DNA from: a virus
Direction: 5' to 3' (one strand)
DNA length: 61,749 bases
Virus record (IMG/VR): IMGVR_UViG_3300049846_002543
Location: 1-61,749 of that record
Below are positions 1 through 61,749 of the stretch, in pieces (position 1 is the stretch's first letter; every line of letters starts with the position of its first letter). Both the position numbers and the translations under genes were made by a program. Under the pieces are notes generated by a model that was not told where the DNA came from, did not search any database, and worked only from the letters and a program-made list of their open reading frames with translations.

Positions 1-321
1 GGGTTAAAGGAAGAGACTTATTACATCCTAGACTACGGCACATCAATAGCTAACAAAGGGGTAATCATATTAGATCGCCTGAGCTTCCTGGAACCCGTTG
101 CTAAAAGACGCAAGTTGTTCCTAAATAATAAGCTGTCTGATCTTATGATCTTCTCTCCACGGCCGCAGTTCAGCACCATCAGCAAGTCCCGTGATTCTGT
201 AACATCCGCATGGTTTGTCTTCAGGCGCCCTGAAAATTGGATGGATGGCACGAACATCGAGTTTCTTGTAGATTGGCAGTCAGTTCCGCCCCTCCCTTTA
301 AATCCAAGTGCACAAGATTGA
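1..321 (+). CDS. C-terminal part of a probable phage SAM-dependent methyltransferase (truncated by window edge)
   Basis: Frame 1 is open from the first base to a TGA at 319-321, giving 106 residues with no start codon in the window. The fragment contains LDRLSFLEP, then SPRPQF and SAWFVF. That order (RLxFLE, SxRPxF, AWFxW) resembles the part of phage class I SAM-dependent DNA methyltransferases that follows the catalytic NPP motif, but the catalytic core would lie outside the window. The next gene starts inside its last codons (14-nt overlap), so the two are probably co-transcribed. The family call is by resemblance only; the reading frame itself is secure. Confidence 0.5.
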   Translation, partial: GLKEETYYILDYGTSIANKGVIILDRLSFLEPVAKRRKLFLNNKLSDLMIFSPRPQFSTISKSRDSVTSAWFVFRRPENWMDGTNIEFLVDWQSVPPLPLNPSAQD

Positions 322-637
322 GAAACTACACCGGGAACTGCTCGAAAAACTGACGGAGACAAACCGTGCTCTTGATCGCATCGCATCACTCCTCGTTTCA
401 ACCCAGTTACTCCAGGAGTGTGTATCACCAGACGGCGAAGCAAGAACTGCAGAGGAGTGCGCTACGATTGTGGATGAGTCTTTTAGCGCAGGGATGTGCT
501 TGCACGAGCAAATGATCGATGCGCAGAGAGACTTCAAATATCAAGTAGACGAATTTTATATCGGTAGTAAAGACAGTGACGATGAAGAAGAGGACGAGGA
601 TGAAGGTCCTTCTCCGCAAATAGCTTTAAAGTTTTAA
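308..637 (+). CDS. Small acidic protein with N-terminal coiled coil
   Basis: A 109-residue protein beginning with GTG inside the end of the preceding gene; no ATG is available in this frame. Residues 1-40 have heptad-like Leu/Ile spacing suggesting a coiled coil. The C-terminal quarter holds a run of Asp/Glu (about 88-100) followed by a short basic/hydrophobic end, a layout seen in DNA mimics and chaperone-like phage proteins but not diagnostic. No known family is recognised. Position between a methyltransferase-like gene and a nuclease suggests membership of the DNA-metabolism operon. Confidence 0.6.
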   Translation: MHKIEKLHRELLEKLTETNRALDRIASLLVSTQLLQECVSPDGEARTAEECATIVDESFSAGMCLHEQMIDAQRDFKYQVDEFYIGSKDSDDEEEDEDEGPSPQIALKF

Positions 638-672
638 TTCGCTATTAACCGGTATAGAATACTCAAAGATTT

Positions 673-692
673 AAGACGGAAATTTCCGTCTT
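673..692. promoter_or_regulatory. 20-bp perfect palindrome upstream of the nuclease gene
   Basis: AAGACGGAAATTTCCGTCTT reads identically on both strands. It fills the 62-nt gap between two plus-strand genes and ends 7 nt before the GTG at 700. There is no T-run after it, so a dimeric protein's operator or a translation-modulating hairpin is likelier than a Rho-independent terminator. Confidence 0.45.
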
Positions 693-699
693 CCTTAAC

Positions 700-1485
700 G
701 TGTCAAATAGTACTAGGCTCACAGTTAACGGTTTACGGCACTATCGCTGTGAAGGTGTAGAGGTTCCTCTGCCCTCGGTCACATCGATTCTTTCCGCCAC
801 GCAGAGCGCCGAGACGCAACGTAAGTTGGCGCATTGGAACGCTTTAAATCCTGGTGTGGCGGATGCTGCAGCGGCCAGAGGAAGCTGGATTCACGAGGCG
901 GTAGAGAATCACATCAGAGGTATTACAGTAAACCCCAGAGAAGATCTAAAACCGTATTGGAAAGACGTACCAGAGAAAGTCGACGAACTGATTGGAAGTG
1001 GTCGAGTTCTGTGGAGCGAGAAACCTTACAACCAACCCAGTTGGTCCCGTTACGTGGGAGACGACGGGGTCGGTCGTATACATTATTATGACGCGCCCAC
1101 GGGTCACGGATGGGCAGGATGTTGCGACATCATCTATAAGGACAGCAACGGAGAAATCATTCTGGGCGACTTCAAAACGTCTGTAGGACCGTACAGCGCA
1201 AAGTTCCCTTCGAGCAAAGCTGACATTCCGGAGAACTTGAAGAAAGCCCTCATCAGCGGAGTCTTCAAATTCAAAAAAACGAAACTTCAGCTCGCCGCCT
1301 ATACAATCGCAGCCGAAAAATGCTTAGGAATTAAAATCTCGAAAACTCAAATAATCGTATCTACTCCCATACCAGAATACAGCGTTCAAGTGTTTAGTTT
1401 CGGAGAAAAGGATATAGAAAAAGACAAAGAAAATTGGTGGCAGATAGTGCGAAAATACTACGACACTCACGACGTAACAGGGTGA
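700..1485 (+). CDS. PD-(D/E)XK superfamily exonuclease (Cas4/RecB/MGME1-like)
   Basis: A 261-residue protein starting with GTG. It shows the ordered hallmarks of the RecB/Cas4-type PD-(D/E)XK nuclease fold: RGSWIHEAVE with His65, AGCCDII with Asp143, ILGDFKTS with Asp157 and Lys159, then QLAAY (Gln197-x3-Tyr201). The residues expected to bind metal and position DNA are all present. No Cys cluster typical of Fe-S Cas4 proteins is seen, so an MGME1/lambda-exonuclease-like single-domain enzyme is likelier. It lies directly before the primase-helicase, so a role in replication or recombination, or host DNA breakdown, is inferred. Confidence 0.8.
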   Translation: MSNSTRLTVNGLRHYRCEGVEVPLPSVTSILSATQSAETQRKLAHWNALNPGVADAAAARGSWIHEAVENHIRGITVNPREDLKPYWKDVPEKVDELIGSGRVLWSEKPYNQPSWSRYVGDDGVGRIHYYDAPTGHGWAGCCDIIYKDSNGEIILGDFKTSVGPYSAKFPSSKADIPENLKKALISGVFKFKKTKLQLAAYTIAAEKCLGIKISKTQIIVSTPIPEYSVQVFSFGEKDIEKDKENWWQIVRKYYDTHDVTG

Positions 1486-1502
1486 GTCTCATCTAAGATG
1501 AT

Positions 1503-1520
1503 CGAATCTAGAGAGATTCG
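1503..1520 (+). other. Hairpin in the nuclease/primase intergenic gap
   Basis: CGAATCT-AGAG-AGATTCG forms a 7-bp stem with a 4-nt loop, followed by GTTGTT rather than a full T-run. It could act as a weak attenuator between the nuclease gene and the primase-helicase gene. The rest of the 103-nt gap shows no open frame. Confidence 0.35.
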
Positions 1521-1588
1521 GTTGTTACAGAGCAAACCATGCGCGTTGCGCTTTTCTGTGCCAGAATGTCCGGGCCACAAGGGGTCTC

Positions 1589-4354
1589 ATGGAATTTAGT
1601 TATTCGTTCAATGAAAAAGTTCGCGAATACCTAAATCCCAAGACCGGAAAGATAGCTTCTGGCGGTAACTTTGCCGCCTTCAATGAAAACTGGAAAGCTT
1701 CCAGCGACACGACGAAAGTAATCGCCGAGAAGATCGCGGCGGGTACAGGTTTATGTGCGGCGCAGTTGATTGAAGGGAAGCGTAAGAGCGGTGACACCGG
1801 GTTCATCAAAGCCGGCTTAGTCATCGTTGATATCGATAATCAAGCTGACGGCAAAGATGAGAACGGAGAGAAAATAAAGGATCTTCAGTTAACTGTAGAA
1901 CAAGCGCTTGAACTAGATATATGTAAGAAGTATTTGTCGTTCGCGTACTACTCGCCGAGCAATACACCAGACTGGCCCAGGTTCCGTCTCGTATTTGGAC
2001 TCGAACGAGACATCGTACAACCTGACTTCTACCAGTGGTTTGTACGGCAGATCGCCGTACAGATTCCCGGCTCGGACAAGCGGGCGACCCAGACGGTCAA
2101 CCTGTTCTACGGCGGAAGAGGACCCGAGGACCTGATCTGCGCAACTGACAAATTTATCCCAGCCAAAGTAATTGACGAAGGCGCCAAGGTATTCGCCACG
2201 CTGCCGCAGGATCCGACCCTCAAGCATGACGCGTACGAAGCGCTGGATTGCACGATAGCGGTGGACGGCTGTCAGCTCGAACCTCTGCTGAGCAAGTCCG
2301 TTCAGAACATGCTGAACGATGGCGACGTCGAGGACCGGAGCCTAGCGATGGCTACGGGTCTCAAGGAAATCATCGGCTGGGCGAACTGGTGCAACGGGCA
2401 TAACGTCCCACTCACCGAGGCCCCTCTTGACGTCGCGCACCGTCTGTTCTACGCTATCTACGAGTACGCCCCAGAACTAGACGGCAAGTTCAACCGCATC
2501 CTGAACTCGATCGCAGACGCGACGAGCCTCCGACCAGCAGCAGCCATTGTGGCGGAAGACGCCGAGGCGGCGTGCTGGAAAAAAATCAAATACGCAAACC
2601 GTTCTGTATTTGCAGAGCAGTGCCCCGACTCCGTTAAGGACCGGATCAAAGCCAAAAAAGCACAACCAAAAAACTCTGTGCTTTCAATCGACGACTTCGA
2701 TCTCACCAGCGAGCCGTCAACCAAAACAACATCAACATCCACAAAAACACCCGACGAAGAGCCCATGGCTACTGCCACGCCGCAAACTCCCGCTCAGTTA
2801 ATCAATCTCCAGAACAACGACCGTGCATTCAGCGAGAACGATATCGCTGAGGTTATTTCCAGTAACTACGGCGATCAGTTTCTGTACGATTCCTCCCTGG
2901 ATGAGTTCTTTAGCTACGACGACGAGGAGGGCATCTGGTTCCTGAGCGACGAGCAGCACATCAAACGCCGCATTTTAAAAGCACTAGACACGTTTGTACA
3001 AACAGGTATTCTTCAGCGGTACAACAGCGGAACTGTCAACAGCATTTTCCTGTTGTTGAAAGCCCGTCTGCTCCGGTCCATCAAGGGCGGGCGTAAGTCC
3101 ATATGGACTTCCAACAGAGGCAAAGTGGCGTTCCGAAACGGCGTCCTGGACGTTGAGACTCTGGACTTTGCCGACGGTTTCCAGCGTGATCTTTATTTCC
3201 GCAGCCGTCTCGGGTTCGAGTTCAGCGAGGATCCCAACTGCCCTAAGTTCCTAACGTGGCTCACCTGGGCGGTTGGGAAAGATAACGTCGTCATCATTCA
3301 AGCGTTCTGCCGAGCTGTTCTTGTCGGGTATTCAACCGGTGAGCGTTTCCTCCATCTGATCGGTGCCGGTGGTTCCGGTAAATCCACGCTGCAGCAGGTT
3401 CTGATCGCCCTGGCAGGCTACGCAGGCACGCATACGTCCGACCTTGAGACCATCGAAACGAACCGGTTCGAAGGGCATAGTTTGATCGGAAAGCGGCTTC
3501 TGCTCTTGACCGACGAAGCTTCGTTCAGCCGCCGTCTAGACACCCTTAAAAAGCTGACGTCAGCAAGCGACACTCTGCGAGCTGAGCGTAAGTACGGAAA
3601 AGAGGTGATCAACTTCAAACCTGAGCTCCTCGTTTCCATCGCGTCGAACGAGCACATTAGCAGCTCGGACATCAGCAGCGGTCTGGAGCGGCGGCGTCTG
3701 ACGATCGTGATGAACAACGTCATCAACCCCTCCAAGCGCAAGAACCTGATCAGTGTGTATCCGGATCACATCGAGGGTGAGTTTGCGCCGGAGCTGCCAA
3801 ACATCGCAGCGTGGGCTCTCAGCATGGGTCATGACCACATGCGTGAGGTGCTGGCCAACCCAACTAAGTTCGCGCCCACGCTGAACACGACAAACATTGA
3901 AGCTCTGATCTTCAACAACCCGATCGTGGCCTGGCTGGCTGAGTGCACTATGTACGCACCTAATTCCTATACCGTGCTCGGTGCTGGCGCCCTCAAGCCA
4001 AACATCGACGAACAGGAAAAAGGTCTATACGTTAAAAACGCTTTTACGGAAGTCTATGCAAGCTACTGTAATTTCGCGAAGTGCAACGGGTTTAGAACGA
4101 TCGCTAAACCGCGTTTCGTGGATCGTTTGCGTGAGACAACGAACAACGTCTTGAAAGTACCCGGTGTGCAGTCTAAATTCATTAATGGCAAAGCTGTCAT
4201 TCAAGGACTCGTAATCAAGCCCTATGATCCGACCACGGATCCGCGTAACCGGGGTGATAATCGACTGCCGTCCCCGGTAGACTTTGCTGCAAACCCCAAC
4301 GTCTGGGATAAGGCGTTCGCCGAACACGACCCCAAACCATCAAATGCCGATTAA
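1589..4354 (+). CDS. Primase-helicase: AEP/PrimPol-like N-terminus with D5-type SF3 helicase
   Basis: A 921-residue two-part replication protein. Near residue 78 VIVDID supplies a DxD pair typical of archaeo-eukaryotic primase active sites, followed by DWPRFRLVF and QTVNLFYGG motifs of the same fold. A Thr/Ser/Pro-rich linker (about 370-400) leads to a D5-N-like region and a superfamily 3 helicase: Walker A GAGGSGKST (about 592-600), Walker B RLLLLTDEA (about 636-644), motif C with SIASNEH and an arginine-finger segment GLERRRL (about 697). ATG at 1589 is preceded by AAGGGG at good spacing. The protein would unwind the phage replication fork and prime synthesis. No polymerase gene is visible in the window. 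Confidence 0.88.
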   Translation: MEFSYSFNEKVREYLNPKTGKIASGGNFAAFNENWKASSDTTKVIAEKIAAGTGLCAAQLIEGKRKSGDTGFIKAGLVIVDIDNQADGKDENGEKIKDLQLTVEQALELDICKKYLSFAYYSPSNTPDWPRFRLVFGLERDIVQPDFYQWFVRQIAVQIPGSDKRATQTVNLFYGGRGPEDLICATDKFIPAKVIDEGAKVFATLPQDPTLKHDAYEALDCTIAVDGCQLEPLLSKSVQNMLNDGDVEDRSLAMATGLKEIIGWANWCNGHNVPLTEAPLDVAHRLFYAIYEYAPELDGKFNRILNSIADATSLRPAAAIVAEDAEAACWKKIKYANRSVFAEQCPDSVKDRIKAKKAQPKNSVLSIDDFDLTSEPSTKTTSTSTKTPDEEPMATATPQTPAQLINLQNNDRAFSENDIAEVISSNYGDQFLYDSSLDEFFSYDDEEGIWFLSDEQHIKRRILKALDTFVQTGILQRYNSGTVNSIFLLLKARLLRSIKGGRKSIWTSNRGKVAFRNGVLDVETLDFADGFQRDLYFRSRLGFEFSEDPNCPKFLTWLTWAVGKDNVVIIQAFCRAVLVGYSTGERFLHLIGAGGSGKSTLQQVLIALAGYAGTHTSDLETIETNRFEGHSLIGKRLLLLTDEASFSRRLDTLKKLTSASDTLRAERKYGKEVINFKPELLVSIASNEHISSSDISSGLERRRLTIVMNNVINPSKRKNLISVYPDHIEGEFAPELPNIAAWALSMGHDHMREVLANPTKFAPTLNTTNIEALIFNNPIVAWLAECTMYAPNSYTVLGAGALKPNIDEQEKGLYVKNAFTEVYASYCNFAKCNGFRTIAKPRFVDRLRETTNNVLKVPGVQSKFINGKAVIQGLVIKPYDPTTDPRNRGDNRLPSPVDFAANPNVWDKAFAEHDPKPSNAD

Positions 4355-4961
4355 TAAAACTCTGATCGCTACGTGCGCTGGATTCGGTCTCGCACTCAGC
4401 TCTGTTGTAATGCGGCCCGAGACGTTTCCTGTTCTCGGTGCCGCAGCAGGAGGATCCCTCGTTACAGCGAGCTTGATCACAAACAAGAAAAATAGAGAAA
4501 AAGAAAAAGCAGAGCAAGCGACAAAAGTATCTAAAGCGCTTAGTTATTGCTACGAAAATTTCAAGGGTCTGGTCTCGCCGCAGCAGTTGGCGTTTCACGC
4601 TGAGCTTGAACTGCCGCAAGCAGAAAAGCTCTTAGAAAGCTTGATGACGACTCAAAACGCAGGGCAACGTGTGGATACTCCTATGGGAGTTGTTTACTCG
4701 TTTGATCACCCTGAACAGATCTTGACCCAACTGACCCTTAACGCCAAAGCGTGGGCAGATAATCAAGCAGATGAGGTTATCAGAGAAAACGCTGTTTTAA
4801 AGCAACAAATTCAGATCATGAGCAGTCAAATCCAGACGCTCACAGCCGCCACGCAAGCACGAAACTTTATTCCACGGGCGACAGAAGTAGCCAATGAGCT
4901 ATTCAAAAAAAATAACCAAACCCCCGACAATATGGACGATCCTTGGAAAAATATGTTATAG
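4344..4961 (+). CDS. Membrane-anchored protein with winged-helix-like and coiled-coil regions
   Basis: A 205-residue protein whose ATG at 4344 overlaps the stop of the primase-helicase, a translational-coupling arrangement. A longer frame beginning at 4284 lies entirely inside the upstream gene and is not preferred. Two hydrophobic helices occupy about 4-40, followed by a charged Lys/Glu stretch. A roughly 60-residue segment from ALSYCYENF to GVVYSF resembles a winged helix, and a C-terminal helix rich in Gln/Ile (about 145-175) looks like a coiled coil. The layout fits a factor that tethers a replication or transcription complex to membrane, but the function is unknown. Confidence 0.65.
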   Translation: MPINKTLIATCAGFGLALSSVVMRPETFPVLGAAAGGSLVTASLITNKKNREKEKAEQATKVSKALSYCYENFKGLVSPQQLAFHAELELPQAEKLLESLMTTQNAGQRVDTPMGVVYSFDHPEQILTQLTLNAKAWADNQADEVIRENAVLKQQIQIMSSQIQTLTAATQARNFIPRATEVANELFKKNNQTPDNMDDPWKNML

Positions 4962-4976
4962 TTAAAGAACGCGCGA

Positions 4977-5019
4977 AGAAAGCCCCGGTCGTCCCCATGA
5001 AGGATTACTGGGGCTTTCT
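4977..5019. terminator. Bidirectional Rho-independent terminator
   Basis: AGAAAGCCCCGGT (4977-4989) pairs with ACTGGGGCTTTCT (5007-5019) through a 13-bp stem with one G-U/mismatch position. It stands 16 nt beyond the stop at 4961 on the plus strand and 16 nt beyond the stop at 5035 on the minus strand, so it can end both converging operons. Confidence 0.8.
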
Positions 5020-5034
5020 AGTAACGTCTTATAC

Positions 5035-7719
5035 TTACACGGAATATAACACTTTGTTTTCCAGAATTTCTATTTTTTGTATCAACTTTTGAACAGTACC
5101 GTAAAGGACAGCATAGATTTGATCCGCATTTAAATCTAAGCAATCTGGTATAACTTTTTCGTCTAACAGTTCCCCGTTAATAATTTGCTCGGGTTGGTAG
5201 GGGGTAACGACATTACCTTCCTCGTCCAACTCCTCTTCCACGGCGGGGAGGATCACCTCCTCGAACACTTGTCCGTACTTGAACTCGTGGGAACGAATCG
5301 CTTTAGGAAAGACACGCTCGACGTCTTGAGCGATCCAACCGAGCTTATGCCTATCGGGAACCTGTTCTTCTGTATAAACTTCGTCCTTCCATTTGAACCT
5401 CTTAAGAGGAATATTTTTGACCGCTTCGTAACAAAGATCCAAGTCGGCCAGCTCGATATCATCTTTAATGCGCTCGTCGGAAACGATAGTCCAGGTATTA
5501 GTCCCAGGTTTACCGGCAGAATCAGTAGAAACCTGAAGTTGGTAAGCGGGCGACGCAATTGCCCCTACTAAAAACTTTCCATCCGAGGTTAATCTGGCTT
5601 TTTCAGCAACGGAGGAAGATCCGTTGTTAGTAGAAAAAACTAAAGCTCCGCCAACAGAGGAAGAGTAGTTAGTGTAAACGGCTGCTATGGAAGCAAGTAC
5701 GTTCGTAAAGGCGCCTTGGCAGAAGGTTAAGACACTCGTCCTACCAAAAGCACCACTGTTATCGTTACAGATACTGATGCCGCCTAGAGAAGAAGAGAGA
5801 GAATTAGACGTATCTGTATTTAATACGCCAAAAGCAGAAACTAAACCGGAAGTATTAACGGTGTTAGATATTTGACCGTTAGCCGCTACATTAAGACGAA
5901 TACTGTTATTTGTTCCTATATAAAATGGATGATTCGTTAAAGTGTTTAAATAACTATATCCATTATTAGCGTCTAAGTAGACAGAAACAGAGTCATTTCG
6001 TGTGCGAATAATAGAACTCCCTGAACCTGATACATAGGCATCAAAACGAGTTCCTGGTCCCACGGTGCCGGCACCTATGTTGCCGGTAGTTCCTACCGTC
6101 TGGGAACCAAAATTAGGATCAATTTTTGTGCCTGCGATTGCAGCGCTAACGTTGACATCGGCGTTAACAATTGAGTTAGCAGCAATTGCAGTTGAAATAC
6201 TTGCTCCAGAAATTAGATCGCTACTTACGGAACCAGTAACGTCTCCCGTTAAAGCAAAAGTTCTAGCACTACTCAATCTGTCCGAAGTTCTAGAAGAATC
6301 TACACGAACACCGTATGTGCTTGCCCCGTTCCAACCCATAAGGGTCGGATAAGTGGACGTCCAAGCAACTTGAGCATCAGTGTTATTAACAGAAGTAGCG
6401 TCAGGAGACGTAGAAGCAGATGCGTCAAATATGGTGTGGTTATTTCCGTAATTTTTCCACCCCAGCTGACCTACGACAGCGGTTATTGTTCCGTTAGATG
6501 ACCAATTTGTTCTAATAGTAGAAAGATTAACAGCAGTAGTAGCTGTAGCTGAGTTGCCTGTACAGCTAGCAGAGCTCCCAGTAACGCTTATACCCCAAGA
6601 TCCAGAAGCTCCGGTACCGGTCAAAGTGGGGGCATAAGAGTTGTAATTTCCCGCGTGTAAAGCTTGGTTACCACCTAACAAAAGCGACGTTGTCATCCGG
6701 ACAGTACCGCCGGTCGTCCCGTCTACCGTATTGACGTAAAGATCTGCCCAAGCGGTTAGTGCATTGTTATGCGCAAACACACCTGCAATAGAGCCATAGG
6801 TGCCAAGGAAAGAGGCCTTATCGGAGGTGCTGTTTTTACTGAGGATTCGACCGTACCAAGCCGCAGAATTACCGTTGTTTTGGTTGACAATAGCTTGGTC
6901 TGCCGTAGCAGCTACATTCAGCGCTGTCGTAGCAGTTGTGGCCGAAGTAGCGGAAGTAGCGGAAGTAGCGGAAGTAGCGGAAGTCGCAGTACTAGCATTA
7001 CCGTTAAGAGTTGCAGTAATAGTTCCTGCACTAAAGTTACCGCTAGCATCACGCGCCACGATGGCGTTGGCGGTATTAGCGTTAGTTGCTGTGGTAGCGC
7101 TGTTAGAAACCTTGCCTGCAGTACTGATCGTGGCGAGTTTGGTGTCTGCAATAGCAGCAGACGCGTTTACGTCAGCATCCACGATCGAACCAGCAGCAAT
7201 CGAAGTCGCGATGCTGGCACCAGAAGTGAGGTCACTACTGACAGAACCAGTGACATCGCCAGTCAAAGCGAATGTCCGTGCCGAACTCAGAGCACCAGCT
7301 GTCGTGGCTGTCGTAGCGGATGTAGCGGACGTAGCGGTATTGGCATTACCATTAAGCGAAGCGGTAATCGTACCTGCACTGAAGTTACCGCTAGCATCAC
7401 GCGCCACGATGGCGTTGGCGGTATTAGCGTTAGTTGCTGTAGTAGCGCTATTAGAAACCTTGCCCGCAGTGCTGATTGTATCTAAATATGTATCTGCAAT
7501 AGGGGTTCCTTGCCAAACCCCGGACGAAATAATACCTACAGACAAAGACCCGCTTAGAGCGATATCGCTTGTCCACTCAACTTGAGTACCTGCCGCGTTC
7601 GTCTGTAAAAGTTGTCGGGGAAGTCCAGGAGATATAGCAACAGAAGGAGGTAAACTATCGCCCGCAGGTAATTCGGTAACACTTCCGCTAATGATTACAA
7701 GGGGAATGCGGGCTGTCAT
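5035..7719 (-). CDS. Long tail fibre with C-terminal S74 intramolecular chaperone
   Basis: An 894-residue fibre. The N-terminus (ARIPLVIISG...ELPAGD) resembles the start of the 226-residue fibre at 15770-16450, suggesting a shared virion-docking element. The shaft has repeats: FALTGDVTGSVSSDL occurs three times, VARDASGNFSAGTIT twice, and Ala-Thr-Ser triplets form low-complexity stretches. The last about 150 residues begin with SDERIKDDI and contain GWIAQDVE, the signature of the peptidase S74 chaperone domain, which trimerises fibres and is then autocleaved. It would bind the host surface. It is the last gene of its operon and converges on the primase operon across a shared terminator. Confidence 0.9.
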   Translation of the reverse strand: MTARIPLVIISGSVTELPAGDSLPPSVAISPGLPRQLLQTNAAGTQVEWTSDIALSGSLSVGIISSGVWQGTPIADTYLDTISTAGKVSNSATTATNANTANAIVARDASGNFSAGTITASLNGNANTATSATSATTATTAGALSSARTFALTGDVTGSVSSDLTSGASIATSIAAGSIVDADVNASAAIADTKLATISTAGKVSNSATTATNANTANAIVARDASGNFSAGTITATLNGNASTATSATSATSATSATSATTATTALNVAATADQAIVNQNNGNSAAWYGRILSKNSTSDKASFLGTYGSIAGVFAHNNALTAWADLYVNTVDGTTGGTVRMTTSLLLGGNQALHAGNYNSYAPTLTGTGASGSWGISVTGSSASCTGNSATATTAVNLSTIRTNWSSNGTITAVVGQLGWKNYGNNHTIFDASASTSPDATSVNNTDAQVAWTSTYPTLMGWNGASTYGVRVDSSRTSDRLSSARTFALTGDVTGSVSSDLISGASISTAIAANSIVNADVNVSAAIAGTKIDPNFGSQTVGTTGNIGAGTVGPGTRFDAYVSGSGSSIIRTRNDSVSVYLDANNGYSYLNTLTNHPFYIGTNNSIRLNVAANGQISNTVNTSGLVSAFGVLNTDTSNSLSSSLGGISICNDNSGAFGRTSVLTFCQGAFTNVLASIAAVYTNYSSSVGGALVFSTNNGSSSVAEKARLTSDGKFLVGAIASPAYQLQVSTDSAGKPGTNTWTIVSDERIKDDIELADLDLCYEAVKNIPLKRFKWKDEVYTEEQVPDRHKLGWIAQDVERVFPKAIRSHEFKYGQVFEEVILPAVEEELDEEGNVVTPYQPEQIINGELLDEKVIPDCLDLNADQIYAVLYGTVQKLIQKIEILENKVLYSV
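6944..6984 (-). repeat. 9-bp tandem repeat inside the tail fibre gene
   Basis: The unit GAAGTAGCG (plus-strand reading) is repeated four times perfectly and then decays. It encodes Ala-Thr-Ser triplets in the fibre shaft. Because the unit is a multiple of three, copy-number change would lengthen or shorten the shaft without a frameshift. Confidence 0.85.
7025..7476 (-). repeat. Pair of near-identical 104-bp repeats in the tail fibre gene
   Basis: Copy 1 (7025-7128) and copy 2 (7373-7476) differ at about five positions and are offset by 348 bp. They encode the two VARDASGNFSAGTIT shaft modules. Such similarity at the DNA level points to recent duplication or gene conversion within the fibre. 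Confidence 0.85.
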
Positions 7720-7820
7720 CGATTCTTCTAGTCTCGTTATATTTTAGATCATACGAATAAGCCCGGGCACTAAGGACATTTTCTACGGACTAACTAAAAG
7801 TCAAAAGAACTCCTAATTTT

Positions 7821-7845
7821 CTCCTAATTTTAAGTTAATTAGGAG
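7821..7845 (-). terminator. AT-rich hairpin at the end of thyX
   Basis: CTCCTAATT (7821-7829) pairs with AATTAGGAG (7837-7845), a 9-bp stem overlapping the thyX stop codon. In the minus direction it is followed by AAAATTAGGAG, which repeats the stem sequence, and then a T-rich segment. A terminator is plausible but the T-run is poor. The remaining gap to the fibre gene shows no reading frame. Confidence 0.4.
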
Positions 7846-8546
7846 ATTTCTAGGTTTTCAATAACGCGCCAACCTGCGACAGCAGGATTGTCGGACGCCA
7901 AGACTGCTTTTACGGTTGTAGGGACGTACGCCGACAGAATACGACCAATATCGTGAGCGATAAACTTATGCTCTTTCTGAGTTCCGTTGGCACCCCGGAG
8001 TCCAACGTAAAATATCCAGTCCCTTAATGTGCCCTGCATGTGTAAGCGCGTCGGAGTACACATAGGAAGGATATTTCTGGCGCATTCCCGAGCCACGCCG
8101 GACTCAAGGAGCGTATGGTACAGATCCTCAATATCTAAAAAGACTTCCTTGATGCGCTCTTTTAAAACTTCCTTGACGGTCTCGTCGGAAAACTCAAGGC
8201 TATTTTGCCGATCTTTAAAATCTTGAGCTCTCAGCTCAAAATCCCAACAACCCTCCCAGGCGTCATCCAGAATTTTATCAGGATTACAATAACGCTGAGA
8301 TAGCTCTTGATAATGAAAAGCCCTGTGACGAATAATTTGCGCTGAGATTGCGCGACTTGTTATAATCTCAAACGAAGCACAAACCTGTTCGAAAACACTC
8401 CAGTGCCCCTGATTAATACAAAAAGTCAGGAGCTTCTGGAACTCTTCTTTATCAGGATTCTTGGTGCTGGCTCGGGCGTGTCTAGCAACAACCTTCTCAG
8501 GGCTGTCAGTAATCCAGTCGAGCTTAGCGTTGTGCAAGCGGTTCAC
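7839..8546 (-). CDS. thyX: Flavin-dependent thymidylate synthase ThyX
   Basis: A 235-residue protein of normal ThyX length. The family motif RHR-x7-S is present as Arg73-His74-Arg75 through Ser83, followed by QRY. ThyX methylates dUMP to dTMP using methylenetetrahydrofolate and FAD/NADPH, so it supplies thymidylate for phage DNA synthesis; many cyanobacteria and their phages use ThyX. The dCMP deaminase at 54680-55129 would feed the same pathway by way of dUMP. Its start overlaps the end of an upstream 59-residue gene by 23 nt, so it sits in a tightly packed minus-strand operon otherwise made of small genes. Confidence 0.93.
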   Translation of the reverse strand: MNRLHNAKLDWITDSPEKVVARHARASTKNPDKEEFQKLLTFCINQGHWSVFEQVCASFEIITSRAISAQIIRHRAFHYQELSQRYCNPDKILDDAWEGCWDFELRAQDFKDRQNSLEFSDETVKEVLKERIKEVFLDIEDLYHTLLESGVARECARNILPMCTPTRLHMQGTLRDWIFYVGLRGANGTQKEHKFIAHDIGRILSAYVPTTVKAVLASDNPAVAGWRVIENLEIS

Positions 8547-8703
8547 CGGCAGGCTGTTGGGTCGTAGGTACTATACCGATTGCGGATGCCACGCGCTCCA
8601 CAATGCCGGGGTTCTCCTTAATCACCTGCCCCGCCCAACGGTCGCCGTACTGCGGAATAGCGGAAGGATTGATGTTGATCAGAGAGCCTGCAAAACGATT
8701 CAT
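8524..8703 (-). CDS. Small hypothetical protein (59 aa)
   Basis: ATG at 8703 to TAA at 8524 encodes 59 residues beginning MNRFAGSLININPSAIPQYG. The start overlaps the stop of the preceding 43-residue gene in an ATGA arrangement and the end overlaps thyX by 23 nt, which supports real translation. Composition is ordinary with a Trp-containing centre (DRWAGQVI). No family recognised. Confidence 0.6.
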   Translation of the reverse strand: MNRFAGSLININPSAIPQYGDRWAGQVIKENPGIVERVASAIGIVPTTQQPAGEPLAQR

Positions 8704-8831
8704 GTTCTGGGGAAGGTCTGTTGGTAACGGAGTCGCGAAGTAACCTCAGAAGGCGTCACGGCGGACATGCGTGCGGCATCTAAGCCAAACCGCTGTCCCG
8801 CCATGCGGATCGGAAAATCGTTGTCCTTCAT
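8700..8831 (-). CDS. Very small protein (43 aa) with IRMAG motif
   Basis: ATG at 8831 to TGA at 8700. It overlaps the genes on both sides by ATGA junctions (8828-8831 and 8700-8703), strong evidence for translational coupling in this chain. The N-terminus reads MKDNDFPIRMAGQRFGLD; the IRMAG string recurs in the small proteins at 23739-24032 and 41350-41601. Function unknown. Confidence 0.55.
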   Translation of the reverse strand: MKDNDFPIRMAGQRFGLDAARMSAVTPSEVTSRLRYQQTFPRT

Positions 8832-9319
8832 TTCCGCGAATCCTTCTTGAGCTTAGCTAATGCCAGCAAATTGTTCATCGTGTTGCTGCTCTGATACGGA
8901 TATTCGTCCGAAAAAGAAGGTGTATTAAGCATAGTTTGCTTAGGTACAGAAGTAAGTTGCTGCATCATCATTCGGTTTTTAGGGTTATTCTCATTCAGCG
9001 ACATCATGTACTCCGCCTGACTCATATCATCCGGAGATTCAGGCAGAGGGATATTGCGCTGGTTATAACCCGCAGGCCCCACAAGGGCCGTAGATTTTTT
9101 GATGTTTCCTTCGCCGTATTCGACGGGACCTACGGGAGGGCGACTGTAAATCCCGCGGTCATGCGCGAACTGAGACGACACACGATTCATGTCATCGAGT
9201 TGCGCCACACGGCGAACTCCCGGCATGGGCGGTTGATTTAACATGCCGAAAGTCGGCATCGCTAACCGAGGAGCAGCTTCAGGAGCTTTGCCTGAGTCAG
9301 AGCCGGGAACGATCGGCAT
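8828..9319 (-). CDS. Pro/Met-rich hypothetical protein, probable virion component
   Basis: 163 residues, rich in Pro, Met, Asn and Ser with little predicted helix except the last 20 residues (LLALAKLKKDSRK end). The segment PPMPGVRRVAQLDDM and the later IPLPESPDDMSQAEY resemble segments of the truncated protein at the right edge of the window, so the two may be paralogues. It is coupled to its neighbours by TAATG and ATGA overlaps. Low-complexity Pro/Met proteins of this type are common among phage particle proteins, but nothing here proves it. Confidence 0.6.
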   Translation of the reverse strand: MPIVPGSDSGKAPEAAPRLAMPTFGMLNQPPMPGVRRVAQLDDMNRVSSQFAHDRGIYSRPPVGPVEYGEGNIKKSTALVGPAGYNQRNIPLPESPDDMSQAEYMMSLNENNPKNRMMMQQLTSVPKQTMLNTPSFSDEYPYQSSNTMNNLLALAKLKKDSRK

Positions 9320-9543
9320 TACTTGTTATCTCCTCGGTTAGCGCTTCTGGATCGTACTCTTATGTTAGCGGAAGAATTATTGTGCGGGTTTCTGTCTTTG
9401 TGATCGACGTCTTTACCGTCTCCGTTGTGGACCCGACCAGTTTTTTCAAGATGACGTCGAGCCTTATTACGCGCCGCTCGCCGCTTTTTTTGTTCCTCAG
9501 TACCATGATATTCACGATATTCTTTATCGTAATCGCGGCTCAC
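9319..9543 (-). CDS. Small HNH-like basic protein
   Basis: 74 residues, very rich in Arg/Lys/Asp. The second half carries GDGKDVDHKDRNPHNNSS, then NIRVRSRSANRG. This matches the short HNH-type pattern (DH...N..NN..NLRV.S...NR) found in many phages, with one DH and one conserved Asn. It lacks Cys pairs. It may be a nicking HNH protein helping packaging or a degenerate DNA-binding relative. It overlaps the downstream gene by one base (TAATG). Confidence 0.65.
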   Translation of the reverse strand: MSRDYDKEYREYHGTEEQKKRRAARNKARRHLEKTGRVHNGDGKDVDHKDRNPHNNSSANIRVRSRSANRGDNK

Positions 9544-9556
9544 GGGGCATACTAAG

Positions 9557-9790
9557 CTAAGACCACTTTAACCGCTTCTTGAGGGTAGAAAACAACTCAG
9601 GGTAATTGTTATACAAATCGAGCAGCAACCCATCAGCCAAATCCTCGATAAACCGCTGATACAGCCCGGTGTACAGGCCATCTGTACACTTATAGAACTC
9701 ATACAGCCACTCAAGGAAGTCGGCTCGATCCTGTTCAGCATTCGCGTCCCAGTTAGCAAGCAGATCTTCGTACTTGTCGGACTTGGCCAC
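9557..9790 (-). CDS. Small acidic hypothetical protein
   Basis: 77 residues, mostly predicted helical with many Asp/Glu/Tyr/Trp. The C-terminus turns basic (KKRLKWS). No family is recognised. It stands 13 nt before the small HNH-like gene and 25 nt after the gene at 9816, consistent with one operon. Confidence 0.55.
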   Translation of the reverse strand: MAKSDKYEDLLANWDANAEQDRADFLEWLYEFYKCTDGLYTGLYQRFIEDLADGLLLDLYNNYPELFSTLKKRLKWS

Positions 9791-9815
9791 GCTGGTTAAA
9801 ACTCGGCCTTTCAGT

Positions 9816-10115
9816 TTACGCGGTCAGTACGCGTATTTCGATGCCTGTAACGGTCTGTGATTCGAGCTCAGCCAACAAATCTTTGCGGTCAAGAGCGCGG
9901 GCCAGCTCCAAGGTCACTTCCGTGTACGCCCCCGTTAAGAGATTCTCACGGTACGCCTGAGCCTTAGCCATTTCGCGAGTCTCCAGATCGCCCAAGATGT
10001 TATTTTCTTCCTCATCAAAAGAAAAAGTCTGCGACATCACGCGTTGATTAGCGCAGTCGGCGATGTTCAACCAATCAGAAGAGTTCACGAAAAAGTCGCC
10101 GCTATTTCGCGACAA
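9816..10115 (-). CDS. Hypothetical protein following the endolysin
   Basis: 99 residues. The first 14 nt overlap the end of the endolysin gene. Residues 30-80 form a long charged helix (DEEENNILGDLETREMAK) and the end is beta-like (TGIEIRVLTA). No family recognised; the context suggests either a lysis accessory protein or a tail protein. Confidence 0.55.
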   Translation of the reverse strand: MSRNSGDFFVNSSDWLNIADCANQRVMSQTFSFDEEENNILGDLETREMAKAQAYRENLLTGAYTEVTLELARALDRKDLLAELESQTVTGIEIRVLTA

Positions 10116-11334
10116 TAGCCCATCCAGAACCGTTTCCCTCGACCATCCAGCGGGGACTCAGATTCTTTTTCGAATACAGCCTGTACTTACCGTCGGTGCT
10201 GGGATAGCCACCATTAACAAGGTCCATTTCGCCGAAAGGATCGTGTACCCATAGCTTTGTGCCGTCCGCTGTTATACCGACCACGACGAGCCAATGCCCG
10301 CCGCCGGTGGGGCTGGACACCGAACCTTTATGAAGCACACCGATAGGGACAGGAATACCAAGCCTTAGTTGAGATTCGACTTTGGCCCAATCCCAGTTTT
10401 GGACAAACCTAGCATCGATACCGTAATGCTTTAAAGCTTGGAGCTGAGCAGAAGCTTCTGTAGTATCACCATACTTATAAACTTCGTTTATATATTCATC
10501 GTCGCTATCTATAGCGTCCGGATCCAAAGCTGCCAAGAGCATCGCGCAGCTACTACTAAAACACGTACGAAGAGGATCTTTTTTATTATCGCGCTGGCTG
10601 AAGTACGGAACTACGAGCTTAATCTCGCCGTCAAGTTTAGGAGGATTCTCCTGCACCTCAACGTCGTTTATGATCTTAAAGTGCTCGGGCCAAAACCACC
10701 ACTCAGCGTCCGGTCTGGCTTGTAGGAACACTCGTTGATGACGTTCGCCAGGGTATTGCCGAATTTCGGTCCACTCCCACGCGCTGCCCTTGGGAACGAA
10801 CAGTTTGTCCTCAGCTGCCAGCTCCGAACTTTGAATCGGACGACGTTTAAGCCAGGTATCTTCCTTGGCGTAGATCGAGCTGGCCAACTGAGGGTGCTTA
10901 GGCTTCAGCAAGAATAAAGCCTGCTCAGCTTTTCGGCGCCTTGTTAACCCTTCGACAACTTGAGTGCCGACTTTGTTCCAACGAAGAAACTCAGATGCGA
11001 CAACTAAGCGATCTGCATTGGCATTCAGAAGACGAAGAAGCGTGCTTGTCTTAAGGGCGTTTAACCCAACGTTGTAGCTAAACGAAACTAAAGCGTCGAA
11101 CTCGTTCTGGTTGATCGCAACCTTGACTAAGTTTGAGACGCCCAGTTCAAATGCGGCCACGTCGGCACGCAAGAGCGCCTCAGCCTCGGCCTTGGTGATT
11201 GTCATGCCGAGTTTGATATCCGGCCCAGTCGTACCGTACCCAATAGTCGGTACGCCGCCAATGTCCGAGTACGCCTTAAGGCGCAGACCTTCAAACTCCT
11301 TGATCAGGTCCAGACCGGTTTGTGAGAGCTTCAT
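10102..11334 (-). CDS. Endolysin: GH24 T4-type lysozyme fused to a C39-like cysteine peptidase domain
   Basis: A 410-residue modular protein. Residues 8-150 match GH24 lysozymes: LIKEFEGLRLKAYSD and TIGYGTT give the catalytic Glu15, Asp24 and Thr30, and SFSYNVG and RRRKAEQALF follow as usual. After a linker (about 150-240) comes a papain-like C39 peptidase-type domain: VVPYFSQRDN, a Cys in RTCFSSSCAM, His in GGGHWLVVVG and Asp in WVHDPFGE, i.e. a plausible Cys/His/Asp triad. The protein could cut both glycan and peptide bonds of the wall. No signal peptide is seen, so a holin or virion delivery is needed; a holin-like gene lies at 14258-14446. Confidence 0.88.
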   Translation of the reverse strand: MKLSQTGLDLIKEFEGLRLKAYSDIGGVPTIGYGTTGPDIKLGMTITKAEAEALLRADVAAFELGVSNLVKVAINQNEFDALVSFSYNVGLNALKTSTLLRLLNANADRLVVASEFLRWNKVGTQVVEGLTRRRKAEQALFLLKPKHPQLASSIYAKEDTWLKRRPIQSSELAAEDKLFVPKGSAWEWTEIRQYPGERHQRVFLQARPDAEWWFWPEHFKIINDVEVQENPPKLDGEIKLVVPYFSQRDNKKDPLRTCFSSSCAMLLAALDPDAIDSDDEYINEVYKYGDTTEASAQLQALKHYGIDARFVQNWDWAKVESQLRLGIPVPIGVLHKGSVSSPTGGGHWLVVVGITADGTKLWVHDPFGEMDLVNGGYPSTDGKYRLYSKKNLSPRWMVEGNGSGWAIVAK

Positions 11335-11340
11335 GCTCTA

Positions 11341-11739
11341 TCAGACCACGTAGGCTTGCAAGCGATATTCAGTTTCGCTGCGACCCTTGCGATACACATA
11401 CACGGTGGCAGTATCGCTGGAACTGACGCTGTATGCCACGCCGGCGCCGGACCTCCGGGTCGTTTTAGGTGCGTCGATTTCGCCGGCTAAAGTCCCATCG
11501 GCTTTATAGACCGCAATTCCGGACACACCGAAAGCTTCAGGGTCTAAATAAACCGTGGCTACGCCGGTAGCACCGTAGGTCAGCTCATACACGTCGGCCA
11601 GACCCAGACCGCCGTCAGCCGCAAAAGTGCGGTAGCTATCCACGGTGACGTTCGAACCGTCATCGGTGCGGAATTGACCGAAGCGGGTAATACCGGCGGG
11701 TGCTGCACCGAGTTCGCGATTAAACGTGGCTTCGGCCAT
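11341..11739 (-). CDS. Beta-rich hypothetical virion protein
   Basis: 132 residues, dominated by beta-type residues (Thr, Val, Tyr, Gly) with few helices and no transmembrane segment, compatible with a small particle or tail accessory protein. It lies 6 nt before the endolysin and 47 nt after the tail spike. A GATAGAATTA sequence upstream resembles the -10-like element before other tail genes. No family recognised. Confidence 0.55.
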   Translation of the reverse strand: MAEATFNRELGAAPAGITRFGQFRTDDGSNVTVDSYRTFAADGGLGLADVYELTYGATGVATVYLDPEAFGVSGIAVYKADGTLAGEIDAPKTTRRSGAGVAYSVSSSDTATVYVYRKGRSETEYRLQAYVV

Positions 11740-11786
11740 TTCTGACGGGTAATTCTATCTATATAAACTTTAGCAGCTAGAAAAAA

Positions 11787-13667
11787 CTACGTAGTGGAGT
11801 CGGTAATTAACCCGTAATTCGCAAGAGCGGTTAGCAGGTTAGTCAGCGCTACGTTGCCGCCCTTAGCCCCAGTAATCGTCGGCTTAAGAATTGCCGATGC
11901 TCCGTGGAAACCGAGAACACCAGAAGCGGCAATTAAACTCACACCGCCAAAACTATTACCCAAGACGACAGAGCCGTTTCCTTTGCTATTTAGGCGAAGA
12001 TTAATACTAGCGGACGAACCTTCTGAGAATACCGAAACATCGGCGCCGCTGTCAGACCGTAAAACAGGGTAATTTACAGCGCTAGATGCGGCCTGAAACA
12101 CAGTAGAAACAGAACCGCCGGCAGAAGCGGCAAGCACACCCGAGGCAGCACTATAAAGACCAGTTTGGCTGTCTCCTATGAAAGAGTAACTAGGAGTGAG
12201 ATTAGATCCGGCAAGAGCAAGATTAACAGGTTGCGAACCGGGGAATCCGTTAAAGATGTTACCGGTGCCGACCAAAATTTTATCCGCCGTCTTATTGCCT
12301 CCTATGTTATTAGCTGAGTAGTAGTTATTGTTTGAGGTTCCTTGCTCAAGAACACCATAATTTTGAGTCTTAGGCGTCTGCAAGTCAAAACAAGTATTAG
12401 AAATAACGTGAGTTGAACCTGTCGAATTTAGACGGATGCCGCTGCTATCAGCACTTCCGTTAGAACGATTGTTATTTACACATGTGTTATTTACAATCTG
12501 CAGCCACAGGCAAGACAGTGCATAAATACCAGAGCCGTTGTTAGCGGTACACTTGTTACCGCTAATTGTCAGGTTAGATACTGCGTCTAAGAAAATGCCG
12601 TCGAAGTCAGCAAGATCAATAACGTTGTTATTTATATTAGAGAATACACTAGAGTTAGCTACGCTAATTCCATATTGTCCGCACTCCCGTATGGTATTGC
12701 TCTCAACTGTGTTATAGGACGCACTATCTAAGCGAATACCGGAAATACTCTGACTAACACAAGTATTACCTACAACAGTGCAGAAGTTAGCACCGGCTTG
12801 CAGAAGAATACCGAGCTTACCGTTAGTGCAGGTATTACCTACAAAACTAACGTAATCAGCGTTATAAGCAAACAGACAGGCGTTGGTTCCTCCGAGATCT
12901 AATTGATTAACGGTGTTGCCGGTTACGGAAACAGAGTAGCTGTCGATATCAATTAAAATGCCGTAAATATCGTTGCTAAGCAGAACGTTGCCTGTGTAAG
13001 CAACATTCCGCTGTACCCCGCCGGCCACTCCGACTTCGTTGCCGATAAACGTACATCCGGTTACGGTGAGTCCGTCCACGCCGGGCAGGATGTTCGCCGG
13101 TTGAACCGGTCCGCTGCCAGCCATCAAGCCGACATAAGCATTGCTTACGAACTGACAGTTTTCAACGCGGACACTGTTTAGCGTCTTTCCAGCAACTGCC
13201 CCGACATACAGACCGTTGTAATAGCGGTAGCTGAGATCCGTTCCTGGAGGTGATACAGTTCCCTTGTTACCTTTAAAAGTCAGCCCGCGAATAAGATATC
13301 GCTCACCCGAAACCAACTCGGCAACGTTCTTATCGGTAACACCATCCGCAAGCTGAATAACAGCCGAGTCCGACACAAAACTCAACCGAGTTTTATTCTG
13401 TGAAGTTCCCGAAAGATAAATACCTGTAGTCAGATAGGTACCATCAGGAAAATATAAACAATCTCCGGCCGATAAGCTATCAATAGCAGTTTGTATGCTG
13501 GCAGTATCGTCGGTCACGCCGTCGCCCACGGCGCCAAAGTCTTTTACGCTAATAGTATCTTGAAGTTTGTCCTCCAGTTGGCGATTAACGGCGCCAGTTC
13601 CAGGAGCAAGGTAAATAATAGAGTCGGTATCAATACCAGGGACCGCCTTAAAATTGCGAGCGACCAT
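11787..13667 (-). CDS. Tail spike with pectate-lyase-like right-handed beta-helix
   Basis: 626 residues when started at ATG 13667 (MVARNFKAVPG); a longer frame to 13742 has no better start. After a docking-type head, residues about 40-75 contain KLQDTISVKDFGAVGDG and DDTASIQTAID, the classic entry to pectate-lyase-3/parallel beta-helix spikes. About 350 residues of Asn-rich coils follow (NNVI, GNTC, SNTI patterns), then a fibre-like C-terminus with FIGDSQTGLYS. The spike probably binds or cuts host surface polysaccharide. Its entry motif matches the second spike at 52559-53905. A TATAATTAA sequence lies 23 nt upstream. Confidence 0.85.
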   Translation of the reverse strand: MVARNFKAVPGIDTDSIIYLAPGTGAVNRQLEDKLQDTISVKDFGAVGDGVTDDTASIQTAIDSLSAGDCLYFPDGTYLTTGIYLSGTSQNKTRLSFVSDSAVIQLADGVTDKNVAELVSGERYLIRGLTFKGNKGTVSPPGTDLSYRYYNGLYVGAVAGKTLNSVRVENCQFVSNAYVGLMAGSGPVQPANILPGVDGLTVTGCTFIGNEVGVAGGVQRNVAYTGNVLLSNDIYGILIDIDSYSVSVTGNTVNQLDLGGTNACLFAYNADYVSFVGNTCTNGKLGILLQAGANFCTVVGNTCVSQSISGIRLDSASYNTVESNTIRECGQYGISVANSSVFSNINNNVIDLADFDGIFLDAVSNLTISGNKCTANNGSGIYALSCLWLQIVNNTCVNNNRSNGSADSSGIRLNSTGSTHVISNTCFDLQTPKTQNYGVLEQGTSNNNYYSANNIGGNKTADKILVGTGNIFNGFPGSQPVNLALAGSNLTPSYSFIGDSQTGLYSAASGVLAASAGGSVSTVFQAASSAVNYPVLRSDSGADVSVFSEGSSASINLRLNSKGNGSVVLGNSFGGVSLIAASGVLGFHGASAILKPTITGAKGGNVALTNLLTALANYGLITDSTT

Positions 13668-13686
13668 AACTAACTGCCGGCGTAGT

Positions 13687-13695
13687 TTAATTATA
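13687..13695 (-). promoter_or_regulatory. Candidate -10 promoter element (TATAATTAA) of tail spike 1
   Basis: Reading the minus strand, TATAATTAA stands with the end of TATAAT 23 nt before the ATG at 13667. The same string at the same distance precedes the second tail spike (53905). No clear -35 box is visible, so a phage-modified or late promoter is possible. Confidence 0.5.
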
Positions 13696-13747
13696 CCCGA
13701 GACATACGAAGGGCGTCTTAAACTTAAGTACACAACAAGCAAGAGAA

Positions 13748-14056
13748 ATGAAAAAATACGCTGTGTTTAACGCGTTAATTTATGAACTTCTAATAGGGCT
13801 AATTGAGGTATGGCCAAGGCTAAAACTAAACCCGTGGGTTCGTGCGGCACTAAATTGGTGCCGGCATGACTGGGTCGAGTGGCGCACGGAACAGACCCTG
13901 AAGGATGTGGACCGACAGGCGCAGGAAATTGTAAAAGAGTGGGAGGCGCAGGAAAAACCCAAGTACGAAATAATTGAGCACGAACCCGATGGGTCGAGAG
14001 CTCAGGACTTGTTGGGCGGCACCATGGAAATCAAATCGACCTGGCGTAGGGACTGA
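13748..14056 (+). CDS. Hypothetical protein with N-terminal hydrophobic segment
   Basis: 102 residues starting at ATG 13748, divergent from the tail spike. Residues 5-22 (VFNALIYELLIGLIEVW) are amphipathic/hydrophobic and could insert into membrane. The remainder is charged with several Trp and a Glu/Lys helix (QAQEIVKEWEAQEKPK). It begins a short plus-strand cassette leading to a holin-like gene, so a lysis-related role is possible but unproven. Confidence 0.6.
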   Translation: MKKYAVFNALIYELLIGLIEVWPRLKLNPWVRAALNWCRHDWVEWRTEQTLKDVDRQAQEIVKEWEAQEKPKYEIIEHEPDGSRAQDLLGGTMEIKSTWRRD

Positions 14057-14257
14057 CTAAGTCATCGGTATGCTGAATAGCGATAGAGCCTGAGCCTCTG
14101 ATTCGTCCTGATGCGACGTTTTACGCTCAGGCCATCACCCTATCCTCGCTCCTCCGGAGCTGCGGTACGCCAAAACACATAACTTCCATACCGCACTATC
14201 CGCACACCTACTTTTAACCTGCTGGACCTAAACTATAAATATCCCGCTAGGACTCCA
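14057..14257 (+). other. 201-nt noncoding stretch with tandem hairpins (candidate structured RNA)
   Basis: No open frame is seen. Three inverted repeats follow one another: GCCTGAGC (14088-14095) with GCTCAGGC (14125-14132); GCTCC/GGAGC near 14149-14161 with a 3-nt loop; and TGCGGTA (14161-14167) with TACCGCA (14189-14195). None ends in a T-run, so they are not ordinary terminators. They could form the leader of the holin-like gene or a separate RNA. Stability has not been calculated. Confidence 0.4.
14234..14241 (+). promoter_or_regulatory. TATAAATA element upstream of holin-like gene
   Basis: TATAAATA is the consensus late-promoter box of T4-type phages and lies 16 nt before the ATG at 14258. 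It is the only exact copy noticed by eye in an intergenic position, and this phage is not clearly T4-like, so it may simply be an AT-rich -10 region. Confidence 0.3.
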
Positions 14258-14446
14258 ATGTCCAACACCATCAACCTTCTCGTTAATCACTGGGCCGACA
14301 TCATTGCCGTTGGCGCTGCCGTGCACGGTTTAGCCCTAGTTATCGTCAACTTAACTCCCTCAGAAACCGATAACAAGATATACAACAGGGTGTACAAAGT
14401 GATCGAAGTTGCTGCTGGTCTGATAACTAAAATCGCTAAAAAGTAA
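14258..14446 (+). CDS. Holin-like small membrane protein
   Basis: 62 residues: a short polar N-terminus, one hydrophobic segment (about 12-33, DIIAVGAAVHGLALVIVNLT), a charged turn (SETDNKIYNRVYK) and a second amphipathic helix ending in Lys residues (AGLITKIAKK). The size and layout fit phage holins. The endolysin nearby lacks a signal peptide and would need such a pore. The neighbouring minus-strand gene 14458-14736 also has one membrane segment, so it may be a partner. Confidence 0.55.
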   Translation: MSNTINLLVNHWADIIAVGAAVHGLALVIVNLTPSETDNKIYNRVYKVIEVAAGLITKIAKK

Positions 14447-14457
14447 ACCAACTCGGG

Positions 14458-14736
14458 TCAGCTAGATTCTTCTATCTGGCTGACCTTTTGAACAAATCCC
14501 TCCCTTAAAGTGCGTAGCTCCGACATCACGAGGGCATCCAACTTATTTTCGAATCTACACAGCGATTGATCAACTTTATCAAACGCTGTATTCATATCGT
14601 CTTTGGTTGCGAAGTCCTCAGCTAATCGAATCTCCAGCCGATCCACGCGGTCATTAACATCCGAAAACCGCTTCCAAGTAAGGCCCGCGCCACTAAGCAC
14701 CGTGGAGACGACCAACGTTAACAACCATTCCGGCAT
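14458..14736 (-). CDS. Membrane-anchored coiled-coil protein (possible holin or spanin-like partner)
   Basis: 92 residues. The N-terminus MPEWLLTLVVSTVLSGAGL is one membrane helix; the rest is a coiled coil with regular heptads (VNDRVDRLEIRLAED, KVDQSLCRFENKLDAL). The layout is reversed relative to XhlA-type haemolysin accessory proteins, which have the coiled coil first. It converges on the holin-like gene with only 11 nt between stops. Confidence 0.55.
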   Translation of the reverse strand: MPEWLLTLVVSTVLSGAGLTWKRFSDVNDRVDRLEIRLAEDFATKDDMNTAFDKVDQSLCRFENKLDALVMSELRTLREGFVQKVSQIEESS

Positions 14737-14772
14737 CGGTCAAAATCATCTCCAACTCTATTTTATAAGTAT

Positions 14773-15168
14773 TTAGGCTGCCTCGTTTCCTGCGTGTGGC
14801 GGTAATAGCGGCACCGAACATAGCTCTTCGTATTGTTTAGCCGAGTCAGATTCGTCGTGATCGCGATTAACCCACTCTAAAATTTTTAACTCTCTTTCGT
14901 GTTCCCAAAACAGCTGTGTTCTATACCATTCACACCACTCAATATTAGATTTTTTAAGATTACAACAACCGCACGAAGGTATAAGATTAGCCCTTGTCGT
15001 TGTGCCTCCGCGCGATTTTGGTACTACATGATCCAAAGTTTGGGGGTCTTTTTTTCCGCAGTACGCACACTCGTGATCCCACGCGGCAAAAATATCTTTT
15101 CTAAATCGCTTACGCGCGGTAGATCTAGATAAACACTGTAGCTCAAAAATAAGATCAAGTTCCGTCAC
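14773..15168 (-). CDS. HNH endonuclease
   Basis: 131 residues with a complete classical HNH site: CAYCGKK, then LDHVVPKSRGG (the first His), then ANLIPSCGCCNLKKS with the Asn and the second Cys pair. Two CxxC pairs would bind structural zinc. This is the free-standing McrA-like form found in phages as a homing or packaging-associated nickase. It stands between the membrane coiled-coil gene and the fibre cluster, far from the terminase, which favours a homing-type element over a packaging accessory. Confidence 0.85.
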   Translation of the reverse strand: MTELDLIFELQCLSRSTARKRFRKDIFAAWDHECAYCGKKDPQTLDHVVPKSRGGTTTRANLIPSCGCCNLKKSNIEWCEWYRTQLFWEHERELKILEWVNRDHDESDSAKQYEELCSVPLLPPHAGNEAA

Positions 15169-15215
15169 AAAGTATGTGAGGTTGATCTTATTATAGAGGA
15201 TAAAAATAAAGCAGT

Positions 15216-15236
15216 GTTAATTAAAAATTAATTAAC
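15216..15236 (-). terminator. AT-rich hairpin ending the fibre cluster
   Basis: GTTAATTAA (15216-15224) and TTAATTAAC (15228-15236) form a 9-bp stem with a 3-nt loop, overlapping the TAA of the gene ending at 15228. In the minus direction it is followed by CACTGCTTTATTTTTATCC, a moderate T-run. Confidence 0.5.
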
Positions 15237-15740
15237 AAGGAGAATTGGAGGTTGAATCTCAACTTCAAGTTCAGACGTGCTAATGGCTCGCCCCACACGA
15301 ACGGAGGCGCCGTACTGGTTAAGGCCAGAAGCGAGAATTACACCAGACCCCGTAGCATACAATGTAATCTGACCTTTATATTTAGACAAGAAGTAATCCT
15401 GGCCAGGTATTAATTGAGACCCTGCGGTAATGTTGTCACCGTCAACAACGACGACTCCATCTAAATTGACCTGGACTTCAGTGCCGGCCGTAGCAGAGGT
15501 GGCTGCAACACCAATAGGGTAATAGAAATTCGAATCGACGCCGCTCAGGGCTGTGGCTTTTACAGCAACTCCAGCGCCGCTAGCGTAAACAACATCGCCC
15601 TGTATGAGATTCTCGCCCGCAAATAAGACGTAAGGTGAAGTGTAATTAGATGTAATTCCGCCGCCGTTAATTAACCAGACTTCACTACCGCTCGAATCGA
15701 AGCTGGTGTATGACCTGTTAAAAATGTTCCGGTCGGTCAC
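15228..15740 (-). CDS. Beta-rich virion surface protein
   Basis: 170 residues starting with GTG. Gly/Val/Ala/Ser-rich beta structure with the pattern GDVVYASGAG...PIGVAATSATAGTE, resembling small phage decoration or fibre-tip beta-barrels. The protein at 17635-18111 shows a similar pattern (GDVV-like strand, then 'xIGxxxxxAxAG' and short strands). Context among fibre genes supports a tail or capsid surface role. Confidence 0.6.
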   Translation of the reverse strand: MTDRNIFNRSYTSFDSSGSEVWLINGGGITSNYTSPYVLFAGENLIQGDVVYASGAGVAVKATALSGVDSNFYYPIGVAATSATAGTEVQVNLDGVVVVDGDNITAGSQLIPGQDYFLSKYKGQITLYATGSGVILASGLNQYGASVRVGRAISTSELEVEIQPPILLVN

Positions 15741-15769
15741 GCTGTTAAAAATCTAGTAATTCCAGTTTA

Positions 15770-16450
15770 TCAAGGAAAAGTGTTCAAATCGGAGCGTTTC
15801 CAGGTATTAGTGGCGACGCAGACATACAAGTAATTAGAGTCCCATGCTATCTGACCTGGAGTACCGGTGTCACTCGATGAACTGGGAGTCTTAGAAGTTT
15901 GAATCTGGAAGTTATTGCCTTCCACGCGGACAAAATCAGGTGTGACCGCCAGTTTTCCTACACCGCTAACCGCGACTCCGACGAAATACTGACCGGAACC
16001 ATAAATACCTCCGACGCCAAAGCGAATACCTGGCGCTGCAGACGTGCCGCCGCTGGCAACGATAGTTCCTCGCATCGTCCCGCCGGCCAAGGGCAACGAA
16101 GCCGTGCCTACACCCAAGGCCGCGTTGCCGGATGCAAGGGCGGTGGCCCCCAGAGCAAGAGCGGCGTTACCCGAACTAAGCGCTACGGCGGCAAAGGCGA
16201 TACCTGCGTTGCCTGACGCCTGAGCGCGACCGTCAATGCCTAACTTATTGTCGGCGGAAAAATATAAACCGCTCGGATTTAGGACTAAAGCTACGTCTAA
16301 TCTAGGATTACTACCAAAAGTACCTCCCCCGACTAAACCGCTACCCGCGACGATCTGCTGGCTCTGATATAGCGCACCGTCGATATTATCGCCTAGGGGA
16401 AGCTCTGAAGAAACTCCACTAAGATAAACAAGAGGCCGACGAGTAGCCAT
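15770..16450 (-). CDS. Short tail fibre
   Basis: 226 residues. The start, RRPLVYLSG..SELPLGDN, parallels the long fibre at 5035-7719, implying the same attachment site on the particle. A central YadA-stalk-like section repeats SGNAALALGATALASGNAALG. The C-terminus IAWDSNYLYVCVATNTWKR is a common tip element of aquatic phage fibres. A TAGAATTAC element lies 23 nt before the ATG, the same spacing as the promoters of both spikes. Confidence 0.75.
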   Translation of the reverse strand: MATRRPLVYLSGVSSELPLGDNIDGALYQSQQIVAGSGLVGGGTFGSNPRLDVALVLNPSGLYFSADNKLGIDGRAQASGNAGIAFAAVALSSGNAALALGATALASGNAALGVGTASLPLAGGTMRGTIVASGGTSAAPGIRFGVGGIYGSGQYFVGVAVSGVGKLAVTPDFVRVEGNNFQIQTSKTPSSSSDTGTPGQIAWDSNYLYVCVATNTWKRSDLNTFP

Positions 16451-16469
16451 TTACGACCTAATACCTAAT

Positions 16470-16478
16470 GTAATTCTA
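16470..16478 (-). promoter_or_regulatory. Candidate -10 element (TAGAATTAC) of the short fibre gene
   Basis: On the minus strand, TAGAATTAC ends its TAGAAT hexamer 23 nt before ATG 16450, matching the TATAATTAA elements before the two spike genes. The rest of the 125-nt gap (16451-16575) is AT-rich with no reading frame. Confidence 0.4.
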
Positions 16479-16575
16479 TCAAACAAAATTTAGCTAATTA
16501 CGCAAACGGACGGCGAACCAAAAAACAAACTATACTAAGTAATTAAAAATATAACAACGCAAGTAACGAGAACAA

Positions 16576-17091
16576 TCAGCCCCTACTAAGCACTAAAAGA
16601 CCATTATTGTGCTCGAACTGCTTTAAAACCTGCCAGTGTGGATTAGAGCTCAAAAATTGATTTATAGCCGGCAAAAGTTGAGAAGCGTAGGAAACAGTAT
16701 CGTGAAAAACTAAATACTTAGAGGGTTTATTACCGTGCAAAGCGAGTTCTAGACTAAGACACTCATAAGTGTGATCAGTGTCAATAAAAAGCATATCTAT
16801 ACCGTCGTCTAAAGTAACATCAAAAGAAGAACCTCGAATTAGTTGGCAATTTACTCCGTCTTCTTCTCCGTCTTTAAAGATCCGAAGCGCTTCTGGCGAA
16901 AGTTCGATGTCGTAACTTTTTAAGCTGTCGGGCCGGGCAGCAATAAGAGCCGTGCTACTAAGCGCATAACGAACTCCCAGCTCAACCACGGAGTGACAGC
17001 GCCCGGCGAGAGAATACAGAGCGACAAGGTGCTCATTAATATCAGAGGGAGTTTCAACGGCATCCAAAAAGTTGGTTACTGTTTTTGACAT
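16576..17091 (-). CDS. Class I SAM-dependent methyltransferase-like protein
   Basis: 171 residues. Rossmann-type motifs: VVELGVRYALSST (SAM-binding loop), KSYDIELS (acidic end of strand 2), GIDMLFIDTDHTYE and YLVFHDTV. The arrangement is that of the Methyltransf_24/CmcI-like group, often found beside glycosyltransferases and acting on sugars. A second member lies at 56334-56948 and an FkbM enzyme at 53989-54708. A role in modifying surface or virion glycans is inferred. It stands alone between two fibre transcription units and follows a terminator. Confidence 0.75.
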   Translation of the reverse strand: MSKTVTNFLDAVETPSDINEHLVALYSLAGRCHSVVELGVRYALSSTALIAARPDSLKSYDIELSPEALRIFKDGEEDGVNCQLIRGSSFDVTLDDGIDMLFIDTDHTYECLSLELALHGNKPSKYLVFHDTVSYASQLLPAINQFLSSNPHWQVLKQFEHNNGLLVLSRG

Positions 17092-17096
17092 ACCCG

Positions 17097-17127
17097 AAAA
17101 AAATCTATCCCTATACTAACATAGGGA
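17097..17127 (-). terminator. Rho-independent terminator
   Basis: TCCCTAT (17108-17114) and ATAGGGA (17121-17127) form a 7-bp stem with a 6-nt loop; in the minus direction TAGATTTTTTT follows. It ends the operon containing the adhesin genes 17152-19891 before the methyltransferase gene. Confidence 0.75.
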
Positions 17128-17151
17128 CTCGCTTAGCTTAGTTATTAGCGT

Positions 17152-17631
17152 TTAAGCGAACGTATCGCCGTAACGAACGATGGTATACCGGGTCGACGCA
17201 CTGCTATTAGAGAACGTCTGAAGGACGCCGCTGTTGTTAGCAAAAGTGCCGCTGTACGTACAAAGAACGCCGCTTGTGTAAAGAACGGCATACTCCGTAA
17301 TAGTCGTAACAGCCCCGTTTTGAACTAAGTGTACTTCGCTTGTTTGAACTTCTCGGCCACGCTTGGCTTTGATGTAGTATCGAGCCGAATCTAAGAGGCC
17401 GCTGCCAAAAACATCAAGAGTGGTTCCGGCCGTCGTTGTTGTCGTGACAGGGTTTAAATACGCGGTTTGGAAATACGGGTAGCCCGTATAGCGAGCATCC
17501 AGACCACTAATTGTTACCCGCTTGTTACGAGCGGAAGTAACCGGCTCGATTGGGTCGACGACAGGCAGATAAATATATCCGCTGGGAGAAGGACCAATGT
17601 CCGAAAAAGCCGAAATTTTACGGTTGGTCAC
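17152..17631 (-). CDS. Tail adhesin subunit with one copy of a ~90-residue beta module
   Basis: 159 residues starting with GTG. The N-terminus (RKISAFSDI...SGYIYLPVVD) resembles adaptors that attach fibres. The last 90 residues carry RGREVQTSEVHLV, ITEYAVLYTSGVL and TYSGTF, the same strand pattern that occurs three times in the protein at 18263-19891. It therefore looks like a single-module relative of that protein. Not matched to a named family. Confidence 0.6.
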   Translation of the reverse strand: MTNRKISAFSDIGPSPSGYIYLPVVDPIEPVTSARNKRVTISGLDARYTGYPYFQTAYLNPVTTTTTAGTTLDVFGSGLLDSARYYIKAKRGREVQTSEVHLVQNGAVTTITEYAVLYTSGVLCTYSGTFANNSGVLQTFSNSSASTRYTIVRYGDTFA

Positions 17632-17634
17632 AAC

Positions 17635-18111
17635 TCAAGCATTCTCTAAAAGTATTTTAGAGCCGTCTTCGGCTACTAAGTATTCTATCAGAGGAGATTG
17701 ATCTTCCGTTAGCAACGCCGACTCAGTGCTTGCCGTTAGAACACCTTCTTCAATCTCGATTTTTAAAACACCAGCGCCTAGTGCTGTTCCTACTTGGGTA
17801 ACATAGAAAGGATCAAAGAAGTCTACATACCCAGAAGCAACATTATTAAAATCAGTTGTTACTATACCAGAGCCGTGAATAGAAAGATAAACAGGCTTAT
17901 TTATGCTCATGCCTGCTGTACTAACCGAGGCATAGTCAGTTAGAACAATTCGAACCCGAGCTCCGGCCTCGACAGCACCATCAGATATACCTATAACCCG
18001 AGACCGGTCAGCGGAAAAGGGATTAGCGGTAACGGCGTACCCGCTGCTGTTGATTGCGACGGCTACACCGTTACCAATATATTCACCCGCAACTACAGTA
18101 CTGAACGACAC
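17635..18111 (-). CDS. Beta-rich virion protein
   Basis: 158 residues with probable GTG start. Val/Ser/Gly-rich, with VVAGEYIGNGVAVAI, RVIGISDGAVEAGARVRIVL and a C-terminal acidic end (YLVAEDGSKILLENA). The pattern parallels 15228-15740. Located between the two adhesin-module genes, so probably part of the same tail structure. Confidence 0.55.
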   Translation of the reverse strand: MSFSTVVAGEYIGNGVAVAINSSGYAVTANPFSADRSRVIGISDGAVEAGARVRIVLTDYASVSTAGMSINKPVYLSIHGSGIVTTDFNNVASGYVDFFDPFYVTQVGTALGAGVLKIEIEEGVLTASTESALLTEDQSPLIEYLVAEDGSKILLENA

Positions 18112-18137
18112 ACTACTAAACGATAGCTAAGTGTAGT

Positions 18138-18263
18138 TTAGCCCTTCCCTTGCCCGCGATAACGTTTTTTGCCACGCCGTTTCGGGCGAGACAGCACACT
18201 GTGACCAATAGAAGTTGTTTTTGGTTTTGATTCGATCAGTTGAGTGCTTTTGGGTTTAGCCAT
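18138..18263 (-). CDS. Very small basic protein (41 aa)
   Basis: ATG at 18263 shares one base with the stop of the large adhesin gene (TAATG), then reads 41 codons to TAA at 18138. The sequence begins MAKPKSTQLIESKP, contains SIGHSVLSRP, and ends in RRGKKRYRGQGKG. Small proteins with a 'SIG.SVL.RP' core and a basic 'YRGQG' end recur in aquatic phages. Probably nucleic-acid or particle associated. Confidence 0.6.
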   Translation of the reverse strand: MAKPKSTQLIESKPKTTSIGHSVLSRPKRRGKKRYRGQGKG

Positions 18264-19891
18264 TACGGAGTTACACGATAAGGACGGAAGGTGGTCGGTG
18301 CAGCAGAGTTGCTGTAAGCGACGATGGAGACGAAATCGTCGATAACAAGACCGCTGAACGATGCCAGCGTACCCGAACTGTAAACAGCGGAGTGTTCGGA
18401 CAGATACACGTCAGACGGCGTGTGTACGATGGTGAGGTCAGATGTCTGGACTTCGCCTCCACGGTTGACATTAACCGTAATGGTTTTCGTGCCGGAGGCT
18501 TGGACGGGATATTGATCGATAAGAGCTTCGGATACGGACGCGGTGTAGAGCGGAATACCGGGAGGATTGCCCCAGATCACAGGGCGGTACGTTGTCGCGT
18601 CGGTCGAAGTGCTATACGCAACGATATTGACGTTGCCTCCATAAACTTCTCCGCTGAAGGTGGCTAAAGAACCGCTGGAGTACACAACAGAATGCTGTGA
18701 AACAAACCCGCTAGCAGCGGTATTAATAACGGTAAGATCCGAATTCTGGACTTCGCCGCCTCTGACAACATTAACTGAGTAAGTCTTTGTGCCCAAGAAA
18801 GTCGCGGGGTAAGAATCAATGACCAGACCAGACGCAGCTGTTGTAACAGAAGGAGTTAAATCAGTGCCACTCCAAATAATAGGACGGAACACAGTCTGAT
18901 CTATGCTGTTGCTATAACCGACCAGTTCCACAAAACCATCGACCAAACGACCGCTAAACGCAGCAAGAGTTCCGCTGGAATAAACAATCGAGTGTTCAGA
19001 AGTAAACGCATTAGATGCGTTGTTGATCAAAGTTATATCAGAATTCTGTACTTCTAAGCCTCGGCTTACAGCAATCGAATAAGTTCGGGGACCAACAGAA
19101 GTGGCCGGGTAGCTATCCAGAACAGTCGCGTTTCTTGAAACGCTGGTCACAGTAGCAGATGGAGAATCGAGGAGAGAAATCCAATCTGAGCCGTTCCAAA
19201 TCTTAATAATGCTCGTCGACTTGTCGTACCAAACCTCTCCTTCAACCACAGCGGTGGGAGGGGTGTCCCGATACGCGACAGTTCTGCGGGAAGCAGGTTC
19301 GTACCAGCCACTAGAAACAGCGTCGTATACGAGGATGTTCCCGAGTAGGGAGTTAAACCAAAGGAACCCGTCGCGAAGCGGGGCGTTGTGCCCTGTACCC
19401 GAAGGAGGAACTTCAGATTTATAAATTATTGGTTCTGCGTTTGTTTGATACCAGCTGGCAGCCGGCGCACTTCCGCCGCTCGCATAAACAAGAAGACGTC
19501 CTTGATCTTGTTTATACCAAAGAGAACCATAGTCGGGAGAAGAAGGTAGCCCGGAACCGACAAAAGGACCGGAAACACTAGATATAACGTAATAAGAGCC
19601 AGATACGGTTACTGAAGTACCTCCCTTTCCAACAATATTTAAAGCGCCGCCGCCACCGCCGCCTTGGATACCGCTTATAGAAGCATTTAAGTCCTCCAAA
19701 GCTCTTACTAGGCCATTGAAATTGGCTTCGTAACCGTACGGACACCGAGTATACGTAGTTGTGCCCACTCCGCTTACCGTGGCTAGTAGTTGTTCGAGGA
19801 CTTCGACCGCACCCTGGAAACTTTCCTCATGTAAAGCTCTGGGAAAAGCGCCATGTACAGGGCATGGCGGGTTGTTGACTTCTGCGGGCAT
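18263..19891 (-). CDS. Large tail adhesin with three tandem ~90-residue beta modules
   Basis: About 542 residues from ATG 19891 (MPAEVNNPPCPVHG); an in-frame TTG at 19903 is nearer an AGGAGG, so the start is uncertain. The N-terminus has CPVHGAF and CPYGYEA. Residues 80-250 contain short WYxx/IWNG repeats (SLWYKQDQG, FLWFNSLLG, EVWYDKSTS) of the kind found in phage fibres. The final 280 residues hold three modules with RG.EVQ.SDLT, SEHS.VYSSG.LA.FSG and IVAYS. A fourth copy lies in 17152-17631. It is probably a host-range adhesin. Confidence 0.65.
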   Translation of the reverse strand: MPAEVNNPPCPVHGAFPRALHEESFQGAVEVLEQLLATVSGVGTTTYTRCPYGYEANFNGLVRALEDLNASISGIQGGGGGGALNIVGKGGTSVTVSGSYYVISSVSGPFVGSGLPSSPDYGSLWYKQDQGRLLVYASGGSAPAASWYQTNAEPIIYKSEVPPSGTGHNAPLRDGFLWFNSLLGNILVYDAVSSGWYEPASRRTVAYRDTPPTAVVEGEVWYDKSTSIIKIWNGSDWISLLDSPSATVTSVSRNATVLDSYPATSVGPRTYSIAVSRGLEVQNSDITLINNASNAFTSEHSIVYSSGTLAAFSGRLVDGFVELVGYSNSIDQTVFRPIIWSGTDLTPSVTTAASGLVIDSYPATFLGTKTYSVNVVRGGEVQNSDLTVINTAASGFVSQHSVVYSSGSLATFSGEVYGGNVNIVAYSTSTDATTYRPVIWGNPPGIPLYTASVSEALIDQYPVQASGTKTITVNVNRGGEVQTSDLTIVHTPSDVYLSEHSAVYSSGTLASFSGLVIDDFVSIVAYSNSAAPTTFRPYRVTP

Positions 19892-19922
19892 CAGGTACAG
19901 CAACCCCTCCTAACTCAGTATT

Positions 19923-20306
19923 CTACCGGATCTCTGCTCGCTTAGCCTTACGATATCGAGCACTAACACGTTTAACGACATTTACGGATACATCTAAAAG
20001 AGTCGCAATTTTAGTGCAACTTAATCCTTGCTCAAGTTGATATTCTATTTCTTTTGTTCTCCAGGTATTACGTTCCAACATGTCAGCTCGCTTTTTAACG
20101 GCCAGCAGCTCGGGGTCCTTTGCCTCCTTTAAAAGTATCTGGTGTACTCGCTGTTTTGAGATTCCGAACTGGTCCGCGATTTGCTGTAGCGAAAAACCCT
20201 CCTGGATATACAGAGTGTAAATACGTTCAAAACGCTCTTGTCGAGCTTCCTTACTGGCGTATTGACCCCAGTACGTTTGGACGTCTTCTTTAGATTTGAT
20301 TTGCAT
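19923..20306 (-). CDS. Double helix-turn-helix DNA-binding regulator
   Basis: 127 residues with two HTH segments: GFSLQQIADQFGISKQRVHQ (about 36-55), close to sigma-70 region 4 or a Trp-repressor-like HTH, and GLSCTKIATLLDVSVNVVKR (about 94-113). Between them lies a charged helix. It could be a transcription factor or a sigma-like factor for late genes. Its promoter region shows a TTGACA box inside a 30-bp element repeated upstream of the next gene, so autoregulation is a reasonable idea. Confidence 0.75.
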   Translation of the reverse strand: MQIKSKEDVQTYWGQYASKEARQERFERIYTLYIQEGFSLQQIADQFGISKQRVHQILLKEAKDPELLAVKKRADMLERNTWRTKEIEYQLEQGLSCTKIATLLDVSVNVVKRVSARYRKAKRAEIR

Positions 20307-20327
20307 GAGGGACTAGGAGCCCGCCGA

Positions 20328-20369
20328 AGGCTAGACCCTTCAGAGCAAACTGTCAACCCTTAGACAGTT
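20328..20369 (-). promoter_or_regulatory. Promoter-like element A with inverted repeat
   Basis: Minus strand: TTGACA at 20356-20351, a 17-nt spacer containing AAGGGTCT, then TAGCCT at 20333-20328, 22 nt before the regulator's ATG. It overlaps AACTGTC (20348-20354)/GACAGTT (20363-20369), an 8-nt-spaced inverted repeat. The blocks TGTCAACCC and AGACCCTT are shared with element B. Confidence 0.5.
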
Positions 20370-20533
20370 CCGGAGTGCGCTTTCCGTAACGTCCGTTGCT
20401 CATGGCGAAAACCTTCCTCAGCCAGCATCCAGGCAGGCACTCCGATCTCAGAGCTTTTAGCCCGACATAACTGCCAAAATTCGGTATCAGGTGATTCCAA
20501 GATCTTATTCCGGGCAGAAAGCGTACAATCCAT
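20360..20533 (-). CDS. Small hypothetical protein (57 aa)
   Basis: ATG at 20533 to TAA at 20360 encodes 57 residues beginning MDCTLSARNKILESP, with FWQLCRAKSSEIGVPAW in the middle and a basic end (HEQRTLRKAHSG). Its composition is protein-like and a good promoter-like element lies 22 nt upstream of the start. It precedes the double-HTH gene. No family recognised; it may be a small regulatory partner. Confidence 0.5.
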   Translation of the reverse strand: MDCTLSARNKILESPDTEFWQLCRAKSSEIGVPAWMLAEEGFRHEQRTLRKAHSGTV

Positions 20534-21030
20534 GGTCGGAATTAAGTTGCACCAAGTATAAGACCCTTTAGACAGTAGTTGTCAACCCCTTAAACTGCCG
20601 TATTACCACAGCGCTTCTGCAAAAACAACTTGGAATAAAACCCTTCTGGGCTCTGTCCGCTTAACGTAAATTGCACTCACACTGAGTTAGTTACGTATTT
20701 AAATAAGTAAGTGGTACTTTATAACAATTAGGGCGCCCCTTAAAGTGCGTATTAATGCGTTCCCTTAAAAGCACACCTTAAATGCGCTTAGTTAAAGGCG
20801 TCAGCACCTAGCAAAACCCGTTAAGTCAGTCTTTAATAGAAAATCCTTTTTAAAGAGCCTTTTGAACAGACCCACTAAACCAGAGCACTCTGTGCGCTCA
20901 AACCCGGCTAAACGCCTGTCTCATCTGTCTCACCTAAGAATACATGCGGTCCCGATCGGGAAGAAAATCTGCTGGAAACAGACCAATACGTGCTGTGCGC
21001 TACACTGAGCATGTTGAGGCACCATGATTC
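20534..21030. other. ~500-nt noncoding regulatory region with CCCTTAAA repeats
   Basis: No convincing reading frame on either strand. CCCTTAAA occurs at 20587-20594, 20737-20744 and 20762-20769, and ACCTTAAA at 20775-20782; TCCCGATCGGGA at 20950-20961 is a perfect 12-bp palindrome. The region separates minus-strand regulators from plus-strand regulators, so it probably contains divergent promoters and operators. A replication origin is possible but no further evidence is seen. Confidence 0.5.
20555..20585 (-). promoter_or_regulatory. Promoter-like element B (TTGACA...TATACT)
   Basis: Minus strand: TTGACA at 20585-20580 and TATACT at 20560-20555, spacer 19 nt, 22 nt before ATG 20533. The spacer ends in AAGGGTCT as in element A, and TAAGGGG precedes the TTGACA. 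This resembles a sigma-70 promoter with built-in repeats that could be an operator. Confidence 0.55.
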
Positions 21031-21714
21031 ATGTGTAACTCGGTACTACTACTTATGTTCGGCCTGCTGGACGCCGAACCCCTACCGCTGCCTGAAGACC
21101 CGCCTGAGCACACCGAACAGCTCGACTACCTGCGCATAGACCGCCACGGCTCCTGTGTCGTCGCGACCTGCCAATGCCGCCGGACGCCTCCGGTAGCCCT
21201 CCTAGCTAAGGACTTCGAGCGCCGGTGCCGACTGGCCAGTTCGTTTGCCTGCCCGATTTGCACGGCTGAGCTCAAGAGCGCCGCAACCAGCTCAGCGTCC
21301 GATCGGTTTCAAGCCTGGATGCTCCAACATAAATACGTCATAGATCCTGCAGAACACCTGTACGCGTCCGTACTGCCGAAACGCCTTGTCGATTCCACCG
21401 ACGGCACCTTGATGCGTCCACGCCGCTTTATCTACGCCAGATTTTTCGGTGTAGACCTCGAAACGAAGGACAAAGTCCTTATGAAATGTGGCGATGCGAA
21501 CTGTTTGAACCCTCACCACATGCACCTTGCGACCAGTCCTGCTAAAAAGGTAAGCTCCGACATGCACCTAGACGTTCTGCGATGGGCCAAGCGCAAAATG
21601 ACGAACAGAGCAATTCAGGAGCTTATCGAGATGACTCACGGCCAAAATATTTCAGTGAGGACTATCTCCGCACTAAGAAACAAACCGCTTCAATCAGAGT
21701 GCATCGCGATCTAA
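21031..21714 (+). CDS. Zinc-finger/HNH-like protein with C-terminal HTH
   Basis: 227 residues from ATG 21031 (a later ATG at 21055 is also possible). The N-terminal half has Cys groups (CVVATCQC and FACPICTAEL) likely to bind zinc. Around residue 170, LMKCGDANCLNPHHMHLAT matches the 'C...C.NP.H' core of HNH-like phage proteins, but the first catalytic His is not evident. A C-terminal helix-turn-helix (MTNRAIQELIEMTH...SVRTISALRN) follows. It is probably a DNA-binding regulator or an inactive homing-nuclease relative. It is the first gene of the plus-strand regulator block. Confidence 0.65.
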   Translation: MCNSVLLLMFGLLDAEPLPLPEDPPEHTEQLDYLRIDRHGSCVVATCQCRRTPPVALLAKDFERRCRLASSFACPICTAELKSAATSSASDRFQAWMLQHKYVIDPAEHLYASVLPKRLVDSTDGTLMRPRRFIYARFFGVDLETKDKVLMKCGDANCLNPHHMHLATSPAKKVSSDMHLDVLRWAKRKMTNRAIQELIEMTHGQNISVRTISALRNKPLQSECIAI

Positions 21715-21914
21715 TTGAGGTGTTAAAATCCGATCAGCCGTTATCTGCTACAGAAATAGCCGAAGCTTTAGGGATGTCCAAAGTGGCAGCTCTTAGCCAG
21801 CTCAAGCGACTGATTAATTTAAAATTAGTTTGTCAAATCAAGTTTGAGCATCACGTTTATTACTGTACAAACGGCATTTTTACTGATCTCATAGATACCT
21901 CACTCTTAGAATGA
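21699..21914 (+). CDS. Winged-helix DNA-binding protein (MarR/ArsR-like)
   Basis: From GTG 21699 the protein has about 71 residues; the frame is open from 21582, but that part lies inside the upstream gene and looks out of frame with it. LSATEIAEALGMSKVAALSQ and LKRLINLKLVCQIKF form a winged helix with recognition helix and wing. The gene ends in ATGA overlapping the next start. Start codon choice is uncertain (another GTG at 21720). Confidence 0.6.
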   Translation: MHRDLIEVLKSDQPLSATEIAEALGMSKVAALSQLKRLINLKLVCQIKFEHHVYYCTNGIFTDLIDTSLLE

Positions 21915-22327
21915 GTTTTTCTGAAACCCCGCAAAAGCCTTTTCTTTGGCGTTCCGAGCATATTGTTGAAAATCTGCCAAGTTGGATTTACACCGACAAC
22001 GAAGAGCCTCGGACCGAGCCAGAGTGCAAGGCCAAAATCAGCTCTTTAGAGTACACAATTAAGGATATCGAGCTTCAGATCGAGATCCGAGAGCTTGAAC
22101 TCAAGACGGGTAGCTCCCGCCACGGCAGCGCTTTCGATCACGACAAATGGAAAACCCAGGCGTTGCGGGCAAAACAGACACATATGTATCTTTTAAACGC
22201 GTACACATATTGGTTGCTAATTAATAAGCGTCAAGAAACTCTGAATATGTCGAAACTCGATGCGGTTATCAAACTCTTAATCGAAGAGCCTAAAGACTTT
22301 ATAGCTCAATTAGAAAAGCTTCTGTAA
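21911..22327 (+). CDS. Hypothetical coiled-coil protein
   Basis: 138 residues, ATG overlapping the preceding stop. Central helices have heptad-like repeats (SLEYTIKDIELQIEIRELEL), and a Trp/Tyr-rich helix follows (MYLLNAYTYWLLINK). The end is acidic and helical. No family recognised. It probably shares an operon with the winged-helix regulator and may bind it. Confidence 0.6.
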   Translation: MSFSETPQKPFLWRSEHIVENLPSWIYTDNEEPRTEPECKAKISSLEYTIKDIELQIEIRELELKTGSSRHGSAFDHDKWKTQALRAKQTHMYLLNAYTYWLLINKRQETLNMSKLDAVIKLLIEEPKDFIAQLEKLL

Positions 22328-22463
22328 AATAAAACCAGCAGTAACGACAAGAAGGGTTCGTTTCTGCTACCGTCGGGGGTAGCGCTCGTTTTCACCCTTT
22401 CCGAGCGCTGGAAAGTGAAGGTCTTTGCCGGGCGCCCGGTGAAGACCCAGCCCCCTTCTACCT
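22328..22463 (+). promoter_or_regulatory. Highly structured 136-nt leader (candidate RNA regulator)
   Basis: Four stems follow in line: AGCAGTAACG/CGTTTCTGCT (one mismatch, from about 22337), CTACC/GGTAG, AGCGCTCG (22381-22388)/CGAGCGCT (22402-22409), and GGTCTT (22420-22425)/AAGACC (22442-22447) enclosing CCGGGCGCCCGG. AAGGGT in the first loop can pair with ACCCTT in the third, and CTTTCC/GGAAAG offers a competing fold. There is no T-run. The start codon at 22464 lacks a good ribosome site. It does not match a riboswitch class I know. Confidence 0.5.
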
Positions 22464-22796
22464 ATGTCACAAAATCAAATCGTCATCTCAGATCTCAACA
22501 AAATCCTACGCAGCATCGACACTTCCCTTCAAGTAATCGCGAACTCTAAATCTGGGTCATTAACCACGGCGTTTATTAACAAGCGTGCTCTTGCTGAACG
22601 TCTTGGTGTGCCTTCGGTAAAAATCGACAAATTGATTTACCAAGGAATTATCTCTGGTGGGAAATCCGGACTGGTCGAAGGAAGACATTTCTGTAAGCTA
22701 GATCCGGAGGAAAACAACACAAGCAACTATCTTTACGATAGCGCTAGAGTGCTAGCGGATGCTTGGAACAATTTCACGGGGTATACCGATGCCTGA
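22464..22796 (+). CDS. Excisionase/MerR-like HTH protein
   Basis: 110 residues. After a helical N-terminus, FINKRALAERLGVPSVKIDKLIYQGII matches the winged HTH of excisionase/MerR type, followed by LVEGRHFCKLDP and YLYDSARVLADAW, typical of the wing region. It follows the structured leader, which may control its translation. Likely a transcription regulator. The stop overlaps the start of the next gene. Confidence 0.65.
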   Translation: MSQNQIVISDLNKILRSIDTSLQVIANSKSGSLTTAFINKRALAERLGVPSVKIDKLIYQGIISGGKSGLVEGRHFCKLDPEENNTSNYLYDSARVLADAWNNFTGYTDA

Positions 22797-23199
22797 CCTC
22801 AGTCAAGTCGCACAGCGTCTCAAGTTCAACCTGTTTTCAGGCTCGGAGACCAAAAAACGTATGGCGGCTAATGTCGCCCGCATGATCATTGGAGATATCA
22901 TCACCCTCCACGACGAATTCAAGACTTATAAGGGGGAGGGTGCTTTATTTTTCAATACCAGCAACGCTGAAGCATCTCAGTTCCTGACGGTCAAGGACAT
23001 CCAAACCGACATGGCTCTGGCCGAGGAGATGATGAACAAAGACCTAGCAACATTCTTTAAAAAACTGATTAAAGTTATCGAAAAAGAAAAGGACGATCCT
23101 ATCGTCGTGATGCTCGACATAAACGGAATGAGCATTCACGTCTTGGATAAAAACAAGATCGATCAGGTTCTGGAAGAACAAGTCGCAAGTGCCAATTAA
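22789..23199 (+). CDS. Hypothetical helical protein
   Basis: 136 residues from ATG 22789, which overlaps the preceding stop; the longer frame from 22759 is less likely. Mostly helical with alternating charges (LAEEMMNKDLATFFKKLIKVIEKEKDD) and a short beta stretch (PIVVMLDINGMSIHV). No family recognised. It overlaps the Dam-like gene by 11 nt. Confidence 0.6.
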   Translation: MPDLSQVAQRLKFNLFSGSETKKRMAANVARMIIGDIITLHDEFKTYKGEGALFFNTSNAEASQFLTVKDIQTDMALAEEMMNKDLATFFKKLIKVIEKEKDDPIVVMLDINGMSIHVLDKNKIDQVLEEQVASAN

Positions 23200-23767
23200 C
23201 GCCGTAGATTTTGTCTCGCCGGTAGACGTAGTAGCCGCCGTAACCACTTTCTTTGACGGAGAGATCGATTTAGATCCCGCTAGTAGTCATAACGCGAATA
23301 CACTTATACGAGCCAACAGATATTTTTGTCCTGAAAATCAAGGACTTAAACAGATTTGGAAAGCTAAGTCCGTCTATCTGTATCCGCCACGGGATCTTTT
23401 GACTGGGGCGGAACAACCGCCGGATAGAAATCTGTGGACAAAGAAAAAAAGATTCGTTAAGTCTGCCCAGAGAGTCTGGATGGAGGAAATGCTGCGTAAA
23501 TATACGCTAGGTGAGTTCGAAGAAGGTTTACTGTTCCTAACTTCAACGGACGTCGCGTTAATAGCTGCTCAGAAAATAGGACTAGATTTGCCTATCTGTA
23601 TACTAAAAGAACACCCAAAACTTAGAAACGACGACAAAGAATTTAGTAAAGTCAATACAAATAAGATATACGGATTTATTTACTACTTTCCATCTCCTTA
23701 TAAAGCAGATAGAAAGATCCTTGAATTCAGTGCACTATTTAGTACTCTCGGGCGTGTGTATATCTGA
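23189..23767 (+). CDS. Dam-like phage N6-adenine methyltransferase relative with altered catalytic motif
   Basis: 192 residues with GTG start. The family signature of phage N6-adenine methyltransferases is clear: FVSPVDVV, EIDLDPASS and ANRYFCPENQGLKQIW. Where active members have NPPY/DPPY, this protein reads SVYLYPPRDLL, so the Asn/Asp that contacts the adenine amino group is replaced by Tyr. The C-terminal half (LLFLTSTDVALIAAQ) still matches the fold. It may be inactive and bind DNA only, or use an unusual site. It is the last gene of the plus-strand regulator operon. Confidence 0.65.
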   Translation: MPINAVDFVSPVDVVAAVTTFFDGEIDLDPASSHNANTLIRANRYFCPENQGLKQIWKAKSVYLYPPRDLLTGAEQPPDRNLWTKKKRFVKSAQRVWMEEMLRKYTLGEFEEGLLFLTSTDVALIAAQKIGLDLPICILKEHPKLRNDDKEFSKVNTNKIYGFIYYFPSPYKADRKILEFSALFSTLGRVYI

Positions 23768-24032
23768 TTGTTTCGCGAGTGTCGTAAGAATTATCGGGAC
23801 CGAATTTATCGTTCTCCCCAAAACCTAAGCCAACGGGAACACCTCGCATTTTCTTGCGTAAATATTCACGCGACAATCGCTGACCTCGTTCCTGAGGACT
23901 CTCGTTCCAAACCGTTCCCGCCATGCGAATATCTCCACGCTGGCGGTAACGGTAATCGTGTTTGGCGAAAGGAGCTTCCGTGTGGAAAGCTACCTTCCGC
24001 TCGTGTTTCCCTACAGGGATTTGATCAGACAT
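23739..24032 (-). CDS. Small basic protein with IRMAG motif
   Basis: 97 residues, Arg-rich. GDIRMAGTVWNES recalls MAKIRMAGEVF in 41350-41601 and FPIRMAGQRF in 8700-8831. It converges on and overlaps the Dam-like gene by 29 nt. The upstream gene 24025-24522 overlaps its start by 8 nt. It is probably a small virion protein, by context. The plus-strand frame in the same place has a less protein-like sequence and was not kept. Confidence 0.5.
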   Translation of the reverse strand: MSDQIPVGKHERKVAFHTEAPFAKHDYRYRQRGDIRMAGTVWNESPQERGQRLSREYLRKKMRGVPVGLGFGENDKFGPDNSYDTRETIRYTHAREY

Positions 24033-24522
24033 TCCAGGAGGTCAGACGCTTTACCTGATCCTGATTGATATTTCCCTGAGCAACTTCCATCGCCCGTGGG
24101 TCGTACTGCAGATTAAATGCCGGGTCCTTAGCGATGGCCGCGAAACGAGGCTGAATTTCATCTAGACCGCGTTTGATGTATTGGTCGTAAAGATTGGCGC
24201 TCTTAACTAAGGTATCTTCGAAGCGTTGGTGAGAGGGGCTACCCAAAACGGGGTAATCTCCTTGATTGAGTTGCGTCTGCCACCGCTCTTGTTCCCCGGT
24301 CATAAACGGACCGAATTGATTTTGAATACGGCTGTAGTAAGAAGAGGGATCGTTGCCCTCTCCCAAGAACCCAAGCATTTCACCTTGAGTATCTCCGGCC
24401 AAACCTCGATATTTACCTGCGCGTTGTTGCAGATTCTTTGCCAGCTGCTTACCTTCTTTGACAGCTTGCTCAACCGAAGACTGAGCCGCTTCTAAAGCTT
24501 TCTGTTGCGGATTAGCGCCCAT
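24025..24522 (-). CDS. Hypothetical helical protein, probable internal virion protein
   Basis: 165 residues, Gln/Ala/Lys-rich N-terminal helix (about 5-45) and further amphipathic helices. No membrane segment and no family match. It lies between the virion lysozyme gene and the small IRMAG gene on the same strand, which suggests a particle component. Confidence 0.55.
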   Translation of the reverse strand: MGANPQQKALEAAQSSVEQAVKEGKQLAKNLQQRAGKYRGLAGDTQGEMLGFLGEGNDPSSYYSRIQNQFGPFMTGEQERWQTQLNQGDYPVLGSPSHQRFEDTLVKSANLYDQYIKRGLDEIQPRFAAIAKDPAFNLQYDPRAMEVAQGNINQDQVKRLTSWNV

Positions 24523-24582
24523 AATCTTAAAAACCCTTACTCAAGTATACCGAATCAACCAGCGACGGTTAGCACTTACCTG

Positions 24583-25905
24583 TTATCGTCCTGCTCCGCC
24601 CTGAAAAGTAGACACGATATGCCGGCGTAATTGATCAAAATTACTGTATGGTGTCATATCTCGGCTGCCTGCACCTCGTGGAGCGAGAAAATCAATACTG
24701 GCAATCGTGCCGTCGGCCGAACGGACATTTCCTGTCCCTCCTTGTTGCCCGATAATTTGACCCGGCGCAACCTGTTGACCCGGTCGAACCAAAACGCTCT
24801 TATCAGCCAAGTGACCGTAAAGAACATCGACCTTCTTATTAGTTAGCGGGTCGAGAGATTCGACAACAACGTAGTTGCCGTAACCACCTTCGCGACTGAC
24901 ATCTTTAACCACGCCGCCTAAGACAGCGGGGAAGCGCTTGCTAGGGAAGTACAGATCAACTCCAGGCTGTCCGCTGGGTTGTTCGTACACGACAGAGGCA
25001 GGTCTCTCGAAGGAAGACTGAGCTGACGCAGGAGCTCCAGGGGCTACAAAAGAAGACAACTGCGAGTTTATTAATTCTTCTTGATTGGCCTGACTTTTAT
25101 CATATGCTTTTTGCGTCATCTTAGCACCTAGAATATCCATAACTAATTTCGAAGGATCGTTTCCTCCTGGAGAGCCTCCCAAGAACAGTGCTTCATTTGC
25201 TTTGTATTTGTATTGCTCTGCGAGCGCTAAACCCTCCTCTCCGTATTTTTCGGGATCTGCTTTGATCGCTTCAGCGGCTTGTAAATAAACTTGTGCTTTC
25301 TGAGTGTCGCCCGCTGCGGGCTGGGCAGCTCCGGACAAAGCGTACTGAGTGACGATATTCTTTAGCGCGCCTTGAAAATCATACCTAGGCAGACTGATCG
25401 GAGTAACACCAGCGGCCTGGCTGTCTTGTTGAACTTGATAAGGTACCCCGCCACCGGGTTTCTGAAGAAAACCCTGGAGTTCGCTCAGGGATTTAACAGG
25501 CTGACCGTAATAGCTTCGCCCCTGCAGCGTGGGGAGACTCGCCCATTCCGGAGCGAGTTTTGCAATAGTCTGCGGCGTGATCGGATCTTTCGTAGGATCG
25601 ACCCCACGCCGCTTCATTAGATAAATAGCTGCGAGGTCTTGTTCTTGCGGACCAAATCCCTGTAGACCTAAAGCTTTTTGCGCTCCGGCATAAGTACCGG
25701 GCATAAATTGATAACGTCCGGCAGCAGCACTGCCTCTAGGAAAACCTTTGGTTCTTACAACAACATCCGGATGCTTAGAAAAATCTTGAAAACGACCGCC
25801 GCCAAACATGACGTCGTAACCGCCGCCTCGACGAGAGCTGTCGGTACCTTCGGCGTACGCGATCAGATCAAGCCACTGCCGTGTCAGCGGGTTATCTAAC
25901 GCCAT
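24583..25905 (-). CDS. Virion-associated lysozyme: GH104-type domain plus degenerate M23 domain
   Basis: 440 residues. Residues 1-150 match GH104 (lambda R-like) transglycosylases: LIAYAEGTDS with catalytic Glu19, YDVMFGGGRF, SAAAGRYQFMPGTY and QDLAAIYLMKRRG. After a long helical linker, residues about 315-430 follow the M23 peptidase layout (GVDLYFP, GYGNYVVVES, YGHLADKSVLVRPGQQVAPG), but the first metal His is Gln and the final HxH is replaced by SIDF. The M23-like part is therefore probably a wall-binding or structural domain. It would open the wall during DNA entry, distinct from the GH24 endolysin. Confidence 0.8.
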   Translation of the reverse strand: MALDNPLTRQWLDLIAYAEGTDSSRRGGGYDVMFGGGRFQDFSKHPDVVVRTKGFPRGSAAAGRYQFMPGTYAGAQKALGLQGFGPQEQDLAAIYLMKRRGVDPTKDPITPQTIAKLAPEWASLPTLQGRSYYGQPVKSLSELQGFLQKPGGGVPYQVQQDSQAAGVTPISLPRYDFQGALKNIVTQYALSGAAQPAAGDTQKAQVYLQAAEAIKADPEKYGEEGLALAEQYKYKANEALFLGGSPGGNDPSKLVMDILGAKMTQKAYDKSQANQEELINSQLSSFVAPGAPASAQSSFERPASVVYEQPSGQPGVDLYFPSKRFPAVLGGVVKDVSREGGYGNYVVVESLDPLTNKKVDVLYGHLADKSVLVRPGQQVAPGQIIGQQGGTGNVRSADGTIASIDFLAPRGAGSRDMTPYSNFDQLRRHIVSTFQGGAGR

Positions 25906-25923
25906 CTGTCTGCTATTTATTCA

Positions 25924-26220
25924 TCATTCTACCGAATCTTCTGAATCGTCGAACATCTGCACATTAGTTTCTACAGCGACCCCTATCTGCTGCATAACGG
26001 TTTTATACGCCCTCTCTTTACACATTAACTTTAAGATCATCACCCAGAAAAACTGGTCTCGGTCACTTCTATTATTTAAAGATTTAGCTTTGGCTCGGAT
26101 GCGGGTCAGTACGAACTCGTCTTCCAGCGTCAAACCGCAATGAAGATTTCGCATCCCGTCACTAAAGTCGGCGGTGGCCACGGGCAGAACCCACTCTCTG
26201 TTTATCCTACACCGAATCAT
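25924..26220 (-). CDS. nblA: NblA-like phycobilisome degradation protein
   Basis: 98 residues from ATG 26220; an internal ATG at 26154 gives 76 residues, closer to the usual ~60 of NblA. From residue 30, GLTLEDEFVLTRIRAKAKSL, then QFFWVMILKLMCKERAYK and MQQIG, follow the NblA pattern (LSLEQ.F......Q...M, then F.......M..RE..Y..L...), including the conserved (K/R)-E-x2-Y positions. NblA adapts phycobilisomes to Clp protease; phages of Microcystis and Planktothrix are known to carry it. It is divergent from an HTH-Dps operon. The call needs a profile search. Confidence 0.55.
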   Translation of the reverse strand: MIRCRINREWVLPVATADFSDGMRNLHCGLTLEDEFVLTRIRAKAKSLNNRSDRDQFFWVMILKLMCKERAYKTVMQQIGVAVETNVQMFDDSEDSVE

Positions 26221-26349
26221 TAACGTACGTCTCAGAAGACTAAGTGCTTTCTGTAAACAATATAAAGTCCGGGCTAGGACCCACCTGAGACCTTTACAAG
26301 CCCTAGAAAGCTCGTTATCATTACTGAGCCATCCTCATTCACACGGCAG
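26221..26349. promoter_or_regulatory. Divergent promoter region between nblA-like and HTH-dps genes
   Basis: 129 nt without reading frames. TATATT (minus, near 26264-26259) could serve as the -10 of the NblA-like gene. GTCTCAG (26229-26235) and CTGAGAC (26285-26291) form an inverted repeat 49 nt apart, which could bring two bound regulators together or form a long hairpin. The HTH protein encoded immediately downstream is a natural candidate to bind here. Confidence 0.4.
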
Positions 26350-26619
26350 ATGTTTGAAGGTAAGACTCTCCTGACGATTGCTGAGACTGCAGAGTTCCTC
26401 AACTGTTCCAGCGGCTTTGTGCGCAAGCGCATCGCACTGACCGAATCCAATAACCCCGGCGGCTGGCCTAAAGATATCTACGTGAACCTCCAGCCCTCTG
26501 GCGCTAAATCTCTGTATCGCATCAACAAAGATGCTCTTCAGAACTATCTGAACGGTGCGGATTCGTCGGCTAAAGTAGAGGACGACGCAGCAGAGCCCGC
26601 CGTAGCGGCAGCTTTTTGA
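26350..26619 (+). CDS. Excisionase-family HTH DNA-binding protein
   Basis: 89 residues. LLTIAETAEFLNCSSGFVRKRI is a typical helix-turn-helix of the excisionase/HTH_17 type, followed by a wing-like segment (YVNLQPSGAKSLYRINKDAL) and a disordered Ala/Asp-rich tail. No integrase is present, so it is likely a transcription factor rather than a true excisionase. It is the first gene before dps and shares the divergent region with the NblA-like gene. Confidence 0.75.
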   Translation: MFEGKTLLTIAETAEFLNCSSGFVRKRIALTESNNPGGWPKDIYVNLQPSGAKSLYRINKDALQNYLNGADSSAKVEDDAAEPAVAAAF

Positions 26620-26621
26620 AC

Positions 26622-27155
26622 ATGACGTACACCGAGACTTTTGCTTCTACTCCGGCGTCGGCTTTAATGCCCACGCAAATTGAGGAGCGAATTATCTCGG
26701 TGGAACCAGAGCCCCAGCTTCAGGATCTTCTCTTGAATCTGGTGGCTCTGTCGTCTTACGCACATCAACTGTACGCACAATCTCACTTAATTCATCTAAA
26801 CGTCGAAGGTCCTCTGTTCCTGCCTATCCACGAATTCTTAAAAGGTCAGTACGAACTACATGTCGGCCAGTTTGACAAGCTGGCCGAGTTCGTACGCACC
26901 ATGGATACTCTGATGCCTATGTGTCAGAAAGGTCTACTTAACGCTTATAAAGGTTTTAAACACTGCAAATCTTATGAAACTCGCGATATGTTAGTGACTT
27001 ATCTGAAAAACTTGGAAGATTTTGGAATGCAAGCTAAAGATCTCGGCGAACTGGCTCGTACAGTCAAAGCTCCTGATGTAGAAAACTACGCAGCTCAGCT
27101 AGTCGACGAGTCTTTTAAAGCAGCGTGGTTTCTTAAGAGCACACTTCGGGGTTAA
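26622..27155 (+). CDS. dps: Dps-family ferritin-like protein
   Basis: 177 residues from ATG 26622 (an in-frame TTG at 26616 is less likely). The inter-subunit ferroxidase residues of Dps are complete and correctly spaced: His58, His70, Asp85 and Glu89 (12, 15 and 4 residues apart, exactly as in E. coli Dps His51/His63/Asp78/Glu82), within LIHLNVEGPLF, IHEFLKGQY and QFDKLAEFVR. Four long helices fit the Dps bundle. Dps dodecamers oxidise and store iron with hydrogen peroxide and often coat DNA; the tail here is not strongly basic. It may protect DNA or the host during infection. Its stop overlaps that of the converging fibre gene. Confidence 0.82.
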   Translation: MTYTETFASTPASALMPTQIEERIISVEPEPQLQDLLLNLVALSSYAHQLYAQSHLIHLNVEGPLFLPIHEFLKGQYELHVGQFDKLAEFVRTMDTLMPMCQKGLLNAYKGFKHCKSYETRDMLVTYLKNLEDFGMQAKDLGELARTVKAPDVENYAAQLVDESFKAAWFLKSTLRG

Positions 27156-27757
27156 ATCTGAACCCACTGGCCGCCGACATAAATATATAAACCTGAAGGT
27201 GCTGCCGCTTGGTACATGACGGTGCCTTCAGGTGAACTTACAGGCAATCCAGTAGTAATCGGCACACCGGAGGCTTCAATACAACCAGAAGAAAGAACAG
27301 CAAAGTAGGATCCTGATGCGGCAATAGCTCCGGACGCAATTATTGAACCAGAAGCTGCAATACACCCAGAAGCTGCAATACACCCAGAAGCTAAAATACA
27401 ACCTGACGCCATGATGGCGCCCGAGGCTGAAATAGCAAAATCAGCGTAGGCTGAGCCGATAGTTTGCCACGTGGATCCAGTCCAGACCTTCATGTAGTAC
27501 GCAGAAGTACTACTATCTACCCATGTCTCCCCGGTGGAATTGCCTGCTACACCTGCCGGAGAAGCATTAGGTGCTGTAGTGGAGTAATGGTTGGGTCCTA
27601 TCTTCCGAATATTCCCACCTGAATCCTGAAAATAAAGACCGGGGTCGCTACTTCCGAAAGATAGAGCAAGACGACCGACCTGAGCCGCCGTTGTATTTGG
27701 TCGGTCGGACGACTGAGGAGACCGATTACTTAAAAGAATGTAAGGCGTAGAAGTCAT
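27152..27757 (-). CDS. Tail fibre protein with hexapeptide repeats
   Basis: 201 residues. The N-terminus PYILLSNRSPQSSDRPNT and QVGRLALSFGSSDPGLYF is typical of phage fibre heads; TWVDSSTSAYYMKVWTGSTW is a common WNG-like insertion. Residues about 110-150 hold six tandem hexapeptides I-x-A-S-G-x (IMASGC, ILASGC, IAASGC, IAASGS, IIASGA, IAASGS) suggestive of a small left-handed beta-helix or triple-stranded stalk. The end (YIYVGGQWVQI) is a common fibre tip. It ends in overlap with dps. Confidence 0.7.
   Translation of the reverse strand: MTSTPYILLSNRSPQSSDRPNTTAAQVGRLALSFGSSDPGLYFQDSGGNIRKIGPNHYSTTAPNASPAGVAGNSTGETWVDSSTSAYYMKVWTGSTWQTIGSAYADFAISASGAIMASGCILASGCIAASGCIAASGSIIASGAIAASGSYFAVLSSGCIEASGVPITTGLPVSSPEGTVMYQAAAPSGLYIYVGGQWVQI
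27351..27404 (-). repeat. 18-bp tandem repeat encoding the hexapeptides
   Basis: GAAGCTGCAATACACCCA is repeated twice exactly (27351-27368, 27369-27386) and once with changes (27387-27404) in plus-strand reading. The unit encodes one hexapeptide of the fibre stalk, so slippage would change stalk length in frame. Confidence 0.8.
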
Positions 27758-29277
27758 CAGTACGTGCCTCCGTTTAGAGAGAGTCCCACCGGAGGAACTA
27801 TAGAACCATTAGCGTACGTCCCTCCGTCAATCGTGTTTGTAGGCTGAAGAACAGGAGAACCGTTTAAATAGGTGCCTCCGTCATAAATTTCAGAAGGCTG
27901 CGGAGCGTAAGGGTCGTATTCCGATACAGGAAGCAAAGATATCTTATTAGGATCCAAAGAGACAAAAGAACCTAGTTCGCCTATATTCAGAGTCTTACTG
28001 ACTACGTTATAAGTATCAGGATATAGCATCTGTGTAGGCATCGTCTCTGGAGACGGACCGTATCTATTCCACCAAACTAAATTACGCTCGCGATAATAAA
28101 AATCAGTCTGTTTTTTTAAATCGCGCTCAAACTTTTCTCTATACCACTCGTTCATCGGCTCGTCGTTAGGTTGCGGGAGCCAAATTGTAGTTGCGGCGTC
28201 TTGTTGATATTTATTTTTTAAATCCCACATTGCAGCGTAGATATGTTTACACCATCTGGGTTGATAATAAAACAAATTAGGATCTGAATAAGAAGCTTGT
28301 TCGTAAGAAGGAATATTGTAGATCTGGTTAAGATAAATAAAACCAAAAGAACGAGCGTACCCCGGGTTGTCTTGTGCAGGAACAACACGAGGAGTCTCTG
28401 TCGGACCTGCATCAAAAAACCCAGGAGACGTGTTGAAAACTCCCGTGTAGGGATACTTCATCTTTAAAGACTTTTGATAAAGATCAAAAGATTCACGTCC
28501 CAAAAAATCAGGGCAACTACATTGACTGCGCATTTCAGTAGTCAAAAATTCACCTGGGGCGGGCGGTCCAGAGGCAGGAACACTCATCGTTGTGGCATCA
28601 ACCACGCTCCAGCTGTTGTCCGGGCCGTGAGATAAAAACAGAGTGTTAAAAACAGGCGCACTATCTGGCTCCGTAGGAACACCGTCTATGCCTACAGCAG
28701 TGACAGTATAGTTATTAAAACCGTAGAGTTTATCTGTGCCGTTAGGAGTAAAACGGTTAGATAAAACTTCTCCTTTAAAAAAAGAAATGGGGGCACCAAA
28801 GGTAGACGTTAGTTTTACGGCGTATGTCTGTGCGTCGTAATTAGTTACAGATTCTACGGCGTAACCGTAATCTTTAAAATTGAATGAATCTCTGGGTCGT
28901 ATTCCGACCATCCACATTTTTGAATCCGTCCTTGTGGTCGGATACAAAAAAGATAAAGCAGGTATATAAAGACCAGATCCTGAATTTTGACCTAAGTAGT
29001 ATTTAAAACCGTAAGCTAGTGCATCGTATGCTTGTTGAGCATACATTGATAATTCATATCCTCTACGCCAACGAATCCACAACGAGGCGTAATCATAATC
29101 GCTTAAAATACTAAAATCTTTCGTGTTGACAGCTGGACGAAATCTCCTATTAAAAGGTTGCGGCCTGCTTAATTGAGACGGATGTTCAGCCCCAGCAATA
29201 TCAGGAACAGATCGGATACCTGAGTTCGCATTGAAGGCGCGAAACCCGAAATTATCCGATCCTTTCCGACGTGACAT
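27757..29277 (-). CDS. Large virion protein with SWIM-like Cys/His motif and GGTY repeats
   Basis: 506 residues, Tyr/Trp/Pro-rich. Around residues 250-360 the pattern CSCPDFLGRESFDLY ... WCKHIYAAMWDL gives C-x-C-x(n)-C-x-H, the SWIM zinc-binding arrangement, with an unusually long insert between pairs. The C-terminus has three DGGTY/NGGTY repeats separated by Asn-Gly-Ser and Pro-rich linkers. Position between fibre and structural genes and the lack of catalytic motifs suggest a tail or connector protein. Function not known. Confidence 0.6.
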   Translation of the reverse strand: MSRRKGSDNFGFRAFNANSGIRSVPDIAGAEHPSQLSRPQPFNRRFRPAVNTKDFSILSDYDYASLWIRWRRGYELSMYAQQAYDALAYGFKYYLGQNSGSGLYIPALSFLYPTTRTDSKMWMVGIRPRDSFNFKDYGYAVESVTNYDAQTYAVKLTSTFGAPISFFKGEVLSNRFTPNGTDKLYGFNNYTVTAVGIDGVPTEPDSAPVFNTLFLSHGPDNSWSVVDATTMSVPASGPPAPGEFLTTEMRSQCSCPDFLGRESFDLYQKSLKMKYPYTGVFNTSPGFFDAGPTETPRVVPAQDNPGYARSFGFIYLNQIYNIPSYEQASYSDPNLFYYQPRWCKHIYAAMWDLKNKYQQDAATTIWLPQPNDEPMNEWYREKFERDLKKQTDFYYRERNLVWWNRYGPSPETMPTQMLYPDTYNVVSKTLNIGELGSFVSLDPNKISLLPVSEYDPYAPQPSEIYDGGTYLNGSPVLQPTNTIDGGTYANGSIVPPVGLSLNGGTY

Positions 29278-29283
29278 AGCAGA

Positions 29284-29853
29284 TCAATAGAATCCGCCTT
29301 GAGCCAAAATAGTGATACCAGAAGCACTTAAACCGCCAGAGGCAGCTACACCAGAAGCGCCAGCAGGTCCCACGCCGATGTAACCGGCACAGAGAATGTA
29401 ACCCTTCTCAAGATACAGACCTTCGTTCTTGCCGATTTGGACAGGAGCGATCAAGTTTGTATCTCCGGTGCGAGGAACCGGTGCCATCACAGCGGGGAGC
29501 TGGACACCCAGCGGATAACCAAAAGTAGAACCGCTCAGTCCTACCTCAAAGCGTCCGATCATCAGAGCAGCCGACGTGGAAGGAGCCGCTTGGTTTGGCA
29601 TATAGACGTACAGACCGATATCTGCCGTGCGAACGCCGCTGTTATCGGGATAGTCCTCGTTGCTGACGATGGTGATGTCCTCAACGAGAGCACCGTCCTC
29701 GGACGGGAGATCGCCCACGCGCACTAGCTGGATCAGGGTCCCTAAAGAGGGGTTGGTAGGATCGCAAGTCGTCGTGGCATTAGTGATCCGTGCCCCCCGC
29801 AAAAACGGACGATCGATTAAGCAGGGCTGCTTGTTGGTGCTAGTTGAGGCCAT
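29284..29853 (-). CDS. Beta-rich virion structural protein
   Basis: 189 residues, Gly/Ala/Val/Thr-rich with short strands (LIQLVRVGDLP, DIGLYVYMPNQ, RFEVGLSGST) and a Gly/Ala-rich C-terminus (ASGVAASGGLSASG). No membrane segment or enzyme motif. The composition and the GC-rich, biased codons resemble those of the capsid operon, so it is probably an abundant particle protein such as a decoration or tail tube subunit. Confidence 0.6.
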   Translation of the reverse strand: MASTSTNKQPCLIDRPFLRGARITNATTTCDPTNPSLGTLIQLVRVGDLPSEDGALVEDITIVSNEDYPDNSGVRTADIGLYVYMPNQAAPSTSAALMIGRFEVGLSGSTFGYPLGVQLPAVMAPVPRTGDTNLIAPVQIGKNEGLYLEKGYILCAGYIGVGPAGASGVAASGGLSASGITILAQGGFY

Positions 29854-29875
29854 TGTACGCGCTGGGTGAAGTGAA

Positions 29876-30316
29876 TCAGCCTAAACCCCGTAAAGGGTTA
29901 TCGGTTTTAAGAGGAGCGGGCTTACCTAAAGCGGCAGCCAACAACGGGGATGAATCTTCCTTAGAGCCGCCAATACGCTCAAGAATTTTTTCGAGGCGCT
30001 GTTCGTCGCGCTGTTGAGCGATGTAATCGGAGATCATACGGGTCGCCATGCCCTGAGGCGCAGGTTCCATGCCACGGATGCCTCGGACTAAGTTGCCGAT
30101 TCCCTCCAGCAATAAACTGCCGCCGACCCAAGCGTTGCTAAAAGGGCTATCGGAAATGCCAGGCTTGCTGGGGCTAGGGCTTGTAGAGGGTGCCAAACCC
30201 TCGGCCACTGCAGAAAATTCGTCGACGCGATATTCCGGAGAGGCGAATCCACCGGGGATAGAAGTGCCGAAGTCGTACCCACTGATGGGCAGCGCATTAG
30301 AGAAATAGTCCGCCAT
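29876..30316 (-). CDS. Hypothetical virion protein
   Basis: 146 residues. A hydrophobic/Gly segment (VGGSLLLEGIGNLVRGI, about 64-80) is followed by a charged helix (ISDYIAQQRDEQRLEKILERI) that could form a coiled coil. The N-terminus is Pro/Ser-rich. It lies 10 nt beyond the 627-residue virion protein and so probably belongs to the same assembly. Confidence 0.55.
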   Translation of the reverse strand: MADYFSNALPISGYDFGTSIPGGFASPEYRVDEFSAVAEGLAPSTSPSPSKPGISDSPFSNAWVGGSLLLEGIGNLVRGIRGMEPAPQGMATRMISDYIAQQRDEQRLEKILERIGGSKEDSSPLLAAALGKPAPLKTDNPLRGLG

Positions 30317-30326
30317 GGATCAAGCC

Positions 30327-32210
30327 TCAGAACAAGGGCATTTTTTCAAGGGTTTGGTACGCCTGCGGGGCAAGCGTGGCGTTAAGATCCGCCGCTCCTT
30401 GAGTACCGAAGGCGGCGTTCATCGCGGCGGCCCGAGCTTGACCGGCTGCATTATTAGGTGTGTTGGTTCCCATAGAGGTACCGAGTACAGCCCCCTGTGC
30501 TACAGGCATTTGCTGGCTGGGGCCACGGCGCTGCATCTGAAGTTGCAGGCGGTACGCAAGCTCGGGATTAGCGCGAGCCCAGGTCTCGAAATTGGCCTCG
30601 TTTTCAATACCTACCGAAGCAGGAGCGCCCATACCTTTAAGTGCGCCGACAATCTGTTCCGCACGTCCAGGAGCGTTCGCATAAGCCGATTGAACACTGT
30701 AAAGATCACCAATGTTCTTGTACTGAGAAGCATCCTGACGGAGACCCTGTGCTGCGTTTTGAACAGCTTGACGATATTCGGAATCGCGTGAATCCATAAG
30801 CTGAGGCACCGATCCAGCACCCATCGAGCTACCTACAGGACCAGACGGAGCTCGGCCGCCGACGGGAGCCGGAAGACTGGGAGCAGCAGGCGTAGAAGGA
30901 GCACTTAGCGAACTGGGATTGACGGTGCCGGGGATGGCGTTCGTGCTACCGGCAATAGGTTGAGGAGCGGAAGCTACGGGAGCACCGGTAACGGAAGGAG
31001 TGTTAGCACCAAATTCAGGCGTCGCTGTGGGCACACCCAGCTGCGTTTCACCGGGCGCAGGAAGCTGCTCTTGACGTCCGGACATAAAGGCAGCGAGGCC
31101 AAGACCGCCCAGAATTCCGCCGCCGACAAAAGGTGCGACAGGCATCCGTCGGGCAGCTTCAGTTCCGCCAGCCGCAGCAGCTTGGGCAGCTGCCGGCGAA
31201 GAGAAAATTTGACCGAGATCGACAGTGTTTACACCGCCCATAGCGTTGGCTCGGGGCGGCGTTTGTCCGGCAGCAGTCGACGGAGTAGCGCCCCGCTGAA
31301 AAACATAAGGAGCGGTATTCGCTTTATTTAAAACATAAGAGGCTTCGGCATCATTTAAGCCCAACTTTCTCAATTGGTTTAAATTAGTGACATCGTCAAC
31401 ACCCATAGCTGTTTTTTGCCTTGTACCTATAACCAACCCGTCCAGTTCGTCTAAAGGAATCCGAAAAGAAGAACTTTGAGAATCAACGGAAGTGGCCTTG
31501 GGCAAAGCGCGTTGGGCTTGAGGAACTTCATAAACATTGACCCGTTCGATACCGGACTCAGTCAAAGACTCCGGCGTGCGGGTCAGGGCGCCGCCACGAT
31601 TCAGATATTGAGCGGGGGTAGCTTCAAGCTGACGAATAAGCGGCGAATCAAAACCTTCAGCGCCAAGCAGAGCTTCCATCACAGCGTCTGGGTTGACGCC
31701 ACGCTCGGCTGCGGTGGTCTCGACAATGGAACGAATGCGGCCATACCCTTCAGGGTCGCGACGCATAAGTTCCTTCCCGTAAGCAAACGCGGGTTCAGGT
31801 GCTTGAGGGGAGCTAGGAATCGGATAGGGCCGAACAGTCGTGCTGCGGGGAATCTCTTGACCCACCGGCAACGAACGTTGTCCAGGAGCGATGCCAGGAA
31901 CCCGAGCAGGGAGAGCTTCCCGAGGAACATCGGCCTGGGGATAGCCCGCACGACGAGGTACTTGCTCAGCGGGAACCTCACGAGGCACCGGCAGTTGTTT
32001 TTGAAAACGACCGGTCTGAGTATCCGGAGGTACGTTTAAACGAGGTTGGACTGCTTGCCCAGCGGGCGCAGCTTGAACAGCGGGGCGGCTCGGTTGGATG
32101 GTCTGCCGGATTTGCCGAGGAGTCGGTGCATCCGGAATCATGTTATTGATCATCCGAAGACCGCCCTCAACGAGCGCTCGGATGGCCTTTTCGTATGAGC
32201 TGTACGACAT
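30327..32210 (-). CDS. Large Pro/Ala/Gln-rich virion protein (candidate internal/ejection protein)
   Basis: 627 residues. The first 130 residues are disordered Pro/Arg/Gln-rich. A helical domain (about 140-200, YGKELMRRDPEGYGRIRS...GVNPDAVMEALLGAEG) resembles small alpha-helical phage domains. A Gly-rich hydrophobic segment near 370 (GGGILGGLGLAAFMSG) could span a membrane. A second disordered section and a C-terminal helical part end the protein. This mix suits an ejected internal virion protein that inserts in the host envelope, but no catalytic motif is seen. Confidence 0.55.
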   Translation of the reverse strand: MSYSSYEKAIRALVEGGLRMINNMIPDAPTPRQIRQTIQPSRPAVQAAPAGQAVQPRLNVPPDTQTGRFQKQLPVPREVPAEQVPRRAGYPQADVPREALPARVPGIAPGQRSLPVGQEIPRSTTVRPYPIPSSPQAPEPAFAYGKELMRRDPEGYGRIRSIVETTAAERGVNPDAVMEALLGAEGFDSPLIRQLEATPAQYLNRGGALTRTPESLTESGIERVNVYEVPQAQRALPKATSVDSQSSSFRIPLDELDGLVIGTRQKTAMGVDDVTNLNQLRKLGLNDAEASYVLNKANTAPYVFQRGATPSTAAGQTPPRANAMGGVNTVDLGQIFSSPAAAQAAAAGGTEAARRMPVAPFVGGGILGGLGLAAFMSGRQEQLPAPGETQLGVPTATPEFGANTPSVTGAPVASAPQPIAGSTNAIPGTVNPSSLSAPSTPAAPSLPAPVGGRAPSGPVGSSMGAGSVPQLMDSRDSEYRQAVQNAAQGLRQDASQYKNIGDLYSVQSAYANAPGRAEQIVGALKGMGAPASVGIENEANFETWARANPELAYRLQLQMQRRGPSQQMPVAQGAVLGTSMGTNTPNNAAGQARAAAMNAAFGTQGAADLNATLAPQAYQTLEKMPLF

Positions 32211-32235
32211 CCTAAAGACCTAGCCTGAGTTTATA

Positions 32236-32856
32236 TTAGCGCCAATCTGCGTAGAAATACAGACGATCAGCACGAGACACATCAGGTGGACCAGGAATAG
32301 CTTGGATGAATTCTGCGCCACTCCGTTCAAATCTATACCGAGATGCCACGGGGTCTTTATAGTTGGCTACATAAAGCATCTCAGCCAAACGACCCGTCTC
32401 ATACAGGTAGTTTTGACGCCAAACTTTGGCAACTTCAGTTTTATCTTGAATGTTGATCGAACGGTTAACATCCCCAAGAATGGTTTCTTGGCGGTTCGTG
32501 GCGCGACCTGCAGCGAGTTCCGTTAAGCGCTCAGCTTCCTCACAGCGCTCAATCTGTTGGACAATTTTATCGTAGTAAAATTCACTAGATATACTATTAC
32601 AAGCCTCTAATAATCTGGCATAATCACCAGCAGGTACAGTGGCTATATTGTAACCTAAGTGATAAGCTACACGACTAAAGTTAAAATCATCTAACCTATA
32701 ACCGAAGACTTGAGCCGGGTTTCGAGTTAGCTGGTTTACTGCAGCGTATATTACTTGTCTCTTAGTTGCATCTGTTGTGTCGGGCTGAAAGACGACGCCT
32801 TGCTGCGCCAGATAACTCTGGAGCTGCTCTAGTTCTTGCTGCGTAAACTGAGCCAT
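32236..32856 (-). CDS. Hypothetical helical virion protein (possible head-tail adaptor)
   Basis: 206 residues, largely alpha-helical with Tyr/Arg/Glu content (IVQQIERCEEAERLTELAAG). The beginning, FTQQELEQLQSYLAQQGV, is a strong helix. No known family is recognised. Its size and location among structural genes would suit an adaptor or neck protein. The HNH gene on the plus strand begins 46 nt upstream of it in the opposite direction. Confidence 0.5.
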   Translation of the reverse strand: MAQFTQQELEQLQSYLAQQGVVFQPDTTDATKRQVIYAAVNQLTRNPAQVFGYRLDDFNFSRVAYHLGYNIATVPAGDYARLLEACNSISSEFYYDKIVQQIERCEEAERLTELAAGRATNRQETILGDVNRSINIQDKTEVAKVWRQNYLYETGRLAEMLYVANYKDPVASRYRFERSGAEFIQAIPGPPDVSRADRLYFYADWR

Positions 32857-32902
32857 AAAAAGCGCCGCCCTGTGTTACAGTATAGGCCCTCACAAACGAG
32901 AC

Positions 32903-33421
32903 ATGGCTCAACCGCGCTTATGGTGCGACCATCCGTTACAAGATACTTACAGATCGATGATAAGTCGCTGCTATCACAAAGGAAATCAAAGCTACGAAAA
33001 ATACGGCGGAAGAGGGATAACTGTATGCGAGAGATGGTTAAAACACAGAATGAACGGAGGAAAAACATCAGAAGGTTTTAAAAATTTTGTTGAAGATATG
33101 GGACCCAAACCTTCAAAAAATCATTCATTAGAAAGAATAGATAACAACAAAGGGTATTGTCCCGAAAACTGTAAATGGGCAACTAAAAAAGAACAGCAAC
33201 TAAATAGAAATAGATATAAAAATGAAAAGCTTAGAGGAGAACTACATCATCAAAATAAACTCACAGAACAAGAAGTAATAGAAATAAAAAAAGCTCTGTT
33301 AAATCCTTATAGAGGACTTATAACAGAGCTGGCTAAAAAATACAGCGTAGATAGAAAAAATATATACGCAATAAAAAATGAAGAATCTTGGAGTTGGTTG
33401 CAAATTACTCCACAAAAATAG
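32903..33421 (+). CDS. AT-rich HNH-type homing endonuclease-like protein
   Basis: 172 residues. The N-terminal two thirds match a widespread phage family: HPLQDTYRSMISRCYHKGN, YGGRGITVCERWL, NFVEDMGPKPSKNHSLERI, DNNKGYCPENCKWAT. The His-Ser-Leu-x-Arg-Ile-Asp-Asn and CPENC pieces form the HNH-like site. The C-terminus (LITELAKKYSVDRKNIYAI) is a HTH that would bind the target. The gene is markedly more AT-rich than its neighbours and runs against the structural operon, with its end overlapping the gene 33405-33845 by 17 nt: a recent mobile insertion is inferred. Confidence 0.8.
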   Translation: MAQPRLWCDHPLQDTYRSMISRCYHKGNQSYEKYGGRGITVCERWLKHRMNGGKTSEGFKNFVEDMGPKPSKNHSLERIDNNKGYCPENCKWATKKEQQLNRNRYKNEKLRGELHHQNKLTEQEVIEIKKALLNPYRGLITELAKKYSVDRKNIYAIKNEESWSWLQITPQK

Positions 33422-33845
33422 AGTCGTTCAGGATCTCATCCCAATTTACATGTTTGATTTGGCGAAGCTGTTCCAGCTTTGTAAAACGCTCACCAGGCAA
33501 CGACATCCGAAGCTCAATAATTTCGTTGGCGGTCTTAAGCCCCACGCCGGGTAACACTTGGGTCAGCAGCTCAGGTGTCATCGCGTTCAGATTGAAGCGA
33601 CTCGGCGCCGGCACTTGCGGTTTCACAATCTGTCGACCCCTACGAGACTTAACGGGTTTTGCGTCCGAGCCATCCTCCGCGACCTCGTCTTTTTGCTCGA
33701 TCTGGTTCTTATGAGCGAAAAAGACTTTACCTGTTGTCTTGGATTTCACCATAAAGTACTCACCGTCATCATGAGTACTCAGAATGTCGACTTTTACACC
33801 ACTAGGAGTGAAGGTGACGTCTTTAGAAACAGTGGCAGTCATCAT
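33405..33845 (-). CDS. Helix-hairpin-helix DNA-binding protein
   Basis: 146 residues. The C-terminal half has a ComEA-type double helix-hairpin-helix: FNLNAMTPELLTQVLPGVGL, then TANEIIELRMSLPG and TKLEQLRQIKHV. The N-terminal 55 residues are beta-like (HDDGEYFMVKSKTTGKVFFA), joined by a basic linker (SRRGRQIVKP). It would bind DNA without sequence preference, for example in packaging or genome organisation. Its end is overlapped by the inserted HNH gene, which may have replaced its natural terminus. Confidence 0.7.
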   Translation of the reverse strand: MMTATVSKDVTFTPSGVKVDILSTHDDGEYFMVKSKTTGKVFFAHKNQIEQKDEVAEDGSDAKPVKSRRGRQIVKPQVPAPSRFNLNAMTPELLTQVLPGVGLKTANEIIELRMSLPGERFTKLEQLRQIKHVNWDEILNDSIFVE

Positions 33846-33904
33846 GGAGATACGACTTTCGCGCAGTATAGGACAAAGTTAGAATAGAAAAAAGTCAACG
33901 AACG

Positions 33905-34384
33905 ATGCCCAACCCTTTTAACTTACTTAGATTTGCAAATCAAGTTCCTGGCGTAGGTAACGCCTTGAGGGCCATCTACGCTGTAGCTCCTGACGTGGGT
34001 ATAGGACTTCCCGTGGAGCTCATGATGTCAGAGAAAAAGTCACCTAAAAAAGAAAAAACGGCTGCTTTAAATACGGCAGCTGAAGTAGCCACGTCGCTCG
34101 TCATGGGTGGCGCCGAAACGATTCCGCAGTTAACTCAGCTGGCTACAGATCCCGGAATCCTGAGAGCCTTAGGTCAGGAAGGGTTGAGCCGGAACGAGAT
34201 AATTCGAAATTTGAATGCACGCGCCCGCACCATTAACCCCAGCATGTACACCGAACAGCTGGTAGAGCAAATTGTTGAAGGTCGAATCGACGAAGAAAAA
34301 GAACGACTAATGCAGGAGGCTCGCAATCGCCTGCGTGGAATCGAAGTGCCGCTACCAACCTCGGGAATGATGAGGATGCGCTAA
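33905..34384 (+). CDS. Hypothetical protein, possible virion component
   Basis: 159 residues on the plus strand, divergent from the HhH gene. Helical, with a Pro/Gly-rich hydrophobic beginning (LLRFANQVPGVGNALRAIYAV), a Lys-rich patch (SEKKSPKKEKT) and a charged C-terminal helix (RIDEEKERLMQEARNRLRGI). No family recognised. It converges on the capsid operon with a strong terminator in between. Confidence 0.55.
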   Translation: MPNPFNLLRFANQVPGVGNALRAIYAVAPDVGIGLPVELMMSEKKSPKKEKTAALNTAAEVATSLVMGGAETIPQLTQLATDPGILRALGQEGLSRNEIIRNLNARARTINPSMYTEQLVEQIVEGRIDEEKERLMQEARNRLRGIEVPLPTSGMMRMR

Positions 34385-34389
34385 GGCAA

Positions 34390-34415
34390 TAAAAAACCCC
34401 TCCCGAAGGAGGGGT
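34390..34415 (-). terminator. Strong Rho-independent terminator of the capsid operon
   Basis: ACCCCTCC (34396-34403), loop CGAA, GGAGGGGT (34408-34415): an 8-bp GC-rich stem, followed in the minus direction by TTTTTTA. It ends the operon 36447-34438. On the plus strand the same stem stands 11 nt after the stop at 34384, though without a T-run. Confidence 0.88.
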
Positions 34416-34437
34416 CCCCTTTGCCGACCTGAGTATA

Positions 34438-35316
34438 TCAGGAAGGAACGGTAGAGCTGTAGATGGTGGATTCCACCACGCCGCCGGGCTGCAGAACCAG
34501 ATCATCGCGCTTAGGAGCGACGTCGGGGACAATCCAGCACACCTCGCAAATAGCGAGCGCCTTGTTCTTACCGGCCAGTTTGCCGGACTGGGCGCGGGGA
34601 TCGAAAGTACCCGAAGCGAGGGTAAGACCGGAAGCAACAGCGCCGCCCAGGTTACGGGTAGCAAACAGTTTCCAAGTGGTCTCGGTGCTAAGGGCAGACA
34701 GCTTGCTGGCATCAATGATGTTCACCGAAGCATTGCTGCCGTTCTCGATCCGGCTGCTGGCGCCGGTCACGGACACACCGAACTGACCAGAAACCACGGT
34801 GCCGTCACTGCGCAGACCTTGGTTCACTGCGGGAACCAGGCTGAGCTGAGGAGTGGCGGAACCGCCGCCCACACCGCTGCTGATCACGTCGCCGCCGTCA
34901 ACGCGGAGCGAAGCGCGGTAAACATAAGCGCCAGCAGGCACTTTGATACCGTCAGCGATGTCGGAACGGACATCCTTGTGATAATCCGGGGAGGGGATGA
35001 TCACGTTGGCGCTGCTGAAGGCTTGGTTAGAGCCGTTCAGACCAGAACCGTAAGGCTGAGCGTAGTACTCAAGCTGGTTAACGGAACCGTTGGCCTGATA
35101 GGAAAGGTCAACATAACCGATTGCCTGCTGAGCAATCCAGCCAGGACGGAACACCACACCGACAGGACCGCCAACGGGTTGGCCGGTCAGGGTCTCGGAG
35201 GTTCCGTTCTCGTTGTTGAAAACAACGGACTTTTCTTCGTGCCAGTAACGAAGAACGTTAGTGTAGTTACCAGGATAGATCTTGGCAACTTGGAGCTGGT
35301 TAGAGTTGATCGCCAT
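34438..35316 (-). CDS. Abundant virion structural protein (decoration or second capsid protein)
   Basis: 292 residues with AGGAGG at ideal distance before ATG 35316, and strongly biased GC-rich codons, both signs of very high expression. Gly/Ser/Ala/Val-rich beta protein with no enzyme motif. The N-terminus (NSNQLQVAKIYPGNYTNVLR) and the Gly-rich middle (SSGVGGGSATPQ) fit a decoration or fibre-like capsid protein. It follows the capsid protein gene by 15 nt and precedes the strong terminator. Confidence 0.7.
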   Translation of the reverse strand: MAINSNQLQVAKIYPGNYTNVLRYWHEEKSVVFNNENGTSETLTGQPVGGPVGVVFRPGWIAQQAIGYVDLSYQANGSVNQLEYYAQPYGSGLNGSNQAFSSANVIIPSPDYHKDVRSDIADGIKVPAGAYVYRASLRVDGGDVISSGVGGGSATPQLSLVPAVNQGLRSDGTVVSGQFGVSVTGASSRIENGSNASVNIIDASKLSALSTETTWKLFATRNLGGAVASGLTLASGTFDPRAQSGKLAGKNKALAICEVCWIVPDVAPKRDDLVLQPGGVVESTIYSSTVPS

Positions 35317-35331
35317 CGTTAGTACCTCCTA

Positions 35332-36447
35332 TTAAGCGTTAAAGGAGTAAGCGATGGTGGCGAAGTCAGCGTTCAGGAGTTCGAAACCTGCGTACAGGCT
35401 CCAAATCATCATGATGAAACGGCTGAAGTCGTCGTTGTTATTCAGGAGCACCTGAGCATTGTTGCCGCCGATACCGACGCCCACGCTCTGGGGACCGAAG
35501 AACATACCGATTGCACTCTCATAGGAAGCGCCGGTACCGCCGATGGTCGCGGTCTGGCTCTGAGAGGGCATGTTGGTCGATTCGAAGAAGCGAACGCCTT
35601 CGAAAACGAAACCGGTGGGCATGATGGGCTCACCAGCCACGAAGCTGGCTTGACCGAAGCCCTGACCCATGTAGATAGCAGCGTTGGGCTGCATACCCGA
35701 CATAAGGGGGTTGATCTGACCGTTGCCAGGATAACGAGCCACTTCACGGAAGTCGCTGTTCTGACGCAGGTGCATCAGGAAGGTAGGATCGCATACACAG
35801 CGATAGAAACCGTCCTGATAGGTAGGAACGTTACGCTTACGCAGGCTCTTCACCACGCGCAGCAGGTCGTCCTTAACGTCGAACTTAGCTTGTTCGGCGT
35901 TGCTATAGGTCAGGGAACCAACAGCCAGATCGCCAGGGTAGTAGTAACCACCTTGGGTATCGGAAGCTTGGCCCTTAGAAACTGCTTTCAGGAGTTCGTT
36001 GATGAACACCCGGTCACGCCAACGACGATAGTCGTCGAGCAGAGTCAGCGAACCGATCGACTGGTGGAACGCGGTCAGGTTACCGGTGTCCAGCAGCAGG
36101 CGCTGAGCAGTGATCAGGGTTTCCCGAGCAATCTTAAAGGTGCTCGGTTGGGTGGGATCGGACGGATCAGCAGGACCGGTGTACTCCTTAAGAGTCACCA
36201 GCACCTTGTCCTTCACGATGTTGCGGCTGTTAGCAGTACCGATGGTCTGCTCTGCAGTACGCTCACGTGACTCTTTGCTTCCCGGATTACCCCAGAACCT
36301 GTAGCGGTCTAACTGCACAGTCTGGCCAGGCTGCTTGCTGAAGTCGTGAACGACCACAGGCTCTGCAGCCATCTCAACAACGTACGCAGGGTGCGGACGG
36401 TAGAGTTCGGCGCCGAGAAGCTTCGGGAAATCATTATCGACAAACAC
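35332..36447 (-). CDS. Probable major capsid protein
   Basis: 371 residues starting with GTG, preceded by TGGAG. Codon use is strongly biased, as in 34438-35316. The sequence order KVLVTLKEYTGP, FKIARETLITAQRLL, FHQSIGSLTLLDDYRRWRD and VPTYQDGFYRCVCDP resembles the N4-gp56-like/HK97-fold capsid group. The C-terminus (FELLNADFATIAYSFNA) is typical of HK97-fold capsid ends. Its place after portal and scaffold genes in the same direction supports the call. A search is needed to fix the family. Confidence 0.75.
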   Translation of the reverse strand: MFVDNDFPKLLGAELYRPHPAYVVEMAAEPVVVHDFSKQPGQTVQLDRYRFWGNPGSKESRERTAEQTIGTANSRNIVKDKVLVTLKEYTGPADPSDPTQPSTFKIARETLITAQRLLLDTGNLTAFHQSIGSLTLLDDYRRWRDRVFINELLKAVSKGQASDTQGGYYYPGDLAVGSLTYSNAEQAKFDVKDDLLRVVKSLRKRNVPTYQDGFYRCVCDPTFLMHLRQNSDFREVARYPGNGQINPLMSGMQPNAAIYMGQGFGQASFVAGEPIMPTGFVFEGVRFFESTNMPSQSQTATIGGTGASYESAIGMFFGPQSVGVGIGGNNAQVLLNNNDDFSRFIMMIWSLYAGFELLNADFATIAYSFNA

Positions 36448-36527
36448 TGTCGATAGCTCCAGAAACTACAAAGTAAGTTTAATAGATAAAGAGGCTAAGG
36501 ACACATAAAAATGTCTCGTTTTTAGCG

Positions 36528-37241
36528 CTAGCCCAACTTTCGGTAGATATTGCGTACGCTCTCTGGTAGCTGGTAGTAGATAGAACCGTAGTTAGAAACG
36601 TATTTGGCCGCGCCGCCGCGATACATAAACCGGAATGGCACAGACATCAGTCCGGGCTCTTCTGTACGAATCGTCTGTGTGTACGTCTTGCAGTAAACCG
36701 GAGGGTTGTAAACCCATTCAGAACGATTCGCCGTTCCCTGAGGACCGAGCGAGTTGGTGAGAATGCCTCCCTCGTACCGACCGTGGGTTACTCCACCACC
36801 CGTAATTCCTTGCTGTCCAGTATTTCCTGTCGGTGTGTTGTAAGGATCGTAGGTCTGAGAGTCTGGTGCAGATCCCCCGAAGTACGTATATTTACCGGCA
36901 TCGCGGACTCCGTAGTCAGGACCGGTAAAAGTCTGAATTTTCCGTCCAGCAATCGTGCTGACAGTAACTGGTCGATATCCTTGATACGAACTTAAGACAC
37001 CACTAGGTGCGTAATCTACATTCTCGTAATCAGTCCAGTACCCTGATACCGCCGTAGGTACTTGACGCCACGACGTTGAATAGGTGCCGCTGTAACTAGG
37101 AGACCCATCGACAATTACGCCGACGTCAGCTCCGGTATCTCGAATACCCGAGCTAACAACGACATAACCTTCATACGAAGGGCCGGTTTGGACGCGATGC
37201 GGCCCCGAATCGTAATTGTAATTTCTATACGATATATACAT
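36528..37241 (-). CDS. Tyr/Gly-rich virion protein
   Basis: 237 residues, about one residue in seven being Tyr, with Gly/Ser/Thr/Pro; beta-rich with no membrane segment. The repeated YDSG, GPSYEG and SYSGTYS pieces look like structural turns. It lies upstream of the capsid protein in the same direction. A connector, tail tube or fibre-like role is possible; no family recognised. Confidence 0.55.
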   Translation of the reverse strand: MYISYRNYNYDSGPHRVQTGPSYEGYVVVSSGIRDTGADVGVIVDGSPSYSGTYSTSWRQVPTAVSGYWTDYENVDYAPSGVLSSYQGYRPVTVSTIAGRKIQTFTGPDYGVRDAGKYTYFGGSAPDSQTYDPYNTPTGNTGQQGITGGGVTHGRYEGGILTNSLGPQGTANRSEWVYNPPVYCKTYTQTIRTEEPGLMSVPFRFMYRGGAAKYVSNYGSIYYQLPESVRNIYRKLG

Positions 37242-37267
37242 TTAAAGCAGCCAGAGCTGCCTTAATT

Positions 37268-37450
37268 CTAAGCGGCGGGGGTATCCTCAGCCGGAGCTGT
37301 AGGGGAAACCTGGCTGGCGATTGCCCGAATATCCTCGCTAATCAGATTTACATCGCGAGCGTAGTTCGCCTTGAGTTCTTCAAGCTCTTTTTTCAGCTGC
37401 TCGACTTCGGTATTTTCGCCGCCACGGCGACGACCAAGGGGATTAGGCAC
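37268..37450 (-). CDS. Small coiled-coil protein
   Basis: 60 residues. A basic start (PLGRRRGGEN) and heptad-patterned helix (VEQLKKELEELKANYARDV), followed by a Pro/Ala-rich tail. Its short coiled coil could oligomerise within the prohead. It lies 3 nt from the next small basic gene. Confidence 0.55.
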   Translation of the reverse strand: MPNPLGRRRGGENTEVEQLKKELEELKANYARDVNLISEDIRAIASQVSPTAPAEDTPAA

Positions 37451-37453
37451 GAG

Positions 37454-37636
37454 TTACTTACCTTTGCTCTTCTTGTATTTTACAGCTTTTTTCTTCGCCT
37501 CCTCGCGTTTCTCGACGCGCTCAGGCAAGTTACCTTTCGTCTCTTTTTCGTATTCAGCTACTTTAGCTTTTGAGATTTCACCTCGCTCTTGCATTGCGTA
37601 GAATTTACGCCTTTGTGCCTCAGACTTAAAAGGCAT
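37454..37636 (-). CDS. Small basic phage protein (MPFKSEAQRRKFYAM family)
   Basis: 60 residues, about a third Lys/Arg. The beginning FKSEAQRRKFYAMQERGEIS and the later KGNLPERV match a small protein often seen in aquatic phages beside packaging genes. The tail is nearly all Lys/Arg/Glu. Probably associated with DNA or with the particle. It starts a two-gene unit after the portal/scaffold terminator. Confidence 0.65.
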   Translation of the reverse strand: MPFKSEAQRRKFYAMQERGEISKAKVAEYEKETKGNLPERVEKREEAKKKAVKYKKSKGK

Positions 37637-37666
37637 CTTGATAAACGCTTTTTAACAGTATATCCA

Positions 37667-37696
37667 ATAAAAAACCCCCGTTGTCCAGACGGGGGT
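37667..37696 (-). terminator. Rho-independent terminator after the scaffold gene
   Basis: ACCCCCGT (37674-37681) and ACGGGGGT (37689-37696) form an 8-bp GC-rich stem with a 7-nt loop, followed on the minus strand by TTTTTTATT. It separates portal/scaffold from capsid transcription. Confidence 0.88.
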
Positions 37697-37753
37697 CACG
37701 CTATGTTCGTCCACCATGCGAGCGGTGCTCCACACCGCTGAACTTACTTTAAC

Positions 37754-38704
37754 TCAGTTGCCATCAAGGAACAACAGCTTGGCTCGCAGAGCCTCGGGGG
37801 ACATGTTGTTCAGATAACGCCAAGCTTGATCGGGAGCTTGGTTCATAACCTGACCGAACTGTTCCCACTGCATGTTGGGATCTTGCTGAGGTTGACCGCC
37901 GGTGGAAGCGGCAGGCACAGCAGGCACTTGGTCATAGTTGGGCTGATAGCTCTGCTGGATAGCAGTGCGAGCTTCATCAGCAGCAATCTGCTCATCGGTG
38001 CGCAGATCGGTGGGATACACCTCGGTGAAGAACCGGTTGGTGTAATCGGCGAGCTGATCAGGATCAGTCAGAATCTGCTCCATCGCCATGCCACGGGTGG
38101 CAATTTGCTCAAGAGTTTGATGCTGCTGAATCAGGGCATCCTCCAGAGTGGTGGAGTACTGATTCAGAATCGCCGGAGCTTCCAGACCGAAGTGATTAAC
38201 GACGGCGGCGCTTGCTTGGCTTAACTGCGGCTCCTGAGCCGTAGAAGTCGGCGAGGAAGTTGGGGTCGTATAGACGTTGCTGGATAAGATCGGCTGAGCC
38301 GTAGGGGGTTGGTAAGCCCAGGGCTGTTGGACCTGTGAAGCCAGACTGTTCTGTTGAATATCCTGCGCCGCCAGTTGGGGCTGCGCTAACGATGCTGTCT
38401 GGCTGGGGGACGGGGAGAGCCGGGAGACGATCCGGTCCAGGCTGCCCAGCGCTGCTTCCCACGGGTTGCTCGGGGAGGAGGCTGACGGAAACTGGCTGGA
38501 CTGGCTGCTGATAGAAGGGGCCGTAGCCAGTTGTGCCGGCGACGGCGCTTGGGCTGTAGTTGCCGAAGCTACCGCCGGGGTAGGGGTTTGCGCCACCCAC
38601 TGAGGGTAAGCGGTTGAGCCCATATCCGGGGAGAAGGCCGCCTGGGGCGCCGCTACTGCCGGGGAGACCGGGCTCGGGGTCGAAGCTGGGATCGCTTGGC
38701 TCAT
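37754..38704 (-). CDS. Capsid assembly scaffold protein
   Basis: 316 residues. The N-terminal 170 residues are Ser/Pro/Ala/Gln-rich and lie in the -1/+1 alternative frame of the portal gene; NPWEAALGSLDRIVSRLS in this part looks like a genuine helix. From residue 165 on, helices (YSTTLEDALIQQHQTLEQIA, AMEQILTDPDQLADYTNRFF) and an acidic end match the form of phage scaffold proteins. It sits between portal and capsid genes, the standard place. Start ATG 38704 lacks a clear ribosome site; internal starts (ATG near 38626) are possible, but the helix at about 80-97 argues that the overlap is translated. Confidence 0.75.
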   Translation of the reverse strand: MSQAIPASTPSPVSPAVAAPQAAFSPDMGSTAYPQWVAQTPTPAVASATTAQAPSPAQLATAPSISSQSSQFPSASSPSNPWEAALGSLDRIVSRLSPSPSQTASLAQPQLAAQDIQQNSLASQVQQPWAYQPPTAQPILSSNVYTTPTSSPTSTAQEPQLSQASAAVVNHFGLEAPAILNQYSTTLEDALIQQHQTLEQIATRGMAMEQILTDPDQLADYTNRFFTEVYPTDLRTDEQIAADEARTAIQQSYQPNYDQVPAVPAASTGGQPQQDPNMQWEQFGQVMNQAPDQAWRYLNNMSPEALRAKLLFLDGN

Positions 38705-40436
38705 AGCTGCCCGAGTAAGTTAGTTCTTGCGCGAGGTGATCGAATGTGCGGTAGAGGAGAGGCGTTATATTTAACCTCGGATCCGCCGCTAAGGGCTGGG
38801 TCGGCGCAAGAGGGTGCGGCGACTGCATCAGCTGATTTAATGTTAGCAGGAAATTTTGTAGCGCGGCTTGCGTTTGTTGAATCATTCTGAAGGGGAATCC
38901 CTTCAACATTTCAGATCGTTCTAGATCACTCTTGTCTGGGAACAAGTAGCGCAGAGCTTCCACGCTGTCAACACCGAGTTCTTGAAGATTTCGAACAACG
39001 ATTGACTTTTGGTTGATGTCGTACGCCGTATCTTCATAGACGTCACCTTGGAAGCGATAGGTCACTTCCCGGTCGCCATCTGGAGGTAATCCAAACACAC
39101 CGCCGGGGACTTTGTTTTCCGACAGAGCCGTTTGGATGGCCACGTCGACGTCCCGCTCGTATTTGGCCAGACGCTTCTGATACTTCTCGGCGGCTTCCGG
39201 GGTATCTTCTTTCGGTTCTTTGGGCGGAGCCATGCCCATGACCGAGATGAAACTCTCGCGGAAAATTTGCTCTTGATGATAAATAATCATCTCCAGCAAA
39301 CGACAGAAGCCGTAGCTCAGAAAGCTCTTATTTTTACGAAGAGCAGTCGCCTGAGCACGACCCATAAGGCCCTTAATCTCAGTCGCAGTGGCACCGGCGC
39401 TAATCGATATTTCATCAACGCCGCCGAGTGCAGTTCGAATTTCCTCTCGTAATAAAAGGGCATAACGATTCATGTCCCCGTTAACGGGGTCAGGGGTCAT
39501 ATAACCGACTCGGTCTGTCGGTTCGACGTTGGCAATAATTCGAGGAACTCGAAGACCCCCGATACCAGACTGCGATCCGAAAGGATCCGAGACCCGCGTG
39601 GACGGAGAATCTAAACCGCCAAATCCGCTCTGACTGCTGATCGTCGGACGGAAGTTACGATCGGTATCACTCGCCTCCACCAGATCACTACGCGGACGCG
39701 AACTGATCAGAGTCGGGTTGCCAAAGAACTCGATGTTCTTGGCGATATTCTGCATCATCTGATCATGCAGAACAATCTGCTGCATGAACGGCTCGAATTC
39801 GCCTTCGCCTTCAGTGCCGCTAGCGTTGGGTTTGTTAAGAACCTCCACGGCGGGGATAAACCCGAGCGTGTTAGGTCGGCTGTTCCGAGGCGTAATAACG
39901 GAACCCGGCTCTAAGTCAAAACTCAGCTCTGTGTCGGCTTCGTACTCTGTGATCGTCTCAGCCGTAATCGAGATACGGACGTACCTCTTGTTCTGACCGT
40001 AAGTATTTGAAGGCAGCCCTAAATTGCCATTCTTAACTTTGTAGGAATAAAGGATTACAACCTCTTCGATTTCTCCATTGAGGTCGTGATAAACCCGATA
40101 CTGATTTTTGTTGAAAAAATAAATCTGATACTTCAGCTTGGGGTCGGGCCTGAAGTAAAAAAGACCCGAACCGTCGATCAAAAAATTCCGAACGATAGCC
40201 GGGAAGCGGATATCAAGTTTATTAAGTTTTATCAGATCATCCAGAAACTTACTACGAGCTTTATACGTATCCTGCTCACAATAGAAAAACAGACCCTTCT
40301 TAATCATAAGAAGGGTCATCTGCTGGACATGGCTCAGCACCACCATGGTGGCGGATTGCTTAGAGCGATCCTGAGTTCGGGCTGCCTCCAGAATCTCACT
40401 GAATCGTCCTCGGACACTTAGAAGATCTGCAGGCAT
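38196..40436 (-). CDS. Portal protein
   Basis: 746 residues. The core (1-560) has the SPP1/T7-type portal style: the wing region with IYFFNKNQYRVYHDLNGEI, the long helical crown (AAEKYQKRLAKYERDVDVAI) and SISAGATATEIKGLMGRAQA of the stem region. The dodecamer would form the DNA channel. The last about 170 residues are Pro/Gly-rich, share DNA with the scaffold gene in another frame, and end in a Lys/Arg cluster (KPSKRRRR). The gene begins the portal-scaffold unit ending at the terminator 37667-37696. Confidence 0.82.
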   Translation of the reverse strand: MPADLLSVRGRFSEILEAARTQDRSKQSATMVVLSHVQQMTLLMIKKGLFFYCEQDTYKARSKFLDDLIKLNKLDIRFPAIVRNFLIDGSGLFYFRPDPKLKYQIYFFNKNQYRVYHDLNGEIEEVVILYSYKVKNGNLGLPSNTYGQNKRYVRISITAETITEYEADTELSFDLEPGSVITPRNSRPNTLGFIPAVEVLNKPNASGTEGEGEFEPFMQQIVLHDQMMQNIAKNIEFFGNPTLISSRPRSDLVEASDTDRNFRPTISSQSGFGGLDSPSTRVSDPFGSQSGIGGLRVPRIIANVEPTDRVGYMTPDPVNGDMNRYALLLREEIRTALGGVDEISISAGATATEIKGLMGRAQATALRKNKSFLSYGFCRLLEMIIYHQEQIFRESFISVMGMAPPKEPKEDTPEAAEKYQKRLAKYERDVDVAIQTALSENKVPGGVFGLPPDGDREVTYRFQGDVYEDTAYDINQKSIVVRNLQELGVDSVEALRYLFPDKSDLERSEMLKGFPFRMIQQTQAALQNFLLTLNQLMQSPHPLAPTQPLAADPRLNITPLLYRTFDHLAQELTYSGSYEPSDPSFDPEPGLPGSSGAPGGLLPGYGLNRLPSVGGANPYPGGSFGNYSPSAVAGTTGYGPFYQQPVQPVSVSLLPEQPVGSSAGQPGPDRLPALPVPQPDSIVSAAPTGGAGYSTEQSGFTGPTALGLPTPYGSADLIQQRLYDPNFLADFYGSGAAVKPSKRRRR

Positions 40437-40454
40437 TTTACGAAAACGACGTTA

Positions 40455-41297
40455 TCAGGAGTCCGGAAGAAGGTACTCCTTCACTCGTTCCAGTTTAAAC
40501 AATTCTGGCGGTAAAAGATCATGCGGATACGCGGTCAGCAAATGATCTTTGCGCCCGAGCGGATCGGTCCCGCCCACTGTGGCTTTGTACTTATCCAGAT
40601 AATCCAGCATTTCCTCGCTGTATGCAGGAGCGTGTGCATTAGGTATGTCGTCATAGCAGTGAGAGAATGACGTCAACTTACGCTTAAGGCGATCCGGACC
40701 TCCCATCCAACTAAAATGCCACCCGGCGTCACAATCTCCTACGACAATATCGTTCGGATTTCTGCGGATCTCAGAGAGGGTCTGATCCAAATGATCATGA
40801 AGGACAACGGTCCCACAAGTCCAGTTAGTCGGAGGCTTTGTTTTGTCTCCGTCTGGACTCACAACACGAAGGTCCGCTCGGCCATACATCATCGGCATCG
40901 ACAGACGAACACATCGCGCAGGATCTGCCTTAGCCAGGTCTACAGCTTCTAAGAGAGCGGATGGTTTGGGTATTTCGTCTACGTCGGAAAAGAAAAAGAC
41001 CGAATCAGGCGGAGTCATCCGCATTCCCACAGCGAGGGCATCTCGCTGAGCGAACTCGCGGATCCAAGGACTAGGAGCGATATCCGGCGGCGGAAGCTCG
41101 ACGTGCAGAACTTGAAGTTTGTCTTCGGGCAACCCAAGTTTTCGGATCGTCTCTAAGCAAGTAAAAGGCTTTTCGTCACCTTTAAACGTACGATTGGCGT
41201 CCGTGATAATGAAACCATCTACAATGTCTTTAAGAATTTCTACACGGAGTTCAAGTAGTTCTGCTTCGTTGAAATAAAGAAAACAATCAAACAGCAT
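40455..41297 (-). CDS. GT17-family glycosyltransferase
   Basis: 280 residues from ATG 41297. The family (beta-1,4-N-acetylglucosaminyltransferase-like) is shown by FLYFNEAELLELRVEIL, the TFKGDEKPF loop, PWIREFAQRDALAVG, the DxD-type VFFFSDVDEIP, and GWHFSWMGG with SFSHCYD near the end. It would transfer a sugar, with nucleotide sugar and a metal ion, to a glycan of the host envelope or the particle. It stands just upstream of the portal gene with 18 nt between. Confidence 0.85.
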   Translation of the reverse strand: MLFDCFLYFNEAELLELRVEILKDIVDGFIITDANRTFKGDEKPFTCLETIRKLGLPEDKLQVLHVELPPPDIAPSPWIREFAQRDALAVGMRMTPPDSVFFFSDVDEIPKPSALLEAVDLAKADPARCVRLSMPMMYGRADLRVVSPDGDKTKPPTNWTCGTVVLHDHLDQTLSEIRRNPNDIVVGDCDAGWHFSWMGGPDRLKRKLTSFSHCYDDIPNAHAPAYSEEMLDYLDKYKATVGGTDPLGRKDHLLTAYPHDLLPPELFKLERVKEYLLPDS

Positions 41298-41349
41298 GGA
41301 AGGCCGGAACGGGCCTGCATAGCTTAGCAAGATTTAGCAAGAAAAGCAC

Positions 41350-41601
41350 TCACCAGCTGCGGCACGCCCAATAGCGAGCTTTTAACTTACTCCCTGGGTT
41401 ATCGCAGTTATGTCGCGCTCTGAAATTGGCGCGTCTCTCTGGGATGTGTTTCTTAATTGTCATGTTCGGATCGCCAAAACGAACCAAACGAACCTGATCA
41501 CCTTCTTTCGCGGCCACGGCAAATTTCTTACCGCCGCCAGAATCACGACGAGGTTTGTTATACCCGTCAAACACTTCTCCGGCCATGCGAATCTTAGCCA
41601 T
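41350..41601 (-). CDS. Small basic conserved phage protein with IRMAG and Cys/His end
   Basis: 83 residues, Lys/Arg-rich. MAKIRMAGEVFDGYNKPRR starts it; VRLVRFGDPNMTIKK, FRARHNCDNPG and KARYWACRSW follow, a pattern widely seen in aquatic phages. His and two Cys (RHNC...YWAC) could bind metal. It overlaps the next gene by one base. Its role is unknown; DNA or particle association is inferred. Confidence 0.7.
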   Translation of the reverse strand: MAKIRMAGEVFDGYNKPRRDSGGGKKFAVAAKEGDQVRLVRFGDPNMTIKKHIPERRANFRARHNCDNPGSKLKARYWACRSW

Positions 41602-41819
41602 CAGTCTTTATTCTTTCTTTTAATATATTCGGAAGCACGACGACGAGCTTCTTTAGCTTTTTCAGTATTCGGTACTTGAGTATTTACTGGTTTATTACCC
41701 GCAGTAGCACGTTTCTTCTTTTCATCCGTAGCGCGACGCTCTTCTGCGCTCATAGAAGCCCACGCAGATTTGGGAAGATAGCGTTCTGTGCGACCTTTTT
41801 CCCGCGCTAAATCAGCCAT
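41601..41819 (-). CDS. Small basic conserved phage protein
   Basis: 72 residues, about 40% charged. KSAWASMSAEERRATDEKKK followed by PNTEKAKEARRRA matches a small protein that often neighbours the preceding type in aquatic phages. Probably helical and DNA-associated. Two-nucleotide spacing to the next gene upstream. Confidence 0.6.
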   Translation of the reverse strand: MADLAREKGRTERYLPKSAWASMSAEERRATDEKKKRATAGNKPVNTQVPNTEKAKEARRRASEYIKRKNKD

Positions 41820-41821
41820 AA

Positions 41822-42052
41822 CTAGGACTTTTTGCTTTTTTCGTATTCTTCACGAGTTTGCCAATCTTCCTTACCCCAACGGCTGAGCTTGTTTTCGCTT
41901 GATTTCTTACCCTCGTACCTTCCGCCTGCTTCCTTGTAGTACTTAACAGCAAGCTGCATAGCTCGCGCCGAATGACCTCCTAAACGTTTGCGTGCTTTAG
42001 CTTTAGCGGCGGCCCACTTCTTAGGGTCCCGCTTCTTCGCAACTTCAGCCAT
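41822..42052 (-). CDS. Small basic protein of the KWAAAKAKARKRLGG type
   Basis: 76 residues from ATG 42052 (MAEVAKKRDPKKWAAAKAKA); the longer frame to 42106 runs inside the upstream gene. The middle SARAMQLAVKYYKEAGGRYE and the end LSRWGKEDWQTREEY match DUF5872-like proteins with the pattern 'SAR..QL...YK..GG.Y..K...L..W..E.W.T'. Probably a DNA-binding virion or packaging protein. Confidence 0.65.
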   Translation of the reverse strand: MAEVAKKRDPKKWAAAKAKARKRLGGHSARAMQLAVKYYKEAGGRYEGKKSSENKLSRWGKEDWQTREEYEKSKKS

Positions 42053-42368
42053 TGGCCACGGGGGTTCCGTCCCCCGGCGAGACAGGAATACCGGTGCGTG
42101 GACCACGCTTGGCGGCGGCTTTGCGAAGCATCTCCGCTTTTATTTCTTCTGTGGGATCCTGAGTAGGAGAGAACTCATCTTCGTACGTACCGTAGGGACC
42201 GTACTGAGGAGGAATAGGTGCGTTAGGAGCTTCTTCACTCACTTGATTCTCGTATCCATCGCTTCGCATAGCCGCCCGTTGAGCGGTACGTTGACGACGT
42301 GACGCTAATTCCTGGGCATTAAATGCCTTCGTGAAAAAGTCGCCAGCTTCGAAAAACGGATCTGCCAT
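42045..42368 (-). CDS. Hypothetical protein
   Basis: 107 residues. Helical and basic N-terminus (FFTKAFNAQELASRRQRTAQ), acidic Pro/Tyr-rich middle, then an Arg/Lys-rich section (EEIKAEMLRKAAAKRGPRTG). The end overlaps the next gene by 8 nt. No family recognised. Confidence 0.55.
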   Translation of the reverse strand: MADPFFEAGDFFTKAFNAQELASRRQRTAQRAAMRSDGYENQVSEEAPNAPIPPQYGPYGTYEDEFSPTQDPTEEIKAEMLRKAAAKRGPRTGIPVSPGDGTPVANG

Positions 42369-42380
42369 GGTTATATTCTA

Positions 42381-42578
42381 TTACATACTGCCGATTTGTT
42401 GCGCCGCAAGAGCTTTGGCTAAAAGATCAGACTTAAGAGCCGACATAAAATCAGACGAAACTCCGCCTCTTTTTCGCAATGAACTAATAATGTCATCGGC
42501 ATCTAAACCGGTGCTTCGACGAAAACTCGAATCACCGCCGCCGAGTAAAGAGATCAGATTTGCGTAATCAGCGGCCAT
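42381..42578 (-). CDS. Small hypothetical protein
   Basis: 65 residues, helical with Gly/Ser turns (LLGGGDSSFRRSTG). The start overlaps the preceding stop by one base. No family recognised; part of the run of small genes between terminase and portal. Confidence 0.5.
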   Translation of the reverse strand: MAADYANLISLLGGGDSSFRRSTGLDADDIISSLRKRGGVSSDFMSALKSDLLAKALAAQQIGSM

Positions 42579-42862
42579 CAGTACAAGACAAAAACACCAG
42601 GAGCATTACCGCTGATAATAGCTGTACAAGAAATAGGGATAAGTTGGTTACCTTGCAGGTTCGTAGCCGAAGCTTGCTGGCCCGGTGCGTCTGTTAACTC
42701 AACCGTTAGGTATGACTTATTCGCGTTAGGGTCTTCTTCCAAAAAGATGGCTCGGCACGCAGGAAAGCGTTTTAAACCTGACGCAGGATTCCAGCCGAAG
42801 CCACTGGCATACGGCAAAGCCGAGGTCTGACCGTAAACCGAACCAAAAGCTCTGACGTCCAC
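42578..42862 (-). CDS. Small beta-rich virion-like protein
   Basis: 94 residues with beta-type composition (SYLTVELTDAPGQQ, LIPISCTAIISGNAPG) and no membrane segment or enzyme motif, resembling small phage structural subunits. Located between DUF3310 and other small genes. Confidence 0.55.
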   Translation of the reverse strand: MDVRAFGSVYGQTSALPYASGFGWNPASGLKRFPACRAIFLEEDPNANKSYLTVELTDAPGQQASATNLQGNQLIPISCTAIISGNAPGVFVLY

Positions 42863-42865
42863 TAC

Positions 42866-43093
42866 TTAATGATTCTCTTTGTTTGATTCTAACTCACCGA
42901 TCAAACACTGAAGGTACCAAGCCGCTTTTTTGAGGTCCTCCACGCCGTTTTTGAACTTGTATCGCCAAACATATTTAGCGATATTCCCGTGGCAGTAGTC
43001 TCTAAACCCTTCAGGACCTAACTGAGCCTTCAAAGCGTCGATGCACTCAATAACACCTGACGTATAGTGCGAAGGGTGATTGACGTTGTCCAT
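42866..43093 (-). CDS. DUF3310 protein (possible T7 gp1.7-like nucleotide kinase relative)
   Basis: 75 residues. The family signature is nearly complete: VNHPSHYTSGVIECIDALKA, GPEGFRDYCHGNIAKYVWRY and KNGVEDLKKAAWYL. In T7 the related gp1.7 phosphorylates dGMP and dTMP, so this protein may help in nucleotide supply with ThyX and dCMP deaminase. Lying between a glycosyltransferase-like gene and small virion genes is unusual for a metabolic gene. Confidence 0.9.
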   Translation of the reverse strand: MDNVNHPSHYTSGVIECIDALKAQLGPEGFRDYCHGNIAKYVWRYKFKNGVEDLKKAAWYLQCLIGELESNKENH

Positions 43094-43099
43094 AAAAAT

Positions 43100-43981
43100 T
43101 CAGATCTGAAGCATTGTATCGCAGGTTATAAGCTCTGTCTGCTTTTTAGCGAGTTCTGTCGAGTACTTAGTGTCGTCATGTGCTAATAAACAGCACGGAT
43201 GAGGCTTATAAACGCCATTTTCCTCAATAACCGGGATGCACCGCCGATGTTCGTGCCCCAAAGGGACGTTTTCGAACGCTAAACCCATGGAACTTCGATC
43301 AGCAAGGGGCCAATTTCGGAATCCGACAATTTCTACGCTCTTTGTTGGGTCCATACTGTCGCTTCTGACATATTTGACCGCGTCAAAACTATCCAAAATC
43401 ATCGCAGCGTAATAAGGACTTGCAATTTGGGCAAAAAACTTAATCTCTCGGTCAATTATGAGCAATTTCTTTACGTCGAAGCCTCGATCAGACCAAACGT
43501 TCGGTGTTCGCTTAGTCAAAAGATACCGGTAGTGATTATCAAACGGTATTTTTTGCCCTTTGAAGCTTTCGTAGCGAATAAACCCCGGTTCAAGCCCATG
43601 CTCGGCTAAGCGAGGCTTCCAGCGTAACCAATACTTAAAATGATCCCAAGTTATAAGCATGTCATTCTCCTGATATATGTAATAATCGTACTTGTAGTTC
43701 ATACAAGCTTGTACTAAGTCGTGTTTGTGCGCCCAGGTCAGTCCCCACCCGGCATACTCGGGACCGGCGATGACTATATTCAGCTCTAACAGGCCATTAA
43801 AAGGTCTTAAAAGCTGCGCTAGTTTATCAACGTCACTCTGAGCCTCATAATTCACGTATATAAACACAGAAACTTTAAGTTCAAACTCTGTGTAGAGCTT
43901 TAAAACCTTCAGTAGTTTCTCAACCCGAGCTAAAGGATCGTGAGCCGCGATAGCAACCCAGAGTGTTTTGTCAAAAACCAT
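43100..43981 (-). CDS. Glycosyltransferase-like protein
   Basis: 293 residues. A Rossmann-like N-terminus (LWVAIAAHDPL, KVSVFIYVNYEA) leads to YDYYIYQENDMLITW, where END occupies the position of the DxD metal site of GT-A enzymes, then FIRYES and later RNWPLADRSSMG. It resembles uncharacterised glycosyltransferases of cyanobacteria and phages. It overlaps neither neighbour but is 1 nt from terL, so they are co-transcribed. Its acceptor is unknown. Confidence 0.6.
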   Translation of the reverse strand: MVFDKTLWVAIAAHDPLARVEKLLKVLKLYTEFELKVSVFIYVNYEAQSDVDKLAQLLRPFNGLLELNIVIAGPEYAGWGLTWAHKHDLVQACMNYKYDYYIYQENDMLITWDHFKYWLRWKPRLAEHGLEPGFIRYESFKGQKIPFDNHYRYLLTKRTPNVWSDRGFDVKKLLIIDREIKFFAQIASPYYAAMILDSFDAVKYVRSDSMDPTKSVEIVGFRNWPLADRSSMGLAFENVPLGHEHRRCIPVIEENGVYKPHPCCLLAHDDTKYSTELAKKQTELITCDTMLQI

Positions 43982-43982
43982 G

Positions 43983-45506
43983 TCAATACTCGACCGAAAA
44001 ACTACCTCGCCGCTGAAGAAAAGTTATTAACCAAGTGTATGCGTCCAACAAGTCATCATGCGCGGTGGCGCCTACGTTAATCAGCTGGTCGAACAACGCA
44101 TCGAACTTGCGATATTTGTTAAAAATCACTTTTTGATTTTCTAAAAGACCCAAGGTGCCTCGGAAACGAGCGATTTTGTCGCCTCTAAACCCTTTAACTT
44201 CGTGGATATGCAGATTACTTAGTCCCCTTTCGTTCAAAAGAACGCGTCTCAGGTCCGCAGCGAGGCTTGCTTGGTATGCCACGGATTCAACAACGAGCGT
44301 CACCGTGGAATATGTCGGCTGGTACTCCCCGTTGTACTTAGTCAAAATGCCCCACTCAAGCAACATATCACACAGCAGATCTATCTTTTCAAGATTTCCT
44401 ATAGAACGACACTGATGTGCGTCTACGATATAGTACTTATCCTTTAAGCGGCCTCCAAGAACAAACGCCGTGTAGTCAGACGTCTCGTTTTTACTGGCTG
44501 AAAGGTCAATTCCGAGCGCCAGGCTGTCGAATTCGGTCGCCACGTCCCCTTTGATCAGAAGATCCGGGGAAACAACCAGATCGCTCGTAGCTACAGGCTG
44601 CTGTTGGTACTGGAAACAGAATGCGACGGGATCAAGTTCTTTCTGTTGTAATAAATAATCGACAGACCACTGAGTCTGCCAGTAACTTTTAGGCTGACCT
44701 TTGTCGTCATATGTCAGCGCTTCCTGCATAACCTGCTTCCACCCTTTTTCGGGCACAAACATCGTTTTGTGAATATCCAACGGATGGAATCGAGTGCCCA
44801 GACAGATAGATCTACCGCCTTCAAACACAATGGGAGCGATAACGCTACTCCAGTTATTATTCATCTCCTCCCGAATCGTCGGGTTTTTGATGTCAGCCGA
44901 GCTTTTTATAGGGTCATCGATCAGCACTAGGTGAGCACGTTTAGACGTGATGCTACCTCGTAGACCTGCAGCTCTTAGAGTAAATTCTTCATCGCCTAAG
45001 CGAGGGATATTCGCGTAATCATAATCAATAGACCAGCCGATATCGGATTGCATCCCGGGCTTAAGTCGGCACGTCGGGAAGATCTTGCGGAATTCTGAAG
45101 AGTCGACGATTTGCCGAATAATCCTGGATTTCGGAATTGCGGTAGCGATGTTGTAACTAACGTAAATAATCTGCAGCGGTCTCTTGGCGGCTGTATGCCG
45201 ACCGATGCACCACGCGGTGAACATGTTGAGCACCGTAGATTTAGCTGAACCTCGTGGCGCCAAAATATCAAGATTAGGCCCGGCTATGTCCAAAAGATAC
45301 TTATTACTCTCATTAGTTACCAAGTGCTCATGCCATTCGAGCATGTGCGGTGCAGGAGGTTTGTCTAAAAGAGTACAGAAAGTGTGAAAGTCATTAGCTG
45401 CTTTGGTATAAATAGTTTCTATTGCACTATTATCGCCCGCTTCGACTGCCTTTAAAGCCCGTAGTTGAGCTCCACGGCGATACGCAAAAGTCTCTCTACT
45501 CGGCAT
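43983..45506 (-). CDS. terL: Terminase large subunit
   Basis: 507 residues with both activities visible. ATPase: APRGSAKST (Walker A-like, 83-91), LVLIDD (Walker B, 193-198), and the coupling motif near SICLGTRF. RNase H-fold nuclease: ALGIDLSASKNETSDY (first Asp 334), VVESVAYQ (Glu about 410) and HDDLLDAYTW (last Asp about 488). It drives DNA into proheads and cuts concatemers. The small subunit is not certain; 47815-48345 is a candidate. A divergent glycosyltransferase gene starts 54 nt upstream. Confidence 0.93.
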   Translation of the reverse strand: MPSRETFAYRRGAQLRALKAVEAGDNSAIETIYTKAANDFHTFCTLLDKPPAPHMLEWHEHLVTNESNKYLLDIAGPNLDILAPRGSAKSTVLNMFTAWCIGRHTAAKRPLQIIYVSYNIATAIPKSRIIRQIVDSSEFRKIFPTCRLKPGMQSDIGWSIDYDYANIPRLGDEEFTLRAAGLRGSITSKRAHLVLIDDPIKSSADIKNPTIREEMNNNWSSVIAPIVFEGGRSICLGTRFHPLDIHKTMFVPEKGWKQVMQEALTYDDKGQPKSYWQTQWSVDYLLQQKELDPVAFCFQYQQQPVATSDLVVSPDLLIKGDVATEFDSLALGIDLSASKNETSDYTAFVLGGRLKDKYYIVDAHQCRSIGNLEKIDLLCDMLLEWGILTKYNGEYQPTYSTVTLVVESVAYQASLAADLRRVLLNERGLSNLHIHEVKGFRGDKIARFRGTLGLLENQKVIFNKYRKFDALFDQLINVGATAHDDLLDAYTWLITFLQRRGSFSVEY

Positions 45507-45560
45507 GTTGATAAACTGACAGCGCTGTTATAGTGATTGTACTCGATTCGTCGCGTTTGC

Positions 45561-46733
45561 ATGTCGAAAATCCTTTGGTATGGTGATGCTTGTAGTAATA
45601 CAGGCTTTGCGAGAGTAACACACAGCGTACTGGACGTTCTTAAAAACGAACACGAAATTGTGGTGATGGGGATCAACCACACGGGCGATCCTCACGACAA
45701 ACCATATAAGGTATATCCGGCTTGTCCTGCGGGTTCAGGTGATCGGTTCGGAATCGGCAGAATTCCAGAAATTATTGACAGGGAAAAACCAGACGTCGTG
45801 ATCTGCCTTAACGACATTTGGGTCGTTAATCAATTCTGGGAACGCTGTCAGTTTTTGAAAGATCAGATCGGCTTTAAGTTCATCGCTTATTTCCCGGTGG
45901 ATAGCGAAAGCTATTTTCCAGATATGCTCCGGCATGTAAAGCACTGGGATTTAGCAATAACTTTTACCGTACCCTCTGCTGAACGCATCATGAAATATGG
46001 GGCCAATGCCCCCCGACTTGCTGTTCTTCCCCACGGTGTCGATACCGGCCGCTTCTATCCGATCGACAAAGCTGAAGCCCGCAAACGAATCGGAATCCCC
46101 GAAGATAAATTCGTGGTTCTCAACGCGAACAGAAACCAGCCTCGTAAACGCATCGATTTAACGATCAAAACCTTTGCCGAGTTTGCAGTAAACAAACCTG
46201 ACACCATGCTGTACCTACACATGGGTACCAAAGACATGGGTTGGGACATCCTGCCGCTCTTTAAACACGAGATGCAGCGCCGTGGCCTAGACGACGCCAA
46301 TCGCCTGATTCTGACTTCGGCGAATATCAACTACCTGAGCGCACCTCCGGACGAACTGCTAAATACGATTTATAACGCCTGTGATGTCGGTATCAATACA
46401 TCCGACGGGGAAGGCTGGGGTCTCGTCAGCTTCGAACACGCAAGCTGCCAGAAACCTCAAGTGGTCCCCAAACACACCGCGTGTCAGGACATCTGGGAAG
46501 GTGCAGCCGAACTTATCCCCATTTCCACATGGGTTGTGGATAAAGACTTAGGAGTTGAGCGAGGCCTCATCGACATAACGCAAGCTGCTCGCATTTTGGA
46601 CGATTTATATTTTGCTGCGGATGTCTACAACGAAGTTGCCGAAGCGTGTTACGCCGTTACACAAAAGCCCGAATATCGCTGGGAATCGATAGCCGCAGGC
46701 TTCAGCGCAGCCATTAAGGATCTGGGAGTTTGA
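45561..46733 (+). CDS. GT4-type (GT-B fold) glycosyltransferase
   Basis: 390 residues from ATG 45561; a longer frame to 45537 has a weaker start. N-terminal half: ILWYGDACSNTGFARVTHSV typical of the acceptor-binding loop; hinge LPHGVDTGRFYP; C-terminal donor domain: VVLNANRNQPRKRIDL, then NACDVGINTSDGEGWGLVSFEHASCQ, which contains the Glu-x7-Glu-like loop that binds the nucleotide sugar. It is divergent from terL and coupled to a GH130-like gene, so the two probably act on the same glycan. Confidence 0.9.
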   Translation: MSKILWYGDACSNTGFARVTHSVLDVLKNEHEIVVMGINHTGDPHDKPYKVYPACPAGSGDRFGIGRIPEIIDREKPDVVICLNDIWVVNQFWERCQFLKDQIGFKFIAYFPVDSESYFPDMLRHVKHWDLAITFTVPSAERIMKYGANAPRLAVLPHGVDTGRFYPIDKAEARKRIGIPEDKFVVLNANRNQPRKRIDLTIKTFAEFAVNKPDTMLYLHMGTKDMGWDILPLFKHEMQRRGLDDANRLILTSANINYLSAPPDELLNTIYNACDVGINTSDGEGWGLVSFEHASCQKPQVVPKHTACQDIWEGAAELIPISTWVVDKDLGVERGLIDITQAARILDDLYFAADVYNEVAEACYAVTQKPEYRWESIAAGFSAAIKDLGV

Positions 46734-46735
46734 TC

Positions 46736-47818
46736 ATGCAATCACAAACTCGTTATTATCACCTCTACAGTGACGTAATTCATCCGACAAAATCAACGGA
46801 TGACGGAGTTCCGACTGTTTACGAACAAGCTGAAAGCCTGGGAGGTAAATTCACCAGAATCGTAAAAGGGCTTCCAAAAGACCACGTCGCTAACTTCAAC
46901 CCCTCGATCGTCCGCTTCAACGGATCGCTTTACATCGCGTGGCGATCTCAGCCTGAGGCATTCGGCTTCCGATATGACAACAAGTATTTTTATTTGAACG
47001 GGCAACCTAACGAGATTTACTTTGGGATGCTCGGATCAGATGACGCCTCGGTCATAGGCACTAAGAAACTTCGTCCCAAAAAACATCGTCTTAGTTACGA
47101 GGACCCGCGTCTTTTTATCGGACCTGACGACAATCTGTATGTACAGTTCGTAGCTTCGACTTACGCCAGTAAGTTCGATTCGAACCCAAATAAGTTGTTC
47201 TCGCAGCCTAAAGTCATCGTCTGCTGGATCAATGACAAATTCGACGCAGTCAGTGCAGCCATCCCTCCGATTGGAAAAAATCGAGTCGTGGGCGCACCTG
47301 AAAAAAACTGGGCGTTCTTTAGTGCGAACAACGAACTGAATTGCCTCTACTCAACACGACCTCTAGTTGTCGAGCGAGAATCGGGCACACCCATCGAACT
47401 CGACACAAAGGCTTTAGATAAAGCGGCACAAGGTTGCCCAACTTTTAATTCCACGGCGCCTATCGACCTCGGCTATTGCTACTTAGTGTTTTATCACTGG
47501 AAGCACATGACGTGCACTCCAGACGGTAAGCCCTATCTGATTTACCACGTCGGGGCTTATCTAGTAAACAAAGACTTCACTCAGCTGACCTATATGACCG
47601 AGGAGCCCTTGTTTACGGGTTCCTTGAACGACAGAGTCATCGAGTGGACAGACACTTTCGGCAATCCGGTGTCTAATCAGCCGGCAGTGATCTTACCGTT
47701 CGGAGCCTTTATGGAAGGTGACGAGCTTGTGATGTCCTTGGGAGTCAACGACGCTTTTATGGGTATCTTTAGGACTAAGTTAGAAAATATTATGCGCCGG
47801 ATGAGAAAAGTCGATTAA
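46736..47818 (+). CDS. GH130-like five-bladed beta-propeller protein
   Basis: 360 residues from ATG 46736 (TTG at 46730 is possible). NPSIVRFNGSLYIAWRSQPE, then YEDPRLFIGPDDNLYVQF, EKNWAFFSANNELNCLYS and later YHWKHMTCTPDGK follow the blade-by-blade spacing of GH130 mannoside phosphorylases/mannosidases, including the Arg of 'WRSQ' and Asp of 'EDPR'. The enzyme would cut or rearrange mannosides. Whether the catalytic Asp is kept cannot be told by eye. Its end overlaps the converging gene by 4 nt. Confidence 0.65.
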   Translation: MQSQTRYYHLYSDVIHPTKSTDDGVPTVYEQAESLGGKFTRIVKGLPKDHVANFNPSIVRFNGSLYIAWRSQPEAFGFRYDNKYFYLNGQPNEIYFGMLGSDDASVIGTKKLRPKKHRLSYEDPRLFIGPDDNLYVQFVASTYASKFDSNPNKLFSQPKVIVCWINDKFDAVSAAIPPIGKNRVVGAPEKNWAFFSANNELNCLYSTRPLVVERESGTPIELDTKALDKAAQGCPTFNSTAPIDLGYCYLVFYHWKHMTCTPDGKPYLIYHVGAYLVNKDFTQLTYMTEEPLFTGSLNDRVIEWTDTFGNPVSNQPAVILPFGAFMEGDELVMSLGVNDAFMGIFRTKLENIMRRMRKVD

Positions 47819-48345
47819 GCTCGTTCTTCGTTTTCAATCGTAGTCCAGACCAAGACGGCAGCCTCGTCGACTAATTGTTGAAGACCAGACTGTCCGTCAA
47901 GGGTGTTTATCAGCTCGCGGATGGTGCGGTCGGCGCCAGCGAGAATTAGACCCCTGCGATCTAAGCCATCTGAAATAGCGCGTACAGCTTGAATATGGCT
48001 GCGAAGTTCCTTCTGAACCGCAGAAATCTTTGTCGCGGCTGAGGCAGGGTCAAGCATCTGATTTTGTACCATGTCCCGTACATTTCGGATGTCAATTTGT
48101 AAGTCATCAATCTCACGAAGTAATACTTTGCGCAGATCTTCTTTTGGAAACTTCTCCTGGATCCACGCGGTCAAATCTGCGATGCTGCCTGTGTAACCAG
48201 GGCGCAAGAACCTGGCGTATAGGTAGGCTTCGATGTCGCTAGTAGTATTTTTAGCGTAGTGAATAAACGCATCTTTGTTCGATGCGTCAAGTGAAGCTAA
48301 CCACGAGGCAACCGTGGTTGAATCACCTATTGCAGATTTGATCAT
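47815..48345 (-). CDS. Hypothetical helical protein (possible terminase small subunit)
   Basis: 176 residues, alpha-helical throughout. AYLYARFLRPGYTGSIADLT and IQEKFPKEDLRKVLLREI could form an HTH-like head, followed by a coiled-coil region (DLQIDIRNVRDMVQNQM, SAVQKELRSHIQAVRA). The size and the sequence of helices suit small terminase subunits, but it is 2.3 kb from terL with two plus-strand genes between, so the call is tentative. Confidence 0.4.
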   Translation of the reverse strand: MIKSAIGDSTTVASWLASLDASNKDAFIHYAKNTTSDIEAYLYARFLRPGYTGSIADLTAWIQEKFPKEDLRKVLLREIDDLQIDIRNVRDMVQNQMLDPASAATKISAVQKELRSHIQAVRAISDGLDRRGLILAGADRTIRELINTLDGQSGLQQLVDEAAVLVWTTIENEERA

Positions 48346-49031
48346 GCGAAACCGCCAGCACCAAGGGCAGCACCGCGAGCTTCACGACGCATTGCCAATT
48401 CTTTTTCGCCTTGGCCTTTGAGAAGTGCCAAGTTCTTCCCGATATCTAGGTTGGCTTTTGTCTGAGCGAGAACCTGCGCGTTACGAGTATTCGCAGCGCT
48501 AGTGCCCACGTCGGTAATGCCTTTAGCCAGATTGGTGTACTGAAGACCTAAGACGTCAGCGCCTTTCTTAGCCAGATCAGCCTGAGTCTCACCGCCCAGA
48601 AGTTCCAGAGCGGTACGCCCTTTGGCCGCCATTTCCTGCTGACCGATTGCTGCCCCAGCTAACTGAGAAGCAATGCCGGTCTGAAGACCAGCCATTTGAG
48701 ACTCTTTAGACCGAGCCCCCGTAAACATGTCGTAAATAGACTGACCGATCAGATTAGTCTGCGCAGCTTCGGCACCTAAATAAGGGGCCATATTCGCCAT
48801 AAGCTCCTGCCCTGCGTAGGTCAGGCGGGTATTGATCGGGGCTAGTTGAGCATAAAGAGAACTGTAATCAGCGGGTTGCGAAGAACCGCCGCCGAAAATG
48901 CTGCCGAATGCAGAACCAAGTCCGCCGGCCAGCATTCCAATGCCGCCTAAAGTAGCTCCTAATCCGCCTGCGGCAGCTCCGCCTGCAGCGCCTGCATTAA
49001 TCGCCCCGAGGGCTAACGGTGCCATTGCCAT
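48342..49031 (-). CDS. Gly/Ala-rich virion protein with N-terminal membrane segment (ejection protein candidate)
   Basis: 229 residues. Residues 5-50 are almost all Gly/Ala/Leu (GAAGGAAAGGLGATLGGIGM), able to span a membrane with glycine-zipper spacing; the rest is amphipathic helices (AQVLAQTKANLDIGKNLALL). Such proteins are often ejected with the genome to form part of a trans-envelope channel. It overlaps the next gene (ATGA) and begins a run of similar genes to 51267. Confidence 0.6.
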   Translation of the reverse strand: MAMAPLALGAINAGAAGGAAAGGLGATLGGIGMLAGGLGSAFGSIFGGGSSQPADYSSLYAQLAPINTRLTYAGQELMANMAPYLGAEAAQTNLIGQSIYDMFTGARSKESQMAGLQTGIASQLAGAAIGQQEMAAKGRTALELLGGETQADLAKKGADVLGLQYTNLAKGITDVGTSAANTRNAQVLAQTKANLDIGKNLALLKGQGEKELAMRREARGAALGAGGFA

Positions 49032-49035
49032 GAGA

Positions 49036-49818
49036 TCAGCCCTTCCTTACACCAATGTTACTAAAAGGCTGCATTGCAGCCGAAAGCGTAGAACTTAATG
49101 CAGAAGCATTAGGCGGTGCGAACGCTGCAACAGTAGCCGCACCAAGTCCGGCAGCCATAGCAGCATTAGCGTTATACATTGCTATCTGCCGCTCTTTCCA
49201 CGCATCGATGTTGGCCTTTTCGATATCGCGTGCGTACCGAGCACGCTCACCTTGGCGAGTCAGCTCAGAAGTCAGAAGTTGAGACTTCAGAAGATTCTGA
49301 AGCCGCATATCCTCGACTTGACGAAGACGCTCGGGATCGCCAAGCTGCTTCAAGTAATCAAAAAGATCCTTAACAGTCTCGTCTTGCTGTTGAGGAATCG
49401 TAGTTTCAGAATACGGAGTCGTGGTAGGAGGCAACGTAGTCGAAGGAGGCGGCGGAAGAGTAGGTGCCGGAGGTGCTTCTCCGGGGGTTAAAGTTCCGGA
49501 CTCAGGTGTAGCCGCACCAGCAGTTTGTTGAGGGGGCTTAGCTGCAGGGCGTCCTTTATCTGGGTCAAAGCCCTCCATGTAAGAGGCTTTGGCGTAGATA
49601 TCTGCCGGTGTTTTGGAACCGGTCATCCGCTCGAAAGCTTGCGGATCTTGAACCATGCGCCCGAAACTTTCGGGACTCTGCCAACCCATCGCAGGGCCTG
49701 CCCAAAGAACGGGTTTGCCGTTCAGAATTGCCAGTTCGCCCCCGCCACGCAGCCAACCTGCCGGATCAAGCAGAGCTGTAGCGTATTCAAAAGGGCCGCG
49801 AGCGTTGATGTTCGTCAT
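49036..49818 (-). CDS. Virion protein with Pro/Thr linker and coiled coil
   Basis: 260 residues. N-terminal domain (about 1-85) with GWQSPESFGRM and YAKASYMEGF; a long Pro/Thr linker (APPAPTLPPPPSTTLPPTTT); a charged helix (DPERLRQVEDMRLQNLL) and an Ala-rich hydrophobic end. The layout suits a rod or internal virion protein. No family recognised. Confidence 0.55.
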   Translation of the reverse strand: MTNINARGPFEYATALLDPAGWLRGGGELAILNGKPVLWAGPAMGWQSPESFGRMVQDPQAFERMTGSKTPADIYAKASYMEGFDPDKGRPAAKPPQQTAGAATPESGTLTPGEAPPAPTLPPPPSTTLPPTTTPYSETTIPQQQDETVKDLFDYLKQLGDPERLRQVEDMRLQNLLKSQLLTSELTRQGERARYARDIEKANIDAWKERQIAMYNANAAMAAGLGAATVAAFAPPNASALSSTLSAAMQPFSNIGVRKG

Positions 49819-49819
49819 G

Positions 49820-50524
49820 TCAGGGCACCTGGGTGGCGAGTTGCTGCAGCACAGAACTCTGAGCGAGATTCTGCGGAGCGGTCATATTTTGAATCGCAGT
49901 GTTCAACAGACCTTGAGCTGTCGAGTAACCGGACTGTACACGTTGCCGCTGAATATCACCAAGGGTAGAAAGTTCCTGCCGCTTGATTCCCCCGCCGACT
50001 TCTAATTCAGCTCGCTTTAAATCAGCGCCCAGTTCCATCTGCCGGATCGCAGCTTGGATCTGACCCTCTAAAGCTTTCAGAGCACGCTCACGAGCACCGA
50101 GCTCTTCAAGTTCAGCGCTGCGCCCAGCTCGGATCTGACCGTAGACATCCTCAGCCGAAGGACCGGAGTCCAGACCAAAGAATCGACCAAACCGCTGACG
50201 GGCTCGCTCTTGCTCGATCAGGCGAGGAATTAAATCCTCGCTGAGGATGGCCTTGGAACCGGGAGCGTCAGAAGTTTCGGGAAGCTTGCCGCGCATCGCG
50301 GCAACAAGATCCGGAAGTGCTGCGCCGGCCGCCGAACTTAACAAAGGTGCGACGATATTCTGCCGGTTAAATCCAGGAGGAGTACCGACAAAATCAGCAG
50401 TAGTCGGAGAGCCAGTCTGAGTTTGTAAAATACTCTGGATGACGGCGGGAGCCACGCCGGCAGCGGTGAGCTGCGTGGCTAACTGGACTAATCCGCCAGC
50501 GGCGGGTGCGGCTGCAGCGACCAT
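49820..50524 (-). CDS. Virion protein, Ala-rich with coiled coil
   Basis: 234 residues. The beginning is Ala/Gly-rich and hydrophobic (MVAAAAPAAGGLVQLATQL); the middle has a long helix (ARERALKALEGQIQAAIRQM) and ends in Gln/Thr/Ser-rich helices. It belongs to the 48342-51267 group of Ala-rich proteins, which probably form the internal core. Confidence 0.55.
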   Translation of the reverse strand: MVAAAAPAAGGLVQLATQLTAAGVAPAVIQSILQTQTGSPTTADFVGTPPGFNRQNIVAPLLSSAAGAALPDLVAAMRGKLPETSDAPGSKAILSEDLIPRLIEQERARQRFGRFFGLDSGPSAEDVYGQIRAGRSAELEELGARERALKALEGQIQAAIRQMELGADLKRAELEVGGGIKRQELSTLGDIQRQRVQSGYSTAQGLLNTAIQNMTAPQNLAQSSVLQQLATQVP

Positions 50525-50527
50525 TAG

Positions 50528-50764
50528 TTACTGACCTCCCGGATTGTCATATTGAGTGCCCGAAAGAGCCATTTTCTTATTTGATTTTACTTGATCTTCT
50601 GGGTTATTAGCAGCAACCATATTCTGCAGTTGTTCCGGCGAAGGTAACGCAGATGTCTGAGGGAATGTAGAAGCAATATACATTTTTAAAAACGCACCAG
50701 GATCTAACGCCGGTGCGTCACGGCGAACATCCCGTTCCCTGAGTTGTTGTTCGCGTAGGTTCAT
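50528..50764 (-). CDS. Small hypothetical protein
   Basis: 78 residues, basic/acidic N-terminus (MNLREQQLRERDVRRDAP), a hydrophobic segment (GAFLKMYIASTF) and a Pro/Asn-rich end. It overlaps the gene upstream by one base. Part of the candidate core-protein operon. Confidence 0.5.
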   Translation of the reverse strand: MNLREQQLRERDVRRDAPALDPGAFLKMYIASTFPQTSALPSPEQLQNMVAANNPEDQVKSNKKMALSGTQYDNPGGQ

Positions 50765-51267
50765 CAGCCCAGGTTCTGGAATGCCACGCTGGGCGGAATG
50801 TTGTTCGAAGCGGGTGCGTTCAGCATCGAGTACTGACCGCCGTAGTTAGGCAGATCAAATTCGGCGGGACGCTGGCGGCTCAGGTACTCGGCACCCTCGT
50901 CACCTTGCTGAGTCAGGTTCTGGATATACGCCAGGAACACATCGATAAGCGACGGATCCTCCAAAATCGCCGAAACAAGCTCTTCAATTTCTTCGGCAGC
51001 AGCTTCGTCGGACACGCCAGCCTGGAGACGTCGCTCCAGTTGCACTTTCATCTCAGGCTGAGACGTGTCGGGATACGCATTCAGCGACCGAGTCGGCTGT
51101 GTCATCATGCCGTTGCCTTCCATGCCAGGCATCGGAGGCGCGGCACGGTAGTAGTTCTTGAGCACCGTGGCGACCATAGGAGTCGCAGCAGCACGCTCAG
51201 CCGGAGTCCGGGGGACAGGTAAACCCAGGACGCGAGCCGCTAATTCGTAATCGGAGTCAGAGAACAT
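50764..51267 (-). CDS. Hypothetical protein of the virion core operon
   Basis: 167 residues, helical start (YELAARVLGLPVPRTPAERA), a Pro/Met-rich section (APPMPGMEGNGMMTQP) like that of 8828-9319, an acidic helix (SDEAAAEEIEELVSAILEDP) and a Tyr/Asn-rich end. The start overlaps the XRE regulator by 28 nt. No family recognised. Confidence 0.55.
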   Translation of the reverse strand: MFSDSDYELAARVLGLPVPRTPAERAAATPMVATVLKNYYRAAPPMPGMEGNGMMTQPTRSLNAYPDTSQPEMKVQLERRLQAGVSDEAAAEEIEELVSAILEDPSLIDVFLAYIQNLTQQGDEGAEYLSRQRPAEFDLPNYGGQYSMLNAPASNNIPPSVAFQNLG

Positions 51268-51530
51268 GAACTAACGGCTACGTCTTCTAGTTCCATTTTA
51301 GTACGAAGCTTCAAGATTTCGCCGGGTTGCACCTCCAGTACGATGCAGATTTTCTCCAGCACTTCTGGACTCGGAATGTAGAACTCGTCCGAACAGATGT
51401 TGCGCGTCGTTGTCGGTGACAAATCAGCTAATTTGCTCAGCCTAAAGGACGAGATGCCGCGCTCGGTCAGAATCTCGTCTAACCGGTTAACTAAACGTCG
51501 TTCGGACGGACGTGAACTATAAAAAGGCAC
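51240..51530 (-). CDS. XRE-family (Cro/CI-type) HTH protein
   Basis: 96 residues with GTG start. Residues about 18-70 match the five-helix XRE fold: LDEILTERGISSFRLSKLAD, LSPTTTRNICSDEFYIPSPE and VLEKICIVLEVQPGEIL. It would bind DNA as a dimer to repress a promoter. Being first in the virion core operon suggests control of late gene timing; no partner integrase or lysogeny cluster was seen. The GTG start and lack of a strong ribosome site suggest low expression. Confidence 0.85.
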   Translation of the reverse strand: MPFYSSRPSERRLVNRLDEILTERGISSFRLSKLADLSPTTTRNICSDEFYIPSPEVLEKICIVLEVQPGEILKLRTKMELEDVAVSSCSLTPITN

Positions 51531-51565
51531 AGCGGTTAGCTAACTAATAGCTGTATCCTATCAAG

Positions 51566-52333
51566 CTAAAAACCTAAATTTTTAGCTCGCACGAACTCAA
51601 GGTTATATGTAGTCAGACAAGGAGGGAAGGCGGGGTTATTAAACGGATTTTTATAGGGCTTACCCTCGACGTGTCCTTGCCACGCTTCGGACCATTTGGC
51701 GTGCATGTACGTCTTGTTCAATTCGTGGGCCATATGAATTCGGTTGGCTAATTCGGGTTCCGAACGCCAGGTTTGCGACCCGTCAGCATATGATCCAGTC
51801 AGCTCACCGTGGTAATACGGGATGCCTACTGACATGATGCGTTTGAAGTCTTCGTCGTGCTGAAAACGCATTCCCCAATCGAGATCCTCGCAATACGCCG
51901 GATAAAGATTCTCATCGAAGAGTCCGTACTTTTGGACTGCCCAATCCTTGAGTAAAAAAACGTCCCAGGCGCCGTTATCCCCGTGAACGACACCAACTTC
52001 AGGATCTTGAGCACTGTCGTGCATTGCCTGAAGAAAACCGGGAGTGAACATAACATCGTGATTTACGATGAGCCAATAAGGCGCATTCATAAAGCACTTA
52101 ATCGTCAAGTTCCAATAGCCCGAACACCCTATGTTCGCAGGCAAGTGGCAAACTTTTACGTTTTTAACGTACTTATGGGGAACGTTTTTTAGAGCGTCAA
52201 GCTCCTCTGTTATTTGGTCACGGCCGTTGTTATTGAAAACAACGAACGTCTCCACGGGGTAATCTATGCTGTAAAAAAGACGATAGACCCAATGAGGAGC
52301 ATTGACGACGGCTGTACCGATAACAGGGAGCAT
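51566..52333 (-). CDS. GT2-type glycosyltransferase
   Basis: 255 residues. GT-A fold: TFVVFNNNGRDQITEELDAL, NIGCSGYWNLTIKCF, the metal site YWLIVNHDVMFTPGFL (DxM/D form), and YGLFDENLYPAYCEDLDWGM with the conserved EDLDW that holds the catalytic Asp. It resembles rhamnosyl- or galactosyltransferases of surface polysaccharides. It joins GT17, GT4 and the other transferase in a scattered glycan set. A 35-nt gap separates it from the XRE regulator. Confidence 0.88.
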   Translation of the reverse strand: MLPVIGTAVVNAPHWVYRLFYSIDYPVETFVVFNNNGRDQITEELDALKNVPHKYVKNVKVCHLPANIGCSGYWNLTIKCFMNAPYWLIVNHDVMFTPGFLQAMHDSAQDPEVGVVHGDNGAWDVFLLKDWAVQKYGLFDENLYPAYCEDLDWGMRFQHDEDFKRIMSVGIPYYHGELTGSYADGSQTWRSEPELANRIHMAHELNKTYMHAKWSEAWQGHVEGKPYKNPFNNPAFPPCLTTYNLEFVRAKNLGF

Positions 52334-52406
52334 GTTTAAGCCGGTATAATTACCAGCATACTAACACAGTCCCCGGTGTATCGAGTAGCAGGTTTTGGAC
52401 TGTTAA

Positions 52407-52556
52407 TTACTTAATGTCTGCGTCTTTGATCAGTTGCTTCACCGCAGAAACGAATTCAACCAAAGAACCTTTAAAAGTTGTGTGATCCAGAACCTCTAGC
52501 AAGAACTGTTTGACCTCTTCAGAGGGAAGGGAACACTTAGAAACGGCATTTTCCAT
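52407..52556 (-). CDS. Very small protein (49 aa)
   Basis: ATG at 52556 to TAA at 52407. MENAVSKCSLPSEEVKQFLL and LVEFVSAVKQLIKDADIK are amphipathic helices joined by a Thr/Phe/Lys/Gly turn. It starts 2 nt after the stop of the tail spike, indicating coupled translation. Likely real; no family recognised. Confidence 0.55.
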   Translation of the reverse strand: MENAVSKCSLPSEEVKQFLLEVLDHTTFKGSLVEFVSAVKQLIKDADIK

Positions 52557-52558
52557 GA

Positions 52559-53905
52559 TCAAGGTCCGATTAAAGCGTGAGCACCAGAAGTAGACGAGTG
52601 GATTCTAGCAACAAGCCCGGCAACATACTCCGCAAGCTGCGTCAATGTGACTGTAGCTGTATTGAACGAAGCAGTGTTGGTCGTTCCGGTAGGTAGACCA
52701 AAGCCAGTTTGCAATCCTCGTACAAAAGCTGTGGAACCGGATCCGACGTTCACACCAAAATTAGCATTGGCGACAATGACGTCGGAGGATCCTATTTGAA
52801 GTTTAGAGGATCCGCCTCGAACAAAGTGAATAAAAGAGCCGCTGGAATTGTACTCTAAATAATCACCATTAAATACAGTAGTGCGCCAATCACCATCTAG
52901 ATTTCCAGAAGCAATAGCTGCGTTATTAAAATAGATGCGATCATTGCCTTTTAAACTAATAGCTGCTTTATTAGCGCCGAAGTCGAGACCGCTCATCGAC
53001 AAGTCTAAACCGGTAACCCATTTACCCGTAGCGCTAACGAGAGCATCGCAAGTTGCAGCACCTGTACTTTGCGCACGGTAGCCCAACCACACGGCGCTTT
53101 TTGCCCCGGTGGCCACCGTACGATTGAAATTGTTAACGACGCCTACACACGCCGCATCAAAACCGTTATCGTCACAGATTGTTTCATAAGGATTCATATA
53201 AACGCCATTAGCCCCTGCAGTCATATCGCCGTTAAATAAGACGGCGGCAGGGTTGGCAAGGAAGTTTGTAGATCCCGCTCGCGTTCCGGTTACAAAGGCA
53301 CTGCCGTTGAAGCAGACCAGATCCCCTTGTCCAGCTTGAAAAATTTTTGTACGGTAAGCGGCAATCCCTGTCCGGCCGCCGTTGCCGGAAGTCTGTTGGT
53401 TCCAGCCTGACGAGTTATAAAGATAAGTGTAATGGGGGAATACTTCAGGGGTATAAGAATATCCTGTAGTGGGCTGTCCTACAGTGTTTGCACCGGTAAT
53501 CCAATGCTCAACAGGGAACTGACATTTAGTCAGATCACCGTTAAATGCTGTTAGGGGGGAGTCGGCGTTACCGGAACTTGTAGGCGGACTGCTTACGTTG
53601 GAGTAGTAAAGGCCGGTCTTGTTGTTGTCCGCACAACGGATAGAACCTAAGCCCGAAAAACGCCCAGGCAACGAAGCCTTAGTTGCAATCGTAGTGCTGT
53701 AAAGCCCTGCGGGAACGTAGTAGGTACCGGCAGCGGCAGCATTTTGAACGGCTGTCGTGTCGTTAGCACTACCGTTACCTATCGCACCATAATCTTTAAC
53801 ACTGACTAAATCACTAAGCTTGGACTCTATAGTACGATTTACGACACCTGAACCAGTCTGAGTAAACTGCAATCCAGGACGCGCGATGAAATTCTGGGAA
53901 GCCAC
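52559..53905 (-). CDS. Second tail spike with pectate-lyase-like entry motif
   Basis: 448 residues. The head region (FIARPGLQFTQTGSGVVNRT) leads to ESKLSDLVSVKDYGAIGNG and NDTTAVQNAA, homologous to the first spike. The body differs: WITGANTVGQPTTGYSYTPE and a Gly/Ser/Thr/Asn-rich beta section with no long N-ladder. The C-terminus is a fibre-like tip. The two spikes share a docking element but differ in receptor domains, a usual way to broaden host range. A TATAATTAA element precedes it at 23 nt. Confidence 0.78.
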   Translation of the reverse strand: MASQNFIARPGLQFTQTGSGVVNRTIESKLSDLVSVKDYGAIGNGSANDTTAVQNAAAAGTYYVPAGLYSTTIATKASLPGRFSGLGSIRCADNNKTGLYYSNVSSPPTSSGNADSPLTAFNGDLTKCQFPVEHWITGANTVGQPTTGYSYTPEVFPHYTYLYNSSGWNQQTSGNGGRTGIAAYRTKIFQAGQGDLVCFNGSAFVTGTRAGSTNFLANPAAVLFNGDMTAGANGVYMNPYETICDDNGFDAACVGVVNNFNRTVATGAKSAVWLGYRAQSTGAATCDALVSATGKWVTGLDLSMSGLDFGANKAAISLKGNDRIYFNNAAIASGNLDGDWRTTVFNGDYLEYNSSGSFIHFVRGGSSKLQIGSSDVIVANANFGVNVGSGSTAFVRGLQTGFGLPTGTTNTASFNTATVTLTQLAEYVAGLVARIHSSTSGAHALIGP

Positions 53906-53924
53906 TGGACCTAAATTCTTTTAC

Positions 53925-53933
53925 GTTAATTAT
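53925..53933 (-). promoter_or_regulatory. Candidate -10 element (TATAATTAA) of tail spike 2
   Basis: Minus strand TATAATTAA; the TATAAT ends 23 nt before ATG 53905. Identical in sequence and distance to the element at 13687-13695. TTACTA about 17 nt upstream could be a weak -35. Confidence 0.5.
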
Positions 53934-53988
53934 AAACCTATACCTTGTTTAGTAATTATGCTAGTTTACTGGCATTAAACAAACTTAA

Positions 53989-54708
53989 ATGACCAAGTAC
54001 ATCTGGGGTCCCGAAAGCAAAACCATTATCCCCACGCCGAAACCAGCGTTCCTCATGAACGAGGACGATTCGGGTCTCTGCCAGATGTTCCGCGTGGGAA
54101 TTCCCGAGCGCGAGCTTATCGAATTCTGCAAACAGTTCTTTGATCCGCAACGGGCTCGTTTTATCGACGGCGGCGCGCATATGGGCGCGTATAGCATCTT
54201 GCTTGCCGAAACATTTAATGCAGTTGAGGCGTTCGAAGCTCAGCGCCGCACCTACTTCCAACTCTGCGGCAACATCTACATCAACGAAAAAACCAACATC
54301 ACCCCGCATAATTTCGCACTGACCAATCACTCACACACATACAGTCACACAACACTGTACGTAGTCAGCGACGACGGTGGCGGCTCCTCGACCATCAAAC
54401 CAGACGAAGCCCAGATCAAGTCCAAAGAAACCGTCGAAACCATCCACATCGACAACTTCGAGTGGTCCGACGTGGGACTGATCAAACTGGACGTTGAAGG
54501 CGCGGAACTCGAAGCAATCCAGGGTGCACGCGAAACTCTGAAACGTTGCGATTTCCCGCCAATCTTATTTGAGTCCAACGGGCCGGGCGCTCATAATCAA
54601 AAGCGCTCTGAGCTCTTTAAATACCTGATGAACGAACTTCCTTACCAAGTCGGACACATTAAAGGCTTCGACAACATGTTCATTGCTCTTCGACGAGAAT
54701 CTGCATAA
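53989..54708 (+). CDS. FkbM-family methyltransferase
   Basis: 239 residues. FIDGGAHMGAYSILLAE is the SAM-binding loop; VEAFEAQRRTYFQLCGNI and NITPHNFALTN follow as usual, and VGLIKLDVEGAELEAIQGA is the FkbM-specific KxDVEGxE motif, then FPPILFESNG. FkbM enzymes O-methylate sugars or small molecules. It is divergent from tail spike 2 and overlaps dCMP deaminase by 29 nt at its end. It probably finishes glycans made by the phage glycosyltransferases. Confidence 0.88.
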   Translation: MTKYIWGPESKTIIPTPKPAFLMNEDDSGLCQMFRVGIPERELIEFCKQFFDPQRARFIDGGAHMGAYSILLAETFNAVEAFEAQRRTYFQLCGNIYINEKTNITPHNFALTNHSHTYSHTTLYVVSDDGGGSSTIKPDEAQIKSKETVETIHIDNFEWSDVGLIKLDVEGAELEAIQGARETLKRCDFPPILFESNGPGAHNQKRSELFKYLMNELPYQVGHIKGFDNMFIALRRESA

Positions 54709-55129
54709 GATCCACGCCGGACTCGCGCAGCATGTCGACCGACAAATTGAAGTTGGCTTGCCAACGATCAGGAATCGGCAGCTCTGGCACGACAATACGC
54801 CGAACACCCGCCTGAATCATAAGTGTGGTGCAGTTACAGCAAGGCAGGAACGGCCACACATATACCGTAGATCCGGACATATCAATACCGAACCTAGCAG
54901 CCTGAGCAACTATATTTGCTTCAGCGTGTACAGTGCGCAGATACTTCTCGTCCCGGTTGTTGAGTCGCCCTGGTAAGTCGGCAATTCCACGGGGCAACCC
55001 GTTGTACCCAGTCGCAAGAACTCGCCGATCCTTGACGGCAACGGCGCCAACCTTCGTAGAGGGATCGAGGCTCCAGTCACTGATATGTTTTGCGAGGTCT
55101 AGAAACCTGCGATCCCACTTCTCCGTCAT
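54680..55129 (-). CDS. dCMP deaminase
   Basis: 149 residues from ATG 55129; a longer frame is less likely. Zinc-site motifs: TVHAEANIV (His68, Glu70 as proton donor) and LPCCNC (Cys97, Cys100). DPSTKVGAVAV and GYNGLPRG are the usual substrate-loop segments. It converts dCMP to dUMP, the substrate of ThyX at 7839-8546. It is coupled to the upstream gene by an ATGA overlap. Confidence 0.93.
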   Translation of the reverse strand: MTEKWDRRFLDLAKHISDWSLDPSTKVGAVAVKDRRVLATGYNGLPRGIADLPGRLNNRDEKYLRTVHAEANIVAQAARFGIDMSGSTVYVWPFLPCCNCTTLMIQAGVRRIVVPELPIPDRWQANFNLSVDMLRESGVDLMQILVEEQ

Positions 55130-55512
55130 ACGAAAGCAACTCGGTCGGCTTTCGGGTCGTCGCAGGCGTACACCATGCCCGGTACCCACTCTTCCATTTT
55201 ACCGTTATCCAGCTTGACGATATATCGCCATTGAGGTTTTCCATCTTTCCTTAGTGTCTTTTTATACCCTGTGACTTCGCCTTTTTTATTAGGCAAAGAC
55301 ATTCCCGCAGAACACGTACGTTTAGCGATCCGATCTCCCACGGCGAACCTCATGTTCGGCTGTTCGGTTGCAGTCATACAGACTCCGTTATCTCTCAACA
55401 TGTTTAACACGGCTGCCATGCGAGCGGGAGAATCCAGAATTTCGTCTTTAAAATCTTCATGCCAAAAAGCATAAAGTCCGAGCTCAAGCAGATTTGGATT
55501 GTGCTCGGGCAT
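55126..55512 (-). CDS. Hypothetical protein with SH3-like C-terminus
   Basis: 128 residues from ATG 55512. The N-terminal half is helical (LGLYAFWHEDFKDEILDSPA); the rest, MRFAVGDRIAKRTCSAGMSL, GEVTGYKKTLRKDGKPQWRY and VKLDNGKMEEWVPG, has the strand pattern of small SH3-like or KOW folds. Function unknown. ATGA coupling to dCMP deaminase suggests nucleotide metabolism or regulation. Confidence 0.55.
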   Translation of the reverse strand: MPEHNPNLLELGLYAFWHEDFKDEILDSPARMAAVLNMLRDNGVCMTATEQPNMRFAVGDRIAKRTCSAGMSLPNKKGEVTGYKKTLRKDGKPQWRYIVKLDNGKMEEWVPGMVYACDDPKADRVAFV

Positions 55513-55735
55513 TGCGCTCCAGGCGAGCCTTGTGGATCCGAAGCCTACACAAGCCCCGGTAGAAAAAACCAAAGTGTTGGGCGTCCGTCACTTTTGTGCG
55601 CTTTCCGCAGAGTGGGCACTCAGCAACAAAAAACTGCGGGTCACGCGCCGAGTAATCCCCGTTGCGTTTGCCGCAGTCCAGACAAGCGTGCTTGGCAGTC
55701 TTGAGTTTATCCAGCTGTTCCTGGATAGCTTCCAT
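55484..55735 (-). CDS. Small zinc-ribbon protein
   Basis: 83 residues from ATG 55735. Two Cys pairs, CLDCGKRNGD and CPLCGKRTKV, about 24 residues apart, form a likely zinc ribbon; the end is strongly basic (RLRIHKARLERNARAQ). A nucleic-acid-binding role is likely. It overlaps both neighbours. Confidence 0.65.
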   Translation of the reverse strand: MEAIQEQLDKLKTAKHACLDCGKRNGDYSARDPQFFVAECPLCGKRTKVTDAQHFGFFYRGLCRLRIHKARLERNARAQSKSA

Positions 55736-55940
55736 CGAGGATGCCGCGCAAGTAATGAGCGGTAATATAGCAGTCCTCACTCAGCACATCGGCTTGCGCG
55801 TCGCGATACAACGCCTCAATCCACTCGGCTGTAGCCTCCATCACCACGCGGGCATCTGCCAAGTGCGAATACCAATCATGTGACTCATGAGACTCGGCCA
55901 GTTGCATGGCCACATATTTAAGTAAGGGGTGCGTTTCCAT
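55707..55940 (-). CDS. Small hypothetical protein
   Basis: 77 residues, helical with an Asp/Glu/His-rich middle (AESHESHDWYSHLADARVVM). No family recognised. Begins the minus-strand operon that continues to dCMP deaminase; the tRNA gene lies immediately upstream. Confidence 0.55.
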   Translation of the reverse strand: METHPLLKYVAMQLAESHESHDWYSHLADARVVMEATAEWIEALYRDAQADVLSEDCYITAHYLRGILDGSYPGTAG

Positions 55941-55958
55941 GTGATTTAGTTAGTGAAA

Positions 55959-56040
55959 TACCCAGGACGAGACTCGAACTCGTACGGCATAACGCCTCAG
56001 CATTTTAAGTGCTGTGTGTCTACCATTCCACCACCTGGGC
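55959..56040 (-). tRNA. tRNA-Leu (anticodon UAA)
   Basis: On the minus strand: 7-bp acceptor stem GCCCAGG/CCTGGGT with one G-U pair, anticodon stem CAGCA/TGCTG with loop CTTAAAA (anticodon TAA), a long variable arm (GGCG...TGCC) as expected for leucine, and T arm ACGAG-TTCGAGT-CTCGT. The discriminator is A at 55959 and CCA is not encoded. It would read UUA, which may be rarer in the host than in AT-rich phage genes. Confidence 0.92.
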
Positions 56041-56090
56041 GCCCCGCCAGATTAGCCCGAAATTTTCGGCCCGCAACAAACTTGTAACAA

Positions 56091-56306
56091 TCAACCGGCC
56101 ATCAATTTCCCTTCCCTAATCGCCTTCCTCACAAAGTACAGCTCTTTCTCCCGCACCAAGTGCCAAGAACTTACATAGCATTTGTCGCCCCACACTGACT
56201 CGATTACGACTGAGTCTCCGTCGTTGTGTGGGCTAGAACGTACGTTTTCAGCTATTGCCACGTCAAAATCAAATTCACAGTTGTCTGCGTTTGTTTGTTC
56301 TGTCAT
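56091..56306 (-). CDS. Small hypothetical protein
   Basis: 71 residues from ATG 56306. Acidic beginning (NADNCEFDFDVAIAENV) and a beta-like centre (DSVVIESVWGDKCYVSSW), then a basic helix (LYFVRKAIREGK). The ATG is divergent from the methyltransferase gene. No family recognised. Confidence 0.5.
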   Translation of the reverse strand: MTEQTNADNCEFDFDVAIAENVRSSPHNDGDSVVIESVWGDKCYVSSWHLVREKELYFVRKAIREGKLMAG

Positions 56307-56333
56307 ACTGCTACTACCCAAGTGCTATCCCCC

Positions 56334-56948
56334 GTGCCGCACAGTCTAGACCCAAAGTACAACATTCACAATGACTGGGTGCGCAATCTGGTCTCCGCGT
56401 GGGAACTCGCCAAATCGGAGCCTCAAACACCAGAACTTCACTTTAATCCACTCGACCGAAGAATTATCGTCGAAATCGGGATTTATGAGGGTGCTTCCAC
56501 AGTTTGGTTCTCCGACAACCTGTTGGAGCACCCCTACAGCAGGCTGATCAGTATCGACCCATTCACCGGCTCACCAGAACAACAGAACGACCCCCAGCAG
56601 CATCCCACGCTGGACCGAATCGAGTTCATCGCCCGAACCAACGTCGCTAAGTCTGCGTGGCCCGGCAAGGTCTCAATCCACAAAGGCTGCTCCTGGGACC
56701 TCTACCCAGACCTCAAGGCCGAGTTCACTGACGGCATCGACATCCTGTACATCGATGGTGCACATGATACAATCTCAGTTATGCGCGACATCATGCTGTA
56801 CGTACCTCACGTTAAATCCGGCGGCGCTGTCCTGTTCGACGACTATGGACACCCCGACGTTAAAAACGCCGTTGATGCCTGTGTTACCGCTTGCGGCTTG
56901 ACAAAAGGCGTATACTGCGGTTGGCAACTTTGGACTGTCAAACAATGA
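56334..56948 (+). CDS. Class I SAM-dependent methyltransferase (Methyltransf_24-like)
   Basis: 204 residues with GTG 56334 as the likely start (GTG 56322 also possible); the open frame before it lies over a divergent gene. IIVEIGIYEGASTVWFSD is the SAM loop, RLISIDPFTG gives the acidic residue after strand 2, and GIDILYIDGAHD plus AVLFDDYGH complete the pattern. It is related to 16576-17091 and could act on glycan or small-molecule substrates. Its end is coupled to a 29-residue membrane peptide gene. Confidence 0.8.
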   Translation: MPHSLDPKYNIHNDWVRNLVSAWELAKSEPQTPELHFNPLDRRIIVEIGIYEGASTVWFSDNLLEHPYSRLISIDPFTGSPEQQNDPQQHPTLDRIEFIARTNVAKSAWPGKVSIHKGCSWDLYPDLKAEFTDGIDILYIDGAHDTISVMRDIMLYVPHVKSGGAVLFDDYGHPDVKNAVDACVTACGLTKGVYCGWQLWTVKQ

Positions 56949-57034
56949 CACTCCCGCTCTTCATTTACTTATCGATCGCCTATGTTCTGACCTGCTTTAT
57001 TCTCCTTTGGATTGCCTCTAAAGTTCTTCCCTGA
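56945..57034 (+). CDS. 29-residue single-helix membrane protein
   Basis: ATG at 56945 overlaps the methyltransferase stop (ATGA), then 29 codons to TGA at 57034. Residues 4-25 (PLFIYLSIAYVLTCFILLWI) are one hydrophobic helix, and the end is SKVLP with one Lys. The coupling and clean helix support a real microprotein. Roles could include membrane depolarisation or binding a host membrane complex. Confidence 0.6.
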   Translation: MTLPLFIYLSIAYVLTCFILLWIASKVLP

Positions 57035-57048
57035 ACCCCAAAAACATC

Positions 57049-57324
57049 ATGTTCATAGATCCGAACTTCGACTCCGTGTACAAGCAAAACCGGTACGAAC
57101 GCCTAGAAAACTGCATCTTCGAATATCTCGATGACAAACAAGGCTTCAGGGATTTGAGCTTAGATCTAAGCGCTATCCTGACTCAAGAAAAGGCGCACCT
57201 AGAGCCGCGACTTAAATTCATCTCCACAGCTTTAGACGCCGTTGAGAACTTTAAAACACAGAAGTCAAATGAACATGTGCCCCAAACACGAAGCCAAAAT
57301 AACCCTGGAGTTCGATTCCGATGA
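57049..57324 (+). CDS. Small hypothetical protein
   Basis: 91 residues, helical with alternating charge (LENCIFEYLDDKQGFRDLSL, LEPRLKFISTALDAVENF). The end is basic and overlaps the next gene by about 56 nt. No family recognised; part of the plus-strand small-gene operon. Confidence 0.55.
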   Translation: MFIDPNFDSVYKQNRYERLENCIFEYLDDKQGFRDLSLDLSAILTQEKAHLEPRLKFISTALDAVENFKTQKSNEHVPQTRSQNNPGVRFR

Positions 57325-57586
57325 AACCTTCGACGGTCTTCCCGAACACACAATCGAATTCCGTATCGACTTTGCGGACATGACCGCCCACGGATGGTTC
57401 GCCTTGTTCGAAAAGATCCTGGGAGCTCAGGGCTTTTCGGAACTCAGCATCATGCGTGGCGCCACCAACCTGGCCTTTCGGGAAGGTCGCTCATTCGAAG
57501 ATATGCGCAAAGTCGCCGAAGAATACGATCTTAAACTGGCCGAAGACCTGGCCAATTTAAATGACGAATCAGAAGCACCTATTTGA
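57269..57586 (+). CDS. Small hypothetical protein
   Basis: 105 residues from ATG 57269 (another ATG at 57275). Beta strands in the first half (AKITLEFDSDETFDG, HTIEFRIDFADM) and helices in the second (DMRKVAEEYDLKLAEDLANL). The mainly acidic composition suits a protein-interaction role. No family recognised. Confidence 0.55.
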   Translation: MNMCPKHEAKITLEFDSDETFDGLPEHTIEFRIDFADMTAHGWFALFEKILGAQGFSELSIMRGATNLAFREGRSFEDMRKVAEEYDLKLAEDLANLNDESEAPI

Positions 57587-57800
57587 ACTGATCCGAGATT
57601 CAGAGGATCTGTACGGATCCATCTGGCCCCAGAAGATCGGTCGGATCCTAGCTGTTATTGCGGGAGAAATCGTCGTTTCGGGCGAGGATGAACACGGTGT
57701 GTACGAAAATACCGCAGAAGACACACGCTTGTGGCTCTTACATGAAGCAAAAAAAGCAGAACAATTCTGGGGATTCAGTGAAAAACCTCCGACAGACTAG
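57561..57800 (+). CDS. Small hypothetical protein
   Basis: 79 residues, Trp-containing helices (RDSEDLYGSIWPQKIGRILA, RLWLLHEAKKAEQFWGF) around a beta turn. It overlaps both neighbours, typical of this run. No family recognised. Confidence 0.5.
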   Translation: MTNQKHLFELIRDSEDLYGSIWPQKIGRILAVIAGEIVVSGEDEHGVYENTAEDTRLWLLHEAKKAEQFWGFSEKPPTD

Positions 57801-57975
57801 AACCACGCTGCCTCGTGATTACACCCGGTGTAACGACGACTCGTGCGAACAACGGCACGAATGCCTCCGTTGGCTAGATAAAGGCGGCGACTTCAACGTG
57901 TCAAATGCTGCAACTCTAAAAACTTCAGATCGCTACTGCCCCCATCTAATTAGTTCTACACACTACTTACCATGA
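57742..57975 (+). CDS. Small Cys-rich protein
   Basis: 77 residues from ATG 57742; the longer open frame before it lies inside the upstream gene. PRDYTRCNDDSCEQRHECLR has three Cys in a compact pattern and SDRYCPHLI supplies a fourth with His, so a single zinc site is likely. It resembles small phage proteins of the 'RC....C..R..C.R' type. ATGA coupling to the next gene. Confidence 0.55.
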   Translation: MKQKKQNNSGDSVKNLRQTRTTLPRDYTRCNDDSCEQRHECLRWLDKGGDFNVSNAATLKTSDRYCPHLISSTHYLP

Positions 57976-58202
57976 CCAATCTCACCATGCCTAACAACGG
58001 CGAAAATGTATTTTCCGCCGCCGATGCAATGGCACAGTCCAGCATTGCCTTCCACAGCGGCTTTGACTGCGTCATCCGCATCGACGCCCAAGGCTTTCAC
58101 TACCGAGGGCAGTTCATTGAGGATGCAGGAGAAGCACACCATCTGTTGGTGGAGTTTCTACGCAAGCATCAGCCAGACACTGACTGGAAGCACGCTCAGT
58201 AG
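57972..58202 (+). CDS. Small hypothetical protein
   Basis: 76 residues, start overlapping the previous stop. FDCVIRIDAQGFHYRGQFIE forms strands; the end is helical (HHLLVEFLRKHQPDT). No family recognised. Confidence 0.5.
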   Translation: MTNLTMPNNGENVFSAADAMAQSSIAFHSGFDCVIRIDAQGFHYRGQFIEDAGEAHHLLVEFLRKHQPDTDWKHAQ

Positions 58203-58217
58203 TCCGATCAACTAACT

Positions 58218-58472
58218 ATGACTGACCTAGAACTGATCGAAGCAGCAAACAGAGCTGGCTTGTGCGTGGCCCAGTGCTGGGACCTTACCGAGCTGTACGC
58301 CATTGGCGCAGCTGAAGAAACAGAGAAATGGATTCGCCATTCGCAAACAGCGAATGAACGCGACGAGAAACAACGAATCGCAAACCACATCCGGTTGCGT
58401 GCTCAGGAAAAAATGAACAACCTGCGCGAGTTCGCCGAGCTCATCCTTGCCAGCGAACGCAGACGACGCTAA
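58218..58472 (+). CDS. Small hypothetical helical protein
   Basis: 84 residues. Two helices (ELIEAANRAGLCVAQ, AIGAAEETEKWIRHS) and a basic helical end (NHIRLRAQEKMNNLREFAEL). No family recognised. Last of the tightly packed genes before the SH3b-transpeptidase group. Confidence 0.5.
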   Translation: MTDLELIEAANRAGLCVAQCWDLTELYAIGAAEETEKWIRHSQTANERDEKQRIANHIRLRAQEKMNNLREFAELILASERRRR

Positions 58473-58586
58473 CTATTTAAATATTTAAAAAATACCCTAC
58501 AAGAGTAGCGCGGTAAGCGTAGTGGCACAGTATGATTGCTGTGCAGTCTTCTGGCTGCTACGATTAAACAATCACATCACCTCCAA
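58473..58586 (+). other. Leader region with AT-rich box and hairpins before the SH3b gene
   Basis: 114 nt without genes. TATTTAAATATTTAAAAA (58475-58492) is an AT-rich palindromic patch that could be a promoter. GTAGC (58505-58509) pairs with GCTAC (58557-58561) around GCACAG (58525-58530)/CTGTGC (58539-58544). No T-run. A structured leader is possible; a tRNA was considered and rejected. Confidence 0.4.
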
Positions 58587-58865
58587 ATGAAACGACTGCT
58601 CTTTCTGGCTCTGACTGGTTTCTTGACCTTGGGCGCGGCCACACCGGCACGAGCACAGTGGGCCATGACCTGCACCCGTGATTTCCGCAGCTCTGTAAAT
58701 CTGCGAAATCAGCCCTCAACACGGGCAACAATAATCGCCTCAATCCCCAACGAGAACTATATCCGCGCCTTGACCTGGGTCTGGGGAAGCGACCAAATGA
58801 GCTGGTGGAAAGTCGAATACAACGGACTTGTTGGCTGGATGCGCGGCGATTACCTCTGCAAGTAA
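58587..58865 (+). CDS. Secreted SH3b-domain protein
   Basis: 92 residues from ATG 58587. A clear signal peptide: MKRLLFLALTGFLTLG, then ATPARAQW with probable cleavage after ARA/Q. The mature part, SSVNLRNQPSTRATIIASIP, WWKVEYNGLVGWMRGDYLC, is a bacterial SH3 domain, which binds peptidoglycan or proteins. Two Cys (near TCTR and the YLCK end) could make a disulfide. It is the only clearly exported protein here and stands before a membrane anchor and an L,D-transpeptidase. Confidence 0.85.
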   Translation: MKRLLFLALTGFLTLGAATPARAQWAMTCTRDFRSSVNLRNQPSTRATIIASIPNENYIRALTWVWGSDQMSWWKVEYNGLVGWMRGDYLCK

Positions 58866-58871
58866 AACCTA

Positions 58872-59306
58872 GTGAATCAAAAAGTTAAATACGCTCTAAT
58901 CGGCACAGTCGCCTTCGTGTTCGCTGTGACAGCTGCGAATGTCCTGGGCGTGCTGGTTAACGCAGTCATCCCAAACCCGAATAAAGTCGACCCCGCTGGG
59001 AAGCTAGACCCAGACCCTCAAGAAAAATCCAAAGCAGAATGGCTCCAACAACTAGAAGGAGGCGGTCCTAAACAGGATGCGCAAACCACGGAAACCAAAA
59101 AATCCGAAAGCGGCTCCGAAGCACAACCGGCACAGGCTCAACCCGAAGAACCTTTAGTCGAAACCCCTCCAGAAACTCCTGCGCCACAAAAGGCAACAAG
59201 TGTCCCTGCGGCCCCTCCTGCTCCTAGAGTAGGTCCAGGCAACTTCGATGCGCCTGCACCCTACAGTCCACCGCCGGCTCCACGGACCGGTCCGGGCAAC
59301 ATGTAA
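58872..59306 (+). CDS. Membrane-anchored Pro-rich protein
   Basis: 144 residues with GTG start, 6 nt after the SH3b gene. One N-terminal membrane helix (KYALIGTVAFVFAVTAANVL), then a disordered Pro/Ala/Glu-rich section and a repeat GPGNFDAPAPYSPPPAPRTG with two RxGPGN copies. KYALIGT matches KMYALIGT at the start of the next gene, so the two share an anchor. It would act as a periplasmic spacer. Confidence 0.7.
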   Translation: MNQKVKYALIGTVAFVFAVTAANVLGVLVNAVIPNPNKVDPAGKLDPDPQEKSKAEWLQQLEGGGPKQDAQTTETKKSESGSEAQPAQAQPEEPLVETPPETPAPQKATSVPAAPPAPRVGPGNFDAPAPYSPPPAPRTGPGNM

Positions 59307-59311
59307 TTTTC

Positions 59312-60055
59312 ATGAACTTAAAAATGTACGCTTTGATTGGAACCCTTGGTGGTGCCGCTGTTGCCTTCGGAGTGCATCACGGTAAAGGCTTCTTTACTGC
59401 GCGACAAGAGGTAAGCGAGTACCACCAACAGCTAATGCTCGCCATGGAGCAGCCGCTTGAAATGGGCAATGACCCCTCGCGGTCGTATCCGGATGGTTAT
59501 CTTCCTGCAGACGCGACCCCGGAACCCGATTACCCAGTAGAAGCGGGGTCGATGCGACCTTCTATTCAATTCAAGGAGCAGATCCCGCCGCTTCCTCCCC
59601 TATCCAACGCCCCGTTCCTAGTCCTCAAAAAGACCTCAAACACAGTAAAACAAACCAAAGATCCTATATGGAACTTAGAACTAATAAGTAAAGACGGAAC
59701 AGTTTTAGACACCCTAAAAGCTGTAACAGGTCGGGCAAATCGACAAGCAGTGAACAGACACGTCGCGGGAACAAAAGCTCCTCTACCTGCAGGCACTTAC
59801 CGCATAGACCGAAGCGGGATCGAACGAGGACCCTTCGCAGATCCGGAACTAGGCACTGGTTTCTGGGTTCCGATAACCCCTCTATTCTCCACGGGGCGAT
59901 CAGAGCTCGGTTTTCATGTCGATCCGTCCTGGGGCAAGCTAAACGGTGAGTCAGGCACTAGCGGCTGCATTGGTCTTGAAAACACAGACGCCACGGTGAA
60001 GCTAGTCACCTGGATCAAACACTTCAATGTCAGCAAGCTTATCGTCCAAAATTAA
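59312..60055 (+). CDS. Membrane-anchored L,D-transpeptidase (YkuD-like)
   Basis: 247 residues. An N-terminal membrane anchor (MYALIGTLGGAAVAFG) is followed by a Pro-rich stalk and a YkuD-type domain from about 100. The catalytic motif reads ELGFHVDPSWG (His202) and SGTSGCIGLEN (Cys219), matching HxxD...SxGCIxL. LPAGTYRIDRSG is the usual preceding strand. Such enzymes form 3-3 cross-links in peptidoglycan or attach proteins. Phage-encoded copies are rare; hardening the wall against other phages, or local modification before lysis, are the inferred roles. Confidence 0.82.
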   Translation: MNLKMYALIGTLGGAAVAFGVHHGKGFFTARQEVSEYHQQLMLAMEQPLEMGNDPSRSYPDGYLPADATPEPDYPVEAGSMRPSIQFKEQIPPLPPLSNAPFLVLKKTSNTVKQTKDPIWNLELISKDGTVLDTLKAVTGRANRQAVNRHVAGTKAPLPAGTYRIDRSGIERGPFADPELGTGFWVPITPLFSTGRSELGFHVDPSWGKLNGESGTSGCIGLENTDATVKLVTWIKHFNVSKLIVQN

Positions 60056-60076
60056 GTAAAGTAAAGAAAAATCGAG

Positions 60077-60322
60077 ATGGCTCACAAGCTGCGCCAACTG
60101 CTGCTGGAGCTTGTGGAGGAGGTTGATAAAACAACCCCTCCGCTAGCTCTCGGATGTCTAGCTGATCGTTGTAGGGATTACTTAGACGACCACCCAGAAC
60201 ACTGCCCAACAGACGATGAATTAAACGCCTTGTGGGATGAGGTGTGGGCCGACCCAAACAGGATGCGATATATGCACGTAATATACGCCCAACAAGTTCT
60301 AGAGAAGTGGGGTAACCTGTGA
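60077..60322 (+). CDS. Small hypothetical protein
   Basis: 81 residues, acidic and helical (LRQLLLELVEEVDKTTPPLA, DDELNALWDEVWADPNRMRY). Start is ATG 60077; a GTG overlap with the next gene follows. No family recognised. Confidence 0.55.
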   Translation: MAHKLRQLLLELVEEVDKTTPPLALGCLADRCRDYLDDHPEHCPTDDELNALWDEVWADPNRMRYMHVIYAQQVLEKWGNL

Positions 60323-60504
60323 ACATAATACACAAATTACAAAATAATCCTGAACTGTATCCTTTATGTCTTACAAATGCCCAAATAAAGACTATATTGG
60401 AGTTAATTGCCAATGAAGTCGAGGAACGTGGCGATAAACACCTAGATCTAGATCCGGGTGAAACATCAGATTGGTTACGCCAAGAAGCCGCAGCTCTCGA
60501 CTAA
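60319..60504 (+). CDS. Small hypothetical protein
   Basis: 61 residues with GTG start in GTGA overlap with the previous stop. Helical (LTNAQIKTILELIANEVEER) with an acidic end. No family recognised. Confidence 0.5.
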   Translation: MNIIHKLQNNPELYPLCLTNAQIKTILELIANEVEERGDKHLDLDPGETSDWLRQEAAALD

Positions 60505-60537
60505 CGCAATTCCACAGCGTTATCCCGAGGCGCAGTC

Positions 60538-60693
60538 ATGGACGACCGAACTCGCCAGAACTGGCTCAAAGTAAAAACGGCCCTGGAAGCTGCTGGTAAG
60601 ACTGAGTCACACTTTTATAAGCGGGCCGTCGCCGTGTCAAAAGGGCAAGAAGACCCTGGCTTTGAAAAATATACCGCTCAATTATTCCAGTGA
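60538..60693 (+). CDS. Very small protein (51 aa)
   Basis: ATG at 60538 to TGA at 60693. MDDRTRQNWLKVKTALEAAG, then FYKRAVAVSKGQEDPGFE: the RxNWLKxKxxLExAGKT and FYKRA pattern is typical of a small conserved cyanophage protein. Likely real. No function known. Confidence 0.6.
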   Translation: MDDRTRQNWLKVKTALEAAGKTESHFYKRAVAVSKGQEDPGFEKYTAQLFQ

Positions 60694-60846
60694 CGGACTA
60701 CACCCGCACAAATAAATAAGTTTGTCAGAAAGTAGCTAACAAATATGCCGGTACGTATCCACGCAACGGCGTCGGATTCCCTATCGCATTCGGATGCACG
60801 CTCGCCAAGAGCCTTGAACCACAAACGCTTCCAGCGAGAACGGTGT

Positions 60847-61017
60847 TTACTCCGCATTTACCGCATCAGTAGCCCATTTTTTCTTGCAAAACTCTGAAAA
60901 CAGCGCCTTGCACTCGTCATTTGTGACTCCAAGGTGCTTAGCAGCCCTAGGTACGTTCCATTTTGCCGTGTACAACCGCTCGAAAGGGTCTATTTCACTT
61001 GATTTCGAGCTCTCCAT
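60847..61017 (-). CDS. Very small protein (56 aa)
   Basis: ATG at 61017 to TAA at 60847. ERLYTAKWNVPRAAKHLGV and NDECKALFSEFCKKKW read like a compact helical protein of a kind often seen in cyanobacteria and their phages. The start overlaps the upstream gene. The plus-strand frame 60745-60897 in this area is less protein-like. The 150 nt from 60694 to 60846 otherwise holds nothing recognised. Confidence 0.6.
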   Translation of the reverse strand: MESSKSSEIDPFERLYTAKWNVPRAAKHLGVTNDECKALFSEFCKKKWATDAVNAE

Positions 61018-61174
61018 TAGCATCCCAGCTCATGTAGACGCTTAACTGTTGCCGATCAGTATCTGATTGAAACTTAGCGACAGTCGTAGGTCCGTTACGC
61101 CCACTCAACTTGATCAATTTAGCCAATTCAGCAACGATCGGTACGCCCTCCGGCACATCAAACTGCAAAGACAC
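60995..61174 (-). CDS. Very small protein (59 aa)
   Basis: GTG 61174 to TGA 60995. MSLQFDVPEGVPIVAELAKL, GRNGPTTVAKFQSDTDRQ, SVYMSWDANGELEIK: regular strand-helix-strand composition. The frame is closed upstream shortly before the GTG, so no longer start is available. The last 23 nt overlap the next gene. Confidence 0.55.
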   Translation of the reverse strand: MSLQFDVPEGVPIVAELAKLIKLSGRNGPTTVAKFQSDTDRQQLSVYMSWDANGELEIK

Positions 61175-61214
61175 GAAGGGCTTTTTGAGCTGTCTAAATT
61201 TAAACCCTTAACCG

Positions 61215-61376
61215 TCAGAACACCGAAGGTCCTGAATTATTTAAACAAGGGCGATACTTGATGCCTCGATAGCACAACCACAGCGTTGCACGGTGAACGA
61301 GGCCCCACCAAGCCAAATGAGCCGCCTGATGCTGCTCTCGGTCGTATGTAACACCGCGATACACAATAGAAGTCAT
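61215..61376 (-). CDS. DUF4278-like very small protein (53 aa)
   Basis: ATG 61376 to TGA 61215. MTSIVYRGVTYDRE and CYRGIKYRP contain two YRGxxY motifs, the mark of DUF4278-like proteins of cyanobacteria and cyanophages. Between them is a Trp/His-rich helix. Supports a cyanobacterial host. Function unknown. Confidence 0.65.
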   Translation of the reverse strand: MTSIVYRGVTYDREQHQAAHLAWWGLVHRATLWLCYRGIKYRPCLNNSGPSVF

Positions 61377-61380
61377 AGCT

Positions 61381-61439
61381 CTTTAGCAACTAAATATACG
61401 CTAAAGAACTGTTACAACCGCTACGGTTTACTATGTAAC
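61381..61439. other. Two hairpins in the 92-nt gap before the right-edge gene
   Basis: CTTTAGC (61381-61387) pairs with GCTAAAG (61400-61406). GTTAC (61411-61415) pairs with GTAAC (61435-61439), enclosing AACCG/CGGTT. The surrounding bases are AT-rich. They may end or regulate the minus-strand transcript between 61469 and 61376. No T-run follows. Confidence 0.4.
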
Positions 61440-61468
61440 ACTAACTCTTAAAACTTTATTATTAAAGA

Positions 61469-61749
61469 TCAAGCTTGACGCATTAAATAATCAAGAAGAG
61501 GATTACCGTAAGGAGCTTGAGGAGCGCCTAACGCGGGACGTTGCATTTTTTCCCGCATCAACTGCTGATAGGCTTCCTGGGACATAGGCAGGCGCGGATC
61601 CTCGCCCACGGGGATATTGCCTTGAGCGATCATGTCACCGCCGCCTAACTCCGCCTTGCGAACACCAGGAAGAGCAGGACCAGGAAGATACATCTTGCGA
61701 ATGTCGTCCGCAAAATCAGGGTTAGCTTCGATCAGCCGCTGAACGTCGG
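61469..61749 (-). CDS. Truncated Pro/Met-rich protein, probable virion component
   Basis: The minus-strand frame is open from the window edge (about 92 residues in view) to the stop at 61469; an internal ATG at 61693 would give 74 residues. YLPGPALPGVRKAELGGGDM and IPVGEDPRLPMSQEAYQQLM parallel PPMPGVRRVAQLDDM and IPLPESPDDMSQAEYMM of 8828-9319. The true start lies outside the window. No family recognised. Confidence 0.55.
   Translation of the reverse strand, partial: DVQRLIEANPDFADDIRKMYLPGPALPGVRKAELGGGDMIAQGNIPVGEDPRLPMSQEAYQQLMREKMQRPALGAPQAPYGNPLLDYLMRQA

Follow-up and report, generated by a model that had tools for sequence, protein, structure and literature searches.

Gene overlaps in tailed phages usually span a handful of bases and are put down to compaction or coupling. 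Translation of a scaffold from an internal start within a larger head gene is known from phage lambda, where Nu3 originates inside the protease gene C and is read in the same frame, so that the pair is not dual-coding. The locus described here resembles C/Nu3 in that its scaffold-like gene also begins at an internal start within a larger head gene, but differs from it in that the internal gene is read in the +1 frame and the host gene encodes the portal. With gp8 and gp9 of the T7-like cyanopodovirus P-SSP7 it shares the order portal, scaffold, major capsid protein and the fold class of the portal; in P-SSP7, however, the portal and scaffold genes have 1 nt only in common, and the scaffold sequence is not detectably related to the protein studied here (hhalign probability of 0.2% against gp9). 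The sole match among 50,697 phage records was Synechococcus phage S-EIVl (S-EIV1; KJ410740.1), whose portal body and second protein are 47% and 30% identical to their counterparts. The S-EIVl genome contains a 554-nt overlap with a related scaffold-like ORF in the +1 frame, and a Shine-Dalgarno sequence and ATG lie inside its portal gene. In contrast, the deposited record starts the second gene at position 59863, after the portal stop, while the conserved internal ATG is found upstream, inside the portal gene (locus L082, KJ410740.1 59286-60264). The public second protein misses about 190 N-terminal codons, and the overlap was thereby missed.

The DNA analysed in this work, hereafter the window, is the whole 61,749-nt stretch of IMG/VR virus record IMGVR_UViG_3300049846_002543. 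A first-pass annotation made from its letters alone had described a 509-nt overlap between portal and scaffold genes lying on the minus strand in different frames; coordinates and frames proved exact on recheck, the scaffold-like ORF occupying the +1 frame relative to the portal ORF [Table 1]. On the strength of the sequence comparisons reported below, we consider that this overlap most probably represents a true same-strand dual-coding gene pair whose second protein would be made by internal initiation (probability of roughly 0.9). The first gene product was confirmed as a portal, the identity originally proposed for it, by profile (phrog_20475, 3e-158; phrog_64 portal, 6e-10) and by modelled fold, with the terminase and head genes nearby. 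Although a sequence search of the PDB returned no match for this protein, a Foldseek comparison of its AlphaFold2 model, of moderate confidence (mean pLDDT 60), with PDB structures retrieved the portals of T7, phiCD508, SPP1, 80alpha and cyanophages with E-values down to 5e-11. In the model, the last helix of the portal body spans residues 558-576, the overlap starts at residue 578, and the 169-residue tail that follows is predicted to be disordered. A gene for a glycosyltransferase of family 17 (window 40455-41330) sits directly upstream of the portal gene in the head-gene cluster. On the other side of the pair, the terminator-like hairpin directly follows the scaffold-like gene and sets portal and scaffold apart from the small genes and the major head protein gene that lie downstream, and a 237-aa protein rich in Tyr, Gly and Ser with no convincing family match is encoded in the interval between scaffold and major head protein (window 36528-37241).

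Table 1 Features of the portal/scaffold region, in window coordinates
Feature	Position	Strand	Details
Terminase large subunit gene	43983-45506		flanks the portal/scaffold region
Portal gene	38196..40436	minus	746 aa, ATG start, TAA stop; body 1-577, tail 578-746
Scaffold-like gene	37754..38704	minus	316 aa, ATG start, TGA stop; between portal and major head protein genes
Dual-coding overlap (probable)	38196..38704	minus	509 nt including the portal stop; portal residues 578-746 and scaffold residues 1-169
Start-proximal leader	38705..38729	minus	portal third positions abnormally conserved; Shine-Dalgarno sequence here in clades B, C and D
Scaffold-frame TAA upstream of ATG	38720..38722	minus	closes the scaffold frame before its start
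Scaffold start ATG	38702..38704	minus	inside the portal ORF; ATG in 96/96 distinct sequences of the window clade
Scaffold-frame helix NPWEAALGSLDRIVSRLS	38414..38467	minus	residues 80-97; helix 81-95 in the AlphaFold2 model
Portal-frame motif GSADLIQQRLYD	38265..38300	minus	residues 713-724; short helix 715-723 in the AlphaFold2 model
Basic portal C-terminus KPSKRRRR	38199..38222	minus	residues 739-746
C-terminal helical hairpin of scaffold-like protein, predicted	37763..37879	minus	residues 276-314, outside the overlap
Terminator-like hairpin	37673..37697	minus	9-pair stem and T-rich tail; consensus match only
Major head protein gene	35332..36447	minus	phrog_1357 major head protein, 2e-22; downstream of the scaffold-like gene

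Both products of the overlap are of low complexity, as had been noted at first pass: the portal tail is 17% Pro and 16% Gly, and the first 169 residues of the scaffold-like protein are 19% Ser, 18% Ala, 15% Pro and 13% Gln. One might accordingly suppose that a single frame is translated and that the other stays open by chance owing to a composition rich in Pro, Gly, Ser and Gln. Single sequences lend themselves to this explanation, in that the +1 frame of the window was open by chance in 2.3% of synonymous portal recodings and in 11% of codon permutations, the former figure rising to as much as 65% for members of clade C (see below for clades); the portal frame of the window was open in 0.18% of scaffold recodings. 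Taken alone, the openness of the +1 frame in the window is only suggestive of double coding. Single-sequence tests thus being too weak for this frame, a comparison with relatives was needed, and it is this comparison that we regard as decisive.

IMG/VR yielded hundreds of relatives, which group into five clades, A (that of the window), B (that of S-EIVl), C, D and E; portal bodies from different clades share 44-57% identity. Loci were considered evaluable when their portal end was readable (n = 539), and 536 of them keep the overlap, with a span of 452-677 nt. Since some contigs occur more than once, the number of distinct overlap sequences is the better count; it stands at 414 (96, 129, 92, 64 and 33 in clades A to E, respectively). 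Many of the loci were found by portal-body patterns and were therefore not selected for their tail. Every scaffold homologue in the first 158 loci lay in the +1 frame of the same ORF, and no in-frame nested scaffold of the lambda C/Nu3 type was encountered, the frame being +1 in all loci. A search for an outgroup lineage devoid of the overlap returned only two further clades, both of which have it. The first-pass annotation had named two patterns that would count against the overlap. The first, a scaffold gene starting after the portal stop, was seen in none of the intact homologues. The second, stop codons in one of the two frames, was confined to the three exceptions among the 539 loci and to a fourth locus, L378, that had been set aside from them on account of a frameshifted portal body and has frameshifts outside the overlap as well. 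Among the three exceptions, L482 carries its stop 12 nt from the contig end, L627 is also frameshifted outside the overlap, and L418 shows a deletion of roughly 130 nt relative to L470, which is 97-99% identical to it. All four look like damaged or mis-assembled contigs. The L418 deletion fuses the scaffold N-terminus to the C-terminal tail of the portal and reflects either mis-assembly or a natural mutant. Two clade C loci (L277 and L278; QQUU01000043.1 and QQUU01000104.1) place these head genes in a metagenome-assembled genome labelled Bacteroidetes, which probably results from the binning of a phage contig into the wrong genome, unless it points to an unexpected host.

Substitutions were next mapped on portal-body trees and sorted by their effect in each frame, the synonymous rate of the portal-only region being set to 1. 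Within the limits of a parsimony mapping in which the transition weight was fixed at 3 and both-silent changes were few (22-139 per clade), substitutions that altered neither protein accumulated at 0.92, 1.13, 0.79, 1.02 and 0.81 in clades A to E, that is, at the neutral rate (0.8-1.1), whereas those silent in one frame only reached no more than 0.27-0.55. The corresponding values were 0.30, 0.28, 0.27, 0.43 and 0.39 for portal-silent, scaffold-changing substitutions; 0.30, 0.51, 0.39, 0.55 and 0.46 for scaffold-silent, portal-changing ones; and 0.15, 0.23, 0.18, 0.36 and 0.33 for those changing both proteins. With both-silent changes unconstrained and those silent in a single frame suppressed, this pattern fits purifying selection on both frames, each beyond that due to the other, with the scaffold frame slightly the more constrained in clades B-E. 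The synonymous-site comparison which the first-pass annotation had proposed is thus strongly positive in both directions. Codon-position profiles were examined along the same genes. Where the DNA encodes the portal alone, variability is by far the highest at the third codon position (0.54 for clade A and 0.47 for both B and C); inside the overlap the variability of portal third positions is 0.30, 0.17 and 0.20 in A, B and C, respectively, and past the portal stop it is the scaffold's own third position that turns most variable.

Two conserved motifs, one per frame, accompany these rates. The helix that the first reading had picked out in the scaffold frame of the overlap, NPWEAALGSLDRIVSRLS, carries an NPW/NPY-type motif present in 408 of the 414 distinct sequences, and the NPWE helix is kept in the scaffold frame throughout all five clades. 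In the portal frame, a G.ADL-like motif was recovered in 395/414 sequences with a permissive pattern, and at least four Lys or Arg residues occur among the last 12 portal residues in 412/414, which bears out the protein-like Lys/Arg cluster first seen at the portal end of the window. The persistence of both motifs, the retention of both frames in 536 of 539 loci, and the suppression of portal-silent, scaffold-altering changes by about 2- to 4-fold relative to both-silent ones in all five clades, with the reverse holding too, argue against a chance ORF. The two-frame rates refute ORF noise, to which we assign practically no probability, in agreement with the earlier opinion that the overlap did not look like mere noise. 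Conservation at the level of RNA or DNA (RNA structure, packaging or a regulatory site) instead of double coding might be invoked for several third positions near the scaffold start, which over about 25 nt are almost invariant beyond what coding would require; this short stretch is most simply explained as a ribosome-binding site. A nucleotide-level constraint acting over the whole overlap would forbid both-silent changes, but these are free along its entire length (0.8-1.1), which rules against such a constraint and makes this second explanation extremely improbable.

We then turned to the start of the scaffold frame. The start codon is ATG in clades A, B and C and in 32 of the 33 clade E sequences, and GTG in clade D; in every one of the five clades it is found no more than about 12 nt away from a common site, where the last portal helix ends. 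A Shine-Dalgarno sequence precedes it in clades B, C and D (aaaaggagatgagttATG, aaaaagaggtaacttATG and gtaaggagttaagttacaGTG, respectively), in which aaggag or agaggt is spelled in portal Lys-Glu codons. ATG or GTG in every clade and a Shine-Dalgarno in three of them amount to a conserved internal initiation signal. Nearly all sequences of clades A-C also have an in-frame stop 3-15 nt 5′ of the start. In the window clade the third positions of the TCG and AGC codons before the ATG are almost invariant. No recognisable Shine-Dalgarno precedes the scaffold start in that clade. Starting at about position -25, and in the window clade too, several sites lose nearly all portal synonymous diversity (from about 0.5 down to near 0), and it is possible that this clade uses an initiation signal of an unrecognised kind. 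The conserved start, the Shine-Dalgarno sequences of clades B, C and D and the in-frame stops just upstream thus point to independent internal initiation. They also bear on whether portal ribosomes might slip by programmed +1 frameshifting into the second ORF, yielding a portal-scaffold fusion in place of the two separate proteins or alongside them. The second ORF is indeed downstream and in the +1 frame, such that slippage at any point of the overlap would produce the fusion, but its own conserved start codon, with a Shine-Dalgarno in three clades, and the stop immediately 5′ of it indicate separate initiation. An obligatory fusion was downgraded on these grounds, and we hold programmed frameshifting in general to be very unlikely.

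Assignment of the second protein relied on gene order and architecture. In the AlphaFold2 model, residues 1-157 are disordered save for helix 81-95, helices follow at 163-226, the middle of the protein being acidic and helical, and the predicted C-terminal hairpin (pLDDT about 90, mostly 81-96) contains nearly invariant AWR and KL residues. Profile and PDB-sequence searches matched no known scaffold family. A Pfam match to CCDC53 (0.0015) was discarded as it fell below the Pfam cut-off, in a coiled-coil-like stretch. Scaffolds diverge fast, and the absence of homology is therefore weak evidence against a scaffold role. The label given at first pass stands as far as position and architecture are concerned and finds no counterpart in sequence or profile matches to known scaffolds. 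Should the overlap be real and its second product be another head protein, of the inner core or a decoration protein, the lack of any scaffold match would be accounted for, as would the nature of its only good viral Foldseek match, an unnamed 133-residue protein, exactly as long as the S-EIVl product in its truncated annotation. The order terminase, portal, scaffold-like gene, major head protein gene is, on the other hand, that expected for a scaffold gene; a disordered N-terminus, an acidic helical middle and a C-terminal helical hairpin are scaffold-like, and no other candidate was noticed between the portal and head protein genes. Another kind of head protein appears unlikely to us, and the second gene product is likely to be the procapsid scaffold.

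A scheme consistent with these observations may be proposed. A single message, probably ending at the hairpin at 37697-37673, would carry portal and scaffold. In frame 0 it would give the portal, a folded body followed by a disordered Pro/Gly tail of ~170 aa bearing the G.ADL motif and the basic C-terminus. Ribosomes entering anew at the internal start, where the last portal helix ends, would give the +1-frame scaffold-like protein, in which the ~169 residues coming from the overlap would form a disordered N-terminal linker of Ser, Pro, Gln and Ala with a single NPW helix, and whose acidic helical part and C-terminal hairpin would be encoded after it. Since the portal is a dodecamer and the scaffold is required in many copies (PMC12005531), a separate internal start would let one message yield the two proteins in different proportions, and this start may set a higher scaffold-to-portal ratio. 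Scaffolds have C-terminal coat-binding regions (PMC12005531), and the C-terminal hairpin may bind the coat protein. Both shared segments are predicted to be disordered, with one small conserved motif in each; such disorder and low complexity may have made the double use tolerable, and at the portal vertex the two tails could behave as flexible arms.

As to origin, we lean towards an ancestral portal whose end lay near the present scaffold start and which, once its stop was lost, grew into the scaffold gene; this would make the portal tail the younger frame. Two observations favour this course of events: the scaffold start falls where the portal fold ends, and in four of the five clades the scaffold frame is under slightly stronger constraint; codon usage of the two frames does not settle which is older. 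A bolder and rather doubtful proposal is that the portal tail, born by overprinting of the scaffold gene at the root of the lineage, became an arm for recruiting the scaffold that those nucleotides also encode. If true, the overlap would tie together the portal-to-scaffold ratio, timing and co-evolution, and its retention in each of the five old clades would thereby be explained.

The gene pair co-encodes about 170 codons of two head-assembly genes and has kept them while five clades diverged to as little as 44% identity between their portals. It illustrates how a structural gene of a tailed phage can gain a tail, and its more than 400 distinct sequences make up an extensive natural collection on which theories of overlapping genes can be tested. 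It also exposes an annotation gap, as the S-EIVl record, by removing the overlap, leaves out about half of the probable scaffold. The lineage of cyanobacterial viruses that carries the overlap is widespread, and the S-EIV1 group is reported to account for about 3% of the marine cyanophage signal (PMC5332604).

No published account of this portal/scaffold overlap was found in the open-licence literature. Overprinting, by which two unrelated proteins are obtained from one stretch of DNA (PMC8227390; PMC6195259), is known from phiX174 and Rz/Rz1. Known +1 overlaps are mostly short, with a median of 14 nt (PMC8903798), and the largest overlap common to several families measures 185 nt and is there by near-identical sequence (PMC7017920); the claim of the first-pass annotation that overlaps of this size are rare agrees with both surveys. 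In contrast, the overlap of the window's lineage extends over 452-677 nt and joins two head-assembly genes. Overlapping genes as such are known; an overlap this long, conserved between the head genes of tailed phages, is new as far as the open-licence literature shows.
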